Source: an uncultured Pseudodesulfovibrio sp. (lineage in GTDB: Bacteria > Desulfobacterota > Desulfovibrionia > Desulfovibrionales > Desulfovibrionaceae). From it: a stretch of DNA of 64,000 nucleotides. Of the stretch, positions 1-64,000 are shown in pieces; the stretch's first letter is position 1, and every line of letters starts with the position of its first letter. The position numbers and the translations under genes were made by a program. The stretch is from NCBI RefSeq assembly GCF_963677845.1, contig NZ_OY782498.1:72001-136000 (forward strand), given 5' to 3'. The notes below the pieces were generated by a model. It did not search any database. It saw only the letters and a program-made list of their open reading frames with translations, and was not told the origin of the DNA.

Positions 1-992
1 TAGCCATGAAATGCCATGATTAAGGAGTTATCTTCAGGTAAACCGAACACAAGCCTTTCTGGTCCGTTTTTGCTAGTCCTTATAACTAGTGAATTAGAAA
101 GCTCTTCTTTGTGTAATTCTAATTGGTGGTGAAAGTCGTTGTTGATGTCAAGATTGTTAACAATCGCGGAGTGCACTTTGAAGCTTTGTATTTGGTGGTT
201 TGTGTATCCACACACGCGACACTTTTCATACTCAGGGTCAATTGGCTTGATGATCAATGATTTGTCATCTAAGTGTGCGACATATGGAAGCTTCCCAATA
301 ACAATTTCTGCATAAATGTATTGCTTTAGTATGTGCGAAAAAATAATAACGTTAAAGTGCTCTTCCAATTTATATTCGTCAATATCACCATTGATACTGG
401 GAAGGACTTCTGATGTGTCGTAAAATATTGAAGCTATATAAGAACAAGATTCTGCAATTTCTTCTGTAGTTACCTGGTGACCATTTGATAATTTCCAATT
501 TGCTTTGTTCAGAAAGAAGACGTCTGCATATGCTAAAACAGATTTTAAAAACGATACATTGTCCGTTTCTATAGTGTTTTTTATTTTACTGTATGCGACC
601 AAGGCAATTGAAGAAAATTTAATTATTGCCATTACAGATTTGATATATTGACTGACTTTTCTATGGATAAAATTTGATTTGTATAATGCAAAAAGATGTT
701 TGTAAATCTGCTCTGGATATTTAAAGTCAAATGACGAAGGCTTAAAAATATTACTTTTGTATGATTCGTTAATGCCAGTATTTGTATGTTGAAGTGCTAA
801 ATAAAGAAATTTTATTGATGAATCGCTTTTGTCGAATAACTCTTTATATTTTTTTAATGCAGTTCGACAACGTTTGCTTTTCTTTTTTATAGATAAGCAC
901 CCTTCAAAGTACGCATCATCCTTGTCTCTTAATCTTAATTGAGCTTCATTTAAATAACTCTGCAGTTCTGATATATGTTTTGTGTTTGTCAT
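1..992 (-). CDS. Hypothetical protein, truncated by window edge (putative transposon cargo)
   Basis: An open frame starts at the ATG at 990-992 and runs without a stop for 330 codons to the left edge, so the 3' end is missing. The protein begins MTNTKHISELQSYLNEAQ and is rich in Lys, Ile, Asn and Tyr, matching the low G+C of this end of the window. A possible zinc-binding motif, CRVCGY, lies near residue 257. No family was recognised. It is on the same strand as, and downstream of, the transposition genes, so it is most simply read as cargo of the Tn7-like element. Defence functions are common among such cargo genes, but nothing here shows one. Confidence 0.65.
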   Translation of the reverse strand, partial: MTNTKHISELQSYLNEAQLRLRDKDDAYFEGCLSIKKKSKRCRTALKKYKELFDKSDSSIKFLYLALQHTNTGINESYKSNIFKPSSFDFKYPEQIYKHLFALYKSNFIHRKVSQYIKSVMAIIKFSSIALVAYSKIKNTIETDNVSFLKSVLAYADVFFLNKANWKLSNGHQVTTEEIAESCSYIASIFYDTSEVLPSINGDIDEYKLEEHFNVIIFSHILKQYIYAEIVIGKLPYVAHLDDKSLIIKPIDPEYEKCRVCGYTNHQIQSFKVHSAIVNNLDINNDFHHQLELHKEELSNSLVIRTSKNGPERLVFGLPEDNSLIMAFHG

Positions 993-1116
993 GTAGGGTC
1001 CGAGGAGTTGCTTGTCGAATATGCATTGTAAGGCGCTGGGGGCGGTAAGCTTCTGAAAAACTTTGCTTTGCTAATTCATGTCGTGGGTAAAACTGTTGGT
1101 TTAAGTCTTTTGCTTT

Positions 1117-1575
1117 TCAGTATGTTATTGCGTCCCATTTCGATATGAGCTGATCCGCCAATTCACTCAATTCATGTGTTTTTCCATTATACGATAAATG
1201 GTATTCAGGTTCCGAGTTTAACGTTATTTCATTTAAGGCTGCGCCATTTAGTAAAGAGCTTTTGGTACTGGGGATCGCGTTTTTGTCTATTTGCTGTAGT
1301 TTAGGGTCGCGAAGCTTTAAATGTTTATTCTTGTTACAAACAAACTGCATTATAATATAGAGATTGCCGAAATGAGTTCGGATTTTATTCTTTGTCCATT
1401 TTTTATGAATCCGTTTTCTTCTGTTCGTGCGAGGGCCTTTGATCAGGTAGTCTTCAATGTGATATATAGTCACGAATAAGTTGAAAATATTGTCTGGGGT
1501 TGGGGCGTTGCGATAAACAACTAAATCCCTCTTTGCCTTTGCGAGCATCTCGCTTGCGCAATTAATCCCGAACAT
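1117..1575 (-). CDS. Hypothetical protein, 152 aa (putative transposon cargo)
   Basis: The ATG at 1575 follows a GGAGATCG Shine-Dalgarno stretch. The protein is basic and Asn/Lys-rich, with a cluster of Arg/Lys at residues 50-65 (RTNRRKRIHKK), and has no signal peptide or membrane segment. I recognise no domain. It lies between the TniB-TniQ fusion gene (about 160 bp upstream) and the truncated gene at 1-992 (about 125 bp downstream), all on the minus strand. Base composition is AT-rich compared with the metabolic genes to the right. It is probably cargo of the Tn7-like element; the function is unknown. Confidence 0.6.
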   Translation of the reverse strand: MFGINCASEMLAKAKRDLVVYRNAPTPDNIFNLFVTIYHIEDYLIKGPRTNRRKRIHKKWTKNKIRTHFGNLYIIMQFVCNKNKHLKLRDPKLQQIDKNAIPSTKSSLLNGAALNEITLNSEPEYHLSYNGKTHELSELADQLISKWDAITY

Positions 1576-1736
1576 TTTTCGATCTCCTTGCTTTCTGATA
1601 GCTCAAACTGCCTTCATCGCTCTCAGCGCATGTTTGTCACGCACTGCCGTATATATACAAAATCTTGATCACACTCAAACAGTCTGTTTATAAATGGCAG
1701 CAAATATGTGAAGTGTGGGCCATCTGGTTGCATCAC

Positions 1737-3680
1737 TTAGTGGTGCTTTTCAAAGTGACGCTTTTTGATGTCCCGTAGCTTGTTGTATTGACGGTTCATT
1801 TTTTGTGTGAATACTCGATACCAGTTAGGCGGATTTGGAAAGTCCCTTACTAGTGAAGCATATCTCACAGCACCTTCTTTCCACGCGTCCGTAATGCGCA
1901 TCTTTGGACTTAACATTATCCAGAGTGCGAGGTGGATGATGTGATGACGTGTGGAAATGCCTCTCCAAGAAAAAGGCGTTCTTTTGTGCGGAATCATAAA
2001 AGCAGGCATTTCGAGTTTGGAGCATATATACTCTCTTAGTTTGCCCTTGTTTTTTTTTGATAGCAAAATCCAGCATAGATGATGAAGGACTAAGAAGAAC
2101 GGCAAGTCATGGTTGCAAGCGGTGCTGGCATTAATGGAGTGTAAGAGTCCTTTGTGCTTGTTGGTCAGTTCGGCTCGATCCCCCTCAAGCCTTTGCGGCT
2201 TTGCAGAACGCAAGTCGGCCCCGCAATTGTAGCACATAGTTATAGAGGCGGCTTGGTCGATATCAACACCGCAGTCTCTTCTATGAAAGGCTATCCGAGC
2301 TCCGCATATTGAGCATGCGTCGAGCATTTTTACCATATGAATAGGGCAAAAGGTGTAAAACGCTAGCCTCCATTGTCTTCGATAGTAAGGCTGTTTCCCC
2401 TCAGATAGGCATCGTGGGCAGAACTGTGTTCCGCTTGTTGGGATTCTAGAACCAGGAATTTTTGTAGGCAGTATCCATTGTGTCCTCGTTCCTCTTTGGG
2501 CGGCGGGGAAGATGACTCCTGAGTATTCGGCAAGGGTCGTTTTTTGACCTATATGGAGTGGTGCCCCCGTTGCATCACAGAGCGCTTTAAGGAACCATTC
2601 GCCCCCTTCAACGTCTAGAACCCAATACCATGGAGGTTTTTGCGCTCCAAGGCGCATGAATGCTAGCGTGTGTTGCTTGACGAGATTTGCTTCAGCTACG
2701 CGTGAAAACCATGAAGCAAGCGATTCATTCCATAGCGGCTTGGGGTGTGCCGGCAGCAGTTTTCCTGAGAGCATACTTACCCTCCGTGTTCTGGCCAGTA
2801 TCTCCTGTCTTGGGGGGGCACACCAATTGAGTGAGTTTAATATGTCGGTGTCGATTTTCTCATGCCCCTGCTTCACAGCTGCCGTAGCAGCGTTTGTCAG
2901 AAGTCTGGATATTTCACCTATGTACCCATCGCTCATGCTAAGAATCTGTTTGGCGAGAGGGCCTTTGTGAAGGTCGGAGGCGTTCTTAAGCGGAAACATG
3001 CGTTCAAATGTGATCAGCAGGCGGCGGTATGTTTCACCGTCTTTCCACCTAGGAAGCGGTGCAGGCTCAAAGCGATTTGCTAACTGGTCGTCTGTCTGAA
3101 TTGCACGAAACGCTTCTTTGGTGCCGACGCCGATAATCGGAATTTGAAGTTCATTGCCGATGTATTTGATGACATTAAGAAAAGCCCTTTGTTTATTAAG
3201 GTTTCCTGCTAGAATTTGATGGATTTCATCAATGACGAGCATGCGCAAACCAACATATTTAAGCAGCTTGATTGCTTGGGCGCTTTTCTTCCCGACCCTG
3301 TCTGATGGTCTGAATGGCGCAAATAGCTTTTCAAGAATCGTATTGTAAAAGCGTCCTTCATCCGGAACCGGTGGTGCTTGGATGTAAAGGACTGGAACAA
3401 TAGCGGCTTCGCCGTCAGGATTGTCGTTGGGAGGATGTCTTTTGCAAAACCTCTGGACCAACATCGTCTTTCCGTTGTTGGTGTCTCCCACAATAAGCAG
3501 ATTAGGCATCCTGTGAGACTTGGGGTAAGTGAGTAAGTCTTCTAGTTTTGCCAACGTCTTTTCAGCCTGAGGATAGCCAATCCATCGGGAGGATCTGATT
3601 TTGACGATTCGTTCGTCGTCAGAAAGAGCTAGGTGCTTAATGGCCAGTTCGTTGAGATGTGGATGTTGAGGAGTCATCAT
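1737..3680 (-). CDS. TniB/TnsC-type AAA+ ATPase fused to TniQ (transposition regulator and target selector)
   Basis: One uninterrupted frame of 647 aa holds two proteins that are normally separate. Residues 1-300 are a TniB/TnsC AAA+ ATPase with Walker A GDTNNGKT at 65-72 and Walker B LVIDEIH around D151-E152. Residues 303-647 are TniQ: a start-like MLSGKLLPAHPKPLWNESLA segment followed by zinc-binding pairs CPRC, CPIH, CSIC and CYNC. In Tn7/Tn5053-type elements the ATPase links the target selector (TniQ/TnsD) to the transposase, so the fusion would tether both. It overlaps the end of tnsB (ATGATGA), implying coupled translation; the second ATG, at 3677, has the better spacing from GGAGGAG. 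An internal Shine-Dalgarno and ATG sit at the junction. Confidence 0.88.
   Translation of the reverse strand: MMTPQHPHLNELAIKHLALSDDERIVKIRSSRWIGYPQAEKTLAKLEDLLTYPKSHRMPNLLIVGDTNNGKTMLVQRFCKRHPPNDNPDGEAAIVPVLYIQAPPVPDEGRFYNTILEKLFAPFRPSDRVGKKSAQAIKLLKYVGLRMLVIDEIHQILAGNLNKQRAFLNVIKYIGNELQIPIIGVGTKEAFRAIQTDDQLANRFEPAPLPRWKDGETYRRLLITFERMFPLKNASDLHKGPLAKQILSMSDGYIGEISRLLTNAATAAVKQGHEKIDTDILNSLNWCAPPRQEILARTRRVSMLSGKLLPAHPKPLWNESLASWFSRVAEANLVKQHTLAFMRLGAQKPPWYWVLDVEGGEWFLKALCDATGAPLHIGQKTTLAEYSGVIFPAAQRGTRTQWILPTKIPGSRIPTSGTQFCPRCLSEGKQPYYRRQWRLAFYTFCPIHMVKMLDACSICGARIAFHRRDCGVDIDQAASITMCYNCGADLRSAKPQRLEGDRAELTNKHKGLLHSINASTACNHDLPFFLVLHHLCWILLSKKNKGKLREYICSKLEMPAFMIPHKRTPFSWRGISTRHHIIHLALWIMLSPKMRITDAWKEGAVRYASLVRDFPNPPNWYRVFTQKMNRQYNKLRDIKKRHFEKHH
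2772..2786 (-). promoter_or_regulatory. Internal ribosome-binding site and ATG at the TniB/TniQ junction
   Basis: On the minus strand, CGGAGG (2781-2786) is followed by six bases and an in-frame ATG (2772-2774, codon 303 of the fusion). The ATG lies exactly where a free-standing TniQ would begin, ten residues before its conserved N-terminal PxPLWNES-like motif. This suggests that a separate TniQ of about 345 aa could be translated from inside the fusion gene. That is inference from spacing and position; a chance occurrence or a relic of a recent gene fusion is possible. Confidence 0.5.
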
Positions 3681-5539
3681 AGCTCCTCCATCACATCAAA
3701 GGGCTGCAAGTCGTCCAAGTCATCAAGTTCGCGTGGAACAGGTTCAGCTTGGGGGCTCAACAATTTTTTCTCAGTTGCCCCAATGCCCATTTGTCTGCGT
3801 TTATTTGCTCTTCTTGTCGCGGTGGTATTCTTTTTTGCTGTCTCTACAACCTCCCGCATGTGCGTGTAGGCTTCAAAAATTAAATCTTCATTAATAGAAG
3901 TTTTTCCGGCTTCTAGAAGTCTACGTTTGGCTTCACGCATTTCCCATACGCTTATTGGAGGATGAGAAGTATCCCTGTAGGGGATTGGGAAGTATGTATC
4001 GAGCTCCGGGTCGAAAAACCAAATTGTACTAATGTCGCGAGGATCACGGCGGAAAACAAATTTTCGTTTGAGTTTGGGATTTTCTGTGCCAGGTGCATCA
4101 ACCCATCTTCGTAGAGCATCTGCCCAATAATGGATTTTATCAATCAGGATGCCATAGGTTTGAACCGACCTTTCAACGAAAGGCATGAAATCAAGTCGAA
4201 GCCGCTCTTCGTCCAACGTCATAGCCGGTAGCCCCGAGCCTGGTTTAGTGTCGGTTCCCAAGATGCCTTCACGATATTTGTCGATAGGGGCCATTGTTAT
4301 ACCTGAATGAAGACGATGGTGGTATGCTTGCACGACGAGGGTGGCAAACCATTTCTCAAATTCTGATAGTGATAATGCCGCCTGGTCTTCGGACTTGTAG
4401 CGGCCCCGTTCCTGTACGTTGGAAAATGTTGTGCCAGGCAACGCTTTGATTTCATCAGCAAAAGTTCCAAGTAGCCTTTCTACGTGTCCTCCAAATTCTG
4501 GGCGAGCCACCGGACGCCATTCAATGTGTATCCCATACTGGTCGCAGGCCTTTTGCAGCATTGTCCCGCGGAATTCTTTCGCATTGTCAACGTGAATCGT
4601 TGTGGGAAGCCCATAGCATGGCCATTCCCCGTCTATCTCGTGCTTGGTGAGCCAGTTGTCTTTCGGAAGTATTGCGTGAGCTAAGCACAGGCCGGTAGAA
4701 AGGGCGCTGGGAGGGTCAAAGGATATATGATAGCCGACAACCATCCTACTGAATACGTCAACAGCCAGCGTTATCAATGGCCTGCCGATAGGCATGCGGT
4801 AGATGTCATCAACCAGGATGATGTCCATCGGAGTGTGGTCGATTTGAACAACTTGCAAGGGGAGGTCTGCCCCAGGAAACTCTCCCTTGGTTGGCTCGTA
4901 TTTGTCCTTGGCGGCTTTGTAGCCATGCCTTTTTGTTGTTTTTAGGTAGCCGGGGATGGCATTCAATCGATTTCTAACTGTGTTGGGGTGAGGAGGCTTG
5001 AGATTCGCTTTGCGGCACCTGCGCTCCACTTCTCGGCATACTTTAATAGGAGCCTTTTTTTGCTTGGTTAAGTATTCCGTCTCGATGACCTCTCGGATAA
5101 TTTTTTCAACTTCATCGGAAAGTTTCTTGGTCCCCTTGTCTACTCTCCGTCCAGGAACAAGCGAGGTCATTAATCTTGAATCCTCATAGCGTCTCATCCA
5201 CTTGTAGAGTGTGTTGACATGCACGCCGACCTCATCAGCTCGGGTGGCAACCTGTTTTCTGGTTCTGCCAGGCAGAAAGAGGAGTGGCTTGATATTTTCG
5301 TATCGTTCTTTGGCAATTTGCCACTTTTCTTCTGACACTCCCTCGATGCAAGGGGAGTCTACTGGCTGATTTGGAAGAGGTTTAATCTGAGATAGCTTAA
5401 ACATACTCACTTGGCCTGTTTCATAATCGCTGATTGTGAATGTGTTTAAGTCAACGATTTCGATAATGGTCCCACGGTGGCCATCGGCTATTACCATCTC
5501 GCCCTGAGAGAATGAATATGTGGCTGGATAACTGTTCAT
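3677..5539 (-). CDS. tnsB: TnsB/TniA-type DDE transposase
   Basis: This is the Mu/Tn7-type integrase that cuts 3' ends and joins strands during transposition. The RNase H-fold triad is visible: D234 in QIDHTP, D318 in IHVDNAKEF, and E354 in GGHVERLLG (35 residues after the second Asp). Helix-turn-helix-type DNA-binding segments precede it (TRKQVATRADEVGVHVNTLY), and a Mu-type beta-barrel and basic tail follow. I chose the ATG at 5539 (620 aa) because it overlaps the tnsA stop as ATGA; the frame is open further upstream to an ATG at 5650, which would overlap tnsA by 115 bp. Second gene of the tnsA-tnsB-tniB/Q operon. Confidence 0.93.
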   Translation of the reverse strand: MNSYPATYSFSQGEMVIADGHRGTIIEIVDLNTFTISDYETGQVSMFKLSQIKPLPNQPVDSPCIEGVSEEKWQIAKERYENIKPLLFLPGRTRKQVATRADEVGVHVNTLYKWMRRYEDSRLMTSLVPGRRVDKGTKKLSDEVEKIIREVIETEYLTKQKKAPIKVCREVERRCRKANLKPPHPNTVRNRLNAIPGYLKTTKRHGYKAAKDKYEPTKGEFPGADLPLQVVQIDHTPMDIILVDDIYRMPIGRPLITLAVDVFSRMVVGYHISFDPPSALSTGLCLAHAILPKDNWLTKHEIDGEWPCYGLPTTIHVDNAKEFRGTMLQKACDQYGIHIEWRPVARPEFGGHVERLLGTFADEIKALPGTTFSNVQERGRYKSEDQAALSLSEFEKWFATLVVQAYHHRLHSGITMAPIDKYREGILGTDTKPGSGLPAMTLDEERLRLDFMPFVERSVQTYGILIDKIHYWADALRRWVDAPGTENPKLKRKFVFRRDPRDISTIWFFDPELDTYFPIPYRDTSHPPISVWEMREAKRRLLEAGKTSINEDLIFEAYTHMREVVETAKKNTTATRRANKRRQMGIGATEKKLLSPQAEPVPRELDDLDDLQPFDVMEEL

Positions 5540-6237
5540 GGCAAATACCAGATCGGGGTTTTCATGGTTATCGGTTCGGAGAAATTGCAGCCGACTTGAA
5601 AGGTGCCAACCAGGTACCATAGCGTCGGCAGCAGCTTTGCTTGATTCCATTCGTCTTTAAAAATGTACTCCACCAACTTTCGCGGAGTGGTTTTGCCAAG
5701 CTCATGGAGTTTTGTGTCCAGCAGCTCCATTAGAGCCTCTGGGCCCGGTCCTTGGCGTGTGAACGGCAGTAGGAAACGGGCTGTATCCAAGAGGGGCGTT
5801 CTGATTTCAATTTCGGAAGCAATTTTAAAACGCCATCCCTGAGTCTTAGCGAATGACAGGGCCTTTTTGAATTTGGGTTTTAGGTCGTCCCAGGCCTTTG
5901 CCATGTCGCTTCGATATTTGACCTCAAAAAGTGTTGGAATGCGCTTTGACTTTTGGGTGTAGTGAACAAGTACGTCAGGAGTGTAACGACGGCTCTTGCC
6001 CTGCGGATCAGTCCACTCGATTGTGACTGGCTGGACCTCGAAAGACTCAACTTCAGGTGAGAATTCAATGAGCGTCAAAAAATCTCTTTCAAGGGTTGAT
6101 TCAAATGCGGCAACATCTGTCGATTTTCTATGCGCAGCAATTCCGGTCACATTGCGATAATTTTTAGGAATTCTTCTAGCTGACATATTAAACCAGTAGC
6201 GATTAGCGTTGTGAGTTTTGTTTGTACTATACCCCAT
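5536..6237 (-). CDS. tnsA: TnsA-type endonuclease (transposon 5'-strand cleavage)
   Basis: The 233-aa protein has the PD-(D/E)xK nuclease signature of TnsA: E46/E50 in FESTLERDF, D88 in RRYTPDVL, and E105-V-K107 in LFEVKYR. TnsA cleaves the 5' strands so that, together with TnsB, transposition is cut-and-paste rather than cointegrate-forming. The C-terminal 100 residues correspond to the TnsA C-terminal domain that contacts TnsC. It is the first gene of the operon and is translationally coupled to tnsB by an ATGA overlap. tnsA normally lies next to the right end of a Tn7-like element, so that end should lie just beyond 6240. Confidence 0.93.
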   Translation of the reverse strand: MGYSTNKTHNANRYWFNMSARRIPKNYRNVTGIAAHRKSTDVAAFESTLERDFLTLIEFSPEVESFEVQPVTIEWTDPQGKSRRYTPDVLVHYTQKSKRIPTLFEVKYRSDMAKAWDDLKPKFKKALSFAKTQGWRFKIASEIEIRTPLLDTARFLLPFTRQGPGPEALMELLDTKLHELGKTTPRKLVEYIFKDEWNQAKLLPTLWYLVGTFQVGCNFSEPITMKTPIWYLP

Positions 6238-6329
6238 GACACCTCCTAGTAGTCAATAGTGTTGTGGAAAAAACCGAAAATGGATGGGGCTGGTAGCGAT
6301 GAGCGATGGAATTCACAAGAGAAATGAAT

Positions 6330-6357
6330 AAGCCGCCTGCAAGGGCGGCTTTTTTTG
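6330..6357 (+). terminator. Rho-independent terminator beyond the transposon genes
   Basis: AGCCGCC pairs with GGCGGCT across a six-base loop and is followed by T7 on the plus strand. No intact plus-strand gene precedes it. A short in-frame stretch ending in TAA at 6328-6330 lies immediately upstream, so it may be the terminator of a gene whose 5' part was separated by the transposon. Confidence 0.75.
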
Positions 6358-6424
6358 TGGCTGAGGTTTGCAAAAAGCCATTCTGTGTTCTGATGATGAC
6401 AACGCTTTCTTTTCAAAAGAACGT

Positions 6425-6457
6425 AGTGTATACCATCTATACTGTTTAGCTGCTAAA
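6425..6457. promoter_or_regulatory. Paired inverted repeats upstream of the COG1237 gene
   Basis: Two dyads lie just before the start codon: an imperfect one, GTATA...TATAC (6428-6442), and a perfect 13-mer, TTTAGCTGCTAAA (6445-6457). The latter ends 24 bases before the ATG at 6482. Their position suggests operator sites. No regulator is identified. Confidence 0.35.
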
Positions 6458-6481
6458 CTCTTTAAGGACATGGAGACAGAT

Positions 6482-7447
6482 ATGAGTGATATTCTCAGAA
6501 AAGTAGACAGGGTCTCGATTCTTACGCTTCAAGATAATTATGTTGATGTGCTGGCCATGGATGGGAATGATACAATCGAACGGCCAATTCTTGTAAAAAA
6601 CCCCACAAAAACCGGAGCAACATTGTCGTTGAGTCCTGTTGCGGAGCATGGCTTTTCCACATGCATCACCGTGGAAGCGGACGGGCAGGAACGACGTATG
6701 CTTTTTGATTTTGGGTGCTCACCTCATGGCGCGGCATTTAACGCAGACTTATTGAATGAGGACATGACACGTGTCGAAGCGTTGGCGCTTTCACATGGTC
6801 ATTTGGATCATTTCGGGGGCATGAAGCAACTGGTTGAGCGGACGGGCAGGTCGGATTTGGAACTCGTCACGCATCCCGGGGTGTTCAAGGAGAGTCGTTT
6901 CGTGAAGACTCCCACGGGGTATCAGCTTATTTTTCCAACGCTTGCGAGAGCTGATGTGGAGGCTTTAGGCGTGTCCGTAGTTGAATCTGAAGTCCCTCGT
7001 CAGATGTTGGACGGGAATGCTTTGTTCTTGGGGGAGATTCCTAGAAATTGTGATTTTGAACGGGGGATGCCGAACGCGTTTCAAAAAAACGGCGGGGAAG
7101 AATCTTTCGATACCATAGAGGACGATTCATCCATGGTCTTTCATTTGAAGGGGAAAGGGTTAGTTATCCTTTCGGGTTGTGCGCATGCCGGTATCGTCAA
7201 TACGGTCAACTATGCGCGAGAGGTTACGGGAGTGGACAAGGTCCATGCGATCATGGGTGGTTTTCATTTGACCGGGCCTGACTTCGTTCATGCTGTCGAG
7301 CCGACCATAGCGGCTTTTCAATCGTTTTCACCGCAGCACGTGATCCCGGCGCATTGCACAGGGCGGGCGGCAACCCTTGCCATTGAAAAGGCCATGCCAG
7401 ATGAGTTCATTTTGAATATGTCCGGGACGACATTGAATTTTGCTTGA
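6482..7447 (+). CDS. COG1237 metallo-beta-lactamase-fold hydrolase
   Basis: A 321-aa soluble protein with the COG1237 version of the metallo-beta-lactamase motifs: SHGHLDHFGG (metal ligands), SGCAHAGIVN, MGGFHLTG and PAHCTG. The family includes proteins annotated as 7,8-dihydropterin-6-methyl-4-(ribofuranosyl)aminobenzene-5'-phosphate synthase-like, but the reaction in bacteria is mostly unproven. I chose the ATG at 6482 because GGAGA lies six bases upstream; the frame stays open to a TTG at 6368. A terminator follows the gene, so it is probably monocistronic. It is the first chromosomal gene next to the transposon end. Confidence 0.88.
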   Translation: MSDILRKVDRVSILTLQDNYVDVLAMDGNDTIERPILVKNPTKTGATLSLSPVAEHGFSTCITVEADGQERRMLFDFGCSPHGAAFNADLLNEDMTRVEALALSHGHLDHFGGMKQLVERTGRSDLELVTHPGVFKESRFVKTPTGYQLIFPTLARADVEALGVSVVESEVPRQMLDGNALFLGEIPRNCDFERGMPNAFQKNGGEESFDTIEDDSSMVFHLKGKGLVILSGCAHAGIVNTVNYAREVTGVDKVHAIMGGFHLTGPDFVHAVEPTIAAFQSFSPQHVIPAHCTGRAATLAIEKAMPDEFILNMSGTTLNFA

Positions 7448-7487
7448 TGAAGCGTCGTGCCTACATCGTGAGCACAACCTATGAAAA

Positions 7488-7513
7488 GTCGCTTGTAAAA
7501 GCGGATTTTTTTG
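7488..7513 (+). terminator. Rho-independent terminator after the COG1237 gene
   Basis: CGCTT pairs with AAGCG over a short loop and is followed by GATTTTTTT, about 40 bases after the stop codon. Confidence 0.75.
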
Positions 7514-7603
7514 TATGCTTCAAAGTGGACACCCGACCTCATTAAGGGTAATAATCGCGAAGTCTCAAAATTTTCTAGACTTTAACTTTCACGTGGCGGA
7601 TTC

Positions 7604-10285
7604 ATGGAAAAACAGACCTTATTTGCGGGGATTCCCGATATGTTGGATGAGCAGAAGTATGCTCATGGCGGGAACGTGCGGCGTATGGCCGAGACGGCCG
7701 GGTGTGCACCTGATGATATCCTTGATTTTTCCGCCAATGTGAATCCGCTTGGGCCACCGCCGTGGCTGGGGCAGGTAGTGGGACAGGCGTTGCAGGACGT
7801 TGATTCCTACCCGGACCCTGAGTGCCACGATTTGGTCATGGCGGCCTCTGAGAAGTATAAGATTTGGCCCACGCAGGTTTTGCCGGGGAACGGCGCGTCC
7901 GAGTTGTTGTTTGCCATCTCGGGTATGGGCCAACACCGACAGGCTATTATTCCGTCACCCACCTATGTGGATTATGCACGGGCATGCAAGGCGCATAGGC
8001 TGCCCATTGTCGAAGCCGGGATGACCGAGGATTTCCAAGTGGATTTCCCGGCCATGGGATCGCTGTTGACCACGCCGTCCGTGGTTTTTTTGTGCAGCCC
8101 GAACAATCCCACGGGTACGATGTTTTCGCCGGATGACCTGCGTGAGGTCGCGGCCATGTTCCCGCAATCGCGGTTTGTGGTGGATGCTTCCTTCAGCGAT
8201 TTCCTCCCTGAAGATCGAGATCAGCTTATCCGTAATCGACCGGCCAACGTCATCACTGTCCTTTCCCTGACCAAATTTTACGCTATCCCCGGTATTCGGC
8301 TCGGGTTGGCTTTTGCCGATCCCGAGATCGTCTTGCAGATCAAACAGCGTATGCCAGCATGGTCCGTGAATACGCTGGCTCAGAGTGTGGGTATTAAGTG
8401 CCTCCGCGACACGCAGTACGCCGCCGAGACCCGTGAACAGACGGCTTTGCTCCGTGAATCCCTTGCCTCGGGACTGCGGAATGTGCCGGGAATCAAGGTT
8501 TTGCCGGGGACAGCCAACTACCTGCTTTGTCGAGTCGAGCGTATTGGGCAGGATGCGGTCATGCTCCGTGACAAACTGTTGGCCGAACATAATATCGGCA
8601 TTCGGCTGTGCGGCAATTATACGGGACTGGACGACAGTTGGTTCCGTGTTGCTGTTCGGAGTCAGGGCGAGAATGAACAACTGATCAAGGCTATGGAAGC
8701 GGTCAGCGGCACGGCCAAGCCTCCGGTGGTCAAACGTATCAAACGCACCCCGGCGTTGATGCTTCAAGGCACCAGCTCCAACGCGGGTAAATCCGTGTTG
8801 GCTGCGGCGTTTTGTCGGATTTTTTTGCAGGACGGCTACAATGTGGCTCCCTTTAAGGCGCAGAACATGTCGCTGAATTCCTATGTCACGGATCAGGGCG
8901 GAGAGATGGGCCGTGCACAGGTGACGCAGGCCATGGCCTGTCGATTGAAACCGGACGTACGTATGAATCCCGTATTGCTCAAGCCCGGTTCTGATGTTGG
9001 TTCGCAGGTGATTGTTATGGGGCAGCCTGTGGGCAATATGGCTGTGCGTGAGTATGTGGAATACAAGCCGCGCGCGTGGGAAGCCGTCAAGACTGCGTAT
9101 GATTCGCTTGCCAACGAGTATGACATCATGGTGCTCGAAGGGGCGGGGAGTCCTGCTGAAGTGAATTTGAAACACCATGACATCGTGAATATGGCCATGG
9201 CCAAATACGCGGATGCGCGAGTGCTGTTGGCGGGTGATATCGATCGGGGCGGCGTATTTGCGTCCATGGTCGGCACCATGAGCTTGCTTACCCCCATGGA
9301 ACGGTCATTGGTGGAAGGGTTTCTCATCAATCGGTTCCGGGGTGACGCCACCTTGTTGGAACCTGCCTTCGGCCAGATGTTTGAACATACGGGCAAGCCG
9401 GTGCTTGGCACTATCCCTTATATTCATTCGCTCGGTCTGCCCGAAGAGGATTCCGTATCCTTCAAGGAAGGGCTGCTTCCTGACAGTGTAAAATTCCCTG
9501 ATGACGAATGTGTGGAAGTCGTCGTTGTGGACCTGCCGCGCATATCGAATTTCAATGACATCGACCCGCTGTTTGCCGAGCCGGACGTCAAGGTCCGTGT
9601 GGTGACGGATGCTCGTGATGTGGGGACGCCGGATGCCATCATTTTGCCCGGTTCCAAGTCGACGGTGCCAGATATGAAGGCACTCAAGGGAACTGGTATG
9701 GCTGCGGTGTTGCGTGAGCTGGCAGGCGACGGACACAAGACGCGCATTGTCGGTATATGCGGTGGTTTTCAGATGCTTGGCGATATTGTGGATGACCCGT
9801 ATGGCCTTGAATCCGAGACCACTCGCGTTGAAGGATTCGGCCTGTTGCCTGTACAGACTTCGCTTGCTCCGGAAAAGACCCTTGTCAGAACATGGGGTGT
9901 ACATTCCTCGTCCGGTCAGAAAGTTCACGGGTATGAAATTCATCATGGTCAGACAACGCCGTTGTCTGAATCTTTGCGGGTGGCTTTGCGGAATAATAAC
10001 GGTGAACCGTTAGGATACGGCAGGGCGGATGGGCGTATATTCGGCACGTATCTTCACGGATTATTCGATGCAGATGAGTTTCGTCGTTGGTTTATCGATC
10101 AGTTGCGCATGGACAAAGGACTGTCGCCTCTTGAACAGGTTCAGACCACATTTGATTTGGAAGATGCCATTGATAATTTGGCGAGTGTCGTTCGTGAGGC
10201 CGTATGTATGGATTCCATCTATAAGTCTCTGGGGCTGAGTGGTTGCTGCGCTCAGGCAAGTCTGTTTTACAAACTTGGTGGATAG
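7604..10285 (+). CDS. cobDQ: Fused threonine-phosphate decarboxylase (CobD) and cobyric acid synthase (CobQ)
   Basis: An 893-aa two-domain enzyme of cobalamin synthesis. Residues 1-365 are a class-I/II aminotransferase-fold CobD (HGGNV near the start, [15 protein letters not shown] lysine K224 in [14 protein letters not shown]), which makes the aminopropanol linker precursor. Residues 380-893 are CobQ, which amidates cobyrinic acid side chains: P-loop GTSSNAGKS (389-397), [11 protein letters not shown], and a class-I glutaminase with nucleophile C719 (GICGGFQM) and YEIHHG. Fusing the aminopropanol branch to the corrin-amidation step is unusual. The ATG at 7604 has a weak Shine-Dalgarno; the ATG at 7640 is an alternative. 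No cobalamin riboswitch was found upstream. Confidence 0.9.
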
Positions 10286-10404
10286 TTGGCCGTTTCGAGG
10301 CGGCTCTCTTTACCATAGAATTGAATTCGTGCTATTAATGGCACTGCTCTGGAAAAGACAATGCGCGTTTGCGTATTGGTGACTGCTTTAAAGGAGAGAG
10401 TGTC

Positions 10405-11118
10405 ATGAAATGGAGTATCGGATTGTGTTGGCTTGTTGTTATCGTGTTAGTCTTGCCTGCTCAGGCGTTTAATCAGGCGGACGTGGACCGATTGGCTGCT
10501 GGGGACAAGAACATGCAGGGCGCAGATTTGAGCGGTGCGTCTTTGTTTGCTGATCCTTATGACGGCGTGAATTTCAGTGGCGCCAACCTGAGCAATGCCA
10601 CTATGATCGGGCGGGTTTTTCAAAATTGCGATTTTCGGGGGGCGAATCTCAGGGATGCCCAGTTTCGTAGTGCGCGGTTCCTCGAGTGTGACCTGAGCGG
10701 CCAGGATTTTTCTGGGGTTAGCTTCAGCCATCAGCAAATAAAGCAATGTACCTTGCGTAACGCCCGGTTTAACGGAGCGTTTGTGGAGAATGTCCTGATG
10801 TATCAAAATGATATTGCCGGGGCCAAATTCGACAAGGCCACGCTCAAGGGCGGGCGATGGTATCAAGAAGATGGAACCGGTATCACCTGGGATAATATCA
10901 AATTTCAGCAACCTTCCATCGTGTTGGACGCCATCAAGATCAGTGAGGTCTACAAACCGTATCTGTCCAGTCAGATTCCGGTCGGCAAAGTTCAGTGGAT
11001 GGCCTCGTCAGGACGTCAGGTAGATCCGTCCAAGGTACAACTCAATAAAAAGGTCAAGACCTACAAGCCTGCCACTCCCAAGGGTGTGCAAAAGGGTATG
11101 GTCCCGAAGGCGCCATAA
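10405..11118 (+). CDS. Exported pentapeptide-repeat protein
   Basis: A 237-aa protein with a clear signal peptide (hydrophobic residues 4-20, cleavage probably after LPAQA). Pentapeptide repeats of A(D/N)LxX type follow from about residue 30 to 150 (GADLSGASL, GVNFSGANLSNAT, GANLRDAQF), which form a right-handed quadrilateral helix. The C-terminal 60 residues are basic and proline-containing without repeats. I chose the ATG at 10405 because AAAGGAGAG lies upstream and it gives the signal peptide. The function of exported members is not established. A terminator follows directly. Confidence 0.82.
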   Translation: MKWSIGLCWLVVIVLVLPAQAFNQADVDRLAAGDKNMQGADLSGASLFADPYDGVNFSGANLSNATMIGRVFQNCDFRGANLRDAQFRSARFLECDLSGQDFSGVSFSHQQIKQCTLRNARFNGAFVENVLMYQNDIAGAKFDKATLKGGRWYQEDGTGITWDNIKFQQPSIVLDAIKISEVYKPYLSSQIPVGKVQWMASSGRQVDPSKVQLNKKVKTYKPATPKGVQKGMVPKAP

Positions 11119-11135
11119 AAAAAAGTTGTGTTGAG

Positions 11136-11169
11136 AAATGGCGGTCTTTGGATCGCCATTTTCTTTTTT
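11136..11169 (+). terminator. Rho-independent terminator
   Basis: AAATGGCG pairs with CGCCATTT and is followed by a T-rich run, 18 bases after the pentapeptide-repeat gene. Confidence 0.8.
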
Positions 11170-11252
11170 CAGTACGGACACTTGGTTAATAAGTCTCGCC
11201 AGAAAAAAAGATATCCCAATTGATCTTTTTTTACAAAACAATTGTTTGCCTC

Positions 11253-11268
11253 TTGACTTGTCAGTCAA
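11253..11268. promoter_or_regulatory. Palindromic operator-like site upstream of the CBS-ACT gene
   Basis: TTGACT-TGTC-AGTCAA is a perfect six-base inverted repeat that also offers a TTGACT -35-like element. It resembles operators of TetR/FadR-type regulators of acyl-CoA metabolism, which would suit the CoA-ligase and transporter genes downstream. This is inference from form only. Confidence 0.4.
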
Positions 11269-11415
11269 AAATAGGTTTTGAAGTGGTTCGCTGGCGGTCT
11301 GCACCGTTTATGGATGGAATTGCACCACTTAATGAAAACGTGTATCCATCCGTAACAATTATGTGCCATTAAGGCTAACAGAGACCGCACAGCGGCTATC
11401 CAAGGAGGATAAAAC

Positions 11416-12072
11416 ATGTACGTCGGACTGAAAATGCTTCGCGACTTCGTTAAAGTCACCCCCCAGACTCTGGTCAAGGACGCCCAGAAGCAGCTTGAAG
11501 AAAGCAAGCTTTGGATGCTCCTGGTGGTGGACGAGGAAGGCAAGCTGGTCGGCTACGTGCGCAAGGAAGATATCTCCGCTGCCCTGCCCAGCATCATGAC
11601 CTCCTTGGAGAAACACGAGATCAACTACCTGATGAGCAAGCTGACTGTAGAGAAAATCTACCGCACCGACATCAAGACCGTGGCCCCTGAGACCGAAATC
11701 GAAGGTGCTGCCGACATGATGTACGAAATGAACCTGGCCGGACTGGCCGTGGTCGACAGTGCCGGCGAGCTTATCGGGTATATTAATCGAAACGTCATGC
11801 TCGACGTTCTTGCCGAAGAGATGGGATACCGCGAGGGCGGCAGCCGCCTCACTATTGAGGTGGAAGACCGTTCCGGTGTACTTTACGAAGTTGCCGGTGT
11901 CATCGCCAACATGAAAATGTCTATCATCTCCACCGGCACTTTCTTTTTTAACGGACGCCGCGTTGTCGTCGTCCGCATAGATACCGAAGACCCGTCCGCA
12001 GTAGAGGCATCTCTCAAGGACCGGGGCTACAAATTGGTCGCTCCCGATGATTTCAAGGGAGAATGGACCTAA
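11416..12072 (+). CDS. CBS-pair and ACT domain protein
   Basis: A 218-aa cytoplasmic protein with two CBS motifs (residues about 1-60 and 75-135; LLVVDEEGKLVGYVRKEDI and LAVVDSAGELIGYINRN) followed by an ACT domain (about 144-205; IEVEDRSGVLYEVAGVIANM). CBS pairs bind adenosyl ligands and ACT domains bind amino acids, so it is a likely sensor. AAGGAGG precedes the ATG. It lies immediately before the liv-type transporter and CoA-ligase cluster on the same strand, with a hairpin in the gap, suggesting it senses the transported compound or the energy state. Confidence 0.85.
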   Translation: MYVGLKMLRDFVKVTPQTLVKDAQKQLEESKLWMLLVVDEEGKLVGYVRKEDISAALPSIMTSLEKHEINYLMSKLTVEKIYRTDIKTVAPETEIEGAADMMYEMNLAGLAVVDSAGELIGYINRNVMLDVLAEEMGYREGGSRLTIEVEDRSGVLYEVAGVIANMKMSIISTGTFFFNGRRVVVVRIDTEDPSAVEASLKDRGYKLVAPDDFKGEWT

Positions 12073-12100
12073 GGGCCTATTCGCTAACTCGGCAGCATAT

Positions 12101-12136
12101 GGACCTGGGCGGTGTTACGTAATTCACCGCCAGGCC
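12101..12136 (+). other. Hairpin between the CBS-ACT gene and livG
   Basis: CCTGGGCGGTG pairs with CACCGCCAGG around a loop containing TTACGTAA. No T-run follows, so it looks like an mRNA-processing or attenuation structure rather than a simple terminator. Confidence 0.5.
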
Positions 12137-12185
12137 GTGCAAACGTCGTTTTGACGGGTTTGCTCTCAACCATAATTGCAGGATT

Positions 12186-12983
12186 ATGGCTTACCTCGAC
12201 GTCAGTGACGTAACACTCACCTTCAAGGGCATCGCCGCCCTTATGGGGGTGTCGTTCACCGTGGAACAGGGGACTATCGCGTCCCTCATTGGTCCAAATG
12301 GTGCCGGCAAAACCTCCATGCTCAACTGCATCAGCGGTCGCTACATTCCCGATGGCGGGGCCAGTGGACCGTGCAAGATTTCTTTAGACGACGAATGTCT
12401 GCTGTCCCTTCCCGCGCATAAGCGTACGGAACTGGGACTCTCGCGGACATTCCAAAACATCGCCCTGTTCAAGGGGTTGTCCGTGCTGGACAACCTTATG
12501 GTCGGGCGACACAGTCAGATCAACTATGGTTTGCTATCGTCCATCTTCTACTGGGGCAAAGCCGTCCGTACCGAGGACAGGCATCGCCGTCGAGTGGAAG
12601 ATGTGATCGATTTTCTTAACCTATCCCCCTATCGACACCAACACGCGGGACGCCTTCCCTACGGTGTGCAGAAAAGGGTGGAACTCGGACGCGCACTAGC
12701 CGCCGAACCCAAGCTTATCCTTCTGGATGAGCCGATGGCTGGCATGAACCTCGAAGAAACCGAGGACATGGCCAGATATATCTTGGATATCGCCGAAGAA
12801 TGGGGCGTCACCGTCCTATTGGTTGAACACGACATGGGAGTTGTCATGGACATTTCCGACAAGGTCGTTGTTCTCGATTTTGGTGCCAAGCTAGCCGAGG
12901 GGACGCCGGATGAAGTGCAGGCGGACAAGAATGTCATCGCCGCCTACCTAGGAACCGAGGAAGCTACATTTACCGGGAGATAG
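12186..12983 (+). CDS. livG: Branched-chain amino acid-type ABC transporter ATPase LivG
   Basis: 265 aa. Walker A GPNGAGKTS, the LivG-type TFQNIALFKGLSVLDNLMVG, an atypical signature LPYGVQKRVELGRAL, Walker B LILLDEPMAGMN and the switch His in LLVEHDMG are all present. It energises uptake with LivF and the permeases LivH and LivM encoded downstream. In this cluster the gene is separated from livH by a CoA-ligase gene, so the substrate may be a carboxylic or aromatic acid rather than an amino acid (inference). Confidence 0.9.
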   Translation: MAYLDVSDVTLTFKGIAALMGVSFTVEQGTIASLIGPNGAGKTSMLNCISGRYIPDGGASGPCKISLDDECLLSLPAHKRTELGLSRTFQNIALFKGLSVLDNLMVGRHSQINYGLLSSIFYWGKAVRTEDRHRRRVEDVIDFLNLSPYRHQHAGRLPYGVQKRVELGRALAAEPKLILLDEPMAGMNLEETEDMARYILDIAEEWGVTVLLVEHDMGVVMDISDKVVVLDFGAKLAEGTPDEVQADKNVIAAYLGTEEATFTGR

Positions 12984-13033
12984 AAGACAGAAGGTCCGGC
13001 CACTTTGGCCGAGATAAAAAATAAGGAAATTTC

Positions 13034-14947
13034 ATGGCAAAACCATATAAGACAACGTTGCCCCGACTGCTGTGCAAACAGGCCGAGGAACGCGGCGAAA
13101 AGACAGCCCTGCGAGAAAAGGAGTGGGGTGTCTGGCAGGCCGTGTCCTGGCAGGAAAACCTCAAAGTAACGGCGGAGTTCGCGTGTGGCCTCGAACATTT
13201 CGGGCTGGGCAAGGGCGACATTGTTATTCTCATCGGCGACAATCGCCCGGAATGGATCTGGGCAGAGCTTGCCATTCAGGGGCTGGGCGGTATCGCGCTC
13301 GGTCTGTATCAGGACTCCCCCGCAGAAGAAATCGAATACATTTTCGCACTGGCTGAGTGCAAACTGGTGGTGGCCGAGGATCAGGAGCAGGTCGACAAGA
13401 TGCTCTCGTTTCGCGAAAATCTGCCCAACCTCAAGCATATTATTTACCACGAGCCAAAAGGCCTCAAAGCCTATGAGGCGGACGTGGACGGACTGTTGGA
13501 TTTCAAGGCTGTCCGTCGTCTGGGCCGTGAAGGCTGCAAGGACGCCGTGGCTCGCTATAGAGAGATGGTCAGCGCGGTCAAACCGGATGATCCGGCATTG
13601 ATCGCCACAACGTCCGGCACCACTGGTCGTCCCAAACTGGCGGTGCTTTCACACGCCAACCTGCTGTCCATGGCGCATAATCTGGGCAAGTATGACCCCA
13701 AGAGTGCAACCGACGAGTTTGTGTCCTTTCTGCCTCTGGCGTGGATGGGCGAGCAGATGATGGCTGTGGCCTCGGCCCTGCTGTTCGGTTTTTGCGTCAA
13801 TTTCCCGGAGAACCCGGACACAGCATCCAATGATTCCCGCGAGATCGGGCCGCATTTTATCTTTTCCCCGCCGCGTGTGTACGAATCCATCGCTGCCAAA
13901 GTGCAGGGCGACATTATGGAGACCACGAAGTTCAAGCGGTTCCTTTACAATCTGTTTTTGCCCATCGGGTATGAGTATGTGGATACCGTGTTTGCCGGAA
14001 AGACTCCGTCTGCCTGGTTGAAGCTGAAGTATTTCGTTGCTGATCAAGGGTTGTTTCGCGCCTTACGTGATCGCCTCGGTTTCAGCCGTATGCGTTCGGC
14101 TACAACAGGCGGGGCCGCTCTTGGCCCGGATATTTTTCGTTTCTTCCACGCGCTCGGTGTCAGGCTCAAACAGATTTATGGCCAGACCGAAATCGCGGGT
14201 ATTTCCTGCATCCACAAGGAAGGCGAAGTTGACTTCACCTCCGTGGGCGCACCCATCCCGGAAACAGAAGTGAAGATCACGGATGAGGGCGAGATCGTTT
14301 CCCGATCTCCAGCGGTTTTTCTTGGTTATTACAAGAACGAGGAAGCCACTCGTGAGACCGTCAACGAAGATGGCTGGTTGCTTTCGGGGGATGCCGGATA
14401 CTTTGACGACAACGGACGTCTGGTGGTCATCGATCGTTTGAAGGATGTCATGCATCTCAATGACGGAACCCAGTTCTCGCCTCAGTTTTTGGAGAACAAA
14501 GTCAAGTTCTCTCCGTTTTTGCGAGAATCCGTTGTGTTGGGCGGCGGGCGTGACTATGTGGCCGCAATTTTGTGCATTGATATGGCTATCGTGGGTCATT
14601 GGGCTGAGACTCAGATGATCACGTATACCACGTATCAGGATTTGGCAGCCAAGGAAGAAGTCTACGCGCTCATTAAAGCAGAGATTGCGAAGACTAATGA
14701 TTCGCTCCCCGGAGAGACGCAGATCAAGCGTTTTTGTCTGCTCTACAAGGAACTGGACCCTGACGATGGTGAGTTGACCCGTACCCGCAAAGTGCGACGG
14801 TCGACTATCAACGAGCGGTATGGCGCGTTGATCGAGTCGCTCTATACCGATGCATGTGCAGTGAATCTGGAAACTGAAATTACGTATCAGGATGGCCGGG
14901 TGCGAGAGATGTGCGGCGATATCCGCATAGAAGACATGGAGGTGTAA
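13034..14947 (+). CDS. AMP-forming long-chain-type acyl-CoA synthetase
   Basis: 637 aa of the ANL superfamily. The phosphate loop TTSGTTGRPK, the YGQTE motif (IYGQTEIAGIS), the acid-binding GWLLSGDAGYFDD and the hinge region IDRLKDVMHLNDG are present. The enzyme activates a carboxylic acid to its CoA thioester through an acyl-adenylate. It closely follows livG and its stop is two bases before livH, so it is co-transcribed with the transporter. That arrangement suggests activation of the imported acid. The specific substrate cannot be read from the sequence. Confidence 0.88.
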   Translation: MAKPYKTTLPRLLCKQAEERGEKTALREKEWGVWQAVSWQENLKVTAEFACGLEHFGLGKGDIVILIGDNRPEWIWAELAIQGLGGIALGLYQDSPAEEIEYIFALAECKLVVAEDQEQVDKMLSFRENLPNLKHIIYHEPKGLKAYEADVDGLLDFKAVRRLGREGCKDAVARYREMVSAVKPDDPALIATTSGTTGRPKLAVLSHANLLSMAHNLGKYDPKSATDEFVSFLPLAWMGEQMMAVASALLFGFCVNFPENPDTASNDSREIGPHFIFSPPRVYESIAAKVQGDIMETTKFKRFLYNLFLPIGYEYVDTVFAGKTPSAWLKLKYFVADQGLFRALRDRLGFSRMRSATTGGAALGPDIFRFFHALGVRLKQIYGQTEIAGISCIHKEGEVDFTSVGAPIPETEVKITDEGEIVSRSPAVFLGYYKNEEATRETVNEDGWLLSGDAGYFDDNGRLVVIDRLKDVMHLNDGTQFSPQFLENKVKFSPFLRESVVLGGGRDYVAAILCIDMAIVGHWAETQMITYTTYQDLAAKEEVYALIKAEIAKTNDSLPGETQIKRFCLLYKELDPDDGELTRTRKVRRSTINERYGALIESLYTDACAVNLETEITYQDGRVREMCGDIRIEDMEV

Positions 14948-14948
14948 C

Positions 14949-15836
14949 ATGGAATATTATCTGCAACTCATCGTCAATGGACTGGTGGTCGGCGGCATCT
15001 ATTCCTTGGTCGCCCTGGGATTCGTCATTATATACAAGGCCACAAAGGTCGTGAACTTCGCACAGGGCGAGCTGGTCATGGTCGGGGCATACATGTGCTT
15101 CGCGTTGACCGTACAGTTTAACATCCCGTTTATCTGGGCATTCTTTATCACTCTGGGGTTTTCTGTTCTGCTCGGTCTTGCCATCGAACGCATGGTTCTA
15201 CGGCCACTCATTGGTGAGGAACATATCTCGGTAATCATGGTTACGGTGGGGATGAGTTCTGTGCTCAAATCGTTGGTGCAACTTTTTTGGGGCACCCAGA
15301 TTAAGGTGTATCCGCAGGTGTTGCCGAGTGAACCGATTGTGATCGCAGGTTTGCCCGTAGCCCCTGTCTATATCGCGGCCTTTGCGCTCTCTGCGGTCCT
15401 GTTCGCCATCTTCTCGGTCTTTTTTAAATATTCACGGACAGGGATTGCTATGCGTGCCACGGCCTTTGACCAACAGGCCGCGCAATCCATGGGGATAGGT
15501 ATCAAAAACATCTTTGCCATGAGTTGGTGCATCGCTTGTGTTGTTTCTTCTGTGGGCGGCGTGATCCTTGGCAATATCAACGGTATTAATTCCCACATTG
15601 GTCATCTTGGACTGAAAGTTTTCCCGGCGGTGATTCTCGGCGGGCTGGATTCCCTGCTCGGCGCGGCACTTGGCGGGTTGATTATCGGTGTGCTTGAAAA
15701 TGTGTGTGATGGGGCGGCGCGACAGTTGCTCGGTCTGGGTGGTTTCCGAGAGGTTGCGGCCTTCATTATTTTGGTCATTATCTTGATGATCAAGCCATAC
15801 GGTCTGTTCGGGACCAAAGAGATCGAGAGGGTTTAG
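14949..15836 (+). CDS. livH: Branched-chain amino acid-type ABC permease LivH
   Basis: 295 aa with about eight hydrophobic membrane segments and the LivH-type N-terminus (LVVGGIYSLVALGFVIIYKA, NFAQGELVM). The EAA-like segment ILGGLDSLLGAALGGLIIG lies near the C-terminus. The GGAGGTG of the preceding ligase end serves as its ribosome-binding site, indicating tight coupling. Confidence 0.93.
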   Translation: MEYYLQLIVNGLVVGGIYSLVALGFVIIYKATKVVNFAQGELVMVGAYMCFALTVQFNIPFIWAFFITLGFSVLLGLAIERMVLRPLIGEEHISVIMVTVGMSSVLKSLVQLFWGTQIKVYPQVLPSEPIVIAGLPVAPVYIAAFALSAVLFAIFSVFFKYSRTGIAMRATAFDQQAAQSMGIGIKNIFAMSWCIACVVSSVGGVILGNINGINSHIGHLGLKVFPAVILGGLDSLLGAALGGLIIGVLENVCDGAARQLLGLGGFREVAAFIILVIILMIKPYGLFGTKEIERV

Positions 15837-15838
15837 TC

Positions 15839-16885
15839 ATGCAAGGCAAATGCGGTCTCTTTTTCACCTCCTATCGCGGCGAAGCCCGGATTTTTCAATC
15901 CGGTTTCCAAAAACTCATGATCGGCCTGCTTGTTGCGGCCTTGTGTGTTGCCCCATTGGTACTCGACGTCTTTACGACATCCGTCATGAACTTGATTTTT
16001 ATCTCGGTTCTCGGCGCAGTGTCCCTCAATTTGTTGACCGGCGTATGTGGTCAGATTTCCCTCGGTCATGGTGCATTTATTGGTGTGGGTGCGTATGCAG
16101 CAGGGCAATGTTCCCTGCATGGTGTTCCATTCCCGCTGGCGATTCTGACCGGAGGTCTGATTACGGCCATGGTCGGTATGGTGTTTGGCGTTCCTTCGCT
16201 TAGGCTCAAGGGTATTTATCTCGCTATCGCAACGTTGGCGGCCCAGTTAGTGCTTGAATACGTGTTCCTGCATGGCGGGGCGTTGACCGGTGGGTCCAAC
16301 GGGTTGCTGCTCGACCCGCCGCAGATGTTTGGCTTCAGTTTTGATACTGAGGGACGGATGTACTATCTGCTCTTTGCTTTTGCCGCTGCCAGTCTGCTCA
16401 TGGTGTCAAATATCATGCGGTCCAAGTACGGACGGGCTTTCGTGTCCATCAGGGATTTCTATCTGTCGGCTGAAATCGTGGGAGTGAACTTGTTTTGGTA
16501 CAAGCTTATCGCATTCGGCGTCAGTTCGTTTTTAGCGGGTGTGGCCGGTGGCCTGTGGGGGCATTACACGGGATACATTTCTGCCGAGCAGTTCAATATA
16601 GGGCTGTCCATTTCCTACCTTGCCATGATCATTATCGGCGGATTGGGGTCGGTCATCGGTTCTGTGTTCGGTGCCATATTCATTGTACTGCTCCCGGAAG
16701 TCCTCAACATTCTTGCGAACGGCGTGGGGGCGTATTTCCCGGACATCGCCCAGCACATTGTGGCTCTGCGCGAAGGTGTGTTCGGATTGGTTCTTATTTT
16801 GTTCCTGATTTTTGAACCGGAAGGACTGGCAAATCGTTGGCGTTTGGCCAAGGCGTATTGGAAGTTGTATCCGTTTGCTCATTAG
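15839..16885 (+). CDS. livM: Branched-chain amino acid-type ABC permease LivM
   Basis: 348 aa, strongly hydrophobic, with family motifs LNLLTGVCGQISLGHGAFIG, RLKGIYLAIATL and the cytoplasmic-loop segment IIGGLGSVIGSVFGAIF. It follows livH after two bases. With LivH it forms the membrane channel of the importer. Confidence 0.93.
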   Translation: MQGKCGLFFTSYRGEARIFQSGFQKLMIGLLVAALCVAPLVLDVFTTSVMNLIFISVLGAVSLNLLTGVCGQISLGHGAFIGVGAYAAGQCSLHGVPFPLAILTGGLITAMVGMVFGVPSLRLKGIYLAIATLAAQLVLEYVFLHGGALTGGSNGLLLDPPQMFGFSFDTEGRMYYLLFAFAAASLLMVSNIMRSKYGRAFVSIRDFYLSAEIVGVNLFWYKLIAFGVSSFLAGVAGGLWGHYTGYISAEQFNIGLSISYLAMIIIGGLGSVIGSVFGAIFIVLLPEVLNILANGVGAYFPDIAQHIVALREGVFGLVLILFLIFEPEGLANRWRLAKAYWKLYPFAH

Positions 16886-16977
16886 GCATAATCCCGCAAA
16901 AGGCGGGTTAAAAATAGAAATGACGTCTCGTTCACAGTGGAGGGACGTGTCAACCTCAATCCCTTAGGAGAATGACT

Positions 16978-18192
16978 ATGAGGGTAGGTACAATCATAAC
17001 TGCGGTTTGCATCACGCTTTTGGCCGGGCTGATGCTGTTTGGCTGCGGAGGCGAAGACAAGAAATCGGCTGAAACTTCAACCAACGACGCTTCTCCCATC
17101 AAGGTGGGTGGCCTTATTGACATGTCTGGTCCCACATCGTCCGTGGGCGCTCCTTATGCAGAAGGAATCAAGGGTGGCGTTAAATACGTCAACGAGAACG
17201 GCGGCATTGATGGCCGTATGATTGAGCTGAACCTTCAGGACACTGCCTATAATGTTCAGCAGGGACTTTCTTTGTACAAGAAGATGGTCAACACCGACAA
17301 GGTTGTCTGTATCCAAGGGTATGGCTCAGCTGTGACCGAAGCTCTGATTCGTAATCTGGCCAAGGACAAGGTCCCTGATCTTTCCGCATCCTATTCCGCG
17401 CATCTGACCGATCCGAAAAAGGCACCTTACAACTTTTTCATAGCGGCGGATTATTCCACGCAGGCCCGTGCTGCCATCAAGTATTTCCATGAAAACTGGA
17501 AGGGCGAAGGCGCACCCAAGATTGCCTTTATCTATCCCGATCACCCTTATGGTTTGGCTCCTATTGCCGGTGCCAAGGCATACGCCGAAGAACTCGGTTA
17601 CGATGTCGTGGGCGAAGCCAATGTTTCGCTCAAGGCCATTGACGCTACCACCGAGTTGTTGCCCCTCAAGGATTTGGCTCCCGATTTTTGCTGGATAGGC
17701 GGAACAACGCCGTCCACATCGGTCATTCTCAAGTCTGCCAAGAATATCGGCATGAATACGACCTTCTTTACCAATATTTGGGGCTCTGATGAAAATCTGC
17801 CCAAATTGGCCGGAGAGGATGCCAACGGTGCATATTCCAATCAGGCCGCCGCAGTGTATGGGCAGGACGTTCCCGGCATGAAGGCTATTATGGAAATTAC
17901 CGACAACAAACCGCAGATGACACATTACATCCGTGGCTTTGTGTCCGTGTTGGTTATGGCCGAGGGCCTCAAACGTGCAAATGCCAATGGTCCGGTGACA
18001 GGTGAGTCTCTTAAAACGGCTCTTGAAACCCTTCGCGATTTTGATCCCATGGGGCTGGCTCCACTCATTTCCTACTTTCCGGATGATCACCGCCCGAATA
18101 TGGCCGTGTTCCTGTATGTCATCAAAGATGGCAAGTTGACTTTTGTAAAAGAGGAAATCCTGAACCGTCGAGCCGATTGGCTGGGACATTAA
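16978..18192 (+). CDS. livK: Periplasmic substrate-binding lipoprotein of the liv-type transporter
   Basis: 404 aa. The N-terminus has a hydrophobic stretch ending in the lipobox LMLFGC, so the protein is probably lipid-anchored. The rest is a type-I periplasmic binding fold (IKVGGLIDMSGPTSSVGAPY, GGIDGRMIELNLQD). I chose the second ATG (16978) because TAGGAG lies seven bases upstream. A small hairpin separates it from livM. It determines the substrate of the transporter; the ligand is not identifiable here. Confidence 0.9.
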   Translation: MRVGTIITAVCITLLAGLMLFGCGGEDKKSAETSTNDASPIKVGGLIDMSGPTSSVGAPYAEGIKGGVKYVNENGGIDGRMIELNLQDTAYNVQQGLSLYKKMVNTDKVVCIQGYGSAVTEALIRNLAKDKVPDLSASYSAHLTDPKKAPYNFFIAADYSTQARAAIKYFHENWKGEGAPKIAFIYPDHPYGLAPIAGAKAYAEELGYDVVGEANVSLKAIDATTELLPLKDLAPDFCWIGGTTPSTSVILKSAKNIGMNTTFFTNIWGSDENLPKLAGEDANGAYSNQAAAVYGQDVPGMKAIMEITDNKPQMTHYIRGFVSVLVMAEGLKRANANGPVTGESLKTALETLRDFDPMGLAPLISYFPDDHRPNMAVFLYVIKDGKLTFVKEEILNRRADWLGH

Positions 18193-18315
18193 AAACTGTT
18201 GAAAATTCCGGGCTGGCGTCGTTGCTTCGGCAAATTCAGACTCTCACGTAGGAGGACTACGCTTCGATCCTGAATTTGCCTTGCGCCTACCCAGCCCGGT
18301 TTTTGAACAGTTTTT
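18191..18315. repeat. Long imperfect palindrome, family P1, copy 1
   Basis: The outer arms AAAAACTGTT...AACAGTTTTT and CCGGGCTGG/CCAGCCCGG and an inner pair CAAATTCAG/CTGAATTTG give a long, nearly continuous hairpin of 125 bp. It starts inside the livK stop codon. Order and spacing of CGTTGCT-CGG, CTCACGT and CTTTGCGCCTA-like blocks match the element at 25610-25730. Confidence 0.75.
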
Positions 18316-18378
18316 GAAGAAATTGAAAAAGACCGAGGGCGGTTTCAATCGTTCTTGGCCATATCGCGGGAGTACCCC

Positions 18379-19179
18379 TTGAATAACGTATTGAAGGTCG
18401 AAAATCTGGAAGTCGTCTATAATGACGTCGTTCTCGTGCTGAAAGGGTTGTCCCTGGCCTGTCCATTGGGAGAAATCACAGCTTTGCTTGGCGCTAATGG
18501 CGCGGGCAAATCAACTACCTTGAAGGCTATTTCCGGCCTGCTTGAGACCGAAGACGGCGAGGTTACGGATGGGACGATTCTTTATAAAGATGAGCCGATT
18601 CAAGGGGTTATCCCCGAGAAGATTGTCAGGAAGGGGGTTTTTCAGGTCATGGAAGGACGCCGTATTTTTGAAGATCTGACAGTGGAAGAAAATCTCAAAT
18701 GCGGTGCATTTACCCGTCCGCGTTCCGAGATCAATGCGTCCATGGAAAAGGTGTATGATTATTTCCCCCGGCTTCGGGAACGGTGTAAGCAACTTGCAGG
18801 CTACATGTCTGGTGGCGAACAGCAGATGTGCGCTATTGGTCGCGCTATTATGGCGAAGCCCGACTTGTTGCTTCTTGACGAGCCATCCCTCGGCTTGGCG
18901 CCACTGTTGGTGGAAGAAATTTTTGACATCATCAAGAAGATCAACGCTGAAGAAGGCGTGACCATCCTTTTGGTGGAACAGAACGCTCGCGCGGCCCTGT
19001 CCGTGGCGCAACAGGCGTACATTATGGAAAATGGTCGGGTCGTTATGGACGGCACTGCCGCTGAGTTACTCAACAATCCGGATGTGCAGGAATTTTATCT
19101 TGGCATGGGAAAGAGCGGCGACAAACGATCTTATCGGGATGTAAAGCATTATCGCCGTCGTAAGCGTTGGCTTGGGTGA
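18379..19179 (+). CDS. livF: Branched-chain amino acid-type ABC transporter ATPase LivF
   Basis: 266 aa from a TTG start at 18379, chosen because GGGAG lies six bases upstream; the frame stays open to a TTG at 18355. Walker A GANGAGKST, signature YMSGGEQQMCAIGRA, Walker B LLLLDEPSLGLAP and LLVEQNARAAL are present, with LivF-type QVMEGRRIFEDLTVEENL. It completes the five-component importer. A basic tail (KHYRRRKRWLG) ends the protein. Confidence 0.92.
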   Translation: MNNVLKVENLEVVYNDVVLVLKGLSLACPLGEITALLGANGAGKSTTLKAISGLLETEDGEVTDGTILYKDEPIQGVIPEKIVRKGVFQVMEGRRIFEDLTVEENLKCGAFTRPRSEINASMEKVYDYFPRLRERCKQLAGYMSGGEQQMCAIGRAIMAKPDLLLLDEPSLGLAPLLVEEIFDIIKKINAEEGVTILLVEQNARAALSVAQQAYIMENGRVVMDGTAAELLNNPDVQEFYLGMGKSGDKRSYRDVKHYRRRKRWLG

Positions 19180-19180
19180 C

Positions 19181-19285
19181 GGCTGTCCATAGCGGGGTAT
19201 CTGCATATTTATCCTACTCTGAACAGCCTTCAGGTGTGATAGGGGTCGCTGTTGGGTGCTGGAGCACCAAGGTGCTTTGGTTGGT
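19181..19285. repeat. Short member of palindrome family P2 with its hairpin tail
   Basis: A 48-bp palindrome (GGCTGTCCATAGCGG...CTGAACAGCC, 19181-19228) lies one base after the livF stop. It matches the two ends of the 121-bp element at 20819-20939 with the centre deleted. It is followed by the same TTCAGGTGT-like linker and a GTTGGGTGCT hairpin (19250 onward). The remaining sequence to 19430 holds no gene that I can see. Confidence 0.65.
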
Positions 19286-19435
19286 GAGAGATTGTTGATT
19301 TGCTAGAAATATTTTTAGATCTGTCGTAAAAGGAAAGGACTGTATTTTTAGACTGATTTCTACGCCGCTTTATTTACTTTTTTCGTTGGCATGACCTGTT
19401 AGCGGCGTAGCGACAAAAAGTTTAGGAAGGGGGTT

Positions 19436-19474
19436 CCAAGGGGGAGAACCCTTTTCAAAGGGTTTCCCCCTTGG
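19436..19474 (+). repeat. Hairpin repeat in front of the CoA-ligase-like gene
   Basis: CCAAGGGGG...CCCCCTTGG with an inner AACCCTTT/AAAGGGTT stem. A related hairpin (GGGAAACCC...GGGTTCTCCC) occurs at 28313-28363, reversed. The GGAGG that follows it is the ribosome-binding site of the next gene. Confidence 0.6.
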
Positions 19475-19493
19475 CCGCCGGAGGCATCTTCAA

Positions 19494-20732
19494 ATGTACT
19501 ACAGCGAATATGAGACTGAGCCGCGTGAAAAACGGATGAAACGGAAGTGGAAGGGCGTACGAGAAGTGCTGCTTGAGGCCGAACAGTCGTCCGGTGAATT
19601 TCAGGCGCGTTTGGAAACCATGGGCGCGTGTGCCCGTGATTTCAAGAATTGGGATGATTATGGCAAAATCCCTCCGCTCAGAAAACGGGATGTCATCCAA
19701 TGGCAGAAGGAATACGGCCTAGGCTGGTTTCTAAACTGCAAACCCGGTCAGTTGTCGCGTATCTACCAGTCCCCCGGCCCTATCTTTGACCCGGAAGGCG
19801 TTGACCCGGATTATTGGGCGTGGAGTGAGGGGTTTTTTGCCGCCGGATTCCGCCCCGGCGATCTTGCACAGATGACATTTTCCTATCATATGACCCCCGC
19901 TGGACTGATGCTTGAGGAGCCTCTTCGGGATATTGGTTGCGGCGTGGTCCCGGCTGGGCCGGGCAATACAGCCAAGCAGATTGAGTTCTTGGTGCAGCTG
20001 CCGGTCACAGCGTTTGTAGGCATGACCAGCTACCTTAAAGTTATAGGTCAAAAGGCGCAGGCAGCGGGGTTTGATCTGCGTGAAGATTTTTCGCTTGAAA
20101 AAGCCTATGTCGCTGCCGAGCCTCTGTCAGAGATGCTTCGAGCAGAAGTCGAGGACATGTTTGGTATAACCGTCCGTCAAGGCTACGGCACAGCGGATGT
20201 GGGATGTATCGCCTATGAGTGCATGGAATTGGGAGGGATGCACCTGTCCAATTACCGGCATGTGGAAATTTGCGATCCGACAACTGGTGAGCCTCTGCCT
20301 GACGGCGAACTTGGCGAGGTCGTGGTGACGCCGTTTTTCACTGATTATCCTTTGATACGTCTGGCTACGGGAGATCTGTCTTCCATTGATACAGCCATGT
20401 GTGAATGTGGTCGGACAGCTCGGAAGCTCACGGGTTGGAAAGGGCGCGCCGATGATACGGCCAAGGTTAAGGGGCAGTTCATTTACCCCGGGCAGGCCGG
20501 AACCGTATTCGCGAAGTATCCTGATGTTTCGTGCTGGCAGATTCTGGTAAAGAATGATAAAGGCAGGGACTCCCTTGTGGTGGTGGTGGAAACTGCTGCT
20601 CCATTGGATGACGAAAAGTTCTGTGCCGATTTCCAATCGGTGATGAAATTAAAACCAGTCGTCGAGACCTGCGCGCCCGGGACACTCCCGGAAGACGCGC
20701 CCCGGCTCGTCGATGAAAGGACTTTCGATTAA
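19494..20732 (+). CDS. Phenylacetate-CoA ligase-like AMP-forming enzyme
   Basis: 412 aa. PaaK-type features are the N-terminal PPLRKRDVIQWQ, VVPAGPGNTAKQIEFL, a YGTADVGC motif, the acidic GELGEVVVTPFF and the hinge LIRLATGDLS...GRADDTAKVKG. The family activates aryl acids to CoA thioesters. It is shorter than classical PaaK because the N-terminal Thr/Ser-rich ATP loop is replaced (SYHMTPAGLM in place of SSGTTG), so activity is not certain. It lies behind the liv cluster but is separated from it by repeats. Confidence 0.8.
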   Translation: MYYSEYETEPREKRMKRKWKGVREVLLEAEQSSGEFQARLETMGACARDFKNWDDYGKIPPLRKRDVIQWQKEYGLGWFLNCKPGQLSRIYQSPGPIFDPEGVDPDYWAWSEGFFAAGFRPGDLAQMTFSYHMTPAGLMLEEPLRDIGCGVVPAGPGNTAKQIEFLVQLPVTAFVGMTSYLKVIGQKAQAAGFDLREDFSLEKAYVAAEPLSEMLRAEVEDMFGITVRQGYGTADVGCIAYECMELGGMHLSNYRHVEICDPTTGEPLPDGELGEVVVTPFFTDYPLIRLATGDLSSIDTAMCECGRTARKLTGWKGRADDTAKVKGQFIYPGQAGTVFAKYPDVSCWQILVKNDKGRDSLVVVVETAAPLDDEKFCADFQSVMKLKPVVETCAPGTLPEDAPRLVDERTFD

Positions 20733-20767
20733 ACCGGCTTTTAGCCGGGTTGCGGTCCTAATCGAGT

Positions 20768-20808
20768 GGGGCAGTGCCAAGCGAGCACTGCCCCTTTGAT
20801 TTTTTTTT
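20768..20808 (+). terminator. Rho-independent terminator
   Basis: GGGGCAGTGC pairs perfectly with GCACTGCCCC and is followed by TTTGAT and T8, shortly after the CoA-ligase-like gene. Confidence 0.9.
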
Positions 20809-20818
20809 GGTGGGTGGC

Positions 20819-21090
20819 GGCTTTCGATAGCGGCGCATCTGCACATTTTTCGGGCGTAAATCAATCCTCGCCATAGCTAGGCTACGACTGTGGTTGATTT
20901 GGCCCGAGAAAATGCACATCTGCACCACTCTCGAAAGCCTTGAGGTGTCGGGGATGTTTCTTTGAAGAGGGACTGTTCATGTCCCTTATTGTGTCGGGGA
21001 GGAGAGCCGCTGTTGGGATGCTTTGCATCCCAAAGTGCTCCCGTTGAGATTGAAGAAGAAGGCACGGCGCGGGGCTGGTGCCTTTGGGGA
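20819..21090. repeat. Composite intergenic repeat: P2 palindrome, short hairpin and GGCACGGCGC block
   Basis: 20819-20939 is a 121-bp imperfect palindrome (ends GGCTTTCGA...TCGAAAGCC, centre near TAGCTAGGCTACG). It is followed by a GTTGGGATGC/GCATCCCAA hairpin (21012-21032) and AAGGCACGGCGC...CTGGTGCCTT (21059-21088). The same blocks in the same order, reversed, occupy 28555-28772. Confidence 0.75.
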
Positions 21091-21156
21091 GAAAAGGCAC
21101 GGTGTTGGCCTGATGGTTGGATATTTTTTGAGTGATAAGATGTGTGGCGTAAGATA

Positions 21157-21187
21157 TAAAAAAAGCCCGCTTGTGCGGGCTTTTTTG
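21157..21187. terminator. Bidirectional terminator after the IscA-like gene
   Basis: GCCCGC/GCGGGC stem flanked by A7 and T6, 17 bases from the stop codon of the minus-strand gene at 21204. Confidence 0.88.
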
Positions 21188-21203
21188 TTTGATTTGGTGT
21201 TGC

Positions 21204-21515
21204 CTATTGGCCGCATCCACCACCGCAACTGCCGCATCCACCACCGCCGATCTGATTCTCGGAATCGATGGCGAAACCGTAGTCGGTCATGTCGATGGAG
21301 ACTGTGCCGGAAGCTTGGGACAGCTCTTCGTTGATAAGGAAGGTGAAGCCGCCGTGCTCGACGGACTTATCTCCGTCACGAACTTCGTCCAGAGCCAGCG
21401 ACAGTCTCATGCCGGAGCAGCCTCCGTCGGCCAGATGGACACGGATGGGCTGAACTTCGCGGTCGGCAAAATATGTAGTCAATTCTTTCTGTGCAGATTC
21501 GGTTACGTTAATCAT
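21204..21515 (-). CDS. IscA/HesB-family iron-sulfur-type protein
   Basis: 103 aa of the HesB-like fold (VTESAQKELTTYF, IRVHLADGGCSGMRLSLAL). The family Cys in GGCSG is present, while the C-terminal CGC motif of IscA is replaced by a Gly/Cys tail (GGGGCGSCGGGCGQ). Members bind Fe or Fe-S; this subfamily's role is not established. A paralogue with a UGA codon at the GGC position lies 2 kb upstream, on the same strand beyond catalase. AGGAGAG precedes the ATG. Confidence 0.85.
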   Translation of the reverse strand: MINVTESAQKELTTYFADREVQPIRVHLADGGCSGMRLSLALDEVRDGDKSVEHGGFTFLINEELSQASGTVSIDMTDYGFAIDSENQIGGGGCGSCGGGCGQ

Positions 21516-21656
21516 TGGTCTCTCCTGAGAGTTGATGTGTTTGACACCAAATAAGTAGGAATTAGTCTCTGTAAAGAGGTAAGGGCCTTTTTTTTGGATG
21601 CAAAATTGTGATTTGTTGCGGCGCTCAAAAAGATTTTGTCTATAAATAGCATAGAT

Positions 21657-21693
21657 AATAGGGAGTGGTTTTGGTGCAAAACCACTCCCTATT
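21657..21693 (-). terminator. Hairpin downstream of catalase
   Basis: A perfect 16-bp stem (AATAGGGAGTGGTTTT and its complement) with a five-base loop, 18 bases after the catalase stop. Only a weak T-run follows, so it may mainly stabilise the mRNA. Confidence 0.6.
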
Positions 21694-21710
21694 ATTCGAG
21701 GATTATTGGA

Positions 21711-23162
21711 CTAATCGAGGCATTTCGGAGTCAGTCCCAAGGCTTTTGCCACGCCTTTCCCATAGTTGGGGTCAGCTTTCATGCAATTGCCGATATGGCG
21801 TTGTTTGATTTCTTCCGGGGCATCACCCATTGCACGGGCGGTGTTCTCAAAGAGAACTTTTTGTTGATCAGGTGACATCAGTCTGAACAGTTTGCCGGGT
21901 TGGGTGTAATAGTCGTCATCCTCTCTGTGATCCCAGTTGTATGCCGCGCCATCCAGTTCAAGAGGCGGTTCTTTGTGTTCCGGTTGCTCCTGCCATTCTC
22001 CATAGCTGTTCGGCTCATAGCCGAGGGTGCCACCATAGTTGCCATCCACACGCATTGCACCGTCCCGGTGGTAGCCATGGACAGGGCATTTGGCGGCGTT
22101 AACTGGAATCAGGTGATGATTGACGCCGAGGCGGTAGCGTTGTGCATCTCCATAGGAGAACAGACGCCCCTGGAGCATCTTGTCGGGAGAGAAGCCAATG
22201 CCAGGAACAATGCTCGCCGGGTTGAAAGCGGCTTGTTCCACCTCCGCAAAGTAATTTTCAGGGTTGCGATTCAGTTCCACTTCTCCGACTTCAATTAGTG
22301 GATAGTCCCCATGGTACCACACTTTTGTCAGGTCAAAGGGGTTATGCTTGTACGTAGCAGCCTCTTTCTCCGGCATGATCTGGACACTGAGCGTCCATTT
22401 GGGAAAATCTCCTTGTTCAAGAGTGTCGTATAAATCCCGTTGATGACTTTCTCGGCACATACCGACTGTTTTTGCTGCTTCTTCATCCGTCATGTTCTTG
22501 ATGCCCTGATGCGACCGGAAATGGAATTTGACCCAGAATCTTTCGTTGTTAGCGTTGATAAAGCTGAAAGTGTGACTGCCGAATCCGTGCATATGGCGGT
22601 ATGATTGCGGGATACCGCGATCGCTCATGGTTATGGTTACCTGATGCAGAGCCTCGGGCAGCGATGTCCAGAAGTCCCAGTTGTTTTTTGCGCTCCGCAT
22701 ATTGGTGCGCGGGTCGCGCTTAACGGCGTGGTTGAGGTCTGGGAATTTGAGCGGGTCACGCAGGAAAAAAACAGGCGTGTTGTTTCCGACCAGATCCCAG
22801 TTACCTTCGTCCGTATAAAATTTTAGGGCAAAGCCGCGAATATCGCGTTCCGCATCAGCCGCGCCGCGTTCTCCGGCAACAGTGGAGAAACGGGCGAACA
22901 TATCGGTTTTTTTCCCCACTTCCGCAAAAATGCTGGCCTTGGTGTATTGGGTAATGTCCTTGGTCACGGTGAAAGTGCCGTATGCGCCTGATCCTTTGGC
23001 GTGCATTCTGCGCTCAGGAATGACCTCTCTGTCAAAATGGGCAAGCTTTTCAAGAAACCATACATCTTGCAGAAGCTGTGGTCCCCGTGGGCCGGCGGTC
23101 ATTACATTTTGGTTGTCGGCAACCGGAGCGCCGAAATTGTTCGTCAGTTTTTTCTTTGACAT
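21711..23162 (-). CDS. katA: Monofunctional haem catalase
   Basis: 483 aa, the small-subunit (clade 3) size. The distal catalytic His is H54 ([12 protein letters not shown]), the Asn is in [13 protein letters not shown], and the haem-ligand Tyr is in [14 protein letters not shown]. It removes hydrogen peroxide, fitting an anaerobe exposed to air. The start at 23162 follows GAAAGGAGAAAGCC. AT-rich sequence upstream (23170-23260) may hold a peroxide-responsive operator, but I could not identify a clear box. It lies between two IscA/HesB-like genes on the same strand. Confidence 0.95.
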
Positions 23163-23338
23163 TGGCTTTCTCCTTTCGTGAATAAATGCTTTTATTTAAT
23201 TATCCAAGCTGTTTGGATTTAAATAGAAACCGATAGGGGCTGAGTATATCAATTGAAAAAAGGCGGGAGTATTATTCTTTAAAGAAAGGCGAGGTGATAA
23301 CTTTACCAGAATGGTTGTTGAGCCTTTGTAAAGGACGT

Positions 23339-23386
23339 AAAAAAGCCCGGACCATTGCGTCATGTGTACGCAAAGGTCCGGGCCTT
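23339..23386 (-). terminator. Terminator of the selenoprotein gene
   Basis: On the minus strand GGCCCGGACC and its complement enclose an inner TTTGCGT/ACGCAA-like stem, ending in T6. It begins about 35 bases after the stop codon at 23421. Confidence 0.88.
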
Positions 23387-23420
23387 GAAAGCAATGTCGT
23401 AAAGACGACTTATCGCTGTA

Positions 23421-23771
23421 TTAGCAACCGCAGCCGCCGGAACCGTTGGAACTGCACGAACCAGCGGAAGAGCATCCACAGCTGGCGCCTTCGCTGCCGC
23501 CGCCAACAGGATTTTCAGACTCAACTACGAACCCGTAGTAGGTCATGTCAATCTTGATCTTGCCGGTCTCTTTGCTCAATTCCTTGTCAACAAGGAAGGT
23601 CAAACCAGCGGCCTCGAAAACTTCGTCTTTATCATTAGGCTCATCCAGAGCCAGGGTCAGGCGCGGGCCTGCTCAGCCGCCAGCCGCGAGGTATACGCGG
23701 ATGGGGGAAGCGTCCTTGTCCTGGAAGTAGCCTTCAAGCTGTTTCTGGGCAGCTTCTGTAACTTCGAACAT
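23421..23771 (-). CDS. IscA/HesB-like selenoprotein (in-frame UGA read as selenocysteine)
   Basis: Translated from the ATG at 23771 (AGGAGG seven bases upstream), the frame is MFEVTEAAQKQLEGYF..., with one in-frame TGA at codon 33 (23673-23675), then continues to a TAA at 23421 (116 aa with Sec). The TGA falls exactly at the family Cys: YLAAGG-U-AGPRLTLALDE, against HLADGG-C-SGMRLSLALDE in the paralogue at 21204-21515. Sequence similarity continues on both sides, so this is not a decayed gene. The tail is Cys/Ser/Gly-rich. HesB-like selenoproteins are known from anaerobic bacteria. An automatic caller would report only the 60-aa part after the TGA. Confidence 0.88.
23645..23675 (-). other. 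Sec UGA codon and candidate bacterial SECIS hairpin
   Basis: Directly after the TGA the mRNA can pair GAGC-AGG with CCT-G-GCTC (one bulged base), or more locally CAGGC with GCCTG around CCGC. A hairpin within the coding region right behind UGA is what bacterial SelB needs. Which fold is used is not decided by inspection. Confidence 0.55.
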
Positions 23772-23940
23772 GTTAATTTCCTCCTAAATGTGGTCGGGAA
23801 AGGAAGAGGTAAGGTTAATAGGAGTAATTGTCAAATCGAAAGTTGCAGATTGTCTGCACTCGATGTTGACCACCCCGTTGGTATGAGCTAATTTCCACCA
23901 TTCCGAGAACAGCCAAAAAAGTGTACGCGAGGCCATCACG

Positions 23941-24483
23941 ATGAAAGAATGCGGGACCATCTTATCCGACAGGGAAATGAGCAGGACGCTTGAGCGTCTG
24001 GCCTTTGAAATTTATGAACGGCACGGGGACGATGAAACCGTTGCCATCCTTGGCATTCAGCGGCGTGGAGCCGATCTTGCCGAGCGGTTGAAAAAATTGC
24101 TGGATGAGCGCCTTGGGCGCAAGGTTCCGTTGGGCAAGCTCGATATCAACCTGTACCGCGACGATTGGACGACCAATCTGGAGCTGGCTCCGACCATCAA
24201 TTGCTCTGAGATTGGCTACGACGTGGAAGGACGCACCATCGTATTGGTTGACGATGTGCTTTATTCCGGTCGCACTGTCCGGGCCGCACTGGAAGCTATT
24301 CTTGATTATGGGCGTCCCAAACAGGTTGAACTGTTGGTGCTGGTTGACCGCGGGCACCGTGAGTTGCCTATTCAGGCGGATTACGTGGGCAAACGCGTCG
24401 ATACGTTGGGCGATGAGCACGTTAACGTGCTGGTGGTTGAGCGTGACGATGAAGATAAAGTCTGCTTAGTGCGGGGCGATTAA
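23941..24483 (+). CDS. pyrR: PyrR: pyrimidine operon regulator / uracil phosphoribosyltransferase
   Basis: 180 aa of the PRTase fold. The PRPP loop VLVDDVLYSGRT and the PyrR-type segments ILGIQRRGADLAERL, NLYRDDW and LVLVDRGHRELPIQADYVGK are present. PyrR binds UMP/UTP and pyr mRNA and can make UMP from uracil. No PyrR-type anti-antiterminator structure or pyr gene was seen nearby, so here it may act on distant pyr genes or mainly as an enzyme. It starts a tight three-gene operon. Confidence 0.92.
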   Translation: MKECGTILSDREMSRTLERLAFEIYERHGDDETVAILGIQRRGADLAERLKKLLDERLGRKVPLGKLDINLYRDDWTTNLELAPTINCSEIGYDVEGRTIVLVDDVLYSGRTVRAALEAILDYGRPKQVELLVLVDRGHRELPIQADYVGKRVDTLGDEHVNVLVVERDDEDKVCLVRGD

Positions 24484-24485
24484 TC

Positions 24486-25022
24486 ATGGCTTTTACTCCT
24501 CTGGAGCGCGACCCCATTCCGTTGCCGTGCATCACATTGGTGGGCATGGCCTCGGCGGGAAAGTCCACGTTGGGCACTCTTTTGGCCGAGCGTCTTGGCT
24601 GGGGGCAGCTCGATACGGATCGTTACCTTGAATCCTACTACGCCATGCCGTTGCAGGCGATTCTCGACAGGTACGGGCTGGATGAATTTTTGCGTATCGA
24701 AGAGCATCTGGTTTCCGAGTTGAATCTGACCCGGACGGTTATCTCCACGGGCGGCAGCGTTATTTATGGGCCCAAGGCCATGGCGCGGCTCAAGAAGCTT
24801 GGTCCGGTTGTGTTGCTCGACATCGACGAAGCCACGTTTGTTGAACGTGTAGGGAATGCTGAGAATCGAGGACTTGCCATCGCTCCCGGCAAGACCATGC
24901 AGGACCTTTACAACGAACGGGAGCCACTGTACCGTGCCGCCGCCGACATCGTGGTCGGTACTGTTGAGCATACGCCTGAAGAGAGCGTGGATCTTATTCT
25001 CGAACACGTGGATTTCGCATGA
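24486..25022 (+). CDS. Shikimate-kinase-like small-molecule kinase (possibly homoserine kinase)
   Basis: 178 aa with P-loop GMASAGKST (20-28), D43-T-D45, FLRIEEH and ISTGGSV. In shikimate kinase the last motif is GGG and the lid carries RPLL; here it is GGS and NRGLAIAPGKT, so the substrate pocket is altered. NEREPLYRAAADI matches the adenine-side Arg region. Alternative kinases of this fold acting on homoserine have been proposed in Desulfovibrio, from memory. A true shikimate kinase remains possible. It lies three bases after pyrR and overlaps the next gene by four bases. Confidence 0.75.
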   Translation: MAFTPLERDPIPLPCITLVGMASAGKSTLGTLLAERLGWGQLDTDRYLESYYAMPLQAILDRYGLDEFLRIEEHLVSELNLTRTVISTGGSVIYGPKAMARLKKLGPVVLLDIDEATFVERVGNAENRGLAIAPGKTMQDLYNEREPLYRAAADIVVGTVEHTPEESVDLILEHVDFA

Positions 25023-25621
25023 AAAAATTGACTCCCAAGGCGGCTTTTCGGAAGCTTGCTGCCATATATGACAAGATGGTTGATCGTTACAATGATGTCG
25101 CGGAAACCATTGATATGAAATGTGATGGTTGCACAGATAACTGTTGTCTCTCCTTTTTCCAGCACCACACCTATGTTGAATGGGCGTATATGTGGGAAGG
25201 GCTGAACCAGCTCCCTGCAGATCGTTTGGAAGACATCAAGGCCAAGGCGCAGGAATATGTGGAGCAGGGGCAGATGGCTCTGGCTCGCGGTCAACGTCCG
25301 CACATCATGTGCCCGTTGAATATCGACGAGAATCAAGGCATTTGTGGACTGTACAAGCACCGCCTTATGATTTGCCGTATGCACGGCGTACCCAATATGC
25401 TCGTCAAACCCACAGGACAGGAAATTCGTTTTCCTGGCTGTTACCGCTGTCAGGAACTCACCGAGGGCATGGACACTCCGCCCGTAGTGGATCGCACTCC
25501 CCTCTATAAGGATCTTGTCATGCTTGAGATGCAGTTCGTGGGCAAGAATTTGCGCCAACTGCCAAAAGTTGATCACACCATAGCCGAGATGATCGTCCTC
25601 GGACCGCCGAAGCTTCGATAA
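25019..25621 (+). CDS. Cysteine-cluster (YkgJ-like) protein
   Basis: 200 aa, soluble. Cysteines occur as KCDGCTDNCC near residue 35, then MCPL, GICGLY, MICRMHG and GCYRCQ, a pattern of the YkgJ-type zinc- or iron-cluster family, whose function is unknown. It overlaps the kinase gene (ATGA) and is the last gene of the pyrR operon. Its last four codons and stop lie within the left arm of a 121-bp palindromic repeat, so the C-terminus has been formed by the repeat. Confidence 0.75.
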   Translation: MKKLTPKAAFRKLAAIYDKMVDRYNDVAETIDMKCDGCTDNCCLSFFQHHTYVEWAYMWEGLNQLPADRLEDIKAKAQEYVEQGQMALARGQRPHIMCPLNIDENQGICGLYKHRLMICRMHGVPNMLVKPTGQEIRFPGCYRCQELTEGMDTPPVVDRTPLYKDLVMLEMQFVGKNLRQLPKVDHTIAEMIVLGPPKLR

Positions 25622-25730
25622 GCGGCCGATTGCCTCGTTGCTGCGGTCAATCCGCGTCCTCACGTGCTGAAGAGTAAGCTGCGGGGCAGATTCCCTTTGC
25701 GCCTAGCTCTCGATCACTTCTCGAAGCTTT
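25610..25730. repeat. Long imperfect palindrome, family P1, copy 2
   Basis: AAGCTTCGATAAGCGG at the left pairs with a CTTCTCGAAGCTTT arm at the right. In between, GCCTCGTTGCTGCGG, CCTCACGT and CCCTTTGCGCCTA follow the order seen at 18191-18315. The left arm overlaps the end of the preceding gene. Confidence 0.7.
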
Positions 25731-25766
25731 GGGCCAAGTGTGTGAGAGAATGCGATAAAAAGAATG

Positions 25767-25808
25767 AAACAAAGCGCACTGTGTATAAGCACGGTGCGCT
25801 TTGTTTGA
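25767..25808 (-). terminator. Terminator of the gene at 25824 (bidirectional form)
   Basis: AAAGCGCAC(T)GTG pairs with CAC(G)GTGCGCTTT. The minus-strand copy is followed by a T-containing run. Confidence 0.75.
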
Positions 25809-25823
25809 TGTATGCGATGCTGT

Positions 25824-26180
25824 TTAGACGCTTTTCGAGAATCCCGCTTTGGCGAATGTATATTGTCCGGCCTGCAACAGGGCTATTTCGTTCTCTTTGG
25901 ATGAAATCTGACGATATTTTTCGTCGTCAGGCAGTGCGGAGTTCCAGACGTCGGCGATTTCCGAGCGCACGGTTTGAATACGTGATTCCATGTGCTCAAG
26001 TGTAAAGGTGCCATTTTTGATAGGCTCGATGGCGGCTTCCTTGAATGCTACAATAGCCTCTTCCGACAACTCGATGAAGTCGCCGAGAATCTGGCTTGCC
26101 TGCTCCTGCACCACTTCCTTGAGGTGCATTTCAAAGGAGTACCCGCCTGAAATGTGAGTGTTGTCCAATTCTATATACAT
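25824..26180 (-). CDS. Hypothetical protein, 118 aa
   Basis: A small, acidic, probably helical protein with Glu/Gln-rich heptad-like stretches (EVVQEQASQILGDFIELSEEA) and no signal peptide. GGAGG lies before the ATG and a terminator follows the stop, so it is a real gene. I recognise no family. It is downstream of the WcbI-like gene, 54 bases away on the same strand, and may be co-transcribed. Confidence 0.7.
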   Translation of the reverse strand: MYIELDNTHISGGYSFEMHLKEVVQEQASQILGDFIELSEEAIVAFKEAAIEPIKNGTFTLEHMESRIQTVRSEIADVWNSALPDDEKYRQISSKENEIALLQAGQYTFAKAGFSKSV

Positions 26181-26234
26181 GACCTTCCTCCGTGATGGCC
26201 TGTATACTCCTATCGGACAGTGTGAGTGATCGCT

Positions 26235-27065
26235 TTATGGTTTGTGAATGCCTTGGAGATAGCCGATAAAGTCGGTTACGTTCGCTTTTCGGGCGCTGAT
26301 GTAGTGTGTGACCCATCGGGCGAAGGTCATCTTTGTCCCGTAAATTTCGTACTCCTGCTCAGGCTCGCCAAAGGACAGCCCTAGGGTCGCGGAGACCTTG
26401 GGGTTAATTGGCAGTTCACATTCCGGGAACGGATCACCCAGTGCATTCAAGGCGGCATCGCTTGGCGGCGCGAATCCAAGCTCCTTGAGCACTCCTTTGG
26501 CGACATGGTTTATGAGCAAGGGACCGGGGTGGTTGATCGTGTTGAACAGTCTGATGTCCTTGTATCTTTCTCGGATGATATGACTGTATGTGACCGGTGT
26601 ATTTGCTTCTCGACTTTCTTCCTGCACAAAGGTCTGTGCCAGACGTGCAGGGAGGTCGTATTTGGCGGCAATGTTTGCGTGCAAGGCGAGGATGACTGTT
26701 TCCTCTGCCGGAAGTCCGAGAGCGACCAGTGTATCCAGATGCTCGCAACGGTAATCAAATCCGGCTTTGTTTGACCACGTCGGCCAATAGCCTGTGAAGA
26801 ACATGTTGGGGATGCATAAGGAGCGAGCATTGTCTGAAAGTTTGGTAAGTAGTGTTTCTGACGCCAGTTCATCCCAATTGGGGCCGAGAAATTGATATAA
26901 AAATAGGGTGCAGTTTTTCCAAGTATCGTCGGGGAGAGGTTCTCGAACATAGTTGGTGAAGAGCCGACATTCGTACCTGTCAGCAAATTCCGGGCAGGTC
27001 TCAAGTCTTTCGATAAGTGGGGCGCCCTGACAATTGGCGTGAACGATGCAAAGTTCCTTGTTCAT
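26235..27065 (-). CDS. WcbI-family protein (putative polysaccharide acetyltransferase/esterase)
   Basis: 276 aa. The N-terminus IVHANCQGAPLIERL is the NCQ motif of the WcbI family, a GDSL-like fold linked to capsule synthesis. Further conserved-looking points are IPNMFFTGYWPTW and INHPGPLLINHVA. There is no signal peptide. No capsule genes are adjacent, so the substrate is unknown. A second protein with the same N-terminal pattern (SGNCQMDFL) is encoded at 58113-59288. Confidence 0.75.
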   Translation of the reverse strand: MNKELCIVHANCQGAPLIERLETCPEFADRYECRLFTNYVREPLPDDTWKNCTLFLYQFLGPNWDELASETLLTKLSDNARSLCIPNMFFTGYWPTWSNKAGFDYRCEHLDTLVALGLPAEETVILALHANIAAKYDLPARLAQTFVQEESREANTPVTYSHIIRERYKDIRLFNTINHPGPLLINHVAKGVLKELGFAPPSDAALNALGDPFPECELPINPKVSATLGLSFGEPEQEYEIYGTKMTFARWVTHYISARKANVTDFIGYLQGIHKP

Positions 27066-27222
27066 AACTGTGTCTGGAACGGGTTGGATTTGTGTGTAAA
27101 AAACATTGAGCTTTAGCTATCATGGTTCCTATTCTACAGCAATATAGGCCTTCGGCGGTTTACAGGGTGGCTTGGACAAGGTATCCCTCGCGGACACGAA
27201 AAAATAGATAAGGAAGAGTGCC

Positions 27223-28293
27223 ATGGATACGTTTTTTGAAGCAGCTTTGGCTGCCATAGAGCCAGTTGATCAAGCCCTTGCCAAACAGGGACAGGCCCAT
27301 CTCGATAATTTGACCAAGCCGCAGGGAAGCCTTGGTCGTTTGGAAGAATTGGCCTTACAATTATATCTCATTCAAGAGGATAAGAAACTTTCGGTCGACC
27401 CCATGCGGGTCTATACTGTGGCTGGTGATCATGGCGTAAACGCTGAAGGTGTCAGCGTGTTTCCTCAGGAAGTGACCCGGCAGATGGTGCTGAATTTTTT
27501 GAATAATGGCGCAGGTATCAATGTCTTGGCCGAAACCGTGGGTGCACAATTGTATGTTGTGGATGCCGGCTGTTGCGGTGGCAAATACGATGAACACCCC
27601 AACCTGATCCAAGCTAAAGTGGCAGAAGGGACTGCTAACTTGGCTCAAGGTCCGGCCATGACGCATGAGCAGTGTGTGCAGGCACTCAATTTGGGTATTT
27701 CATTGGCTGATCGTGCTCATGAGGAAGGGGTAAAAGTTCTTGGGACAGGCGACATGGGTATTTCCAACACCACGCCATCCACTGCTCTGTATTGTGCATA
27801 CCTCGGACTTGAGCCTGAATCCATGACCGGCCCCGGAACCGGTCTTGACAAGGACGGCGTTGTTTCCAAGGCAAATGTCATCCGTAAGGGGCTTGTGGCG
27901 AATGCTGATGTTGTGGGGTCCGGCGATGCTGTTGGTATCCTTGCCGCACTTGGTGGGCTGGAAATCGCGACTTTGGCTGGTCTTATTCTCGGTGGAGCAA
28001 AGAACCGTCAGCTTGTGTGCGTGGATGGATTTATTTCTACCGCCGCTTATCTCGCTGCCTGGAAAATTTGTCCCACGGTGCGAGAATACAGCATCATCAG
28101 TCATGCTTCCGCAGAACCCGGTCATGCTGCCGCAGTCAAGGCCATGGAGCTGAAGCCCTATCTTGATCTCGGCTTTCGACTCGGCGAAGGGACCGGCGCG
28201 GCATGTGCCATGTTCCTTGTTAGAGGAGCTGCCAATATCTTTAACGATATGGCGACTTTTGCAGACGCAGGCGTTGCCGAAGCTGACGCGTAG
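27223..28293 (+). CDS. cobT: Nicotinate-nucleotide:dimethylbenzimidazole phosphoribosyltransferase
   Basis: 356 aa, the usual CobT length. Family motifs KPQGSLGRLEELALQL, GDHGVNAEGVSVFPQEVT, GTGDMGISNTTPS and the C-terminal catalytic-Glu region FRLGEGTGAACAM are present. CobT makes alpha-ribazole phosphate for the lower ligand of cobalamin. It is alone here (AAGGAAG ribosome-binding site, GC-rich hairpin behind), 17 kb from the cobD-cobQ fusion. No B12 riboswitch was found in the 157-bp upstream gap. Confidence 0.93.
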   Translation: MDTFFEAALAAIEPVDQALAKQGQAHLDNLTKPQGSLGRLEELALQLYLIQEDKKLSVDPMRVYTVAGDHGVNAEGVSVFPQEVTRQMVLNFLNNGAGINVLAETVGAQLYVVDAGCCGGKYDEHPNLIQAKVAEGTANLAQGPAMTHEQCVQALNLGISLADRAHEEGVKVLGTGDMGISNTTPSTALYCAYLGLEPESMTGPGTGLDKDGVVSKANVIRKGLVANADVVGSGDAVGILAALGGLEIATLAGLILGGAKNRQLVCVDGFISTAAYLAAWKICPTVREYSIISHASAEPGHAAAVKAMELKPYLDLGFRLGEGTGAACAMFLVRGAANIFNDMATFADAGVAEADA

Positions 28294-28312
28294 AGTTGTC
28301 TCCGACGGCTGA

Positions 28313-28363
28313 GGGAAGGGAAGAGGGAAACCCTTTGAGAAGGGTTCTCCCTCTTCCCTTCCC
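28313..28363. terminator. Long hairpin after cobT
   Basis: A perfect GGGAAGGGAAGAGGG/CCCTCTTCCCTTCCC outer stem with an inner ACCCTT/AAGGGT stem. No clear T-run follows directly. It shares its core with the hairpin at 19436-19474. The sequence from 28364 to 28554 shows no gene. Confidence 0.65.
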
Positions 28364-28554
28364 CCAGACCCCCATCCTATCTCCCTTCCCAAAATTTTTG
28401 TAGTGCCTTCGGCGATGCCGTTTGATGGCCGTGTATAGTATAAGATGATTTTTATATCACACGGAAGAGTCAACAAGGTTTGTTGGATAGATATGATTTT
28501 GCTGTCGTTCTTTTGTGCAATTCATTTTTACCACCGAATTTATCTCTTTTCTTA

Positions 28555-28772
28555 AAAGGCACCAGCAAAGCGCCGTGCCTTCTTTCCTTTTGAAATGGAG
28601 TGCTTTGGGATGCGAAGCATCCCAACAACGGCTTTTTCCCCCGGAGGCGTGAAGCTTTCGAGAGTGGTTTAGCTCCTAGGCGGGAGGCCCGAGGCAGCCG
28701 GAGGCGTAGCCTAGCTACGGTGAGGATTGACTCGCGCCTTCCAACGACGGAGATGGGCCGCTATCGGAAGCC
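28555..28772. repeat. Composite intergenic repeat, inverted copy of 20819-21090
   Basis: Read on the minus strand the order is P2 palindrome (28653-28772, ends GGCTTCCGATAGCGG and CTCTCGAAAGC), hairpin GTTGGGATGC...GCATCCCAAAG, then GGCACGGCGC...GCTGGTGCCTT. The conserved core TCAATCCTC-CC-TAGCTAGGCTACG is common to both copies; the flanks have diverged. Confidence 0.75.
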
Positions 28773-28777
28773 GTGTC

Positions 28778-28842
28778 TGAACGATTCTCCAAAAAAATAG
28801 GCTGGACAAAGCGTCCAGCCTATTTTTTTGGAGAATCGTTCA
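28778..28842. terminator. Perfect 30-bp inverted repeat (bidirectional terminator)
   Basis: Thirty bases (TGAACGATTCTCC, A7, TAGGCTGGAC) are repeated exactly in inverse orientation around the five-base loop AAAGC. It contains A7 and T7 flanking the GC stem, so it can terminate on both strands. It ends six bases before the stop of the small gene at 28848 and directly abuts the P2 repeat. Confidence 0.88.
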
Positions 28843-28847
28843 CAAAC

Positions 28848-29045
28848 CTATGCATCGCCGAGATCTCCGGTGACAGCCTGTATGACGTCTCCCTTGGCGT
28901 TGTAGGTGCCGGTGGCCTCAACCTTGACGAGTTGACGAGCCATTTCCGGGTTTTCCAAAACCTCACGTTGGAGCCTGACCTTGCGGATATTCTTAACTTG
29001 ATCCGTCAAATTCGCGCCCTGTACTTCAAATCCAGCAACTTCCAT
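28848..29045 (-). CDS. Small hypothetical protein, 65 aa
   Basis: I start it at the ATG at 29045 because AAGGAGG lies nine bases upstream; the frame is open further upstream to 29183. The protein MEVAGFEVQGANLTDQVKNI... is charged, soluble and without Cys. A strong ribosome-binding site and a strong terminator support expression. No family is recognised. It is downstream of hemC on the same strand, about 195 bp away. Confidence 0.65.
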   Translation of the reverse strand: MEVAGFEVQGANLTDQVKNIRKVRLQREVLENPEMARQLVKVEATGTYNAKGDVIQAVTGDLGDA

Positions 29046-29240
29046 GATTCGTACCTCCTTGAGAGGGGTGTTGAATATGTTATATGCTTTCTTTATCGGC
29101 TTCCCTAAGGAAACCTTTAGGGGATTGGCCGGATCACGGGGCTTGCGTTCCCCTGGGAGTCGGACTCCTGTGAGCTTTTTCATAGGCTTATAGCGTGAAA
29201 TGTTTTTATGAAGAGGCCGTTAAAAACGGCCTTTTCAGTG

Positions 29241-30170
29241 CTAGGATACGCGATTGTAGACTTCATCGAGGATTTCTTTGCCGCCGGCCTTGCAGACCTG
29301 ATCGGCTAATTCCATGCCCAAATCCCATGCGTCTTTGGCCTTGCCTTCGATCTCCATGCGGATGGGGCGGGAACCGTCCACGTCAGCCACGAAGCCTGTC
29401 AGATGGACAGAATCACCGTCCAGAACGGACCATGCTGCAATGGGTACCTGACAACCGCCGTCAAGACCGGTCAGGAAGCCGCGTTCAGCCATGACCTGCA
29501 CCTTGGTGGGGGCGTGGTCGAGGAACTGGAGCATTTCGATCAACTCGGTGTTGTCGGTGCGATACTCGATGCCGAGTGCGCCCTGTGCCACGGCGGGCAG
29601 AAATTCGGGCGGTCCGAGTTCTTTTCTTTTGGGAGCGGAGATTCCCAATCGCTCAAGACCTGCTGTGGCGACGACAATGGCGTCGAAATTTCCGTCCAGC
29701 AACTTCTGGATGCGGGTGTTGAGGTTGCCGCGCAGGGATTCGATTTTGAGATCGGAGCGCAGAGCGGCAAGCTGGGACTGACGGCGCAGGCTTGATGTGC
29801 CGACGACAGCACCTTCGGGCAACCCCTTGAGGCCATCGTATTTGACGGACAGCAGGGTGTCTGTGGATGCTCCGCGTTCGGTGATGATACCTACTTCAAG
29901 GCCTTCAGGCAGTTTGGTGGGAACATCTTTCATGGAGTGGACTGCGAGTTGGGCGCGGCCATCAAGCATGGCTTCTTCGATTTCTTTGACAAAGAGTCCT
30001 TTGCCGCCGACTTTGGCCAGCGGTACGTCGAGAATCTTGTCGCCCTTGGTTTTGATTTTGAGCAGTTCGACGGTCAAGTCGGGGTATTGGGCTTCAAGTC
30101 GATCCTTGATGTGGTCGGCCTGCCAAAGAGCGAGTTCGCTCCCTCTGGTGGCGATAGTCAATGTTTTCAT
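29241..30170 (-). CDS. hemC: Porphobilinogen deaminase (hydroxymethylbilane synthase)
   Basis: 309 aa. [15 protein letters not shown] at the N-terminus, [18 protein letters not shown] with the catalytic Asp environment, [24 protein letters not shown] and the dipyrromethane cofactor Cys in [12 protein letters not shown] are all present. It polymerises four porphobilinogens for haem, sirohaem and corrinoid synthesis. The frame extends upstream to 30332, but the ATG at 30170 gives the standard N-terminus. An FmdB-like gene lies 25 bases upstream on the same strand. Confidence 0.95.
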
Positions 30171-30195
30171 TGGAAACCTTCTGGTGAGAAAAAAG

Positions 30196-30453
30196 TTAAC
30201 CGCAATTGGAGCAGTCGCCGCCGGAGCAGCCTGAACAGGGGGACGAAGAGGAAAAACTGGAACCAGTATCAGCTTCACCACCACTGGATTCAGGAGCGGA
30301 AGCGCCGCCAGCAATCTTGGAACGGACCGCACTCATGAGTTTGCCGGTCTTTTCTGATTGGCATTTGGGGCAGGGAGGACATTCATCCCGATCAAAAACG
30401 AGTTCTTCGAATTCGTGGCCGCAATCACTACATTTGTATTCAAATATGGGCAT
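30196..30453 (-). CDS. FmdB-type zinc-ribbon protein, 85 aa
   Basis: [20 protein letters not shown] and [17 protein letters not shown] form the four-Cys zinc ribbon of the FmdB/regulatory family. The tail is Ser/Gly-rich with a final [13 protein letters not shown] cluster that could bind additional metal. It probably shares an operon with hemC. A paralogue lies at 52937-53140. The role of these small ribbons is unknown. The start at the MPIFEY ATG follows the family pattern. Confidence 0.8.
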
Positions 30454-30680
30454 GACATGCTCCGAAATGGTGTTTTTTGTCGAGTTCGCCCGACAGAGGG
30501 ATTCCATAGCCGAAAAGGGCTTGACTGGCAATGTGCAGGGAGGAAGGTAAGTCGTGATGCTGTTATGTCTAGTCTTACAGGACGAAAACAATCCTTTACA
30601 GAATCGGTATCCAATGGAAGAGTATGAGACAGTTGAGGTCTGTTTTTTGTGTTGTTTTTTGAATTTTGCCGGAGTATTTA

Positions 30681-31646
30681 GTGAGTATCATGAACGACGA
30701 TTTTTTTGCTCTTGATCTTGCCAGTACCCTTGATGATGAAGGTGCCCCCAAGCCTCCTTCCGGTTGGAAGTATATGTCTCGCGGCGGTATGCTTCGATGC
30801 GTATTCTCGACCACTCGCCCCGTGAAGATGGGCATGGGAGCCAGTCAGCGGACACATACCAGCCAGAACTTTTGGTATGTCGAGCAAGTGGATCGAGAAG
30901 AATTTTCTGGTCGAATGATTAATGATATCCATGTGCCAACCGGCGATCCTGAGTCCATCTCCATGCAGGATTTGGTCAGCAACTATACACCGGAGTTGTC
31001 CTATTTTGAGGAATTGGTCCGTCCGGCCATGGCGGTTGCGGCCAACATCAGCCAGGATGAGGTGACGGGTGTTGATGCCAACGGTTTTTTGTCTCTGTTT
31101 GGTCTTAGCTTGATTTATCTTTCTCGCCATGAGCCTGACAGGGCAAGGGGGTTGCTCGATCAACTCGTGCGTATCAAGGCAGATTTTGAAGGGAAGGATC
31201 AGTTCCTCTTTAATGACCTTGGGATCGCTTTGCGCAAAAGTGGCATGTACCCTGAAGCTATGGCCTATTTTCACCGGGCATTGGAATTCGTGGGTGACGA
31301 TGAAAATCTTTATTACAATCTGGCACGCGTTCATTACGAAAACAACGACTGGGAAGGATGTTTGGAACATCTCATTCTTTCACATAGGCTCAATCCTGAG
31401 TTAGAAGTCACGCATAGCCTTCTTGAGATGATTGTAGGATTAGATCAAGATCATTCGTTGCTTGGCCGATATGGCAAGCCCTCAATTCCGCCGCATGTCG
31501 CATCGCGGGCACGGCAGATATTAACTGCCGATTCCGGTAAGTTGAAGCTTGATGAAGAGCCGGTAGTCATGGGTATTGAACCCGGAAGAGCTCGGTCAGG
31601 TGCTGTTGGTGTCGTGGAATTAAAAAAACATGGCAGCGACAAATAG
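30681..31646 (+). CDS. TPR-repeat protein, paralogue 1
   Basis: About 321 aa from a GTG at 30681 (GGAG seven bases upstream; the ATG at 30690 is an alternative). The C-terminal half carries tetratricopeptide-like repeats (DQFLFNDLGIALRKSGMYPEAMAYFHRAL, ENLYYNLARVHYENNDWEGCLEHL), likely a protein-interaction surface. The N-terminal half (residues 1-130) is of unknown type. It is about co-linear with the gene at 31953-32885, showing a tandem duplication. No signal peptide. Confidence 0.8.
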   Translation: MSIMNDDFFALDLASTLDDEGAPKPPSGWKYMSRGGMLRCVFSTTRPVKMGMGASQRTHTSQNFWYVEQVDREEFSGRMINDIHVPTGDPESISMQDLVSNYTPELSYFEELVRPAMAVAANISQDEVTGVDANGFLSLFGLSLIYLSRHEPDRARGLLDQLVRIKADFEGKDQFLFNDLGIALRKSGMYPEAMAYFHRALEFVGDDENLYYNLARVHYENNDWEGCLEHLILSHRLNPELEVTHSLLEMIVGLDQDHSLLGRYGKPSIPPHVASRARQILTADSGKLKLDEEPVVMGIEPGRARSGAVGVVELKKHGSDK

Positions 31647-31952
31647 TTGATGAAAATTTCTGTATTTCAAGTGTGTTGTTGAAACACGTGCGAATTTCTA
31701 TTTCAGACCTCTAAAGCCGGTTTTGTTTCTCTCCGATAAGAAACATGGTTGAGGGATGGAATGTTGTTCGGCAATTGCCGGAACCATCTCTCTTTAAGTA
31801 ATGAACGCGGTTGGTGTCGCGGGAGCCCAATGCTCAATGCACAAGGCTGGTAGCACCGTGTTCGGCCATATCATGAAGACTCGCTTTGCATCAGGGGAAG
31901 ATGCTCGGTGAGGTGATCGGTCGGGCACGTCGCAGCCTTGTAAGGGATTCCC
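31647..31952 (+). other. 306-bp structured spacer between the TPR paralogues
   Basis: No credible coding frame is seen. GAGGGATGG...CCATCTCTC encloses a CGGCAATTGCCG stem (about 31752-31797). Further short complementary blocks follow up to the AAGGGA ribosome-binding site at the end. It could be a leader or a small RNA; no riboswitch, 6S, SRP or tmRNA consensus was recognised. Confidence 0.4.
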
Positions 31953-32885
31953 ATGAGGCAGGATTCGCATGTCTCCCTGGACGGCAGGGGGCAGTCATAT
32001 ACCAAGCAACGACATGGCGGTTTCGAGCATGTGTGTTGCATCTTTTCCACTCCGAGAACGCATTTGCTTAGTCGGGCGACAACGTTGCGCGGTCAGGGAC
32101 AAAAGCATTATTGGCTTGTTCGCCAGATGGACGAAGCCTCTTTTGGTGTGCGTGGTGTGGACGGTGATTTTTTGCCTTTCGGAACCGAAGCAGTCATCCC
32201 TCTCAGTGAGTTGTTGACGTATTATTCACCAGAGGTCGCGGTTTTTGAAGAACGGTTGTTGATCGCAACCAAAGAACATGACTTTCGGATGACTGGTGAT
32301 CGTCGGTCCATTTTGCGTATAGACCAAGCCAATGTGCGCGGTCTTTTCAACATTGCCATCAAGTACATCAAGACCCGTAAACTTTCACGGGCGCGTGTCT
32401 TTGTCCGTGAATTGCTCAGGCTGACAACTGAGTATGCTGGTAGGGATCAGTTTCTGTTCAATGATTTCGGTATTCGTCTTCGCAAGGCTCGGTATTTTGA
32501 TGGAGCGGTTCTTTGTTATAGGCGTGGTTTGGCTTTTACACAGGTCGATGATCACCTCTATTACAATTTGGCTCGAGCCTATTATGAACAGGGGCAGTGG
32601 TGGGACTGCATGAACGCGTTGGTGTCATGTTTTGATCTTAATCCTGAACTGCCAGTAGCTCGTGATTTGGTGGTACTTATCTTAGCCTTGGCTGATAGTG
32701 CGCGACTCAGGATGCGATATGGCAAGCCACCGGTGCCGGATGGTGTGGCCCGGCGGGCAGAAGTGTTGGGTGAGGCGGTTTTCATTCATGATGAGTCTGC
32801 GCAGAGAACAGCGCGTGAGATGAGTGTGCGTGAAGAAGAGAAGGAGGGCCTGTGGCTTCCCGGCAGGGATGCTGTGGGGTTGTAA
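31953..32885 (+). CDS. TPR-repeat protein, paralogue 2
   Basis: 310 aa. Residues 25-100 align with the N-terminal half of the preceding TPR protein (CxFST...W.V.Q.D...F; LLTYYSPEVAVFEE against LVSNYTPELSYFEE). The repeat half matches closely (DQFLFNDFGIRLRKARYFDGAVLCY, DDHLYYNLARAYYEQGQWWDCM). It is more Arg-rich than its partner. AAGGGA precedes the ATG. Function is unknown; a scaffold or regulatory role is inferred only from TPRs. Confidence 0.8.
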   Translation: MRQDSHVSLDGRGQSYTKQRHGGFEHVCCIFSTPRTHLLSRATTLRGQGQKHYWLVRQMDEASFGVRGVDGDFLPFGTEAVIPLSELLTYYSPEVAVFEERLLIATKEHDFRMTGDRRSILRIDQANVRGLFNIAIKYIKTRKLSRARVFVRELLRLTTEYAGRDQFLFNDFGIRLRKARYFDGAVLCYRRGLAFTQVDDHLYYNLARAYYEQGQWWDCMNALVSCFDLNPELPVARDLVVLILALADSARLRMRYGKPPVPDGVARRAEVLGEAVFIHDESAQRTAREMSVREEEKEGLWLPGRDAVGL

Positions 32886-32906
32886 AATGGTTATTGAGGG
32901 TGAAAG

Positions 32907-32945
32907 AAAAGCCTCGGCGTATATACACCGAGGCTTTTGATTTTT
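32907..32945. terminator. Bidirectional terminator between TPR gene 2 and lon
   Basis: AAAAGCCTCGG pairs with CCGAGGCTTTT, with T5 downstream on the plus strand and A4/T4 flanks allowing use by both converging genes. Confidence 0.88.
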
Positions 32946-32958
32946 ATGAGCGGTCAGT

Positions 32959-35499
32959 TTAGCATTTTTTTGCTTGTGGCCAGACCTGATCCACCTTTTC
33001 GATGGGTACGATTTTGATCCGCTTGCGCAGTTCGTCAGGAATTTCGCTCAAATCCTTCTTGTTTTGGGCTGGAATGAGCACTTTCTTCATGCCGCGAGAT
33101 ACGGCTGCAAGGATTTTTTCCTTGACGCCGCCGACAGGCAGGACGCGTCCACGTAGGCTGATTTCGCCGGTCATGGCCAAATCCGGGCAGACCGGAGTGT
33201 TGGTCAATGCGGAGATGAGTGCAGTCACCAGCGTGACACCGGCAGACGGGCCATCCTTGGGCGTTGCTCCTGCCGGGACGTGAACGTGAATATCCAGTTT
33301 CTCCGAGAAAGCGGGATCAATGCCGTAAGTGTCGGCCATGGTGCGAGCGATGGACAGGGCGGCTTGAGCCGATTCCTTCATCACGTCGCCGAGCTTGCCG
33401 GTCAAAGTGAGCTTGCCCTTGCCGGGCATGGTCGTCACTTCAATGTGCAGAATTTCACCGCCATATGGAGTCCAGGCCAAACCAACCGCAACCCCCGGAG
33501 GCAGGGTGGTTTCCTTTTCGTCGTCCAGAAAACGCGGTGGTCCGAGCAGTGTATACAGATTTTTGGCTGTAACCTTGAATGGTCCTTTTTCGCCTTCGGC
33601 CTTTTTGCGAGCCATTTTGCGGCAAAGGGTGCCAATTTCTCGCTCTACGTTACGCAGTCCGGCTTCACGTGTGTATTCGCGTACCACCTTGGCGATCAGT
33701 TTATCACTGATCGTCAATTCTTTCTCCTTGAGACCGTTTTCATTGGTTTGGCGGGGGAGAATATATCGGCGGGTGATGACGGTTTTTTCCTGTTCAGTGT
33801 AGCCGGGAATGCGAATGACTTCCATGCGGTCCAGCAGTGGGCCGGGGATGGAATCGAGCATGTTGGCCGTGCAGATGAACATGACCTTGGACAGATCAAA
33901 CGCCACGTTCAGATAGTGATCCGTAAACGTGAAGTTCTGTTCCGGGTCAAGTACCTCCAGCAGGGCAGATGACGGATCGCCTCTGAAATCCGAGCCGAGC
34001 TTGTCGATTTCGTCCAGCATGATGACCGGATTTCGGGTGCCGCATTGCTTGATGGCCTGAATGATACGTCCGGGCATGGCCCCGATGTAGGTTCTGCGAT
34101 GACCGCGGATTTCGGCTTCATCACGCATACCACCAAGAGACATGCGGTGGAATTTGCGTCCAAGGCTTCGGGCAATGGAGCGACCAAGCGAGGTCTTACC
34201 TACGCCCGGAGGTCCCACAAAGCACAGGATCGGGCCTTTCATCTTGGGATTAAGTTTGCGAACACTCAGGTATTCAAGAATACGCTCTTTCACCTTTTCG
34301 AGATCGTAGTGATCGTCGTTCAGGATTGTTTCCGCTTTCTTGATGTCCAGACGATCGCGTGAAGTCTTTTTCCACGGCAATTCGGTCATCCAGTCGAGAT
34401 ATGTGCGAATGACGGTCGCTTCAGAGGATTCGGCGTGCATGGTTTCCAGACGGCGAAGCTGTTTGAACGCTTCTTTCATGACGTCTTTGGGCATGCCGGA
34501 GGCGCCAATACTTTTGCGGAGTTCATCCATTTCCTCGGATTCATCTCCTTCATCACCCAATTCGCGTTTTATCGCCTTGAGTTGTTCGCGGAGATAGAAG
34601 TCACGCTGCGCTTTATCCATGCCCTCTTTGGCCATGGTTTGGATCTTGTTCTGCATGCTTGCCACTTCCACTTCCTTGAGCAGCTGTTTGTTCACCAGCT
34701 CAAGTCGTTCCATGGGATCATGGCATTCAAGTATCTTTTGTGCGGCGTCCACCTTCATGCGGAGGTTGGAGGCGATCAGGTCGGCCAGCCTGCCGGGTTC
34801 GGATACATTGTTCAAGACGGACATGATGTCCTGAGCCGAAATGCCGCGCAGAGCCAAAATCTTTTCAGATTGTTCGCGAGAGGAGCGGATAAGGGCTTCC
34901 TGCTCGGCTGTAAGGTCTCCGGTCTCCGGCTCCATGAGTGGTTCCAATTCGGCGATGTGGTACGGATCGTTAGATGTGAACCGTTTGACCTTGGCACGGG
35001 CCAATCCCTGAACAAGAACCTTCAGGCGGCCGTCGGGCATTTTTAACATGCGCATAATCATGCCCACGGTGCCAGTTGTATAGAGTTGTTCTTCCGTCGG
35101 GTCTTCCACGGCCTCGTCCTTTTGCGTCAGGATAAGGATGTAGCGATCTCCGGAAAGTGCGGCGTCCACGGCCTGGACCGATTTTTCGCGGCCAACGAAT
35201 AGCGGCAGGATCATGTAGTTGAAAACCACGATGTCGCGCACGGCCAGAACGGGAAGTGTCTGGGGAATGTCCGCCGGATTGGGACCAGTCATGCCGGTGC
35301 CGTCACCAAACAGTCCGGCGTTACCGCCCGGATTGGTCAGTGCCTCGATGATATCGGGCAACTCCTCGCCGCCGGGTTTGGGGGCTTCGGTTTCAGGGGT
35401 GGCGGGCTTGCGGGTCGGGGCCTTATCTTTGGTGACATCCGACTTCTTGCGTTTTATCCGCGTCGGCTGGATGGGGGATTTCTTGTTTTTTTTGCTCAA
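32959..35499 (-). CDS. lon: ATP-dependent Lon protease
   Basis: 846 aa. A basic N-terminal extension (about 60 residues, KKNKKSPIQPTRIKRKKSD) and an acidic linker precede the Lon substrate-binding domain (about 80-285). The AAA+ module follows, with GPPGVGKTSLGRSIA and IMLDEIDKLG. The serine protease domain contains PKDGPSAGVT (catalytic Ser) and GGVKEKILAA (catalytic Lys). It degrades misfolded and regulatory proteins. The extension makes it longer than the about 785 residues of the E. coli enzyme. No heat-shock element was identified with confidence upstream. Confidence 0.96.
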   Translation of the reverse strand: MSKKNKKSPIQPTRIKRKKSDVTKDKAPTRKPATPETEAPKPGGEELPDIIEALTNPGGNAGLFGDGTGMTGPNPADIPQTLPVLAVRDIVVFNYMILPLFVGREKSVQAVDAALSGDRYILILTQKDEAVEDPTEEQLYTTGTVGMIMRMLKMPDGRLKVLVQGLARAKVKRFTSNDPYHIAELEPLMEPETGDLTAEQEALIRSSREQSEKILALRGISAQDIMSVLNNVSEPGRLADLIASNLRMKVDAAQKILECHDPMERLELVNKQLLKEVEVASMQNKIQTMAKEGMDKAQRDFYLREQLKAIKRELGDEGDESEEMDELRKSIGASGMPKDVMKEAFKQLRRLETMHAESSEATVIRTYLDWMTELPWKKTSRDRLDIKKAETILNDDHYDLEKVKERILEYLSVRKLNPKMKGPILCFVGPPGVGKTSLGRSIARSLGRKFHRMSLGGMRDEAEIRGHRRTYIGAMPGRIIQAIKQCGTRNPVIMLDEIDKLGSDFRGDPSSALLEVLDPEQNFTFTDHYLNVAFDLSKVMFICTANMLDSIPGPLLDRMEVIRIPGYTEQEKTVITRRYILPRQTNENGLKEKELTISDKLIAKVVREYTREAGLRNVEREIGTLCRKMARKKAEGEKGPFKVTAKNLYTLLGPPRFLDDEKETTLPPGVAVGLAWTPYGGEILHIEVTTMPGKGKLTLTGKLGDVMKESAQAALSIARTMADTYGIDPAFSEKLDIHVHVPAGATPKDGPSAGVTLVTALISALTNTPVCPDLAMTGEISLRGRVLPVGGVKEKILAAVSRGMKKVLIPAQNKKDLSEIPDELRKRIKIVPIEKVDQVWPQAKKC

Positions 35500-35597
35500 G
35501 GGAATAACCTCTCATTTGAGTGCAAACTGAGTGTGTTACACCTAATAAGTCGTTAATTCCCGTTTGCAAGTATATTATTATTGCAAAAAAACTGTTT

Positions 35598-35870
35598 TTA
35601 GCGACGGATAGAGAAGGAAGGGAGGGTTTCGTTTGTTTCAGATTGGTCTGCGTCGATTTTTGTCACTCGCGCTAAGGGTGGCCCGTCCCAGAGGGAATGC
35701 TTGAATTTGTCGAGTAATTCCGGTGTGCCTTGCGCCAGTACTTCCACATTCCCATCCGGTAGATTGCGTGCCCAACCCGTGACGCCCAGTTCACGTGCCG
35801 TGTCGCGGGTCCATGCTCTGAACCAGACCCCTTGTACTTTTCCGTGGATGGTGGCGCGGAATTGATGCAT
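35598..35870 (-). CDS. acyP: Acylphosphatase
   Basis: 90 aa with the complete signature GKVQGVWFRAWTRDTA (catalytic Arg) and GWARNLPDGNVEV (catalytic Asn), hydrolysing acyl phosphates. It overlaps the radC-like gene by one base (TGATG-type junction) and so is co-translated with it. Confidence 0.92.
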   Translation of the reverse strand: MHQFRATIHGKVQGVWFRAWTRDTARELGVTGWARNLPDGNVEVLAQGTPELLDKFKHSLWDGPPLARVTKIDADQSETNETLPSFSIRR

Positions 35871-36553
35871 CAGAGATATCCTCCCTCATAAAAGCTGTAA
35901 TAGTCCGTATCAGTGACAACAATATGATCGTGTACGGCTATATCCAGATTCTGTGCGGCTTCCTTGATCATGCCGGTCAACAGTATGTCTTCTTTGGAAG
36001 GAGTCGGGTCGCCGCCGGGGTGGTTATGCGCGAGTATGATGCTGACGGCTTCCAGTCGAAGAGCCATGGCAACAATTTCTCGGGGGAACACCGGGGCAGC
36101 GTTCACCGTTCCGTTGCCGACTTTTTCCCATGCGATGACCCTGTTCTTTGAGTCGAGAAATGCGGTCCAGAATTCCTCGACACCCTTGCCGCCGAGTCTC
36201 GCCATTGCGGCTTCGGCAACATCTCTGGGGTCGGATAAAGGTATACCGCTTCGTGCCTGCGCTTCACCGAGTCGGGCATAGAGTTCTTGCAACAATGTCC
36301 AGTGGGCGGTGACTGCCGGGCCAACTCCTTTGACCGAATCCAATTGGTCGGGGCGAGCCATGATCGCACTTTTCAGCGAGCCAAATCGGTCAATCAGTTC
36401 TTTTGCCAACGGTTTGGTGTCGCGGCGCGGAAGAACCTGTGCCAGCACAAGTTCCATGATTTCATAGTCCGCCAGACTGCGGCTGTTGTCCACGAGTTTA
36501 GCTTTGAGGCGTTGGCGGTGGCCGAGATAGTGCGGGGTGTCTGATTTGGTCAT
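35870..36553 (-). CDS. radC: RadC-family JAB-domain protein
   Basis: 227 aa. Helix-hairpin-helix motifs lie in the N-terminal part (VKGVGPAVTAHW) and a JAB/MPN metal site is at the C-terminus (LAHNHPGGDPTPSKED). The family was once tied to DNA repair, but its true role is unresolved. It overlaps holA by four bases and acyP by one, forming the compact holA-radC-acyP unit. Confidence 0.92.
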   Translation of the reverse strand: MTKSDTPHYLGHRQRLKAKLVDNSRSLADYEIMELVLAQVLPRRDTKPLAKELIDRFGSLKSAIMARPDQLDSVKGVGPAVTAHWTLLQELYARLGEAQARSGIPLSDPRDVAEAAMARLGGKGVEEFWTAFLDSKNRVIAWEKVGNGTVNAAPVFPREIVAMALRLEAVSIILAHNHPGGDPTPSKEDILLTGMIKEAAQNLDIAVHDHIVVTDTDYYSFYEGGYL

Positions 36554-37545
36554 CGGGCGCGACGGGCTTGTCGTTTGGGTTGAAACAGGTCGATCAGTCC
36601 GGCCATGAGGATGTCCAGAGCTTCTTCGTATTTGCGTTCGCCGGTTTTGAGTGACAGTTCGGCTTCAAGGGCCAGATCAATCATACGGGCAACACCGATT
36701 CTGCCCAATCGTTGGGCGATGGGGGCTTTCTTTTTTAGCATATACGGATTGCCTTTGGGGTTTTCCCCGTTGGCGAGCATCCAGTACATGCGTGCCTGAC
36801 TTGCGAGAAATCCGATGAGGTTGAACAGCATCTGGTCTTTGGCCGACTTGGCGTGATCGTCGAGGACCCGTTTCCATACCGAGACTTCGGCCCCGGGTTG
36901 ACTCAAAGCGTCCATGAGGTCGAAAAAAGGCATTTCGCCGGTCTGAGCCACGAGATCAACGTGTTCACGGCGAACTGTGCGCTCATCGCCAGTAGCCAAT
37001 TCAATTTTGTCCAGTTCCAATCGTGCGGCTACAGCGTCCATGGGTAGGGCGAAAGCCAAGGCTTGTCCCGCGCCGGGTTCAAAGGTTAATCCCTCGCGTG
37101 CTGCCCATGCCTTGACGAAATCCGTCAGCGAGCGTTGATCAAGTCCTTTTGATTCCCAAATCCAGTTTTCTTTCTTGGCTTTCTTAAAGAGACCACGTCG
37201 GGACAGTGCAACAGGAACGGGTGGTTTTTTCCCTTTCCATTGGCCCTCCAGACAGAAGACTGGAAAAATGTCGCTGCCAAGTCCTTTGACTCCGGCATCA
37301 AGTTTGTCCCAATGGTCAGCCTTGAGCGTATGAGCACGGCGAACAATCAGAGCCTTGGGCTGAGGAAATAGGGATTTGATGGTCAAGTCAGTCCAGAATG
37401 TGTTGGGCAAAGGCTCTTCGTCGTCGCCCCAGAAAGTCTTGGTTTCCCAGTCGGTTTGTCCGGACGTCTTAATCCGTTCATCAATTTGGGCCTTGATGAG
37501 TTGTGGGTCTGGGCAGATCAAGAAAAGGTATTTTGGGCGGTTCAT
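36550..37545 (-). CDS. holA: DNA polymerase III delta subunit
   Basis: 331 aa. The N-terminus YLFLICPDPQLIKAQIDERI matches HolA, the clamp-loader wrench subunit. The Lys/Arg-rich C-terminal domain ends in QPKRQARRAR. The Walker A motif is degenerate, as is usual for delta. It lies seven bases after lptE, as lptE-holA is commonly arranged in proteobacteria. Confidence 0.85.
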   Translation of the reverse strand: MNRPKYLFLICPDPQLIKAQIDERIKTSGQTDWETKTFWGDDEEPLPNTFWTDLTIKSLFPQPKALIVRRAHTLKADHWDKLDAGVKGLGSDIFPVFCLEGQWKGKKPPVPVALSRRGLFKKAKKENWIWESKGLDQRSLTDFVKAWAAREGLTFEPGAGQALAFALPMDAVAARLELDKIELATGDERTVRREHVDLVAQTGEMPFFDLMDALSQPGAEVSVWKRVLDDHAKSAKDQMLFNLIGFLASQARMYWMLANGENPKGNPYMLKKKAPIAQRLGRIGVARMIDLALEAELSLKTGERKYEEALDILMAGLIDLFQPKRQARRAR

Positions 37546-37552
37546 GGGGTGC

Positions 37553-38050
37553 CTAGTAGTTCTGGGTCATGCGGTCAGCCAGTCGTCGGATGCCAAGTCG
37601 TGTGACTTCGGCGTCAGCCTCGGCTTCGTCGCCTGTGAAAAAAGGCCAGTCCTGTGAGATATCACCTGATTGCCAGAGTACAGAGTCATCAGTTGTGGAT
37701 CGAATGACTGCATTGAAGTAAAACTTGGCAACGGAGCGCAAAGTTTCGTCACTTGCACCGGAAACTGCTGTCGGACGGTAATATTTGGTTATTATGATGG
37801 AAATAACAGAATCTGCACGGTCTTGGCTGTCGACCCATGTGATGGTGCCACGGTTGTTTAATTCGTCTCGGAGAAGCTTGCGAATGCGTGGTTCCAGCCA
37901 TGAGAGTGTGGTCGGGTTGGTGACTTCTCGGACGGCAAGAGTTCGGTATTCTGGAGGGAGTACGGAAGTACCTCCTTCACCGAAGGTATAACCGCTGCAT
38001 CCGGTCAGGATCAGGATGAGAAAGAGGGCGCTATATCGAAGAGAGTGCAT
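37553..38050 (-). CDS. lptE: LPS-assembly lipoprotein LptE
   Basis: 165 aa. The signal peptide ends in the lipobox LTGC, followed by GYTFGEG, typical of LptE. The mature part has the alternating strand pattern of the family (LAVREVTNPTTLSWLEPRIR). It partners LptD in the outer membrane to insert lipopolysaccharide. In related genomes leuS is expected directly upstream (from memory); here 1.9 kb of repeats and a small gene intervene. Confidence 0.88.
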   Translation of the reverse strand: MHSLRYSALFLILILTGCSGYTFGEGGTSVLPPEYRTLAVREVTNPTTLSWLEPRIRKLLRDELNNRGTITWVDSQDRADSVISIIITKYYRPTAVSGASDETLRSVAKFYFNAVIRSTTDDSVLWQSGDISQDWPFFTGDEAEADAEVTRLGIRRLADRMTQNY

Positions 38051-38157
38051 GTTTGATCTCCATGTCGGGCTTTTGAATTGAGGAATAGTAATGGGAAATT
38101 GCGTAAAGGTCTACTTTGATATGATTGGGGAAGGGTACATGGAGCGGTGGGCTTTTT

Positions 38158-38944
38158 TTTTGAAGATGCGCCTTTGGCGAGAGCCATTGTTGGGTGCTGA
38201 AGCACCCAACGTTTTCCATGCCCTGCCGGGCGGGCCTCCTTTTTTGGCAGCGCCCAAAAAAGGAGCAAAAAAGGTCGCTTGCGCTAGTTTGGCCGCCCCC
38301 ATGATTTGCGGCAAGAATCTGATCCAATCGAGTCGGCTCCACCCGATTAAAAGCATAAGCCCTGCCTCTCCCTTTATCCCTCAGTTTAAGATAAATTATC
38401 TAATTCCCTTATCAGAGCCGCCTCCTTCGATTGGTCAGCTTCTAAGCCGCCAATCAAGGGCTGGTTCCCGTCTTCGTCTGGTTGGGAGGGGAAGAAATTG
38501 GCTTCGGAGGGAGAGCGGTGTTGGGGTGCTGGAGCACCCCAAGGCCCTTTATGGATAACGAAGAGCTTGGAATCAAAAGCGAATACTTATGATGAAAAAT
38601 AAATTGGTCACGATGACATGGAGATTCAAAAATATGTGTGATATCGAAGAACTTAGAATCTAAGATGAACACCTACACCCAAAAATCTCTTACATCGACG
38701 AACAATTGATAGCGGGCCTTAGAGCCTGTCCCGCGCGGCGTAACGTAGCCCGACCGAGTCTGTGCAACAGACAATTCTGTCGGGCAATGAAGCCGCGTAC
38801 AGGCTCTTGGGTCCGCTATCAGGCGCACAACGAAAAAGGCGTTTTTTGCCTCCTTTTTTTCGCCTCAAAAAAAGCAGGTCGCCGTAAAGGCGAAACCTTT
38901 GTAAAAATACCGTTTGCATCTTCACTGCGAAAGCACGCAACGCC
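38158..38944. repeat. Left arm of a large inverted repeat (about 790 bp)
   Basis: This segment recurs almost base for base, in inverse orientation, at 46827-47613; the offset stays constant to within one base from end to end. It holds two short hairpins (GTTGGGTGCT...AGCACCCAAC at 38189-38210 and a GGGGTGCT one at 38520-38542) and a 115-bp imperfect palindrome (P3, 38707-38821; ends TGATAGCGG and CCGCTATCA). Open frames occur on both strands, but none has a ribosome-binding site or recognisable product. Confidence 0.93.
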
Positions 38945-39019
38945 CACCAAAAAACGAAGTCCCTCTTTTTTTCTTTCTTCTCTTCTATTGCGCATTCACA
39001 ACTTCCAATTTCTTTAATC

Positions 39020-39440
39020 AAGAGTTGAATCCGGTCTTCATCTGATTGGGAGGTAGAAATTGTCTTTGAAGGAGAAAAGATATTGAAGGGTTAACACCGC
39101 AAAGTCGTTGATGATTGTCGAAGAACATCAAGTCAGAAATGGACACCTACACCGAAAAAAAACTTACATCGACGAACAATTGATAGCGGGCCTTAGAGCC
39201 TGTCCCGCGCGGCGTAACGTAGCCCGACCGAGTCTGTGTCACAGACAATTCTGTCGGGCAATGAAGCCGCGTACAGGCTCTTGGGTCCGCTATCAGGCTC
39301 ACACCCAAAAGGCGTTTTTTGCCTCCTTTTTTCCGCTTCGAAAAAAGTAAGTCGCCATAAAGGCGAAACCTTTGTAAAAAAAACCGTTTGCACCCTCACT
39401 GCGAAAGCACGCAACCCCCACCAAAAAAAGAAGTCCCTTC
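39020..39440. repeat. Diverged third copy of the inverted-repeat unit (direct to the left arm)
   Basis: It starts with a diverged version of the TCTTCGTCTGGTTGGGAGG segment, lacks a block, then matches closely from ACACCTACACC through the P3 palindrome (39181-39295) to GCGAAAGCACGCAAC. Differences from the left arm are scattered, so this copy is older. No gene is seen here. Confidence 0.85.
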
Positions 39441-39576
39441 TCCCCATCTTCGCTACGAAACCAGCTTATCTCCCTCTTCTCTTTTCAAACAAAAACTCAC
39501 ACACCCCGTTGACCCAAACCAACTATCCATATATTCAAGTCAGAACATTCAAGACCATATACGAGGAGTTTCCTGA

Positions 39577-39897
39577 ATGATGACTTTGATCAACATCGCA
39601 ATTATTGTCGCCGTTTGTATCGGTATGTGGAAGACTTTTGAAAAAGCGGGAGAATACGGCTGGGCCTGCCTCATACCCTTCTATAACCTGTGGGTTCTCA
39701 ACCGCATGGGTGGCAAAGAATGGTACTGGTTCATCGGATATTTCATCCCAGTAGTAAACATTATCCTGATGATTCTGCTTTCCATCTCTCTAGCCAAAAA
39801 ATTCGGACAGCCCGCTGTCTTTGCAGCTGGCCTTTTTCTGCTTCCTTTCATCTTCTATCCCATTCTCGGCTTCGGCGAATCCCAATATCAAAAATAG
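39577..39897 (+). CDS. Small DUF5684-type membrane protein
   Basis: 106 aa with three hydrophobic segments and the DUF5684 pattern: WKTFEKAGEYGWACLIPFYN, WYWFIGYFIPVVNII, and a C-terminal FILPFIFYPILGFG-like end (PFIFYPILGFGESQY). GGAG precedes the ATG and a terminator follows. It is the only plus-strand gene between lptE and leuS, in the repeat-rich gap, and so was probably introduced together with the repeats. Function unknown. Confidence 0.8.
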   Translation: MMTLINIAIIVAVCIGMWKTFEKAGEYGWACLIPFYNLWVLNRMGGKEWYWFIGYFIPVVNIILMILLSISLAKKFGQPAVFAAGLFLLPFIFYPILGFGESQYQK

Positions 39898-39915
39898 AGC
39901 TATTGCACTGCATGC

Positions 39916-39957
39916 AAAAAAGCCCGGAAGGACAACATCCTTCCGGGCTTTTTATTT
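39916..39957. terminator. Bidirectional terminator between the DUF5684 gene and leuS
   Basis: AAAAAAGCCCGGAAGGA pairs with TCCTTCCGGGCTTTTT; strong on both strands and serving converging genes. Confidence 0.9.
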
Positions 39958-39975
39958 GATTCAATTAACGTCTTT

Positions 39976-42477
39976 CTAATTTGCTACAATATTTACCAAT
40001 TTATTAGGAATGACTATAACCTTGCGTACAGTTTTCCCTTCGATGAATTTGACCACGTTCTCCATTTCAAGAGCGATCTTTTCCGCGTCTTCCTTGGGGG
40101 CATTGTTCGGTGCCTGGAACTTGCCGCGCATCTTGCCGTTGACCTGAACGACCATGGTCACTTCGTCTTTAATTAAAGCCTTCTCATCAAAGGTAGGCCA
40201 GGATTGTGAAGTCATACCGGCTTCATGGCCCATGGCTTGCCAGAGCTCCTCGCAGATATGCGGAGTCACCGGGGACAACAGGGTCACAGCTGTTGCAATA
40301 GCCGAAGACATGGCCATAGGATCGGACTCCTTGAGTTCGTCCTTGACATGATACATCTCGTTGACCAACTCCATGACAGCCGCGATGACTGTATTGAACT
40401 GGAACTCATTCTCGATGTCCCGCGTAGCACGACGGATAGTGTCGTGTTCCTTGAACCGAAGCTTCTTGGCGGCATCAGACTGTGGATCGTTCGACACCGT
40501 GGGCCAAACAGGTTCCAGCACGCCTTCCATTTCTTCTACCAGACGCCAAAGGCGACTCAGGAAACGGAATGCACCTTCAATACCTTGATCAGACCACTCA
40601 AGTTCCTTAACCGGCGGTGAAGCGAACAGAATGAACAAACGAGTTGCATCTGCGCCGTACTGGTTGATCATGGAATTGGGGTCAACCACGTTGCCCTTGG
40701 ACTTGGACATCTTGCCGCCGTCCTTGAGCACCATGCCCTGCGTCAGCAGGTTGGAAAAAGGCTCGCTCGCCGAAACAAATCCGGTATCACGCAAAGCCTT
40801 GGTAAAGAAACGGGAATAGAGCAGATGCAAAATCGCATGCTCGATGCCACCTATATACTGATCCACGTTCATCCAGTAATCCAGATGTTCCGCGCCCAGC
40901 GCTTCCTCGTCATTGCGCGGGTCACAATAGCGCATGTAGTACCAGGAAGATTCAAAGAATGTATCAAAAGTATCGGTCTCGCGACGGGCAGGCTTGCCAC
41001 ACTTGGGACATTCGCAATTCACGAACTCTTCCATGGTGGGCAGCGGAGACTTGCCATCCTTGCGAACCTGTGCGTTTTCCGGCAGCAACACGGGGAGCTG
41101 ATCCTCGGGGACCGGTACTACACCGCATTCTTCGCAGTAAATAACCGGGATGGGTGCACCCCAGAAACGCTGACGGGAAATGTTCCAATCACGCAGACGA
41201 TAATTGACCGCCATCTTGCCCTTGCCGGACTCGTCAAGATGCTCAACCACGGCCTTCTTGGCAGGCTCATTAGCCATACCGTCGAACTCACCGGAGTTAA
41301 TCAGGAATCCGGGTTCGGTATAGGCGGCCTCCAGATCGGCAGCGTTCAACACTTCACCCTTTTCATGCATTTCCGGCGGATTGATAACCGCCTGCATGGG
41401 CAACTCGTACTTGCTCGCGAATTCAAAATCGCGCTGATCGTGAGCAGGGACAGCCATGACAGCGCCAGTCCCGTAGCCCATGAGTACGAAGTTAGCCACA
41501 AAGATGGGGATATCCTTGCCCGTGACCGGGTTCACGCAATACTTGCCAGTGAAAATGCCTTCTTTTTCCAGATCGTCAGCACCGCGTTTAATGCGGTCCA
41601 TATTTCTAATATTGTTAACGAACGCCTCGACCTCCGCCTTGTTCTCGGCATCGGCGATAAGCGCTTCCACTAACGGATGTTCGGCAGCCACAGACATGAA
41701 TGTTGCGCCGTACAGGGTGTCAGGACGAGTGGTAAAGACATCAATGGTCTCTTCCATATCCTTAATCTGGAAAGTCAATTCCGCACCGTAGGACTTGCCG
41801 ATCCAGTTACGCTGCATTGTTAGCACGCGCTCCGGCCAGCCACCTTCAAGACCTTCAAGATCTTTCAGCAACTCGTCGGCGTAATCGGTGATGCGCAGGA
41901 ACCATTGTTCCATGTCCTTTTGCTCGACCTCGGAATCGCAACGCCAGCACAATCCATCTTCCACCTGCTCATTAGCGAGCACGGTATTACAAGTCGGACA
42001 CCAGTTCTGAGGGGAGTCCTTGCGGTAAGCGAGACCCTTTTCCATGAACTTGAGAAAAAACTTCTGTTCCCACTTGTAATATTCGGGACGGCAGGTCGCG
42101 ATTTCTCGACGCCAGTCATAGGAATATCCGAGACGTTGCAATTGTTCGCGCATCTCGTCGATGTTCTGATATGTCCACTTGGCCGGATGGGTCTCATTCT
42201 TGATAGCCGCATTCTCGGCGGGCAGACCAAACGCGTCCCACCCCATAGGGTGCAACACATTGAAGCCCTGCATGGACTTGAAACGCGCAACGACATCACC
42301 AATGGAGTAGTTGCGCACATGACCCATGTGGATCTTGCCGGAGGGATATGGAAACATCTCCAGCACATAATATTTCGGCTTACCGGGATCAGTTTCGACT
42401 TCAAAGCAACCGGACTCCTTCCAGATGTCCTGCCACTTCTTCTCGATAGCTTCCGGGTTGTATTTTCCTAAAGCCAT
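39976..42477 (-). CDS. leuS: Leucyl-tRNA synthetase
   Basis: 833 aa. The HIGH-type motif [15 protein letters not shown], the Cys pairs [12 protein letters not shown] and CWRC of the zinc-like insertion, the CP1 editing domain ([21 protein letters not shown]) and the KMSKS loop [10 protein letters not shown] identify it. It charges tRNA-Leu. It is the last gene of the ribBA-ribH-nusB-leuS run and its start lies 27 bases after the nusB stop. Confidence 0.97.
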
Positions 42478-42504
42478 GATGGAACCTTTTATGGTTTGAA
42501 AAGC

Positions 42505-42951
42505 TTATTTATTGAGAGACTTGGCCACGCCGTCCAAAATGCCGTTCACAAAAGAACGGGACTTGCCGTCCCCAAAGGCTTTGGACAGTTCTATGGCCTC
42601 GTTGATGGCGGCCTTGACCGGAATATCGGTAAACATCATCTCGTAGAGAGAGAGTCGTAGGATGGACAGCTCCACAACGGCGATACGTTCGATCTTCCAA
42701 TGCTGAGTGTTTTCATCAATGGTCTTGTCGATAGCTTCACGATTGACGTCAACGCCCATGACCAGATCATGAGCGAAATCACGTGCGGTCTCAGACTCCT
42801 GAGCCAATACCAACGGATTGATGGAAAACAACGTTTCCATATCCATAGGATTCTTGGAGTCACGAAAACGCATCGAATAAAGCACCTGAAAAGCCAGAGT
42901 ACGTCCCACTCTGCGAATGCCGGGCCGATTGCCCTTTTTCTTGCCAGCCAT
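42505..42951 (-). CDS. nusB: Transcription antitermination factor NusB
   Basis: 148 aa, all helical. RRVGRTLAFQVLYSMRF at the N-terminus, ERIAVVELSILRLSLYEM and IPVKAAINEAIELSKAFG near the C-terminus are family hallmarks. NusB binds boxA RNA with NusE in rRNA antitermination. It starts three bases after ribH ends, the typical ribH-nusB pairing. Confidence 0.95.
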   Translation of the reverse strand: MAGKKKGNRPGIRRVGRTLAFQVLYSMRFRDSKNPMDMETLFSINPLVLAQESETARDFAHDLVMGVDVNREAIDKTIDENTQHWKIERIAVVELSILRLSLYEMMFTDIPVKAAINEAIELSKAFGDGKSRSFVNGILDGVAKSLNK

Positions 42952-42954
42952 ATA

Positions 42955-43422
42955 CTAGAGCTGCTCCAGGACACGGATGGTCTCAAGCAGTGCGGAAGCA
43001 GCTTCCACGCCCTTGTTGCCACCCTTGGAACCGGCCCGTTCAATAGCCTGATCAAGAGAGTCACAGGTCAGCAGACCGAAGCCCATGGGCACACCGGTTT
43101 CCATGCTGGCCTGAGCCACGCCCTTGGCGCACTCGTTGCACACGTAGTCAAAATGCGGAGTGGCGCCACGAATGACGGCACCCAGCACGACCACACCATC
43201 GTAATCGCCGGAGCGAGCCAACTTCTGCGCGGCAATGGGGAGCTCGAAGGCACCGGGTAGTCGAACCAGAGTCAGATCATCTTCACTTCCGCCGTGACGG
43301 ACCAGATAGTCCACAGCACCGGAAATGAGGCGATCAACGATGAAATCGTTGAAACGAGCCGCAACGATGGCGACCTTCAGTCCCTGGGCATTTAATTGTC
43401 CTTCGACAGTCTTCATAGACAT
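42955..43422 (-). CDS. ribH: 6,7-dimethyl-8-ribityllumazine synthase
   Basis: 155 aa. [52 protein letters not shown] and [16 protein letters not shown] are the substrate-binding segments of the icosahedral enzyme. It condenses the ribityl-pyrimidine with dihydroxybutanone phosphate made by RibBA upstream. GGGAGAAAATATC precedes the ATG. Confidence 0.96.
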
Positions 43423-43501
43423 GATATTTTCTCCCTACACAATAAAATATATATTCAATGTATTACGGTAGCAATTCCTGAAAAGTCAAATCTGACGGGG
43501 C

Positions 43502-44722
43502 TTATTCGCCGTCCGTCTCGTTGACATGCAACAGATGCCCCATCTTGTCGTGTTTTGTCTTAAGATACTTTTCGTTCAGCTTGCATGCACCGACTTCGAT
43601 GGGCACTCGTTCGGTAACTTCAAGGCCATATCCTTCCAATCCTACCATTTTCTTAGGATTGTTGGTCATGAGACGCATCTTGGACACGCCGAGTGACACG
43701 AGAATTTGGGCACCGGTGCCATACTCACGCATATCCGGCGGAAAGCCGAGTTTCACGTTGGCTTCAACAGTGTCATATCCTTGATCCTGCAGGTGATACG
43801 CCTTGATCTTGTTACCAAGACCGATACCGCGTCCTTCTTGACGCATATAAACGAGCACGCCCTTGCCTTCGTTGCGGATCATGCACATGGCATCGGCCAA
43901 CTGGGGACCGCAATCGCAACGCAGGGAGCCAAACACGTCGCCGGTCAGGCACTCGGAGTGCACGCGGACCAGAGTTGGTTCGTCAGGATGGATATCACCC
44001 ATGTACAAGGCAATGTGGGTCTTGCCGTCGGCTTCGGAGTTGAAGGCAGCAGACTTGAAGTTACCCCAGCGTGTAGGCAGCTTGGCTTCGCCAACCTTGG
44101 TCACGGACTGCCCGTCAAACTTCATGCGGTAAGCAATAAGATCAGCCACGGAACAAATCTTGAGATCATGCTTCTCGGCGTAGATTTCAAGGTCTGGCAT
44201 ACGCGCCATGGAACCGTCTTCGTTCATGATTTCGCAAATCACGGCAGCGGGTTTAAACCCGGCTAGACGAGCGATGTCAGAACCGCCTTCGGTCTGACCT
44301 GCGCGCACGAGCACACCGCCATCCTTGGCGCGAAGTGGGAAAATATGTCCGGGAGTCACAATGGAGTCCGGGGATGCGCCGTCTTCGACTGCGGCCAGCA
44401 CAGTAGTGGCTCGATCAGCGGCGGAAATACCGGTGGTGACACCTTCGCGGGCCTCAATGGAGACCGTGAAATTTGTTCCGAATCCGGATTCGTTTTTCTT
44501 GGCCATGAGTTCAAGACCAAGGGCGTCAGCCATTTCATTATTCATGGGCAGGCAGATCAAACCACGACCATAGGTAGCCATGAAGTTGATCAACTCCGGT
44601 GTTACCGCTTCAGCGGCACAAACGAGATCGCCTTCATTTTCACGATCTTCGTCATCCACCATGATGACCATTTTGCCTTGGCGGATATCCTCAATGGCTT
44701 CTTCAATTTTGCACAGTGCCAT
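43502..44722 (-). CDS. ribBA: Bifunctional DHBP synthase / GTP cyclohydrolase II
   Basis: 406 aa from the ATG at 44722 (GAGGTG upstream; the frame is open to 44737). Residues 1-205 are RibB (VDDEDRENEGDLV, TPGHIFPLRAKDGG, RAGQTEGGSDIARL) and residues 206-406 are RibA with zinc ligands (CLTGDVFGSLRCDCG) and MRQEGRGIGL. It provides both starting branches of riboflavin synthesis. In its usual locus ribE would be directly upstream; here about 3.5 kb of inserted genes and repeats intervene. No FMN riboswitch was seen before it. Confidence 0.96.
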   Translation of the reverse strand: MALCKIEEAIEDIRQGKMVIMVDDEDRENEGDLVCAAEAVTPELINFMATYGRGLICLPMNNEMADALGLELMAKKNESGFGTNFTVSIEAREGVTTGISAADRATTVLAAVEDGASPDSIVTPGHIFPLRAKDGGVLVRAGQTEGGSDIARLAGFKPAAVICEIMNEDGSMARMPDLEIYAEKHDLKICSVADLIAYRMKFDGQSVTKVGEAKLPTRWGNFKSAAFNSEADGKTHIALYMGDIHPDEPTLVRVHSECLTGDVFGSLRCDCGPQLADAMCMIRNEGKGVLVYMRQEGRGIGLGNKIKAYHLQDQGYDTVEANVKLGFPPDMREYGTGAQILVSLGVSKMRLMTNNPKKMVGLEGYGLEVTERVPIEVGACKLNEKYLKTKHDKMGHLLHVNETDGE

Positions 44723-44956
44723 GTCTTCGCACCTCAATATTATTTTTTCCCAACGTCCATGCTTAGGTCATGCCTATCGCACTCCCGTCGGGGACACATT
44801 ACTTAACGTAAAAGACCACGGTGGGAAAGGGGAAAAATCTATGTTAAAAATTGTTACATATCAGACCGATGCAAAGTCGATGGACGCAAGCGAGCCTTAA
44901 CAGCGTCTGTCTGCGTCACAAAATAGTCATTAAAAGACCAATAGCAATGAGTAAAA

Positions 44957-45730
44957 TCAGACTAACGGGATTTGCCGTTCACTTTTAGGGATAAAGGAAA
45001 GAACCTGGTTTCTGCCATTCTTCTTGGCTCGATGCATAGTGTTATCGGCAGCGAGGACAAAAGCATCCCTCGTGCTCCCTTTGCAATTTTTTATCGATCG
45101 AAGATCGGCCACGCCGCAACTGATCGTTACTTTCACCTGTGGACCTTCCAAACTGATGTCGTTTACTTCCACGACCATACGGAGTTTTTCGGCCACCAAA
45201 ACAGCCTGATCCGTCGATGTCTCAGGGAGTAAAACAGCAAATTCCTCTCCACCGTATCGTGCCACGATGTCCGAGGTGCGCACATTGGCCGAGAGCAGAC
45301 GTGAGACTTCGGCCAACGCCATATCTCCAAGGGGGTGCCCAAAAGAGTCGTTAATCCTTTTGAAATGGTCTATGTCGATCATAATCATGGACAACGAATT
45401 GCCATATCTAAATGCACGGTCCACCTCTTCATCCAAACGGTCGAAAAACCAACGGCGGTTCGGCAATCCTGTCAAATCGTCGTGAGCCGAGAGCGTGGAA
45501 ATCTTGTCGTGCGCTTCTTCAATCAATCGCATGAATCGCGTGGCGCAATAGAGTGACAAGCCAAGCACCATGGCCGCAGCTAATAACGGAACAATCTGCG
45601 CATAGGGTTGATCGGGATAAAACAACACAGGGAACACAGAAAGGACCAGCAGAGCCATTGAAACACCTGCATGGAACGTAAAAATACGCCATGCCGTTTT
45701 CCTGTTCTCCATTTTATTGATCATCGTCAT
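44957..45730 (-). CDS. Membrane-bound GGDEF diguanylate cyclase
   Basis: 257 aa. Two transmembrane helices (about residues 13-33 and 41-63) precede a coiled segment and a GGDEF domain with intact active site RYGGEEFAVLLPE and DDLTGLPNRRWFFDRL. It should make cyclic-di-GMP. The RxxD inhibitory site upstream of GGEEF is not obvious. It is an insertion between ribBA and ribE and shares their strand. AAGGA precedes the ATG. Confidence 0.9.
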   Translation of the reverse strand: MTMINKMENRKTAWRIFTFHAGVSMALLVLSVFPVLFYPDQPYAQIVPLLAAAMVLGLSLYCATRFMRLIEEAHDKISTLSAHDDLTGLPNRRWFFDRLDEEVDRAFRYGNSLSMIMIDIDHFKRINDSFGHPLGDMALAEVSRLLSANVRTSDIVARYGGEEFAVLLPETSTDQAVLVAEKLRMVVEVNDISLEGPQVKVTISCGVADLRSIKNCKGSTRDAFVLAADNTMHRAKKNGRNQVLSFIPKSERQIPLV

Positions 45731-45780
45731 TGATTGATTCCTTGTGGTGGCAAGTATGAGCGCACTGTATCAACATCGAC

Positions 45781-45835
45781 AAAAAAAGAAAGACCGCCGT
45801 TCTGACACAAAAAGGAATCAGAACAGCGGCGGTAT
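45781..45835 (-). terminator. Terminator after the glycosyltransferase gene
   Basis: On the minus strand ACCGCCG(C)TGTTCTGA pairs with TCAGAAC(G)GCGGT and is followed by a T-rich run. Confidence 0.82.
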
Positions 45836-45861
45836 TAAAACCTTTTTCCATCTATGGGACA

Positions 45862-46593
45862 TCATGCCAAGGCAAGCCCCCCAACAAGGGGACGTTCAAG
45901 TTCACTAATGCTGACATCTCGTTCGGCAGCCAGTCTATCAAGCAATCCCATTTGTCGTCTTGAGAGCGCGCTGCAATCAAGACTCCGACCAGCGTCATAA
46001 ACTCCGACCACTTCTTCAATAACGGTGACACTGTGGGCACGGCGGTGCCAATGAAGAATGTTGAGATAGTCGGCTTCATACTTGCCCCGATACTTCCACC
46101 CACCGCACCTATCCACCACCAACCGGCGTGACAGACACAAGCACAGCGGATCGATATTGCCAGGACGAATCATGGAGCCGGAATCGAACACCGGCAAAAA
46201 CGGCTGGTCAAAGGCAAGCTGCGTGTCGATGCGACCGATAACCATCTCGGCATCGAAATGTTTAATATATTGACTCAGGGCATATGGCTTGATGACATTG
46301 TCATCATCCAGAAAAAGTATTTTTTCCCCGGAAGCCACCTTAAGCAGCATATCGCGGATGCCGTTGCCCCAGTCATTGTCTCTGGGCAAATTGAAAGCTC
46401 TGACCACATAGTCCGCCGTGGGAATTTTCCCTTTAACGCCGTCAAAGCCTATAAGAATTTCGATCTGCCCTTTCTCCAATCCAGCGAACCGGGCCGCCTC
46501 ATCCACGGATGAAACCGCTTTTTGCAAAGCCTTGGGCCTGTTGCCGGTGGAGGGAATAATCACCGAAAAAAGTATATCGCCGTCCCTGGCCAT
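45862..46593 (-). CDS. Family-2 glycosyltransferase
   Basis: 243 aa, single GT-A domain: FSVIIPSTGNRPKALQKAV at the N-terminus, FLDDDNVIKP as the DXD metal/nucleotide-sugar motif, and a conserved CLCLSRRLVVDRCGGW acceptor-side region. I start it at the ATG at 46593 because GGAGGGAG lies seven bases upstream. It has no membrane segment. The acceptor is unknown. It has its own terminator and sits just inside the right inverted-repeat arm. Confidence 0.87.
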   Translation of the reverse strand: MARDGDILFSVIIPSTGNRPKALQKAVSSVDEAARFAGLEKGQIEILIGFDGVKGKIPTADYVVRAFNLPRDNDWGNGIRDMLLKVASGEKILFLDDDNVIKPYALSQYIKHFDAEMVIGRIDTQLAFDQPFLPVFDSGSMIRPGNIDPLCLCLSRRLVVDRCGGWKYRGKYEADYLNILHWHRRAHSVTVIEEVVGVYDAGRSLDCSALSRRQMGLLDRLAAERDVSISELERPLVGGLALA

Positions 46594-46826
46594 ATCCAAT
46601 CTCCCTCCCCGCGTCCCTGCGGGTTTGAAGGGTCTCCCAACCCCTACATTTGTCTCCCGAAGCGCCGGATATAATCCGACGTTTCATGAAACTTATCGGT
46701 GAAGTTTAAACAATCTTTAGGGGTAAGTGAAAATTTTGCTTCAAGTAGCAGGTCCGAAGAAAGAAGGGAAAGCAAGCCGTGTTCCGCAACGGCTACGAAA
46801 GGGAAAAGGATATCTTTTTTGGAGGG

Positions 46827-47613
46827 GGCGTTGCGTGCTTTCGCAGTGAAGATGCAAACGGTATTTTTACAAAGGTTTCGCCTTTACGGCGACCTTTTTT
46901 TTTGAGGCGAAAAAAAGGAGGCAAAAAACGCCTTTTTCGTTGTGCGCCTGATAGCGGACCCAAGAGCCTGTACGCGGCTTCATTGCCCGACAGAATTGTC
47001 TGTTGCACAGACTCGGTCGGGCTACGTTACGCCGCGCGGGACAGGCTCTAAGGCCCGCTATCAATTGTTCGTCGATGTAAGAGATTTTTGGGTGTAGGTG
47101 TTCATCTTAGATTCTAAGTTCTTCGATATCACACATATTTTTGAATCTCCATGTCATCGTGACCAATTTATTTTTCATCATAAGTATTCGCTTTTGATTC
47201 CAAGCTCTTCGTTATCCATAAAGGGCCTTGGGGTGCTCCAGCACCCCAACACCGCTCTCCCTCCGAAGCCAATTTCTTCCCCTCCCAACCAGACGAAGAC
47301 GGGAACCAGCCCTTGATTGGCGGCTTAGAAGCTGACCAATCGAAGGAGGCGGCTCTGATAAGGGAATTAGATAATTTATCTTAAACTGAGGGATAAAGGG
47401 AGAGGCAGGGCTTATGCTTTTAATCGGGTGGAGCCGACTCGATTGGATCAGATTCTTGCCGCAAATCATGGGGGCGGCCAAACTAGCGCAAGCGACCTTT
47501 TTTGCTCCTTTTTTGGGCGCTGCCAAAAAAGGAGGCCCGCCCGGCAGGGCATGGAAAACGTTGGGTGCTTCAGCACCCAACAATGACTTTCGCCGAAGGC
47601 GCATCTTCAAAGA
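46827..47613. repeat. Right arm of the large inverted repeat
   Basis: Inverse, almost identical copy of 38158-38944, including the P3 palindrome (46949-47063) and both short hairpins (47228-47250, 47560-47581). The main difference is in an A/T homopolymer region near 46890. The gap between the glycosyltransferase gene and this arm (46594-46826) has no gene that I can support. Confidence 0.93.
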
Positions 47614-47677
47614 AAAAGGCCGCATAAAAGCGGCCCTTCCTTATTTCTTATTTCCCGTCGGGGTTTAAACCCCGACT
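47614..47677 (-). terminator. Tandem hairpins after the isochorismatase-type gene
   Basis: GTCGGGG-TTTA-AACCCCGAC-type stem (47657-47676), followed on the minus strand by GGGCCGC/GCGGCC with T5 (47613-47636). Confidence 0.78.
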
Positions 47678-47684
47678 GCTTTAA

Positions 47685-48224
47685 TTATTCATCGAAGCAA
47701 AAATCCCTCGCCATAACAACCCTACAAAACCGCCTGTTCAAGGTCTGATTATGATGACCCACAATCTGTTCCCCCGTGAGTACTCCATTGTCGTATGAAG
47801 TATGCGCATCGCCGATCAAAACATTTTTATAACCATGGGCCAAAGCACTTCGAATAGTGGTATCCACACAACATTCAGTCTGAAGCCCACAGAAGACAAG
47901 TCTTTTGGCCCCGAGACTTTTGAGGTTGGCATCAAAATCAGTTTTCCAGAATGCGTCATAAGAGGATTTGAAGGAAACGAGGTCGCCATTCTGCGGGGCT
48001 ATTTCAGATTTGAACAACCAGTTGTGGGAGTCCTTTTCAAATTCAGATCCCGCCTCTTCGGTGGTGTGCTGAATGTAGTGTACTGGAATATTGCTTTTAC
48101 GGGCCGAAGTAATAAGGCTTTCAATGGTTTTGAGAACGCGGTCGCCTTCAAAGGGGATTTCGCCGGGGGTCTCAAACATGATGTTCTGAACATCTATGAC
48201 AACGAGAACGGTCTGGTTGGCCAT
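47685..48224 (-). CDS. Isochorismatase-family cysteine hydrolase
   Basis: 179 aa from the ATG at 48224 (GGAG upstream). The catalytic triad is seen: Asp in VLVVIDVQNIMF, Lys in SFKSSYDAFW, and Cys in GLQTECCVDTTIRSALA. The family hydrolyses isochorismate, nicotinamide and related amides; the segment HTSYDNGVLTGEQIVGHHN fits the amidase-like side. It lies between ribE and the right inverted-repeat arm and has its own terminator. Confidence 0.88.
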   Translation of the reverse strand: MANQTVLVVIDVQNIMFETPGEIPFEGDRVLKTIESLITSARKSNIPVHYIQHTTEEAGSEFEKDSHNWLFKSEIAPQNGDLVSFKSSYDAFWKTDFDANLKSLGAKRLVFCGLQTECCVDTTIRSALAHGYKNVLIGDAHTSYDNGVLTGEQIVGHHNQTLNRRFCRVVMARDFCFDE

Positions 48225-48256
48225 CAATTCTGCTCCTGATGTAAGGTATTCGTATC

Positions 48257-48284
48257 AAAAAAGGCACGCTTTGCAGCGTGCCTT
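48257..48284 (-). terminator. Terminator after ribE
   Basis: AAGGCACGCTGCAAAGCGTG-type stem followed by T6 on the minus strand, nine bases beyond the ribE stop. Confidence 0.9.
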
Positions 48285-48293
48285 GTGTATTTA

Positions 48294-48953
48294 TTAAAAT
48301 CCGTGTTCCCGAAGATAATCCATGGTGATGCCGGGCTTGGTTTCGCCTGCCCCTTTGTCCCCGACCCATGGAGTTACCATGCGCTCGACATATTTGCCGA
48401 TGATGTCGGTTTCCATGTTGACCGTTGTGCCGGGGGACCAACCTCCGATGGTTGTCACCTTTTGGGTCTCGGGAATGATGTTTACTTCAAGCCACGTAGG
48501 AGCGCAGTCGTTGACGGTGAGACTGATACCATCCAATGTAATAGAGCCTTTGGGGATGACGTATTTGCCGTGCACGGCATCAAAAGCGAGGCGGTAGATT
48601 TTTGATTCACCGGAAGGACGAATCTCGGCGACCTCAGCCATGCAGTCCACATGGCCGGACACGATGTGCCCGCCAAAACGATCTCCCATAGCCATGGCGC
48701 GTTCAAGATTGACGGAGGATCCCATGCGCAATGTACCAAGGCTGGTGACAGAGGTGGTTTCTTTGGAAGCGTAGCAGGTGAACCAACCATCGCCAAAAGT
48801 TTCCACGGTCAGGCAGACGCCGTTTACCGCAATGGATTCACCCAGTTCGATGTCGTTGAGATCAAATAACGCCTTAATGCGGAATCGCGTTTCAGCTCCC
48901 CGATTCTCGGCGGCTTCGATACGCCCCATACCCATGACCAGTCCTGTGAACAT
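48294..48953 (-). CDS. ribE: Riboflavin synthase alpha chain
   Basis: 219 aa from the family-typical start MFTGLV (ATG 48953, GAGG upstream). Two lumazine-binding repeats of about 97 residues are present (GESIAVNGVCLTVE and GSITLDGISLTVND as paired motifs; VSGHVD in the first). It dismutates two lumazines into riboflavin. It has its own terminator, so the riboflavin genes are now in at least three transcription units. Confidence 0.95.
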   Translation of the reverse strand: MFTGLVMGMGRIEAAENRGAETRFRIKALFDLNDIELGESIAVNGVCLTVETFGDGWFTCYASKETTSVTSLGTLRMGSSVNLERAMAMGDRFGGHIVSGHVDCMAEVAEIRPSGESKIYRLAFDAVHGKYVIPKGSITLDGISLTVNDCAPTWLEVNIIPETQKVTTIGGWSPGTTVNMETDIIGKYVERMVTPWVGDKGAGETKPGITMDYLREHGF

Positions 48954-49015
48954 AATAATCCTCGCTGTTGTCTGGCGCTCTTGTATCAGGGTGCGGAGCG
49001 GGTGTAAATCCGGGA

Positions 49016-49777
49016 TCAATGAAGATAACGACGGACGAGATCCTTATAAACAGAGGAACTGCGTACCCGGTCAATAGCTTTTTGAAACCGATCAACCAGC
49101 GTGTCAGGAACGTCTTTGCTGAAGGCGTAATAGGATCGCATTTCAGAAATTTTCCACACGGCTTTGAAGTTGTCTGGGGCGAGGCCCATCTCACGAATAG
49201 TCTTGTCGAAAGTCCGCGCTTCCAACGAAATGAGATCGACTCTTGATGATGCAAGCATATCAATGCAGGCCTGTACGGATTTGAGAGACTTGATGCGGAC
49301 TATGTGACTTTTTTTTGCGAGTAGCCCTTCCGAAGCATAGCCTTTGACAATGCCAACGGATAGTCCTTGAGCATCTGTGAAAGACTGTAAGGTGATGGGA
49401 GAGTCTGCCTTTGCATAAAAGAAAGTTGTGGAGAGGGCGATCGGCCCGGCCCATTTGAAAAGTTTTTCTCGTTCTGGTGTTCTGAGCATGGAAAAAAGGA
49501 CAATGTTTTTTTCGGATTCAAGCATTTCGTAAGCACGAGTCCAGGGAAGGAAATGAAGAGGCTGTGGTGTGATGTTTATTTCCTTCCATATTACTTTCAG
49601 GAGGTCGACGGCCAATCCTGTCTGATGATTATTATCCGTATAGTTATATGGTTTGAACTCTTCAGTCAGGTATGCGAGGCGAGTTGCCGGATCAGGTGTT
49701 GACTGCGCATGACTTGTGACCACCTGAAGGCAAACGAGGATGATGAACACAACCACATGTCGAAGTATGTTGAGCAT
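49016..49777 (-). CDS. Periplasmic family-3 solute-binding protein
   Basis: 253 aa. The signal peptide (residues 1-25, cleavage near SHAQS) leads into an SBP_bac_3 fold: LAYLTEEFKPYNYTDNNHQTG, GLAVDLLKVIW, VGIVKGYASE. No transporter genes are adjacent. Orphan proteins of this type often serve as stand-alone sensors or scavengers, but nothing here shows which. It is inserted between ribE and ribD. Confidence 0.85.
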   Translation of the reverse strand: MLNILRHVVVFIILVCLQVVTSHAQSTPDPATRLAYLTEEFKPYNYTDNNHQTGLAVDLLKVIWKEINITPQPLHFLPWTRAYEMLESEKNIVLFSMLRTPEREKLFKWAGPIALSTTFFYAKADSPITLQSFTDAQGLSVGIVKGYASEGLLAKKSHIVRIKSLKSVQACIDMLASSRVDLISLEARTFDKTIREMGLAPDNFKAVWKISEMRSYYAFSKDVPDTLVDRFQKAIDRVRSSSVYKDLVRRYLH

Positions 49778-49826
49778 ACCTTTTCTTTACGATGTGTGCG
49801 GGGGTGTGACAAGGGGGTTATAATTT

Positions 49827-50480
49827 TTAGTTATCTTGTGAAGGGTAGGAAAGCGGTACATCCGGGTCTTTGAAAAGGTATATGGAGGTCATGTCGATCA
49901 GAGCATTATATAGGCGGTTTTGTTCAACGTGGGGCCTACCGGTGGCTACCGAGTGCATGGTCTCTTCGAACGCGTTGGCGACCACCTGAGCTGCCGCCTC
50001 CATGTCGGTGATGCGGAGGCGGTCGCTCATGGTTTCGAAAAATTGACTCAGCTTCGTGGTTGCGTCGTTGAATTCGGTTGCAGCATATTCCTGAAAGTCT
50101 TCATCAATGTACTGCATGGAAAGCATAACCCTTAAAAGTTCTGGGGAATGATGATGTGCTTCGTGTCCCATCTTGACGATGTGACTGATCACTTCCCTGC
50201 CCGTAGCTCCCTCCTTAATCTTGCGGGTGAGCGTCTTGAATATGGACTGGTCGATTTCGATCAGATGCTGGTTGATTATTTCAAACAGAATTGCTTTTTT
50301 ATCAGTGAAATAGGCGTAAAAAGTTCCAACAGAAACACCTGCTCCTTTGGCAATTCCCTTGGCATTTGTGCCATGGAACCCCTTTGCGCCGAATTCTGCC
50401 ATGGCCGCATCCATAAGCCGTTTTTTCTTTTCGATACTTCGGGTCTGCTGAGGAACCCTGATAGAGTTTTGTTCGTTCAT
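49827..50480 (-). CDS. TetR-family transcriptional regulator
   Basis: 217 aa from the ATG at 50480 (CGGAG upstream; the frame extends to 50525). The helix-turn-helix KRLMDAAMAEFGAKGFHGTN-like region with GVSVGTFYAYFTDKKAIL is canonical. The C-terminal ligand domain is unassigned. It is downstream of the methyltransferase gene on the same strand, and a palindrome before that gene (51160-51175) is its likely operator, giving an autoregulated pair. Confidence 0.9.
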   Translation of the reverse strand: MNEQNSIRVPQQTRSIEKKKRLMDAAMAEFGAKGFHGTNAKGIAKGAGVSVGTFYAYFTDKKAILFEIINQHLIEIDQSIFKTLTRKIKEGATGREVISHIVKMGHEAHHHSPELLRVMLSMQYIDEDFQEYAATEFNDATTKLSQFFETMSDRLRITDMEAAAQVVANAFEETMHSVATGRPHVEQNRLYNALIDMTSIYLFKDPDVPLSYPSQDN

Positions 50481-50521
50481 TGTTTGCTCCGAGGCGAAAG
50501 TACCCTGCAAGAGGTTCGGTA

Positions 50522-51091
50522 TCAACCCTTTCTGAGGACGACGGCGTGACTGAAAAATATGGACGGCAGACTGTCCAGTTCAAATCCCGCCTTGATGGCA
50601 GCAGCGACTTCTTCACGATAGTTGTTGGGAGAGACGTGAAATTTCGGTTCGACAAAAAGCATGTGCCCATTGCGTTTGATGCATTGCGCCATGCGGTGAA
50701 AGTAGATGTCGATATCAGGAACTTCGTGCGCCATGTATGCAGAAAGGACGAAGTCCGCTTTTGGGAGCACTCCGATGTCATTTGCATCGCATTTCCACGT
50801 TTCCACTCGTCTGTGTAAGCCTGCTCGTTCTACCTTTTCCTCCAGCTTGGCTAATGCTTCAGCCTGAAGGTCCACAGCAATGACCTTGCCAGTTTCTCCT
50901 ACCATGCGTGCTAACGCCATGGTGAAAAAGCCGACCCCGCATCCTGTGTCAATAACCGTCATGCCCGGGGTAACCATATGGCCGAACATTTTTTTGGGTG
51001 GCTGGGCGAGTCCCCGTATCGGATTGTCCAAGGTCCATTGATTGCGCCATGACATGACGTGGTTGCCTTGTTCTCTATATGCGTAGTTCAT
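50522..51091 (-). CDS. Class-I SAM-dependent methyltransferase
   Basis: 189 aa. Motif I VIDTGCGVGFFTMALAR, motif II VIAVDLQ, the acidic WKCDANDIG, and motif IV-like FVLSAYMAHEVPD are present. Substrate unknown. It is the first gene of a unit with the TetR gene, under the palindromic operator upstream. Confidence 0.88.
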   Translation of the reverse strand: MNYAYREQGNHVMSWRNQWTLDNPIRGLAQPPKKMFGHMVTPGMTVIDTGCGVGFFTMALARMVGETGKVIAVDLQAEALAKLEEKVERAGLHRRVETWKCDANDIGVLPKADFVLSAYMAHEVPDIDIYFHRMAQCIKRNGHMLFVEPKFHVSPNNYREEVAAAIKAGFELDSLPSIFFSHAVVLRKG

Positions 51092-51159
51092 GAATGCCTC
51101 CTTGGCGTTTGTTCATAAAATACAAATATGAGGTCGGGTTCATATTGTCAATATAAAAA

Positions 51160-51175
51160 ATGAACCTTAGTTCAT
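51160..51175. promoter_or_regulatory. Palindromic operator, probably for the TetR regulator
   Basis: ATGAAC-CTTA-GTTCAT is a perfect six-base dyad about 70 bases before the methyltransferase start. GGTTCATATTGTCAATATAA nearby (51137-51156) supplies a second half-site. Form and position fit TetR control. Confidence 0.6.
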
Positions 51176-51192
51176 GTTTCTATACTGAAAGA

Positions 51193-52329
51193 TTATTTTG
51201 TCCGTAAAGTCAACATGATATCCGATCCTGTTGTTTCCGTTTTGATGATACGGAAGTCTACTGAATCAGCCATGGAGATGGATTTGCGGCCAGAGTAAGC
51301 CGCTGGAGCGGTGTTGTCGCCAAGTATGCGAGGGGTCACGAAATGGACGAGTTCATCGGCTAGTCCCTGTTGGATGAGGGCCATGGAAAATCTTCCACCA
51401 CCTTCGCACAGGGTGTAATGACATCCTTTTTCGTAGCGGAGTCGTTCGAATCCGCAGGAGAGAGCCAGGCCTCCAGGGTGTCCCGGCAGGGGCCAGACCG
51501 AGGTGCCTCGGCTTCGCAGACGGTCAGCGGCTTCACTGTGGGCGGCTGTTTCGGTGGTCATGAAAATAGCACGTTCTGGACGTTTCCGAAGCAGGGTGTG
51601 TGCCGCCGGATCTTCAGGGAGTCGTGACGTGACGACTACGCCAAAGGGTTGGATAAAATCTGGTGGTAATTGTTCCGAGCGACAGTTCAGACTCGGGTTA
51701 TCGGCGTAGAATGTGGTTCCTCCGACGACGACGGCTCCGACCATGCCACGCAGATCGTGGACACGGGCAAAAGACTCCGGGCTGGAAACCGGTTCAGGTT
51801 TTTTTGCGCTGGATGCGATTTTCCCGTCCAGCGTCGCAGCCATTTTAATGATGTTGAATGGGGAATGCGAGTCCTGCCAGAGCAAAAAGTCGGCAATGAG
51901 GTCTTTGCATTGCTGCTCAAGGACACCCACCACGATTTCGATACCGTGACTTTGCAGTTTTTCCACGCCGCCAGCGGCAACGGGGTTGGGGTCACGAGTG
52001 CCGATAACGACTTTGGTGATGCCTGCTTCAATGATGGCTTCGGTGCAGGGAGGGGTCTTGCCGTGGTGGTTGCATGGCTCAAGGGTGACGAACATGGTCA
52101 GCCCTGTTGGATCGACGCCTTTTTTACTGGCATGGGCCAGACATTCCCGTTCCGCATGAAGTTGGCCGTATCGAGTATGCCACCCTCGGGCGACGATTTG
52201 GTCGCCGTCCACGAGGACCGCTCCGACGCAGGGATTGGGCGCAGTGGTGCCGCGTCCTTGATAGGCCAGGTCTATGGCCTCGGCCATGAATTGCTCGTCT
52301 TTAGATGAATTCGCCTTCCATGAACACAT
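51193..52329 (-). CDS. ribD: Bifunctional pyrimidine deaminase/reductase RibD
   Basis: 378 aa. The deaminase half (1-150) has HAERECLAH and [18 protein letters not shown] zinc motifs. The reductase half has [25 protein letters not shown] and a C-terminal glycine-rich [12 protein letters not shown]. It performs two consecutive steps of riboflavin synthesis. The ATG at 52329 (TGGAGTGA upstream) overlaps the dCMP deaminase gene by 29 bases. Confidence 0.95.
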
Positions 52330-52759
52330 AGTTCACTCCAGCCTCGGCGAGCATCTCTTCGGACAACTCGTCAGGGTAGTTTTCGGAAAAATAGATGTTT
52401 TTCACTTCGCAATTGATGAGCATCTTGGTGCACAGGATGCACGGCTTGGTAGTGCAGTAAATGTCGCATCCTTTAAGGTCCAGATTGTGCGTGGCTGCCT
52501 GAATGATGACGTTTTGTTCGGCGTGGAGCCCCCGGCACAGCTCGTGGCGTTCGCCAGACGGAATGTTAAGCTTGTCGCGAAGACATCCGACTTCTTCACA
52601 ATGGGCTATATTGGTGGGAACACCGTTGTAACCGGTGGCAAGGATGCGTTTGTCGCGTACGGCAATGGCACCCACTGCGCGGCGGGTGCATGTGGAGCGC
52701 TGGGCCACCAAATGGGCAATGCGCATGAAGTATTCAGGCCAGGGCAATCTGTTCGACAT
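52301..52759 (-). CDS. comEB: Deoxycytidylate deaminase
   Basis: 152 aa from the ATG at 52759 (GAGGAG six bases upstream). Zinc-dependent deaminase motifs [11 protein letters not shown] and [12 protein letters not shown], with the dCMP deaminase-type extra Cys/His segment HCEEVGC. It makes dUMP for thymidylate. It is the first gene of the riboflavin run and overlaps ribD. Confidence 0.93.
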
Positions 52760-52893
52760 GGAAGCTCCTCGAACGGTCAAGATGTGGAAACCGGTTTGAT
52801 TTATCTATCATTTCTTACAAGGAAAGGAAACGGTGCAAATGGCTATACCCATGCTCCGTGACAGCGATTATTGAAGGTCATACAGTCATTGTT

Positions 52894-52924
52894 AAAAAAG
52901 GATCGCCCCCGGACCGGGGTGCGG
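52894..52924 (-). terminator. Terminator of the small zinc-ribbon gene
   Basis: CCCCGG(T)CCGGGG stem followed on the minus strand by a T6 run, 13 bases beyond the stop. Confidence 0.78.
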
Positions 52925-52936
52925 AATCTAGATACC

Positions 52937-53140
52937 TCAGCCGCCGCCGGAGCCGCAGCCTGAATCCTGTAACGCATCGAGGTTGAGGCCACCGCCGTCA
53001 GTTTGTACGGCGCAAGCACTCATGAGTTTTTCTGTTTTTTCCGAGCCACATTTGGGGCAGGCCACAGTGGCGTCTTGAGAAAAGACAAGTTCTTCGAACT
53101 CATTGTCGCATTTTTTGCAGATGTATTCGTATATGGGCAT
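52937..53140 (-). CDS. FmdB-type zinc-ribbon protein, 67 aa
   Basis: MPIYEYICKKCDNEFEELVF and VACPKCGSEKTEKLMS form the FmdB zinc ribbon; the tail is Gly/Cys-rich (DSGCGSGGG). Paralogue of the gene at 30196-30453. It is divergently placed against zraP and has its own terminator. Function unknown. Confidence 0.82.
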   Translation of the reverse strand: MPIYEYICKKCDNEFEELVFSQDATVACPKCGSEKTEKLMSACAVQTDGGGLNLDALQDSGCGSGGG

Positions 53141-53224
53141 TGGGTTACCTTGGATTGACGTTCAAATTGTGTCCTGTTCAAATGTGAGACTTTTGTCCAC
53201 GATGTCAAGGAATGTCACTTGCAC

Positions 53225-53266
53225 ATTGCACGTATTTTGTGCAATATGTGTGCACGAATATGCACA
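53225..53266. promoter_or_regulatory. Two palindromic upstream activator sites of the zraP operon
   Basis: ATTGCAC-N7-GTGCAAT (53225-53245) and TGTGCA-N6-TGCACA (53249-53266) lie about 65-105 bases before the sigma54 promoter. This is the right distance for an enhancer-binding protein such as the ZraR-like regulator encoded downstream. Confidence 0.65.
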
Positions 53267-53328
53267 AAAGTGGCTTTGAGCGTGAAGAGCTTTTTGAATT
53301 ATTCTTTTAAATCGGACTGTTAAAATGT

Positions 53329-53345
53329 TGGCACGGTGTGTGCTT
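53329..53345 (+). promoter_or_regulatory. Sigma54 (-24/-12) promoter of zraP
   Basis: TGGCACGGTGTGTGCTT matches the TGGCAC-N5-TTGCW consensus with GG and GC at the required 10-base spacing (one T replaced by G). It lies about 75 bases before the zraP start and precedes a gene cluster encoding a sigma54 activator. Confidence 0.82.
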
Positions 53346-53417
53346 AATAAGTAGCAGAAGATCACACACTCTCTTCATCCTGATTGCAAAAAACATTTTA
53401 ATATTTTCGGAGGAACA

Positions 53418-53915
53418 ATGAACAAAAAGAACATCACCATCACGGCTTTGGCAGCTGTCCTGGTCCTGAGCATGGCCGCAATGGCTATGGCCGGTCAAGG
53501 GTATGGACATGGAAAGAGGGCTGGAAACGGTTGCGGCAGTAACGGCGTATACAGTCAGCTGACCCCGGAAAAGCAGGCGGCGGTCGACAAGATCTTTGAT
53601 AAGTACCAGCCCAAATTCACCGAGCTGCGTGATCAGATGTGGGCAAAACACGCCACTTTGCAGGCCATGGTTAATGGCGGCAATGCTGATGAAAAGAAGA
53701 TCACCAAGTTGACAACCGACATGACTAAGCTGCGTGACCAGATGCGCGACACCCGTGATTCCATGCGTGCTGAACTCGAAAAAGAAACCGGTATCGTAGC
53801 ATTCAACGGTCGTGGTCCCGGACAACGTCAGGGACGTGGATATAATGGCGATTGTTATGGTCAGGGACGTGGCGACGGATATAACTGCAACGGTCAGGGC
53901 CCTCGCTTTAACTAG
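53418..53915 (+). CDS. zraP: ZraP-type periplasmic zinc-responsive chaperone
   Basis: 165 aa. The signal peptide (cleavage near AMAMAG) is followed by a short Gly/His segment (GQGYGHGKRAGNGCG), then the Spy/ZraP helical region (QLTPEKQAAVDKIFDKYQPKFTELRDQM...TKLRDQMRDTRDSMRAEL), and a Gly/Arg/Asn/Cys tail with repeated GQGRG-like units. The family binds zinc and protects envelope proteins. The sigma54 promoter and the sensor/regulator pair downstream support envelope-stress control. A GC-rich hairpin after the stop should give zraP extra mRNA. Confidence 0.87.
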   Translation: MNKKNITITALAAVLVLSMAAMAMAGQGYGHGKRAGNGCGSNGVYSQLTPEKQAAVDKIFDKYQPKFTELRDQMWAKHATLQAMVNGGNADEKKITKLTTDMTKLRDQMRDTRDSMRAELEKETGIVAFNGRGPGQRQGRGYNGDCYGQGRGDGYNCNGQGPRFN

Positions 53916-53948
53916 ATAATATTTCCTATAACCAGGAAAACAGGACGC

Positions 53949-53986
53949 TTGCGGGACGGTCTGCCACGGTGGCGGCCGTCCCGCAA
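53949..53986 (+). other. Strong hairpin between zraP and the DUF4405 gene
   Basis: TTGCGGGACGG pairs with CCGTCCCGCAA, with an inner GCCAC/GTGGC stem. No T-run follows, so partial termination or 3' protection of zraP mRNA is likely. Confidence 0.75.
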
Positions 53987-54066
53987 ATAATAATAAACTT
54001 CAAATAGCTTCACGCGTAGAACTCGGAACAGTGGAGTATGCATCTTTTTGAGGAGGCATTTTGACC

Positions 54067-54882
54067 ATGAGGAAAATTACATCCCTGACAGGCCTTTTGT
54101 CTTTTCTCATCACGCTGTTGACCAGCGTGATTTTGTACGTTGTACCTGAGGGGCGCGTGGCCTACTGGGCTGACTGGCATTTGCTTGGTTTAACCAAAAC
54201 CCAGTGGGGGGACATCCATACTACCGTGGGAACGCTTTTCTTGGTCGCCATGTTCCTGCATATTTGGTTAAACTGGAAACCACTCATGGCCTACATGAAA
54301 AATCGTGCCCGGGAATTCGTGGTTCTGACAGTTCCCATGGTTATCAGTCTGGTTCTGACGCTTTTCGTACTTGTCGGTACGTTGCTCGGCCTGCCACCCA
54401 TGCAACAGTTGCTCGATTTTTCTGCGGAGATAAAAGAAGAAGCCACGACGACTTATGGCAATCCTCCATATGGTCACGCAGAAACAAGTCCGCTCATGAA
54501 ATTTTGTGGTTTTCTCGGTCTTGATGCAGCAAAAGCCGTGGAAACTCTTCACGCTGCCGGATATGATTCCACCATTAACGAGCAGTCACTGATCAAGGAC
54601 ATAGCCCGTTCCAAGGGTGTAAGCCCGCAGCAGGTGTATGACACGATTCGTGGTGGTCAGGACGTTGATTTGTACGAGGGAATGCCCGCTGTTCCACCCG
54701 CCGGCACCGGCAAGCTTAAGGTGGGAAATGTGTGCAAGACATATGGTCTTGATGTTGACGAAGTCCTTGCGAAGCTTAAGGCCGCAGGCATGGATGCTAC
54801 TTCTGAGAGTTCCTTCAAGTCTCTGGCCGAGAAGTACGATAGTACTCCCAAAGATGTTTACCTGATTATCAAAGGCAAGTAG
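54067..54882 (+). CDS. DUF4405 membrane protein with periplasmic or cytoplasmic C-terminal repeats
   Basis: 271 aa. Membrane helices lie near residues 6-27, 55-73 and 88-115 with His residues typical of DUF4405 (HTTVGTLFLVAMFLHIWLNW), resembling b-type haem-binding membrane anchors. The C-terminal half contains two related helical modules (IARSKGVSPQQVYDTIRG and LAEKYDSTPKDVYLIIKG). It sits between zraP and the sensor kinase gene, so it may report envelope or redox state to it (inference). I use the ATG at 54067; TTG at 54061 is closer to AGGAGG. Confidence 0.78.
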   Translation: MRKITSLTGLLSFLITLLTSVILYVVPEGRVAYWADWHLLGLTKTQWGDIHTTVGTLFLVAMFLHIWLNWKPLMAYMKNRAREFVVLTVPMVISLVLTLFVLVGTLLGLPPMQQLLDFSAEIKEEATTTYGNPPYGHAETSPLMKFCGFLGLDAAKAVETLHAAGYDSTINEQSLIKDIARSKGVSPQQVYDTIRGGQDVDLYEGMPAVPPAGTGKLKVGNVCKTYGLDVDEVLAKLKAAGMDATSESSFKSLAEKYDSTPKDVYLIIKGK

Positions 54883-54888
54883 CAGTAT

Positions 54889-56712
54889 ATGGAAGTTGTT
54901 CATTCCGACGGAAAGGAAAAAGGACCTTTGGTCGCCCTTGTCCTGGCACTTATTGTGTTGGGAGTGGGAAGTCTCTATTTGACTTGGCGATCCATTGCAC
55001 AGCAGCGCAAGATCGTCGAGGATCATATGATCATGACCGGCAACTCCATCCTGCGCGGCGTGGATAATAATATATTACGTATTGCCCGGAATTTACGAAT
55101 GACACCTCAGTCGCCCGAACTTTTTCAGGCGATGTCCGAGGAATTGTTTGCTGAACTGACCAAATCCGAAGATATAGTGTTTATTACTCTGTTCGGCGAA
55201 GATGGTCGTCCTCTGGTTTCTTCTGCCGTAGAAGATACTCCCGTGTTTAGTCTGCCCGATTCCGTGACCAGCGATATTGAGACTGGCAGGGCGTGGCATG
55301 TGATGGCTCAGGTGGGCAAGAAAAGTGTGCTCATCTCCGGGTTGCGTGCTCGACCTGGTATATCCACTTTGAGCGGCATGCCTCCTTTTGTTGAAGATGG
55401 TGAACATGGTTCAAATCATATGCCGCGTCGAGGCCAAGGCCAAGGGCAGGGCATGCGGCATGGTATGCAAAGAGAGCCAGAAGAACCGCCGGTTTTTCTG
55501 GTGGTAGGACTCAATGCGGAGAAGCATCTGGCCCAGTTTCGCCAGTATCGTCGAGCGGCCACGTATCAAACAGGATATGTTTTTCTTGCCGCAGTTGTTC
55601 TTTGGTCGTTGGCGTTTGCTTATCTGCGCCGTCGAGGAGCCAGCCGTCAGCTGATTCGTCTAGAACGGTTCCAGAGCAAATTGCTCGACAACATGCCCGA
55701 CGGTCTTGTTACTTTGGCCGAGAGTGGAGAGGTCTTGGCCGCCAATCACTCGGCCAAGAAGCTTCTTGCTCCTGAAGGAGAAGAAGGTGCGCCCGAGATT
55801 ATCGGTACCAATTGGCATGATTTTGATTTTGGAAAGACCCATGACGAAACCGGCCTTGCTGTGCCGTATGAGTGGGAGCAGTTTGACTATCAGGGCCGTC
55901 AGCTTGAAATTCTGACGTTGCCGTTTCAGGAATATGACGATGGTGGAGCTCCTGAGCTCGGTCAACGGCTTGTGCTCATACGCGATCGCACCCAGCTTCG
56001 GTCGCTCGAAGAAGATTTGAACGAGGCCAAGCGGCTGGCGGAAATCGGTTCTCTGGCCGCAGGAGTGGCTCATGAGGTGCGCAATCCGCTGAGTTCATTG
56101 CGTGGTTTTGCCCAGTTGTTTGCCACCAAGCTCAAGGGGCAGGCCCCACTTGATCAGTATGCCGCTGCCATGGTGCAGGAGGCGGACCGTCTGAATCGAG
56201 TTGTTACTGATTTGCTTTATCTGGCCCGTCCGCGTCAGCTTGACCCCATGGAGATCGATTTATCTACGCTTGGAGATTCCATCAAACAGCTCATGCGGTT
56301 TGATTTCCAGGACAAGGAAACCGTGGCGGAGTTCAATTTTGGCCCGGAAACGGTCTTTGCGGATCAGGACGCGCTCAGACAAATCCTGCTCAACCTTATC
56401 ACCAACAGCCTTGATGCCATCGAGGGATGCCCGGAGTGCGCGAAACCGGGGCATATTTTGCTGACTTCGGTTCAAGGCAAGGATGGCGTCTGGCTTATTG
56501 TGGCTGACAATGGACCGGGTATGGACCCCAATCTGGAAGGCGACGTATTCAAGCCGTTTGTGACCGGCAAGAAGACCGGTACAGGTCTTGGACTTGCCAT
56601 TGTCCAGAATATCATGCGGGCGCATAAGGGCGACGTTGTTATTCACTCCGAACCGGGTGAAGGGACCGAGATGAAACTTTTTTTCCCGAAGAATACCGAA
56701 AGCGATAGCTAA
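54889..56712 (+). CDS. zraS: ZraS-like sensor histidine kinase
   Basis: 607 aa. A transmembrane helix (about 15-36), a periplasmic sensor (37-222) and a second helix (about 224-246) precede a PAS domain (about 260-370). HisKA follows with H395 (GVAHEVRNPLSSLRGF) and an HATPase domain ends the protein (DNGPGMDP, GTGLGLAI). The sensor contains a Gly/Gln/Arg/His/Met-rich stretch (RRGQGQGQGMRHGMQ) that could bind metal. It should phosphorylate the regulator encoded 12 bases downstream. Confidence 0.92.
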   Translation: MEVVHSDGKEKGPLVALVLALIVLGVGSLYLTWRSIAQQRKIVEDHMIMTGNSILRGVDNNILRIARNLRMTPQSPELFQAMSEELFAELTKSEDIVFITLFGEDGRPLVSSAVEDTPVFSLPDSVTSDIETGRAWHVMAQVGKKSVLISGLRARPGISTLSGMPPFVEDGEHGSNHMPRRGQGQGQGMRHGMQREPEEPPVFLVVGLNAEKHLAQFRQYRRAATYQTGYVFLAAVVLWSLAFAYLRRRGASRQLIRLERFQSKLLDNMPDGLVTLAESGEVLAANHSAKKLLAPEGEEGAPEIIGTNWHDFDFGKTHDETGLAVPYEWEQFDYQGRQLEILTLPFQEYDDGGAPELGQRLVLIRDRTQLRSLEEDLNEAKRLAEIGSLAAGVAHEVRNPLSSLRGFAQLFATKLKGQAPLDQYAAAMVQEADRLNRVVTDLLYLARPRQLDPMEIDLSTLGDSIKQLMRFDFQDKETVAEFNFGPETVFADQDALRQILLNLITNSLDAIEGCPECAKPGHILLTSVQGKDGVWLIVADNGPGMDPNLEGDVFKPFVTGKKTGTGLGLAIVQNIMRAHKGDVVIHSEPGEGTEMKLFFPKNTESDS

Positions 56713-56724
56713 GGAAGTAGATAT

Positions 56725-58116
56725 ATGACTGAAGAACGTATTGTTCTCGTTGTTGACGACGAGCCAGGCCACCGAATGATGGTCCGTGCCGTTCTTGAGG
56801 AAGAATACTGGACAGTCCTCGAAGCTGATTCTGGCGAACAGGCCTTGCAGGTCTTGGCCGAGGAAGCCGAGTCGGACACATTTCCCGATGTGGCCATGGT
56901 GGACATGAAAATGCCCGGTATGGACGGTATGCAATTGCTCAAGGAATTGCAGATTCGACGTCCGAGTATGCCTGTGGTTTTGTTGACGGCCTTTGGTAGT
57001 GTCGGCAGTGCCGTTGATGCCATGAAAAAAGGGGCTTTCGACTATTTGACCAAACCCGCTGACAATGACGAGTTGACGGCGGTTATCGGTAAAGCCTTTG
57101 AATATCACAAGTTGCTTGAGGAGAATGTACGACTTAGGGCCGAGGTAAGCGGCGAGGCCGATTTTATTGGTGCCAGCCCCGGCATTGAGCGGGTGCGCGA
57201 CCTCATTGGTCAGGCCGGTCCAACCGAGGCGACCGTCCTTATACTCGGACCTTCCGGTACGGGTAAGGAGCTGGTTGCCGAAGGGTTACATCGGGCAAGT
57301 CACCGGGCAAATCGTCCTCTTATCAAGGTCAACTGCGCAGCTCTGCCTGATGACCTGCTTGAATCGGAATTGTTTGGTTACGAAAAAGGCGCGTTTACCG
57401 GTGCGGTCAAGGATAAGCCCGGTCGGTTCCAATTGGCCGATGGCGGTACGTTGTTTCTGGATGAAATAGGCGAAATGCCTGCTGCGCTTCAAGCCAAGTT
57501 GCTTCGCGCTTTGCAGGAAAAGACCATTGAACCGTTGGGGTCGATTAAACCCATTCATGTGGATACGCGTATTATTGCGGCCACCAATCGGAATTTGAAA
57601 AAAGAGGTCGATGCCGGACGATTCCGGGAAGATTTGTATTATCGACTGGCCGTGTTGGAGATTCGTATTCCTCCGCTGGATGAACGTAAGGAAGACCTGC
57701 CGCTTTTGGTCAGTTTCTTGCTGCGTCGTCTGGGCAACAAGAATAACAAGATTATTCGTACAGTAACCCCTGCTTTCCTTGATGCTTTGTCCGGCTATGA
57801 TTGGCCCGGCAATGTGCGTGAATTGGAGAATGTTTTGGAGCGTGCCTTGATTTTATCCCGCGCTGATGCCTTGGGGACGGACTTGTTGCCACCTCAGATA
57901 ACTGGTGCGCGTGAGGCTGCCATTCATATAGACTTTACTCCACCAACCTCGGCAAGCCCTGCTGCCCCTGCAAATCTGGAAGAAGCCGAGAAGCAGGCGA
58001 TCATTCAGGCGTTGGAAGAAAACGGCAACCATCGCGAACGCACGGCGGATGCTTTGGGTATCAGCCGCAGAACCTTGCAATACAAATTGAAAAAGTATGG
58101 ATTGACGAGGCGTTAG
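56725..58116 (+). CDS. zraR: ZraR-like sigma54-dependent response regulator
   Basis: 463 aa. The receiver has phospho-acceptor D60 ([13 protein letters not shown]). The AAA+ domain has GPSGTGKE, the GAFTGA loop at 222-227 that contacts sigma54, and [14 protein letters not shown] Fis-type helix-turn-helix ([21 protein letters not shown]) ends the protein. It is the probable activator of the -24/-12 promoter at 53329 through the palindromes at 53225-53266. Its stop overlaps the convergent gene by four bases. Confidence 0.94.
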
Positions 58117-59288
58117 CCTGCCACGAACGTTTTGATTTCATCAATGCGCTTAAGATAATCCTTTTGATAAAGAGAGCCGCCGTCCGTATAGCGTTCGGCG
58201 GTTTTTCTGTGGGCTTCGCACCACTGAGCCATCAGTGGATTTTTGAAGATGCGGCCATAGGTCTTTATCATGTGCAGGGTGTTGTGGCAGACCGGGGTCA
58301 GGTGTCCGGTTTGGGCCAGCAGTTCCGTGTAGTCCGTGCCGAGATCAAGGAAGAAACTCCCCACAGCTTCGGCACAGAGATAATTGCCCCCCGAAGAAAG
58401 CTTTTCCAGCATGGCGGATTGATCAAGTTTGTGTGGTTGCCATGGCCTGTTCCATTCAACCGGGATGGTTTCGTTTTGCGTGTATTCGATACGGCCTGTT
58501 TTTAGGTATGCAATGATTTTTTCTGCCAACCGTGGCCACATGGACCCGATATGTTCCACATCTCGTCCGGCATGTAGGCCTGTTGCGGTTCCGTCTGTTT
58601 CTTCCAGAGAGAGCTTGAGGAACGGGCAGTGACTTTCGATGCGCTTGTCTGATTCATTCCAGATACCGCCGAAGATTCGGTCCATGTCTACGGTGTGCAC
58701 GTTACCAAGTTCTCTTTCCCAGACTTTCATGTGAGCCGGGGCCTCTCGATAGATGTCAGCCCATCCGTCAAGGTAGGAGTGTGGTTCCGGGCCAAAGGCA
58801 GGATAAGGAGAGAGTCGCGAAACCACCACAATGGGAAGATCTGGGTGCATGGATCGTAGTGTTGCCAGCATCTCGCCGTATCGTTTGAGATACGTGGTCG
58901 GATTGGGTTGAATCATGCCGCATTCGGCCTTCATCCATGTTTCCATTTTCGGATGTGATTTCCAGACCACCGGGTCCATGAAGAAAATGTACTTGTCCTG
59001 CTTGTGGATGAAGAGCGGGGAGTTCTCATGGAACAGGTTCATGATCAGAAGTTCTGGTGGTGGGTCGTTCGGCGTGATGATCTGAAATTGATTGCTCGGG
59101 AGACGGCCATGGAAGAAGTTCTCAAGCCCCATGTTTTGGACCAAACTGGCGAGTTGTGGCGGTACTTGTCCGGGATGACTGGTCAATGTCAGCGGCGAGG
59201 CCAGAACTCGATATGTCGTGTCAATTCCTCGGTCTGCCACAGCCCGACTGAGGAAATCCATTTGACAGTTGCCCGAAAAGTAAAGCAT
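58113..59288 (-). CDS. WcbI-like / SGNH-type hypothetical protein
   Basis: 391 aa, no signal peptide. The N-terminus MLYFSGNCQMDFLSRAV resembles the HANCQG start of WcbI proteins (as at 26235-27065). Later segments such as FFMDPVVWKSHP, PIVVVSRLSPYPAFG and HAGRDVEHIGSMWP suggest a SGNH-like hydrolase fold, but I cannot place the family firmly. It is convergent with zraR and divergent from the next gene. Confidence 0.6.
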   Translation of the reverse strand: MLYFSGNCQMDFLSRAVADRGIDTTYRVLASPLTLTSHPGQVPPQLASLVQNMGLENFFHGRLPSNQFQIITPNDPPPELLIMNLFHENSPLFIHKQDKYIFFMDPVVWKSHPKMETWMKAECGMIQPNPTTYLKRYGEMLATLRSMHPDLPIVVVSRLSPYPAFGPEPHSYLDGWADIYREAPAHMKVWERELGNVHTVDMDRIFGGIWNESDKRIESHCPFLKLSLEETDGTATGLHAGRDVEHIGSMWPRLAEKIIAYLKTGRIEYTQNETIPVEWNRPWQPHKLDQSAMLEKLSSGGNYLCAEAVGSFFLDLGTDYTELLAQTGHLTPVCHNTLHMIKTYGRIFKNPLMAQWCEAHRKTAERYTDGGSLYQKDYLKRIDEIKTFVAG

Positions 59289-59347
59289 TCTTCATCCTTG
59301 ATGTTGGTATTCTTAAAACTTTCATGAACCGGAGCCGTTCGTCAAGC

Positions 59348-59974
59348 ATGAGCAAACTGACTGTTGAAACATTTGTCCTTGGTATGGAAGAGACCAATTG
59401 CTATCTGCTCAGCGTAGATGGTGAAGCCGTGGTTATTGATGTGGGGACTGAACCTCAACGACTCATTCAGCGCATTAAAGAGTTGGGACTGAAGTTGACC
59501 GGCGTCTATATTACTCATTTCCATATAGATCATGTGGGTGGGGTTCAGGAACTTCTTGAGGAGTGTCCCGCGCCGGTTTTCATCAGTGGTGTTGATGAGT
59601 TTATGAAGGACTTGTCTATTGAAGCGGGCGGGTGTCGAGAACTTGTCGAGTTTTTGGAATTTCCCTTTGAAGAGATAGGTCCGGGGCGGCGTAAGGTTCT
59701 TGGACACGACATGCTCGTTCTTGATACGCCGGGCCATACTCCGGGTAGTCTTTCCTTTTTCTTCCCGGCGGCGGGTTGCGTCTTTGTGGGCGATCTCATC
59801 TTTATGATCGCGGTTGGTCGGACAGACCTGCCTCGGGGGAGTTCGTCAGAGCTTCTTAGGTCAATCCGTTCACGCATTTTTATATTGCCTGATGCCACGC
59901 GAATTTATTCCGGTCATGGTCCCATGACATCGGTGATTCATGAAAAAGAAAATAATCCGCATTTTGTCCTCTGA
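59348..59974 (+). CDS. Glyoxalase II-like metallo-beta-lactamase-fold hydrolase
   Basis: 208 aa from the ATG at 59348 (the ATG at 59324 is an alternative). THFHIDHVGG supplies the metal site, with LDTPGHTPGSLSFFF, FVGDLIFMIAVGRTDLP and YSGHGPMTSV. The pattern matches the small hydroxyacylglutathione-hydrolase-like group, which acts on thioesters. No genes of the glyoxalase route are adjacent. Confidence 0.87.
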   Translation: MSKLTVETFVLGMEETNCYLLSVDGEAVVIDVGTEPQRLIQRIKELGLKLTGVYITHFHIDHVGGVQELLEECPAPVFISGVDEFMKDLSIEAGGCRELVEFLEFPFEEIGPGRRKVLGHDMLVLDTPGHTPGSLSFFFPAAGCVFVGDLIFMIAVGRTDLPRGSSSELLRSIRSRIFILPDATRIYSGHGPMTSVIHEKENNPHFVL

Positions 59975-60072
59975 GTAAGATTCTCCTTTTCTTTACTTTT
60001 TTTACTATATTGGTGTAGCGTACGCGCTGATTGTCCCTCGTCGGTTCAATAAATGCGCGTGCGGAGGCCCCA

Positions 60073-61500
60073 ATGTCGTTGTTTTTTGGTTCCATCATAC
60101 TGCTTATACTTGGTTATTTTATTTACGGATCGTTTGTCGCAAAAGTTTTTGGAATTGATCCCGGAAGGCCGACTCCGGCCAAGACGATGACCGACGGCGT
60201 GGATTATGTGGAAATGCCGGTCTGGAAAGTCTTTCTTATTCAGTTGTTGAATATCGCAGGATTGGGGCCGATTTTCGGTCCGATACTCGGTGCGCTCTAT
60301 GGTCCCATTGCCCTTGTCTGGATCGTTGTCGGGTGTATTTTCGGCGGTGCTGTACATGATTTCTTTTCCGGTATGCTTTCGGTCAGACATGGTGGGCGTA
60401 GTATTCCCGATGTCGTGGGGTTGACCCTTGGCAAAGGATTTCAGCAGTTCATGCGTGGTTTCTCCGTGGTCCTGCTCGTTCTAGTCGGGATCGTCTTCGT
60501 GCTCGGCCCAGCCGGTTTGCTTCAGAATTTGACGGATTTTTCCACTCAGATGTGGGTAGTCATCATTTTTATCTATTACTTTATCGCCACTATTTTGCCG
60601 GTAGATAAGGTCATCGGGCGCATTTATCCCATCTTCGGTGCTATCCTTATTTTCATGGCCGTGGGGCTGGCTGTGATGATGATAGCCAAAGGGTATTCGT
60701 TCGAGAGTTCGACCCTGTTTACACACACCAATCCGCAAGATCTGCCGCTTTGGCCGTTGGTCTTCATCACTATCGCCTGTGGTGCGATCAGTGGATTTCA
60801 TGCCACCCAGTCGCCGATGATGGCTCGTTGTCTGCCCAATGAAAAATACGGGCACATGGTCTTTTACGGCGGCATGATTGCAGAGGGCATCATCGCCATT
60901 ATCTGGGCGTCATTGGCCATCGCGTTTTTCGATACACCGGAGGAACTCAACGAAGTGTTGGGAACCGGCGGTCCGGCTCTGGTGGTGAACACGGTATCCA
61001 CTGAACTCCTCGGTGCATTTGGCGGTATTCTGGCTGTTATTGGAGTGGTTTTGCTCCCCGTTACTTCGGGTGACACGGCTTTCAGAAGTGCCCGGTTAAT
61101 CATCGCGGATTTCATGGGGCTGTCTCAGAAAGAAAATATGAAGCGCATTTTTATCGCGGTTCCGCTTTTTCTTGTCGGATTCATGGTGTCATTGACGGAA
61201 TTCGGATTGATTTGGCGCTATTTTGGGTGGGCCAACCAGACAATGGCGGCCATCGTATTGTGGGCGGCTTCGGCACACCTCGCCATGGTGGGCAAGAGCC
61301 ATTGGCTGACGACGATTCCAGCATTATTCATGACTTGTGTTGTCACGACATTCCTCTGTTATGCTCAGATCGGATTCAATTTACCCATGCCCGTTGCTAC
61401 AGGCGTCGGTATAGCTGTTTCCGTGATTTCATTAATTCTGTTCTTGCGGTATCGGACAGGAGAGGCTGCGGCCTCGGCAGCCGTCGACTACACGGAGTAA
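60073..61500 (+). CDS. cstA: CstA-family carbon-starvation/peptide-type transporter
   Basis: 475 aa from the ATG at 60073 (GGAGG upstream). About 12 membrane helices. Family segments are GIDPGRPTPAKTMTDGVDYV, LNIAGLGPIFGPILGALYG, HDFFSGMLSVRHGGRSIPDV and QSPMMARCLPNEK. Members import peptides or pyruvate. It is shorter than E. coli CstA (about 700 aa), matching the short form common in anaerobes. A small exported protein gene and a porin gene follow on the same strand, suggesting a linked uptake route. Confidence 0.92.
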   Translation: MSLFFGSIILLILGYFIYGSFVAKVFGIDPGRPTPAKTMTDGVDYVEMPVWKVFLIQLLNIAGLGPIFGPILGALYGPIALVWIVVGCIFGGAVHDFFSGMLSVRHGGRSIPDVVGLTLGKGFQQFMRGFSVVLLVLVGIVFVLGPAGLLQNLTDFSTQMWVVIIFIYYFIATILPVDKVIGRIYPIFGAILIFMAVGLAVMMIAKGYSFESSTLFTHTNPQDLPLWPLVFITIACGAISGFHATQSPMMARCLPNEKYGHMVFYGGMIAEGIIAIIWASLAIAFFDTPEELNEVLGTGGPALVVNTVSTELLGAFGGILAVIGVVLLPVTSGDTAFRSARLIIADFMGLSQKENMKRIFIAVPLFLVGFMVSLTEFGLIWRYFGWANQTMAAIVLWAASAHLAMVGKSHWLTTIPALFMTCVVTTFLCYAQIGFNLPMPVATGVGIAVSVISLILFLRYRTGEAAASAAVDYTE

Positions 61501-61510
61501 GGAGAAAAAC

Positions 61511-61927
61511 ATGAAAAAATTAAATATTCTCATATGTGTTTTTACTCTTCTTTTGATTGCCAACGGAGCATTTGCCGAGGACCTGAGTGGCAAATGGTTG
61601 GCTGATGTCACGAGTGCCGAGACTCAGTGTGAAGACCTTGGTTGGGACCCTGTCGGGAATTATACCATTGAGATTCTCAAAGGTGAAAAGTCCATCATTA
61701 TTGTGCCGCAGAGACCTCATGTTCGGTATGTGGGTAAGTTTCTGCCGGATATGCCGAACAAGGCACATCTGCGGGCGACATATATGAAAGACGGTGGATA
61801 TCTTACCGAAATTGTGGACATAACGTTTGAAAATAGTCAATCTGCAACGGGGAAGACTTTATGGCAGTGGAGCGACGGCGTTTTCGCGTGCGGCGGCAGT
61901 TATTCTTTTGTCTTGAAACGGCAATAG
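61511..61927 (+). CDS. Exported hypothetical protein, 138 aa
   Basis: The signal peptide (MKKLNILICVFTLLLIANGAFA) is followed by a short beta-rich domain (LSGKWLADVTSAETQCEDLG, VGNYTIEILKGEKSIIIVPQ) with two Cys that could form a disulfide (C60 area and FACGGSY). Its form recalls small lipocalin-like or avidin-like barrels, but no family is recognised. It starts 10 bases after cstA, so it is co-transcribed. Confidence 0.7.
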   Translation: MKKLNILICVFTLLLIANGAFAEDLSGKWLADVTSAETQCEDLGWDPVGNYTIEILKGEKSIIIVPQRPHVRYVGKFLPDMPNKAHLRATYMKDGGYLTEIVDITFENSQSATGKTLWQWSDGVFACGGSYSFVLKRQ

Positions 61928-61974
61928 TTCGAATGGGATTGCTTGTACAGTGTTCAGCAACTTTTGGAGTCATC

Positions 61975-63216
61975 ATGAAAAATAATAAAGTCTGTATCTT
62001 CCTTATGGTTCTGTGTCTCATTCTGTTTTCATTTCCCGCATTGGCCGCGGAAAAGACTGTGTCGAAATATGGCACTGTGACCGGTCAGGCCCGGATGTAT
62101 TATTTTACCCAGCGCAATAAAACTACGGGTGATGATTTTGACAACATCAAAGAGTCATTGGCCTTGGGTGGCTTTCTTAAATACGAGACACCGTGGCTGG
62201 CCGATATGTTTGGTTTTGGTGCTGCCGTATATGGCACAGCTCCGTTGTCCGGCGAATTGAATCAGGCGGATGAGGGCGGTACCGGACTGTTGACCAGCAA
62301 CAATGAAGGGTTTGCCGTGCTCGGCGAAGCATATTTCAAAGCCCGGTATTCCCAGACTGAAATGCGGTTGTGGCGGCAACGTCTTGAGACTCCGTTCATC
62401 AACAGTAACGACAGTCGCATGATCCCCCAGACCTATGAGGCCTATGGCATCAAATCAAGCGATGTCGAAAATCTGACCTGGAGTCTGTACTGGGTGGACA
62501 AGGAAAAGGCGCGGGACACGGAACTTTTCAAATCCATGTCTGACATGGCTGGTTTGGACGGAACGGACGGTGGCGTTTTGATGGCTGGCGCGGACTGGAC
62601 TCCCGTTGAAAAACTCCCGTTGAGATTCTGGAACTACTATGCGCCTGATTTGGATAATACATTTTTTACTCAGGCAGGGTATGCCTTTGGCGACCCCAAA
62701 GGTGTTGGCTTTACCGTGTTGTTTCAGGGTGTTGATCAACGCAGTGTCGGTGATGAGCGGGCCGGGGAATATGGCACGGCCGAAGGTGGTCTCAAAGGTG
62801 GCATCACCTTCAGCGGTTTTACCTTTGACGTTGGTGGAACCATTGTAGGGAATTCGGCTGGTATTCGTAATTCATGGGGCAACTATCCTTTCTTCAATAA
62901 TCTGATGAGTTACGCGTTTAACCGGGCTGGTGAAAAAGCTTTATATCTGGGAGCTGCCTACGATTTCAGTCGGCTGGGTGCCGATGGATTTACTGCCAAT
63001 ATCAAGACTGGTTTTGGTGACACGCCGGATTCCGGCGACAATGCGTCCTTTGATCGAAATGAATATAATTTGAATTTGGGGTATGCGTTTGACGGTGACT
63101 TAGAGGGGTTATCCATTCTTAATCGTTGGTCTTATCAGGATGCAGACGAAGACCTCGGTGGCCGGGATGGTTATCAGGTGCGTTTGAGATTCCAGTACAA
63201 TTTTCAATTATTGTAA
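61975..63216 (+). CDS. OprD-like outer-membrane porin
   Basis: 413 aa from the ATG at 61975 (GGAG upstream; the frame is open further to 61861, into the previous gene). The signal peptide (FSFPALAA end) is followed by a beta-strand-rich mature part with alternating hydrophobic residues and a terminal aromatic strand (YQVRLRFQYNFQLL). RLETPFINSNDSRMIPQTYEAY resembles the OprD-type L3 loop. It sits behind cstA and may supply the outer-membrane step of the same uptake. Confidence 0.85.
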   Translation: MKNNKVCIFLMVLCLILFSFPALAAEKTVSKYGTVTGQARMYYFTQRNKTTGDDFDNIKESLALGGFLKYETPWLADMFGFGAAVYGTAPLSGELNQADEGGTGLLTSNNEGFAVLGEAYFKARYSQTEMRLWRQRLETPFINSNDSRMIPQTYEAYGIKSSDVENLTWSLYWVDKEKARDTELFKSMSDMAGLDGTDGGVLMAGADWTPVEKLPLRFWNYYAPDLDNTFFTQAGYAFGDPKGVGFTVLFQGVDQRSVGDERAGEYGTAEGGLKGGITFSGFTFDVGGTIVGNSAGIRNSWGNYPFFNNLMSYAFNRAGEKALYLGAAYDFSRLGADGFTANIKTGFGDTPDSGDNASFDRNEYNLNLGYAFDGDLEGLSILNRWSYQDADEDLGGRDGYQVRLRFQYNFQLL

Positions 63217-63337
63217 GAGAGGAAGTATCTCCCTATCACCTCATCATATGATCATATAATATAAACCGCTTTTTCTTCCCGGGTTTTTCTTTTAGGGTTA
63301 ATACTCGGCTCGCTTCATAAAACCTGAGGAATGATTT

Positions 63338-64000
63338 ATGGCAGACGACACCGTCTATAATGGCAATGGAGATGATATCGCACCGGAAATGCTTGAGGCC
63401 GCGAAGGCGCTGCTTGTCAAGCGATACAAATATATCAAGAAACCCGATGAATCCATGAAAAGACTGGCATGGATCGGTGCGACCCACGTTGCCCGAGACA
63501 TGACGGCCAGTCCTGAAAGATACGCATCTGTTGAGTCTGACGGGGTGATACCTGATGTCTCCCCGCTGGACCCGTTGGATATTTTGCGTCAGGATCATCA
63601 ACTTCCAGCCTTGCCTCAGGTGTTTCTGGAATTGCAACAGGCTATTTCCAGTGAATCTACCTCGGCGGACGATTTGGCCGAAATAATCAGTCAGGACCCC
63701 GGATTGACGGCTTTTCTTTTGCGTATGGTCAACTCTGCATTTTACAGTTTGCCCATGCAGATCGATACTATTTCCCGTGCGGTTACGGTTGTTGGCGTAA
63801 ACCAACTTTCCACTTTGGCAGTGGGCACTTCGGTCATAAGTCTGTTCAAGGATATTCCCGAAGAAGTGCTTGATATGGAGCAGTTCTGGAAACATTCAGT
63901 GGCCTGTGGACTGATTGCCAGACGGTTATGCCGTATTACCGGTCAAGGTGACCCGGAGCGGGCATTTGTGTCGGGATTGCTGCACGACATTGGCCAGTTG
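63338..64000 (+). CDS. HDOD-domain signalling protein (truncated by window edge)
   Basis: 221 codons from the ATG at 63338 (GAGGA upstream) to the right edge without a stop. The HDOD domain starts at about residue 88 (LPALPQVFLELQQAI, EIISQDPGLTAFLLRMVNSAFY, ISRAVTVVGVNQLSTLAVGT). RAFVSGLLHDIGQL begins the HD-like end. HDOD proteins are signalling adaptors without catalysis. The rest of the gene lies outside the window. Confidence 0.85.
   Translation, partial: MADDTVYNGNGDDIAPEMLEAAKALLVKRYKYIKKPDESMKRLAWIGATHVARDMTASPERYASVESDGVIPDVSPLDPLDILRQDHQLPALPQVFLELQQAISSESTSADDLAEIISQDPGLTAFLLRMVNSAFYSLPMQIDTISRAVTVVGVNQLSTLAVGTSVISLFKDIPEEVLDMEQFWKHSVACGLIARRLCRITGQGDPERAFVSGLLHDIGQL

Follow-up and report, generated by a model that had tools for sequence, protein, structure and literature searches.

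Gene content and ends of the element

The window, which is the whole stretch of 64,000 nucleotides that was analyzed from an uncultured Pseudodesulfovibrio sp., contains the right tip (window position 6317) of a Tn7-like element of 13,071 bp (13.07-kb; G000:C1:65247-78317, where G000 is the genome of the window). Three open frames on the minus strand hold its core genes. The gene nearest the tip, tnsA (5536..6237), encodes an endonuclease (Pfam Tn7_TnsA-like_N, PF08722, E 7.3e-19) and is followed by tnsB (3677..5650), a DDE transposase gene with matches to Pfam Mu-transpos_C and rve; PF09299 is above the cut-off (E 1.3e-10), and rve (E 1.6e-5, 25.5 bits) is below its cut-off of 32.6. The translation start of tnsB likely lies at 5539, overlapping the tnsA stop, and no SD was found for this putative start. 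We take the TnsB neighborhoods at 267, 352 and 387 to be those of the D/D/E motif. The third frame, a single open frame of 647 codons with an ATG start (1737-3680), consists of tnsC, for a TniB-type AAA+ ATPase, running into tniQ.

The tnsC part takes up 302 codons of this fused frame (2775..3680), with Pfam TniB covering residues 24-213 of the 647-aa translation (E 3.5e-78), and the remainder is a complete tniQ of 345 aa (1737..2774), with Pfam TniQ at residues 310-451 (E 1.5e-23, profile positions 1-141 of 142). A preliminary description of this DNA had reported one 647-codon frame joining a TniB/TnsC ATPase to a complete TniQ, and both Pfam matches bear this out; the Walker A motif that it had placed at residues 65-72 was recovered in the translation as G65-T72 (GDTNNGKT), as was D151-E152. 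Its four cysteine pairs in TniQ, by comparison, need amendment, as there are three CxxC pairs (421/424, 456/459 and 483/486) and the fourth is a CxxH (C445/H448); all eight zinc ligands are invariant in a 15-row TniQ alignment. Modeled on its own, TniQ reached a mean AF2 pLDDT of 84.2 and matched solved TniQ and TnsD chains in Foldseek, the best PDB match being the TniQ chain of the type I-B CAST 8fcu (E 9.9e-6, TM 0.43), so that the 345-aa protein is predicted to fold well alone.

The right terminal inverted repeat (6293..6317) has GAATTCACA at its tip and its partner arm lies outside the window (G000:C1:65247-65271); the element tips are thus TGTGAATTC/GAATTCACA, and the 25-nt arms are 76% complementary. 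The 5-bp target-site duplication AGAGA flanks both sides (6318..6322 and G000:C1:65242-65246). With TnsA, TnsB, TnsC and TniQ, and TGT...ACA ends bordered by a 5-bp duplication, the element carries the genes and ends of a Tn7-like transposon, although TnsC and TniQ are not two separate frames in this sequence.

The insertion point lies 18 bp past the lepB stop, and the element is present in one copy; a TniQ-family search of the same genome gave one match, which implies that there is no second copy. The ends of the element are bordered by the lepB stop and by a terminator-like hairpin recognized by eye. Another genome of the genus (G011) has, in the interval from lepB to the metallo-beta-lactamase-fold gene, a single frame of 150 codons or more; it is 341 codons long and looks unrelated. 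Across 68 loci, for most of which the flanks did not exceed 8 kb, no lepB match was detected, and lepB in combination with a Tn7-like attachment site was not found in the open-licence literature. The site is possibly a lepB-linked attachment site.

The junction between tnsC and tniQ

The minus strand at the junction reads ...TGTG CCCCCCC AAGACAGG..., the run of seven Cs lying at 2812..2818. Past this run the fused frame encodes PPRQEILARTRRVS, and the +1 frame encodes PQDRRYWPEHGG followed by a TAA stop (2777..2779) two bases before an ATG (2772..2774). This ATG is codon 303 of the fused frame and in frame with it, leaving 345 residues, and was correctly reported beforehand as having CGGAGG six bases upstream (GGAGG-N6-ATG, with GGAGG at 2781-2785). 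The preliminary description did not mention the seven-C run or the TAA of the +1 frame. Among the 392 in-frame ATGs beyond codon 60 of open frames of at least 250 codons within the window, the ATG at 2772-2774 is the only one with GGAGG 4-9 bases upstream; a looser SD rule (at least five bases matching the anti-SD at a spacing of 3-13) is passed by 20 of them, this ATG included.

The seven-C run is also where the frame departs from its family. The TnsC of the nearest relatives closes with P-S-(D/E/K/Q)-R-(K/R) before its stop codon, and their TniQ starts only a few bases away. When scored against a profile built from 16 distinct tails, which came from 19 of the 20 TnsC rows of at least 45% identity (L047, at 45.3% and without the motif, was excluded, and the profile did not draw on the 48 rows under 45%), the six-position tail of the fused frame, PPRQEI, scored -4.5 bits, a value equaled by 56% of random peptides, and the third frame scored -4.0 bits. 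The tail of the +1 frame, PQDRRY, scored 11.4 bits, which 0.08% of random peptides reach, and thereby lies within the range of the relatives' own tails when these were left out singly (7.6-19.2 bits). A comparison made without choosing tails gave the same direction: of the two peptides, the +1 version was the better fit in 18 of the 20 rows of at least 45% identity, with L047 opposite and L043 tied, and across all 68 rows it was better in 50, the fused peptide being better in 12, with six ties. As the family-type tail is absent from the fused frame and present in the +1 frame, the departure is best read as one base gained, on balance, at the C run or next to it. The C run itself is missing at the junction in 15 of the 16 displayed relatives, the one with seven Cs being L043.

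The spacing of the two genes is conserved. The tniQ start falls between -8 and +4 nt from the end of the tnsC stop codon in 13 of the 15 nearest relatives; in L043 the start is ambiguous (-14 or +4 nt), and L031 gave none by the rule used, the other 14 each giving one. The 2-nt distance between the +1-frame stop and the ATG in the window recurs in L033, L034 and L035 (67% TnsC identity), which also have an alternative tniQ start at -4. SD matches of at least four bases precede many tniQ starts and are missing at the likely start in L032, L038, L039 and L042, so the strong SD of the window is no family constant. The +1 frame thus supplies the family tail, the stop and the spacing of the relatives, and the ATG at 2772-2774, which aligns with the tniQ starts of the relatives, is very probably the ordinary tniQ start, to judge from these alignments. 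Its proposed role as a start for TniQ is therefore supported by homology, and its proposed character as a hidden internal start is not: the ATG is present in homologs and is internal in none of those seen.

That tniQ starts no more than 10 nt from the tnsC stop in those 13 of 15 relatives, a conserved arrangement, fits a translationally coupled gene pair, for which tnsC-tniQ is a candidate. In the parts of Antonov et al. 2013 (PMC3711429) that were used here, conserved closeness of stop and start is classed as translational coupling, and singleton frame transitions are classed as indel mutations or sequencing errors; both classes fit this junction.

Separate genes in related loci

Six exact query peptides were used to scan a species-level genome collection, where 87 stretches matched and 60 proved to be relatives; with nine further loci from plasmids and genomes of the same phylum, these make up 69 related loci, some of which are near-duplicates (e.g., L033 and L034), so that 69 is not the number of independent elements. 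A TniB-type frame was present in all 69, and a single open frame with both TnsC and TniQ domains in none. A separate tniQ frame lay just downstream of tnsC on the same strand in 40 of the loci, and no same-strand TniQ frame was found just downstream in the other 29. In five of the 40 pairs (L013, L015, L029, L030 and L031), tnsC and tniQ share a frame and are divided by a stop codon. A search of other genomes for the same fusion, which had been proposed as a check, hence returned it from none of the related loci, and among the sequences compared the fused state is confined to one element. The closest TnsC found was that of Aquitalea (L032), at 70% identity, with none closer among the relatives. 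As 60 of the loci came from a peptide-based, non-exhaustive search, genuine fusions in a small clade may have escaped sampling.

No match spanning both halves was found besides that in the window's own genome, among 3 of 60, 8 of 297 and 6 of 395 neighboring genomes with a match (the three sets overlap, and every count of matches includes the window's own genome); in the phylum genomes G209, G279, G293 and G629, and in the third match of G361, the frames were 481-565 aa long and matched part of TnsC only (E about 1e-5). Among plasmid records, 2156 matched the query and five covered at least 80% of it, and tnsC and tniQ were separate in the three examined (H1 and H2, both of at least 80% cover, and H11). 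A distant DNA search of plasmids with window positions 1600-6320 returned five records with cover of at most 10%. Four phage records matched in part, none covering 80% of the query. In viral contigs, the TniQ alignment gave two weak matches, neither locus having a TnsC match at E 0.01. Four viral stretches that matched a whole-protein pattern were also inspected, and none was a relative. Phrases for a TnsC-TniQ fusion were not found in the open-licence literature, which does not prove absence.

Origin of the fused frame

A frameshift confined to this one element is the most likely origin of the fusion. We consider it highly probable (about 0.86) that two frames of an ordinary, tightly packed operon (tnsA-tnsB-tnsC-tniQ) in a Tn7-like transposon are joined here by a net +1 base at the seven Cs: the fused state is a singleton with a homopolymer beside its join, and one extra base in that homopolymer accounts for it best. 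The additional base, near the 3' end of tnsC, would have removed the normal TnsC tail and stop, and the tnsC frame would then continue into tniQ. Free TniQ, 345 aa long, would still be started from the ATG at 2772-2774. Should the extra base be real, TnsC would be made mainly as the 647-aa read-through product, possibly with a little of normal length arising by +1 slippage at CCC-C, and the fusion would have no selected role. Against a frameshift stand a frame that stays open across the junction and a perfect 5-bp duplication, so that the fused state is not visibly decayed.

Within this frameshift explanation, the additional base may be a private mutation or a single homopolymer sequencing error. 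That the seventh C is an error of sequencing or assembly, the cell having a normal tnsC stop and a separate tniQ, is possible, at somewhat less than even odds: a homopolymer stands where the frame leaves the family, and the fused state is found once against 69 loci without it. Other runs of this length in the genome point the other way. When 20 G7/C7 runs outside the element were taken in listing order, seven (L103, L107, L108, L112, L114, L119 and L121) sat within open frames of more than 300 codons, and the remaining runs lay in shorter frames or in none; same-strand frames meet near the run in L116 and L122, and none of the 20 is a proven break. Of the three G7/C7 runs in the element, one falls within the TnsE-like frame of 597 codons. 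Not every such run is thus broken in the assembly, which argues mildly against its being generally error-prone.

The preliminary description had favored an evolved device, in which a 647-aa protein holds ATPase and target selector together, fixing their stoichiometry, and an internal start supplies extra TniQ. The open frame with both domains complete, the strong internal SD-ATG and the predicted ability of the TniQ part to fold on its own are compatible with such a device, yet the lack of a fusion in any of the 69 loci, the loss of the family TnsC tail and the seven-C run at the join count against it, and we regard it as highly improbable. The known architecture of related complexes is also unfavorable. 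In the portions of a PseCAST structure preprint that were used (PMC13228271), the N-terminal region of TniQ wedges between TnsC subunits on the N-terminal face of TnsC, and removal of seven N-terminal TniQ residues abolishes transposition, while the C-terminal face of TnsC serves the transposase in type V-K and I-B systems. By analogy, tying the N-end of TniQ to the C-end of TnsC would be awkward, with TniQ misplaced and its N-end hidden. Neither this geometry nor the 7:2:1 stoichiometry of TnsC, TnsD and DNA given in the title of the 8glw entry suits a one-to-one covalent pair.

A locus tuned by slippage, in which phase variation of the seven Cs or a +1 slip at CCC-C yields fused and free TnsC besides free TniQ, appears quite unlikely. 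Passages of PMC4519876 describe CCC-C as +1-slippery, with slippage in E. coli reaching 1% where the sequence is placed at the second codon, a +1 shift from the fused frame does give the family tail and stop, and poly-C/poly-G phase variation is reported for other genes in the part of PMC3711429 consulted. However, the tract is not conserved, as its single occurrence among the 16 displayed relatives (L043) is in a normal frame, and seven Cs are in our judgment short for phase variation; a conserved slippery sequence, as expected of programmed frameshifting, was accordingly not found among these relatives. We likewise think it very unlikely that the locus has three products, namely a fused TnsC-TniQ, a minority of normal TnsC (from +1 slippage or from a changed tract length in some cells) and a free TniQ, with slippage setting the ratio of ATPase to selector. 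In L043 (Holophaga), the seven Cs are at about the same place in tnsC, just before the stop (7894).

Comparison with known systems

The nearest Tn7-like TnsA-TnsB-TnsC-TniQ elements found were those of Aquitalea aquatica (L032), Methylobacter (L033-L035), Lysobacteraceae (L036) and Xanthomonas (L038, L040). They share gene order and strand with the element described here, at identities of 66-70% for TnsC, 54-61% for TnsA and 52-55% for TnsB, and their TniQ starts are similar (e.g., MLSGELWSAHP in L033), but their tnsC and tniQ are separate, touching genes and not one frame. A more distant comparison is offered by the tniB-tniQ pair of L015, which we take to be of the mercury-transposon type (Tn5053/Tn402). 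There too the two genes lie in one frame with only a stop codon between them; in contrast to the window, they encode two proteins, no TnsA was seen beside them, and TniB identity is 47%.

The Tn6022-like branch, as outlined in the sections of PMC10293859 used here, resembles our element in its separate TnsA and TnsB, its TnsC and TniQ and, probably, a distal TnsE-like gene remote from the core, and differs in its insertion in comM instead of after lepB. The two genes beyond tniQ showed no recombinase family match, so no TnsF was found beside tniQ, and the combination of TnsF and comM that marks the Tn6022 branch was not found. Natural TnsA-TnsB and TniQ-TnsF fusions exist, according to parts of PMC11406308 and PMC10293859, so that Tn7 core or targeting proteins are known to occur in covalently joined form; the same parts of these two papers contain no mention of a TnsC-TniQ fusion.

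If the fusion were a true one, it would be the first covalent link of an AAA+ hub to a target selector met in the literature and genome searches made here. The junction also carries a caution: tnsC and tniQ are so tightly packed that one indel or lost stop can produce a plausible fusion with a ready-made internal start. Since five of the 40 pairs already share a frame, a single such event suffices for an apparent fusion, and in those five loci (named above) a lost stop or stop read-through would yield one. A simple test for claims of this kind is to seek the family tail and stop in the neighboring frame.

The far end and cargo of the element

At the far end of the element, outside the window, a 594-aa gene (G000:C1:65404-67188; L016:9404-11188) is probably a divergent TnsE. 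In 11 of the 68 loci searched (L031, L032, L034-L036, L038-L042 and L081), a relative of it is encoded on the strand that faces the tns operon. The structural model has a pLDDT of 69.5, and its six best Foldseek PDB matches are all to the TnsE C-terminal domain, although weak (best E 0.035, probability 0.94); Pfam TnsE_C, at E 0.054, was below the cut-off on the relative in L036, and a sequence-profile search of solved structures did not find TnsE. The position is in keeping with the account in part of Faure et al. 2023 (PMC10293859), where Tn6022-like elements have such a remote TnsE close to their left end, at a distance from the core genes.

The cargo gene adjoining tniQ (1117..1575, minus strand) encodes 152 aa and has no family match. 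Further cargo outside the window includes a C5 DNA methyltransferase, an HSP90-type ATPase domain protein that matches MzaB weakly and a 706-aa protein whose NERD nuclease match is below the cut-off, and the cargo at L016:11829-14833 and 14872-16992 looks like a restriction or defense cassette. In the whole genome, overlapping G7 matches number 78 on the forward and 522 on the reverse strand, and one run of 17 bases occurs at 2091900-2091916.
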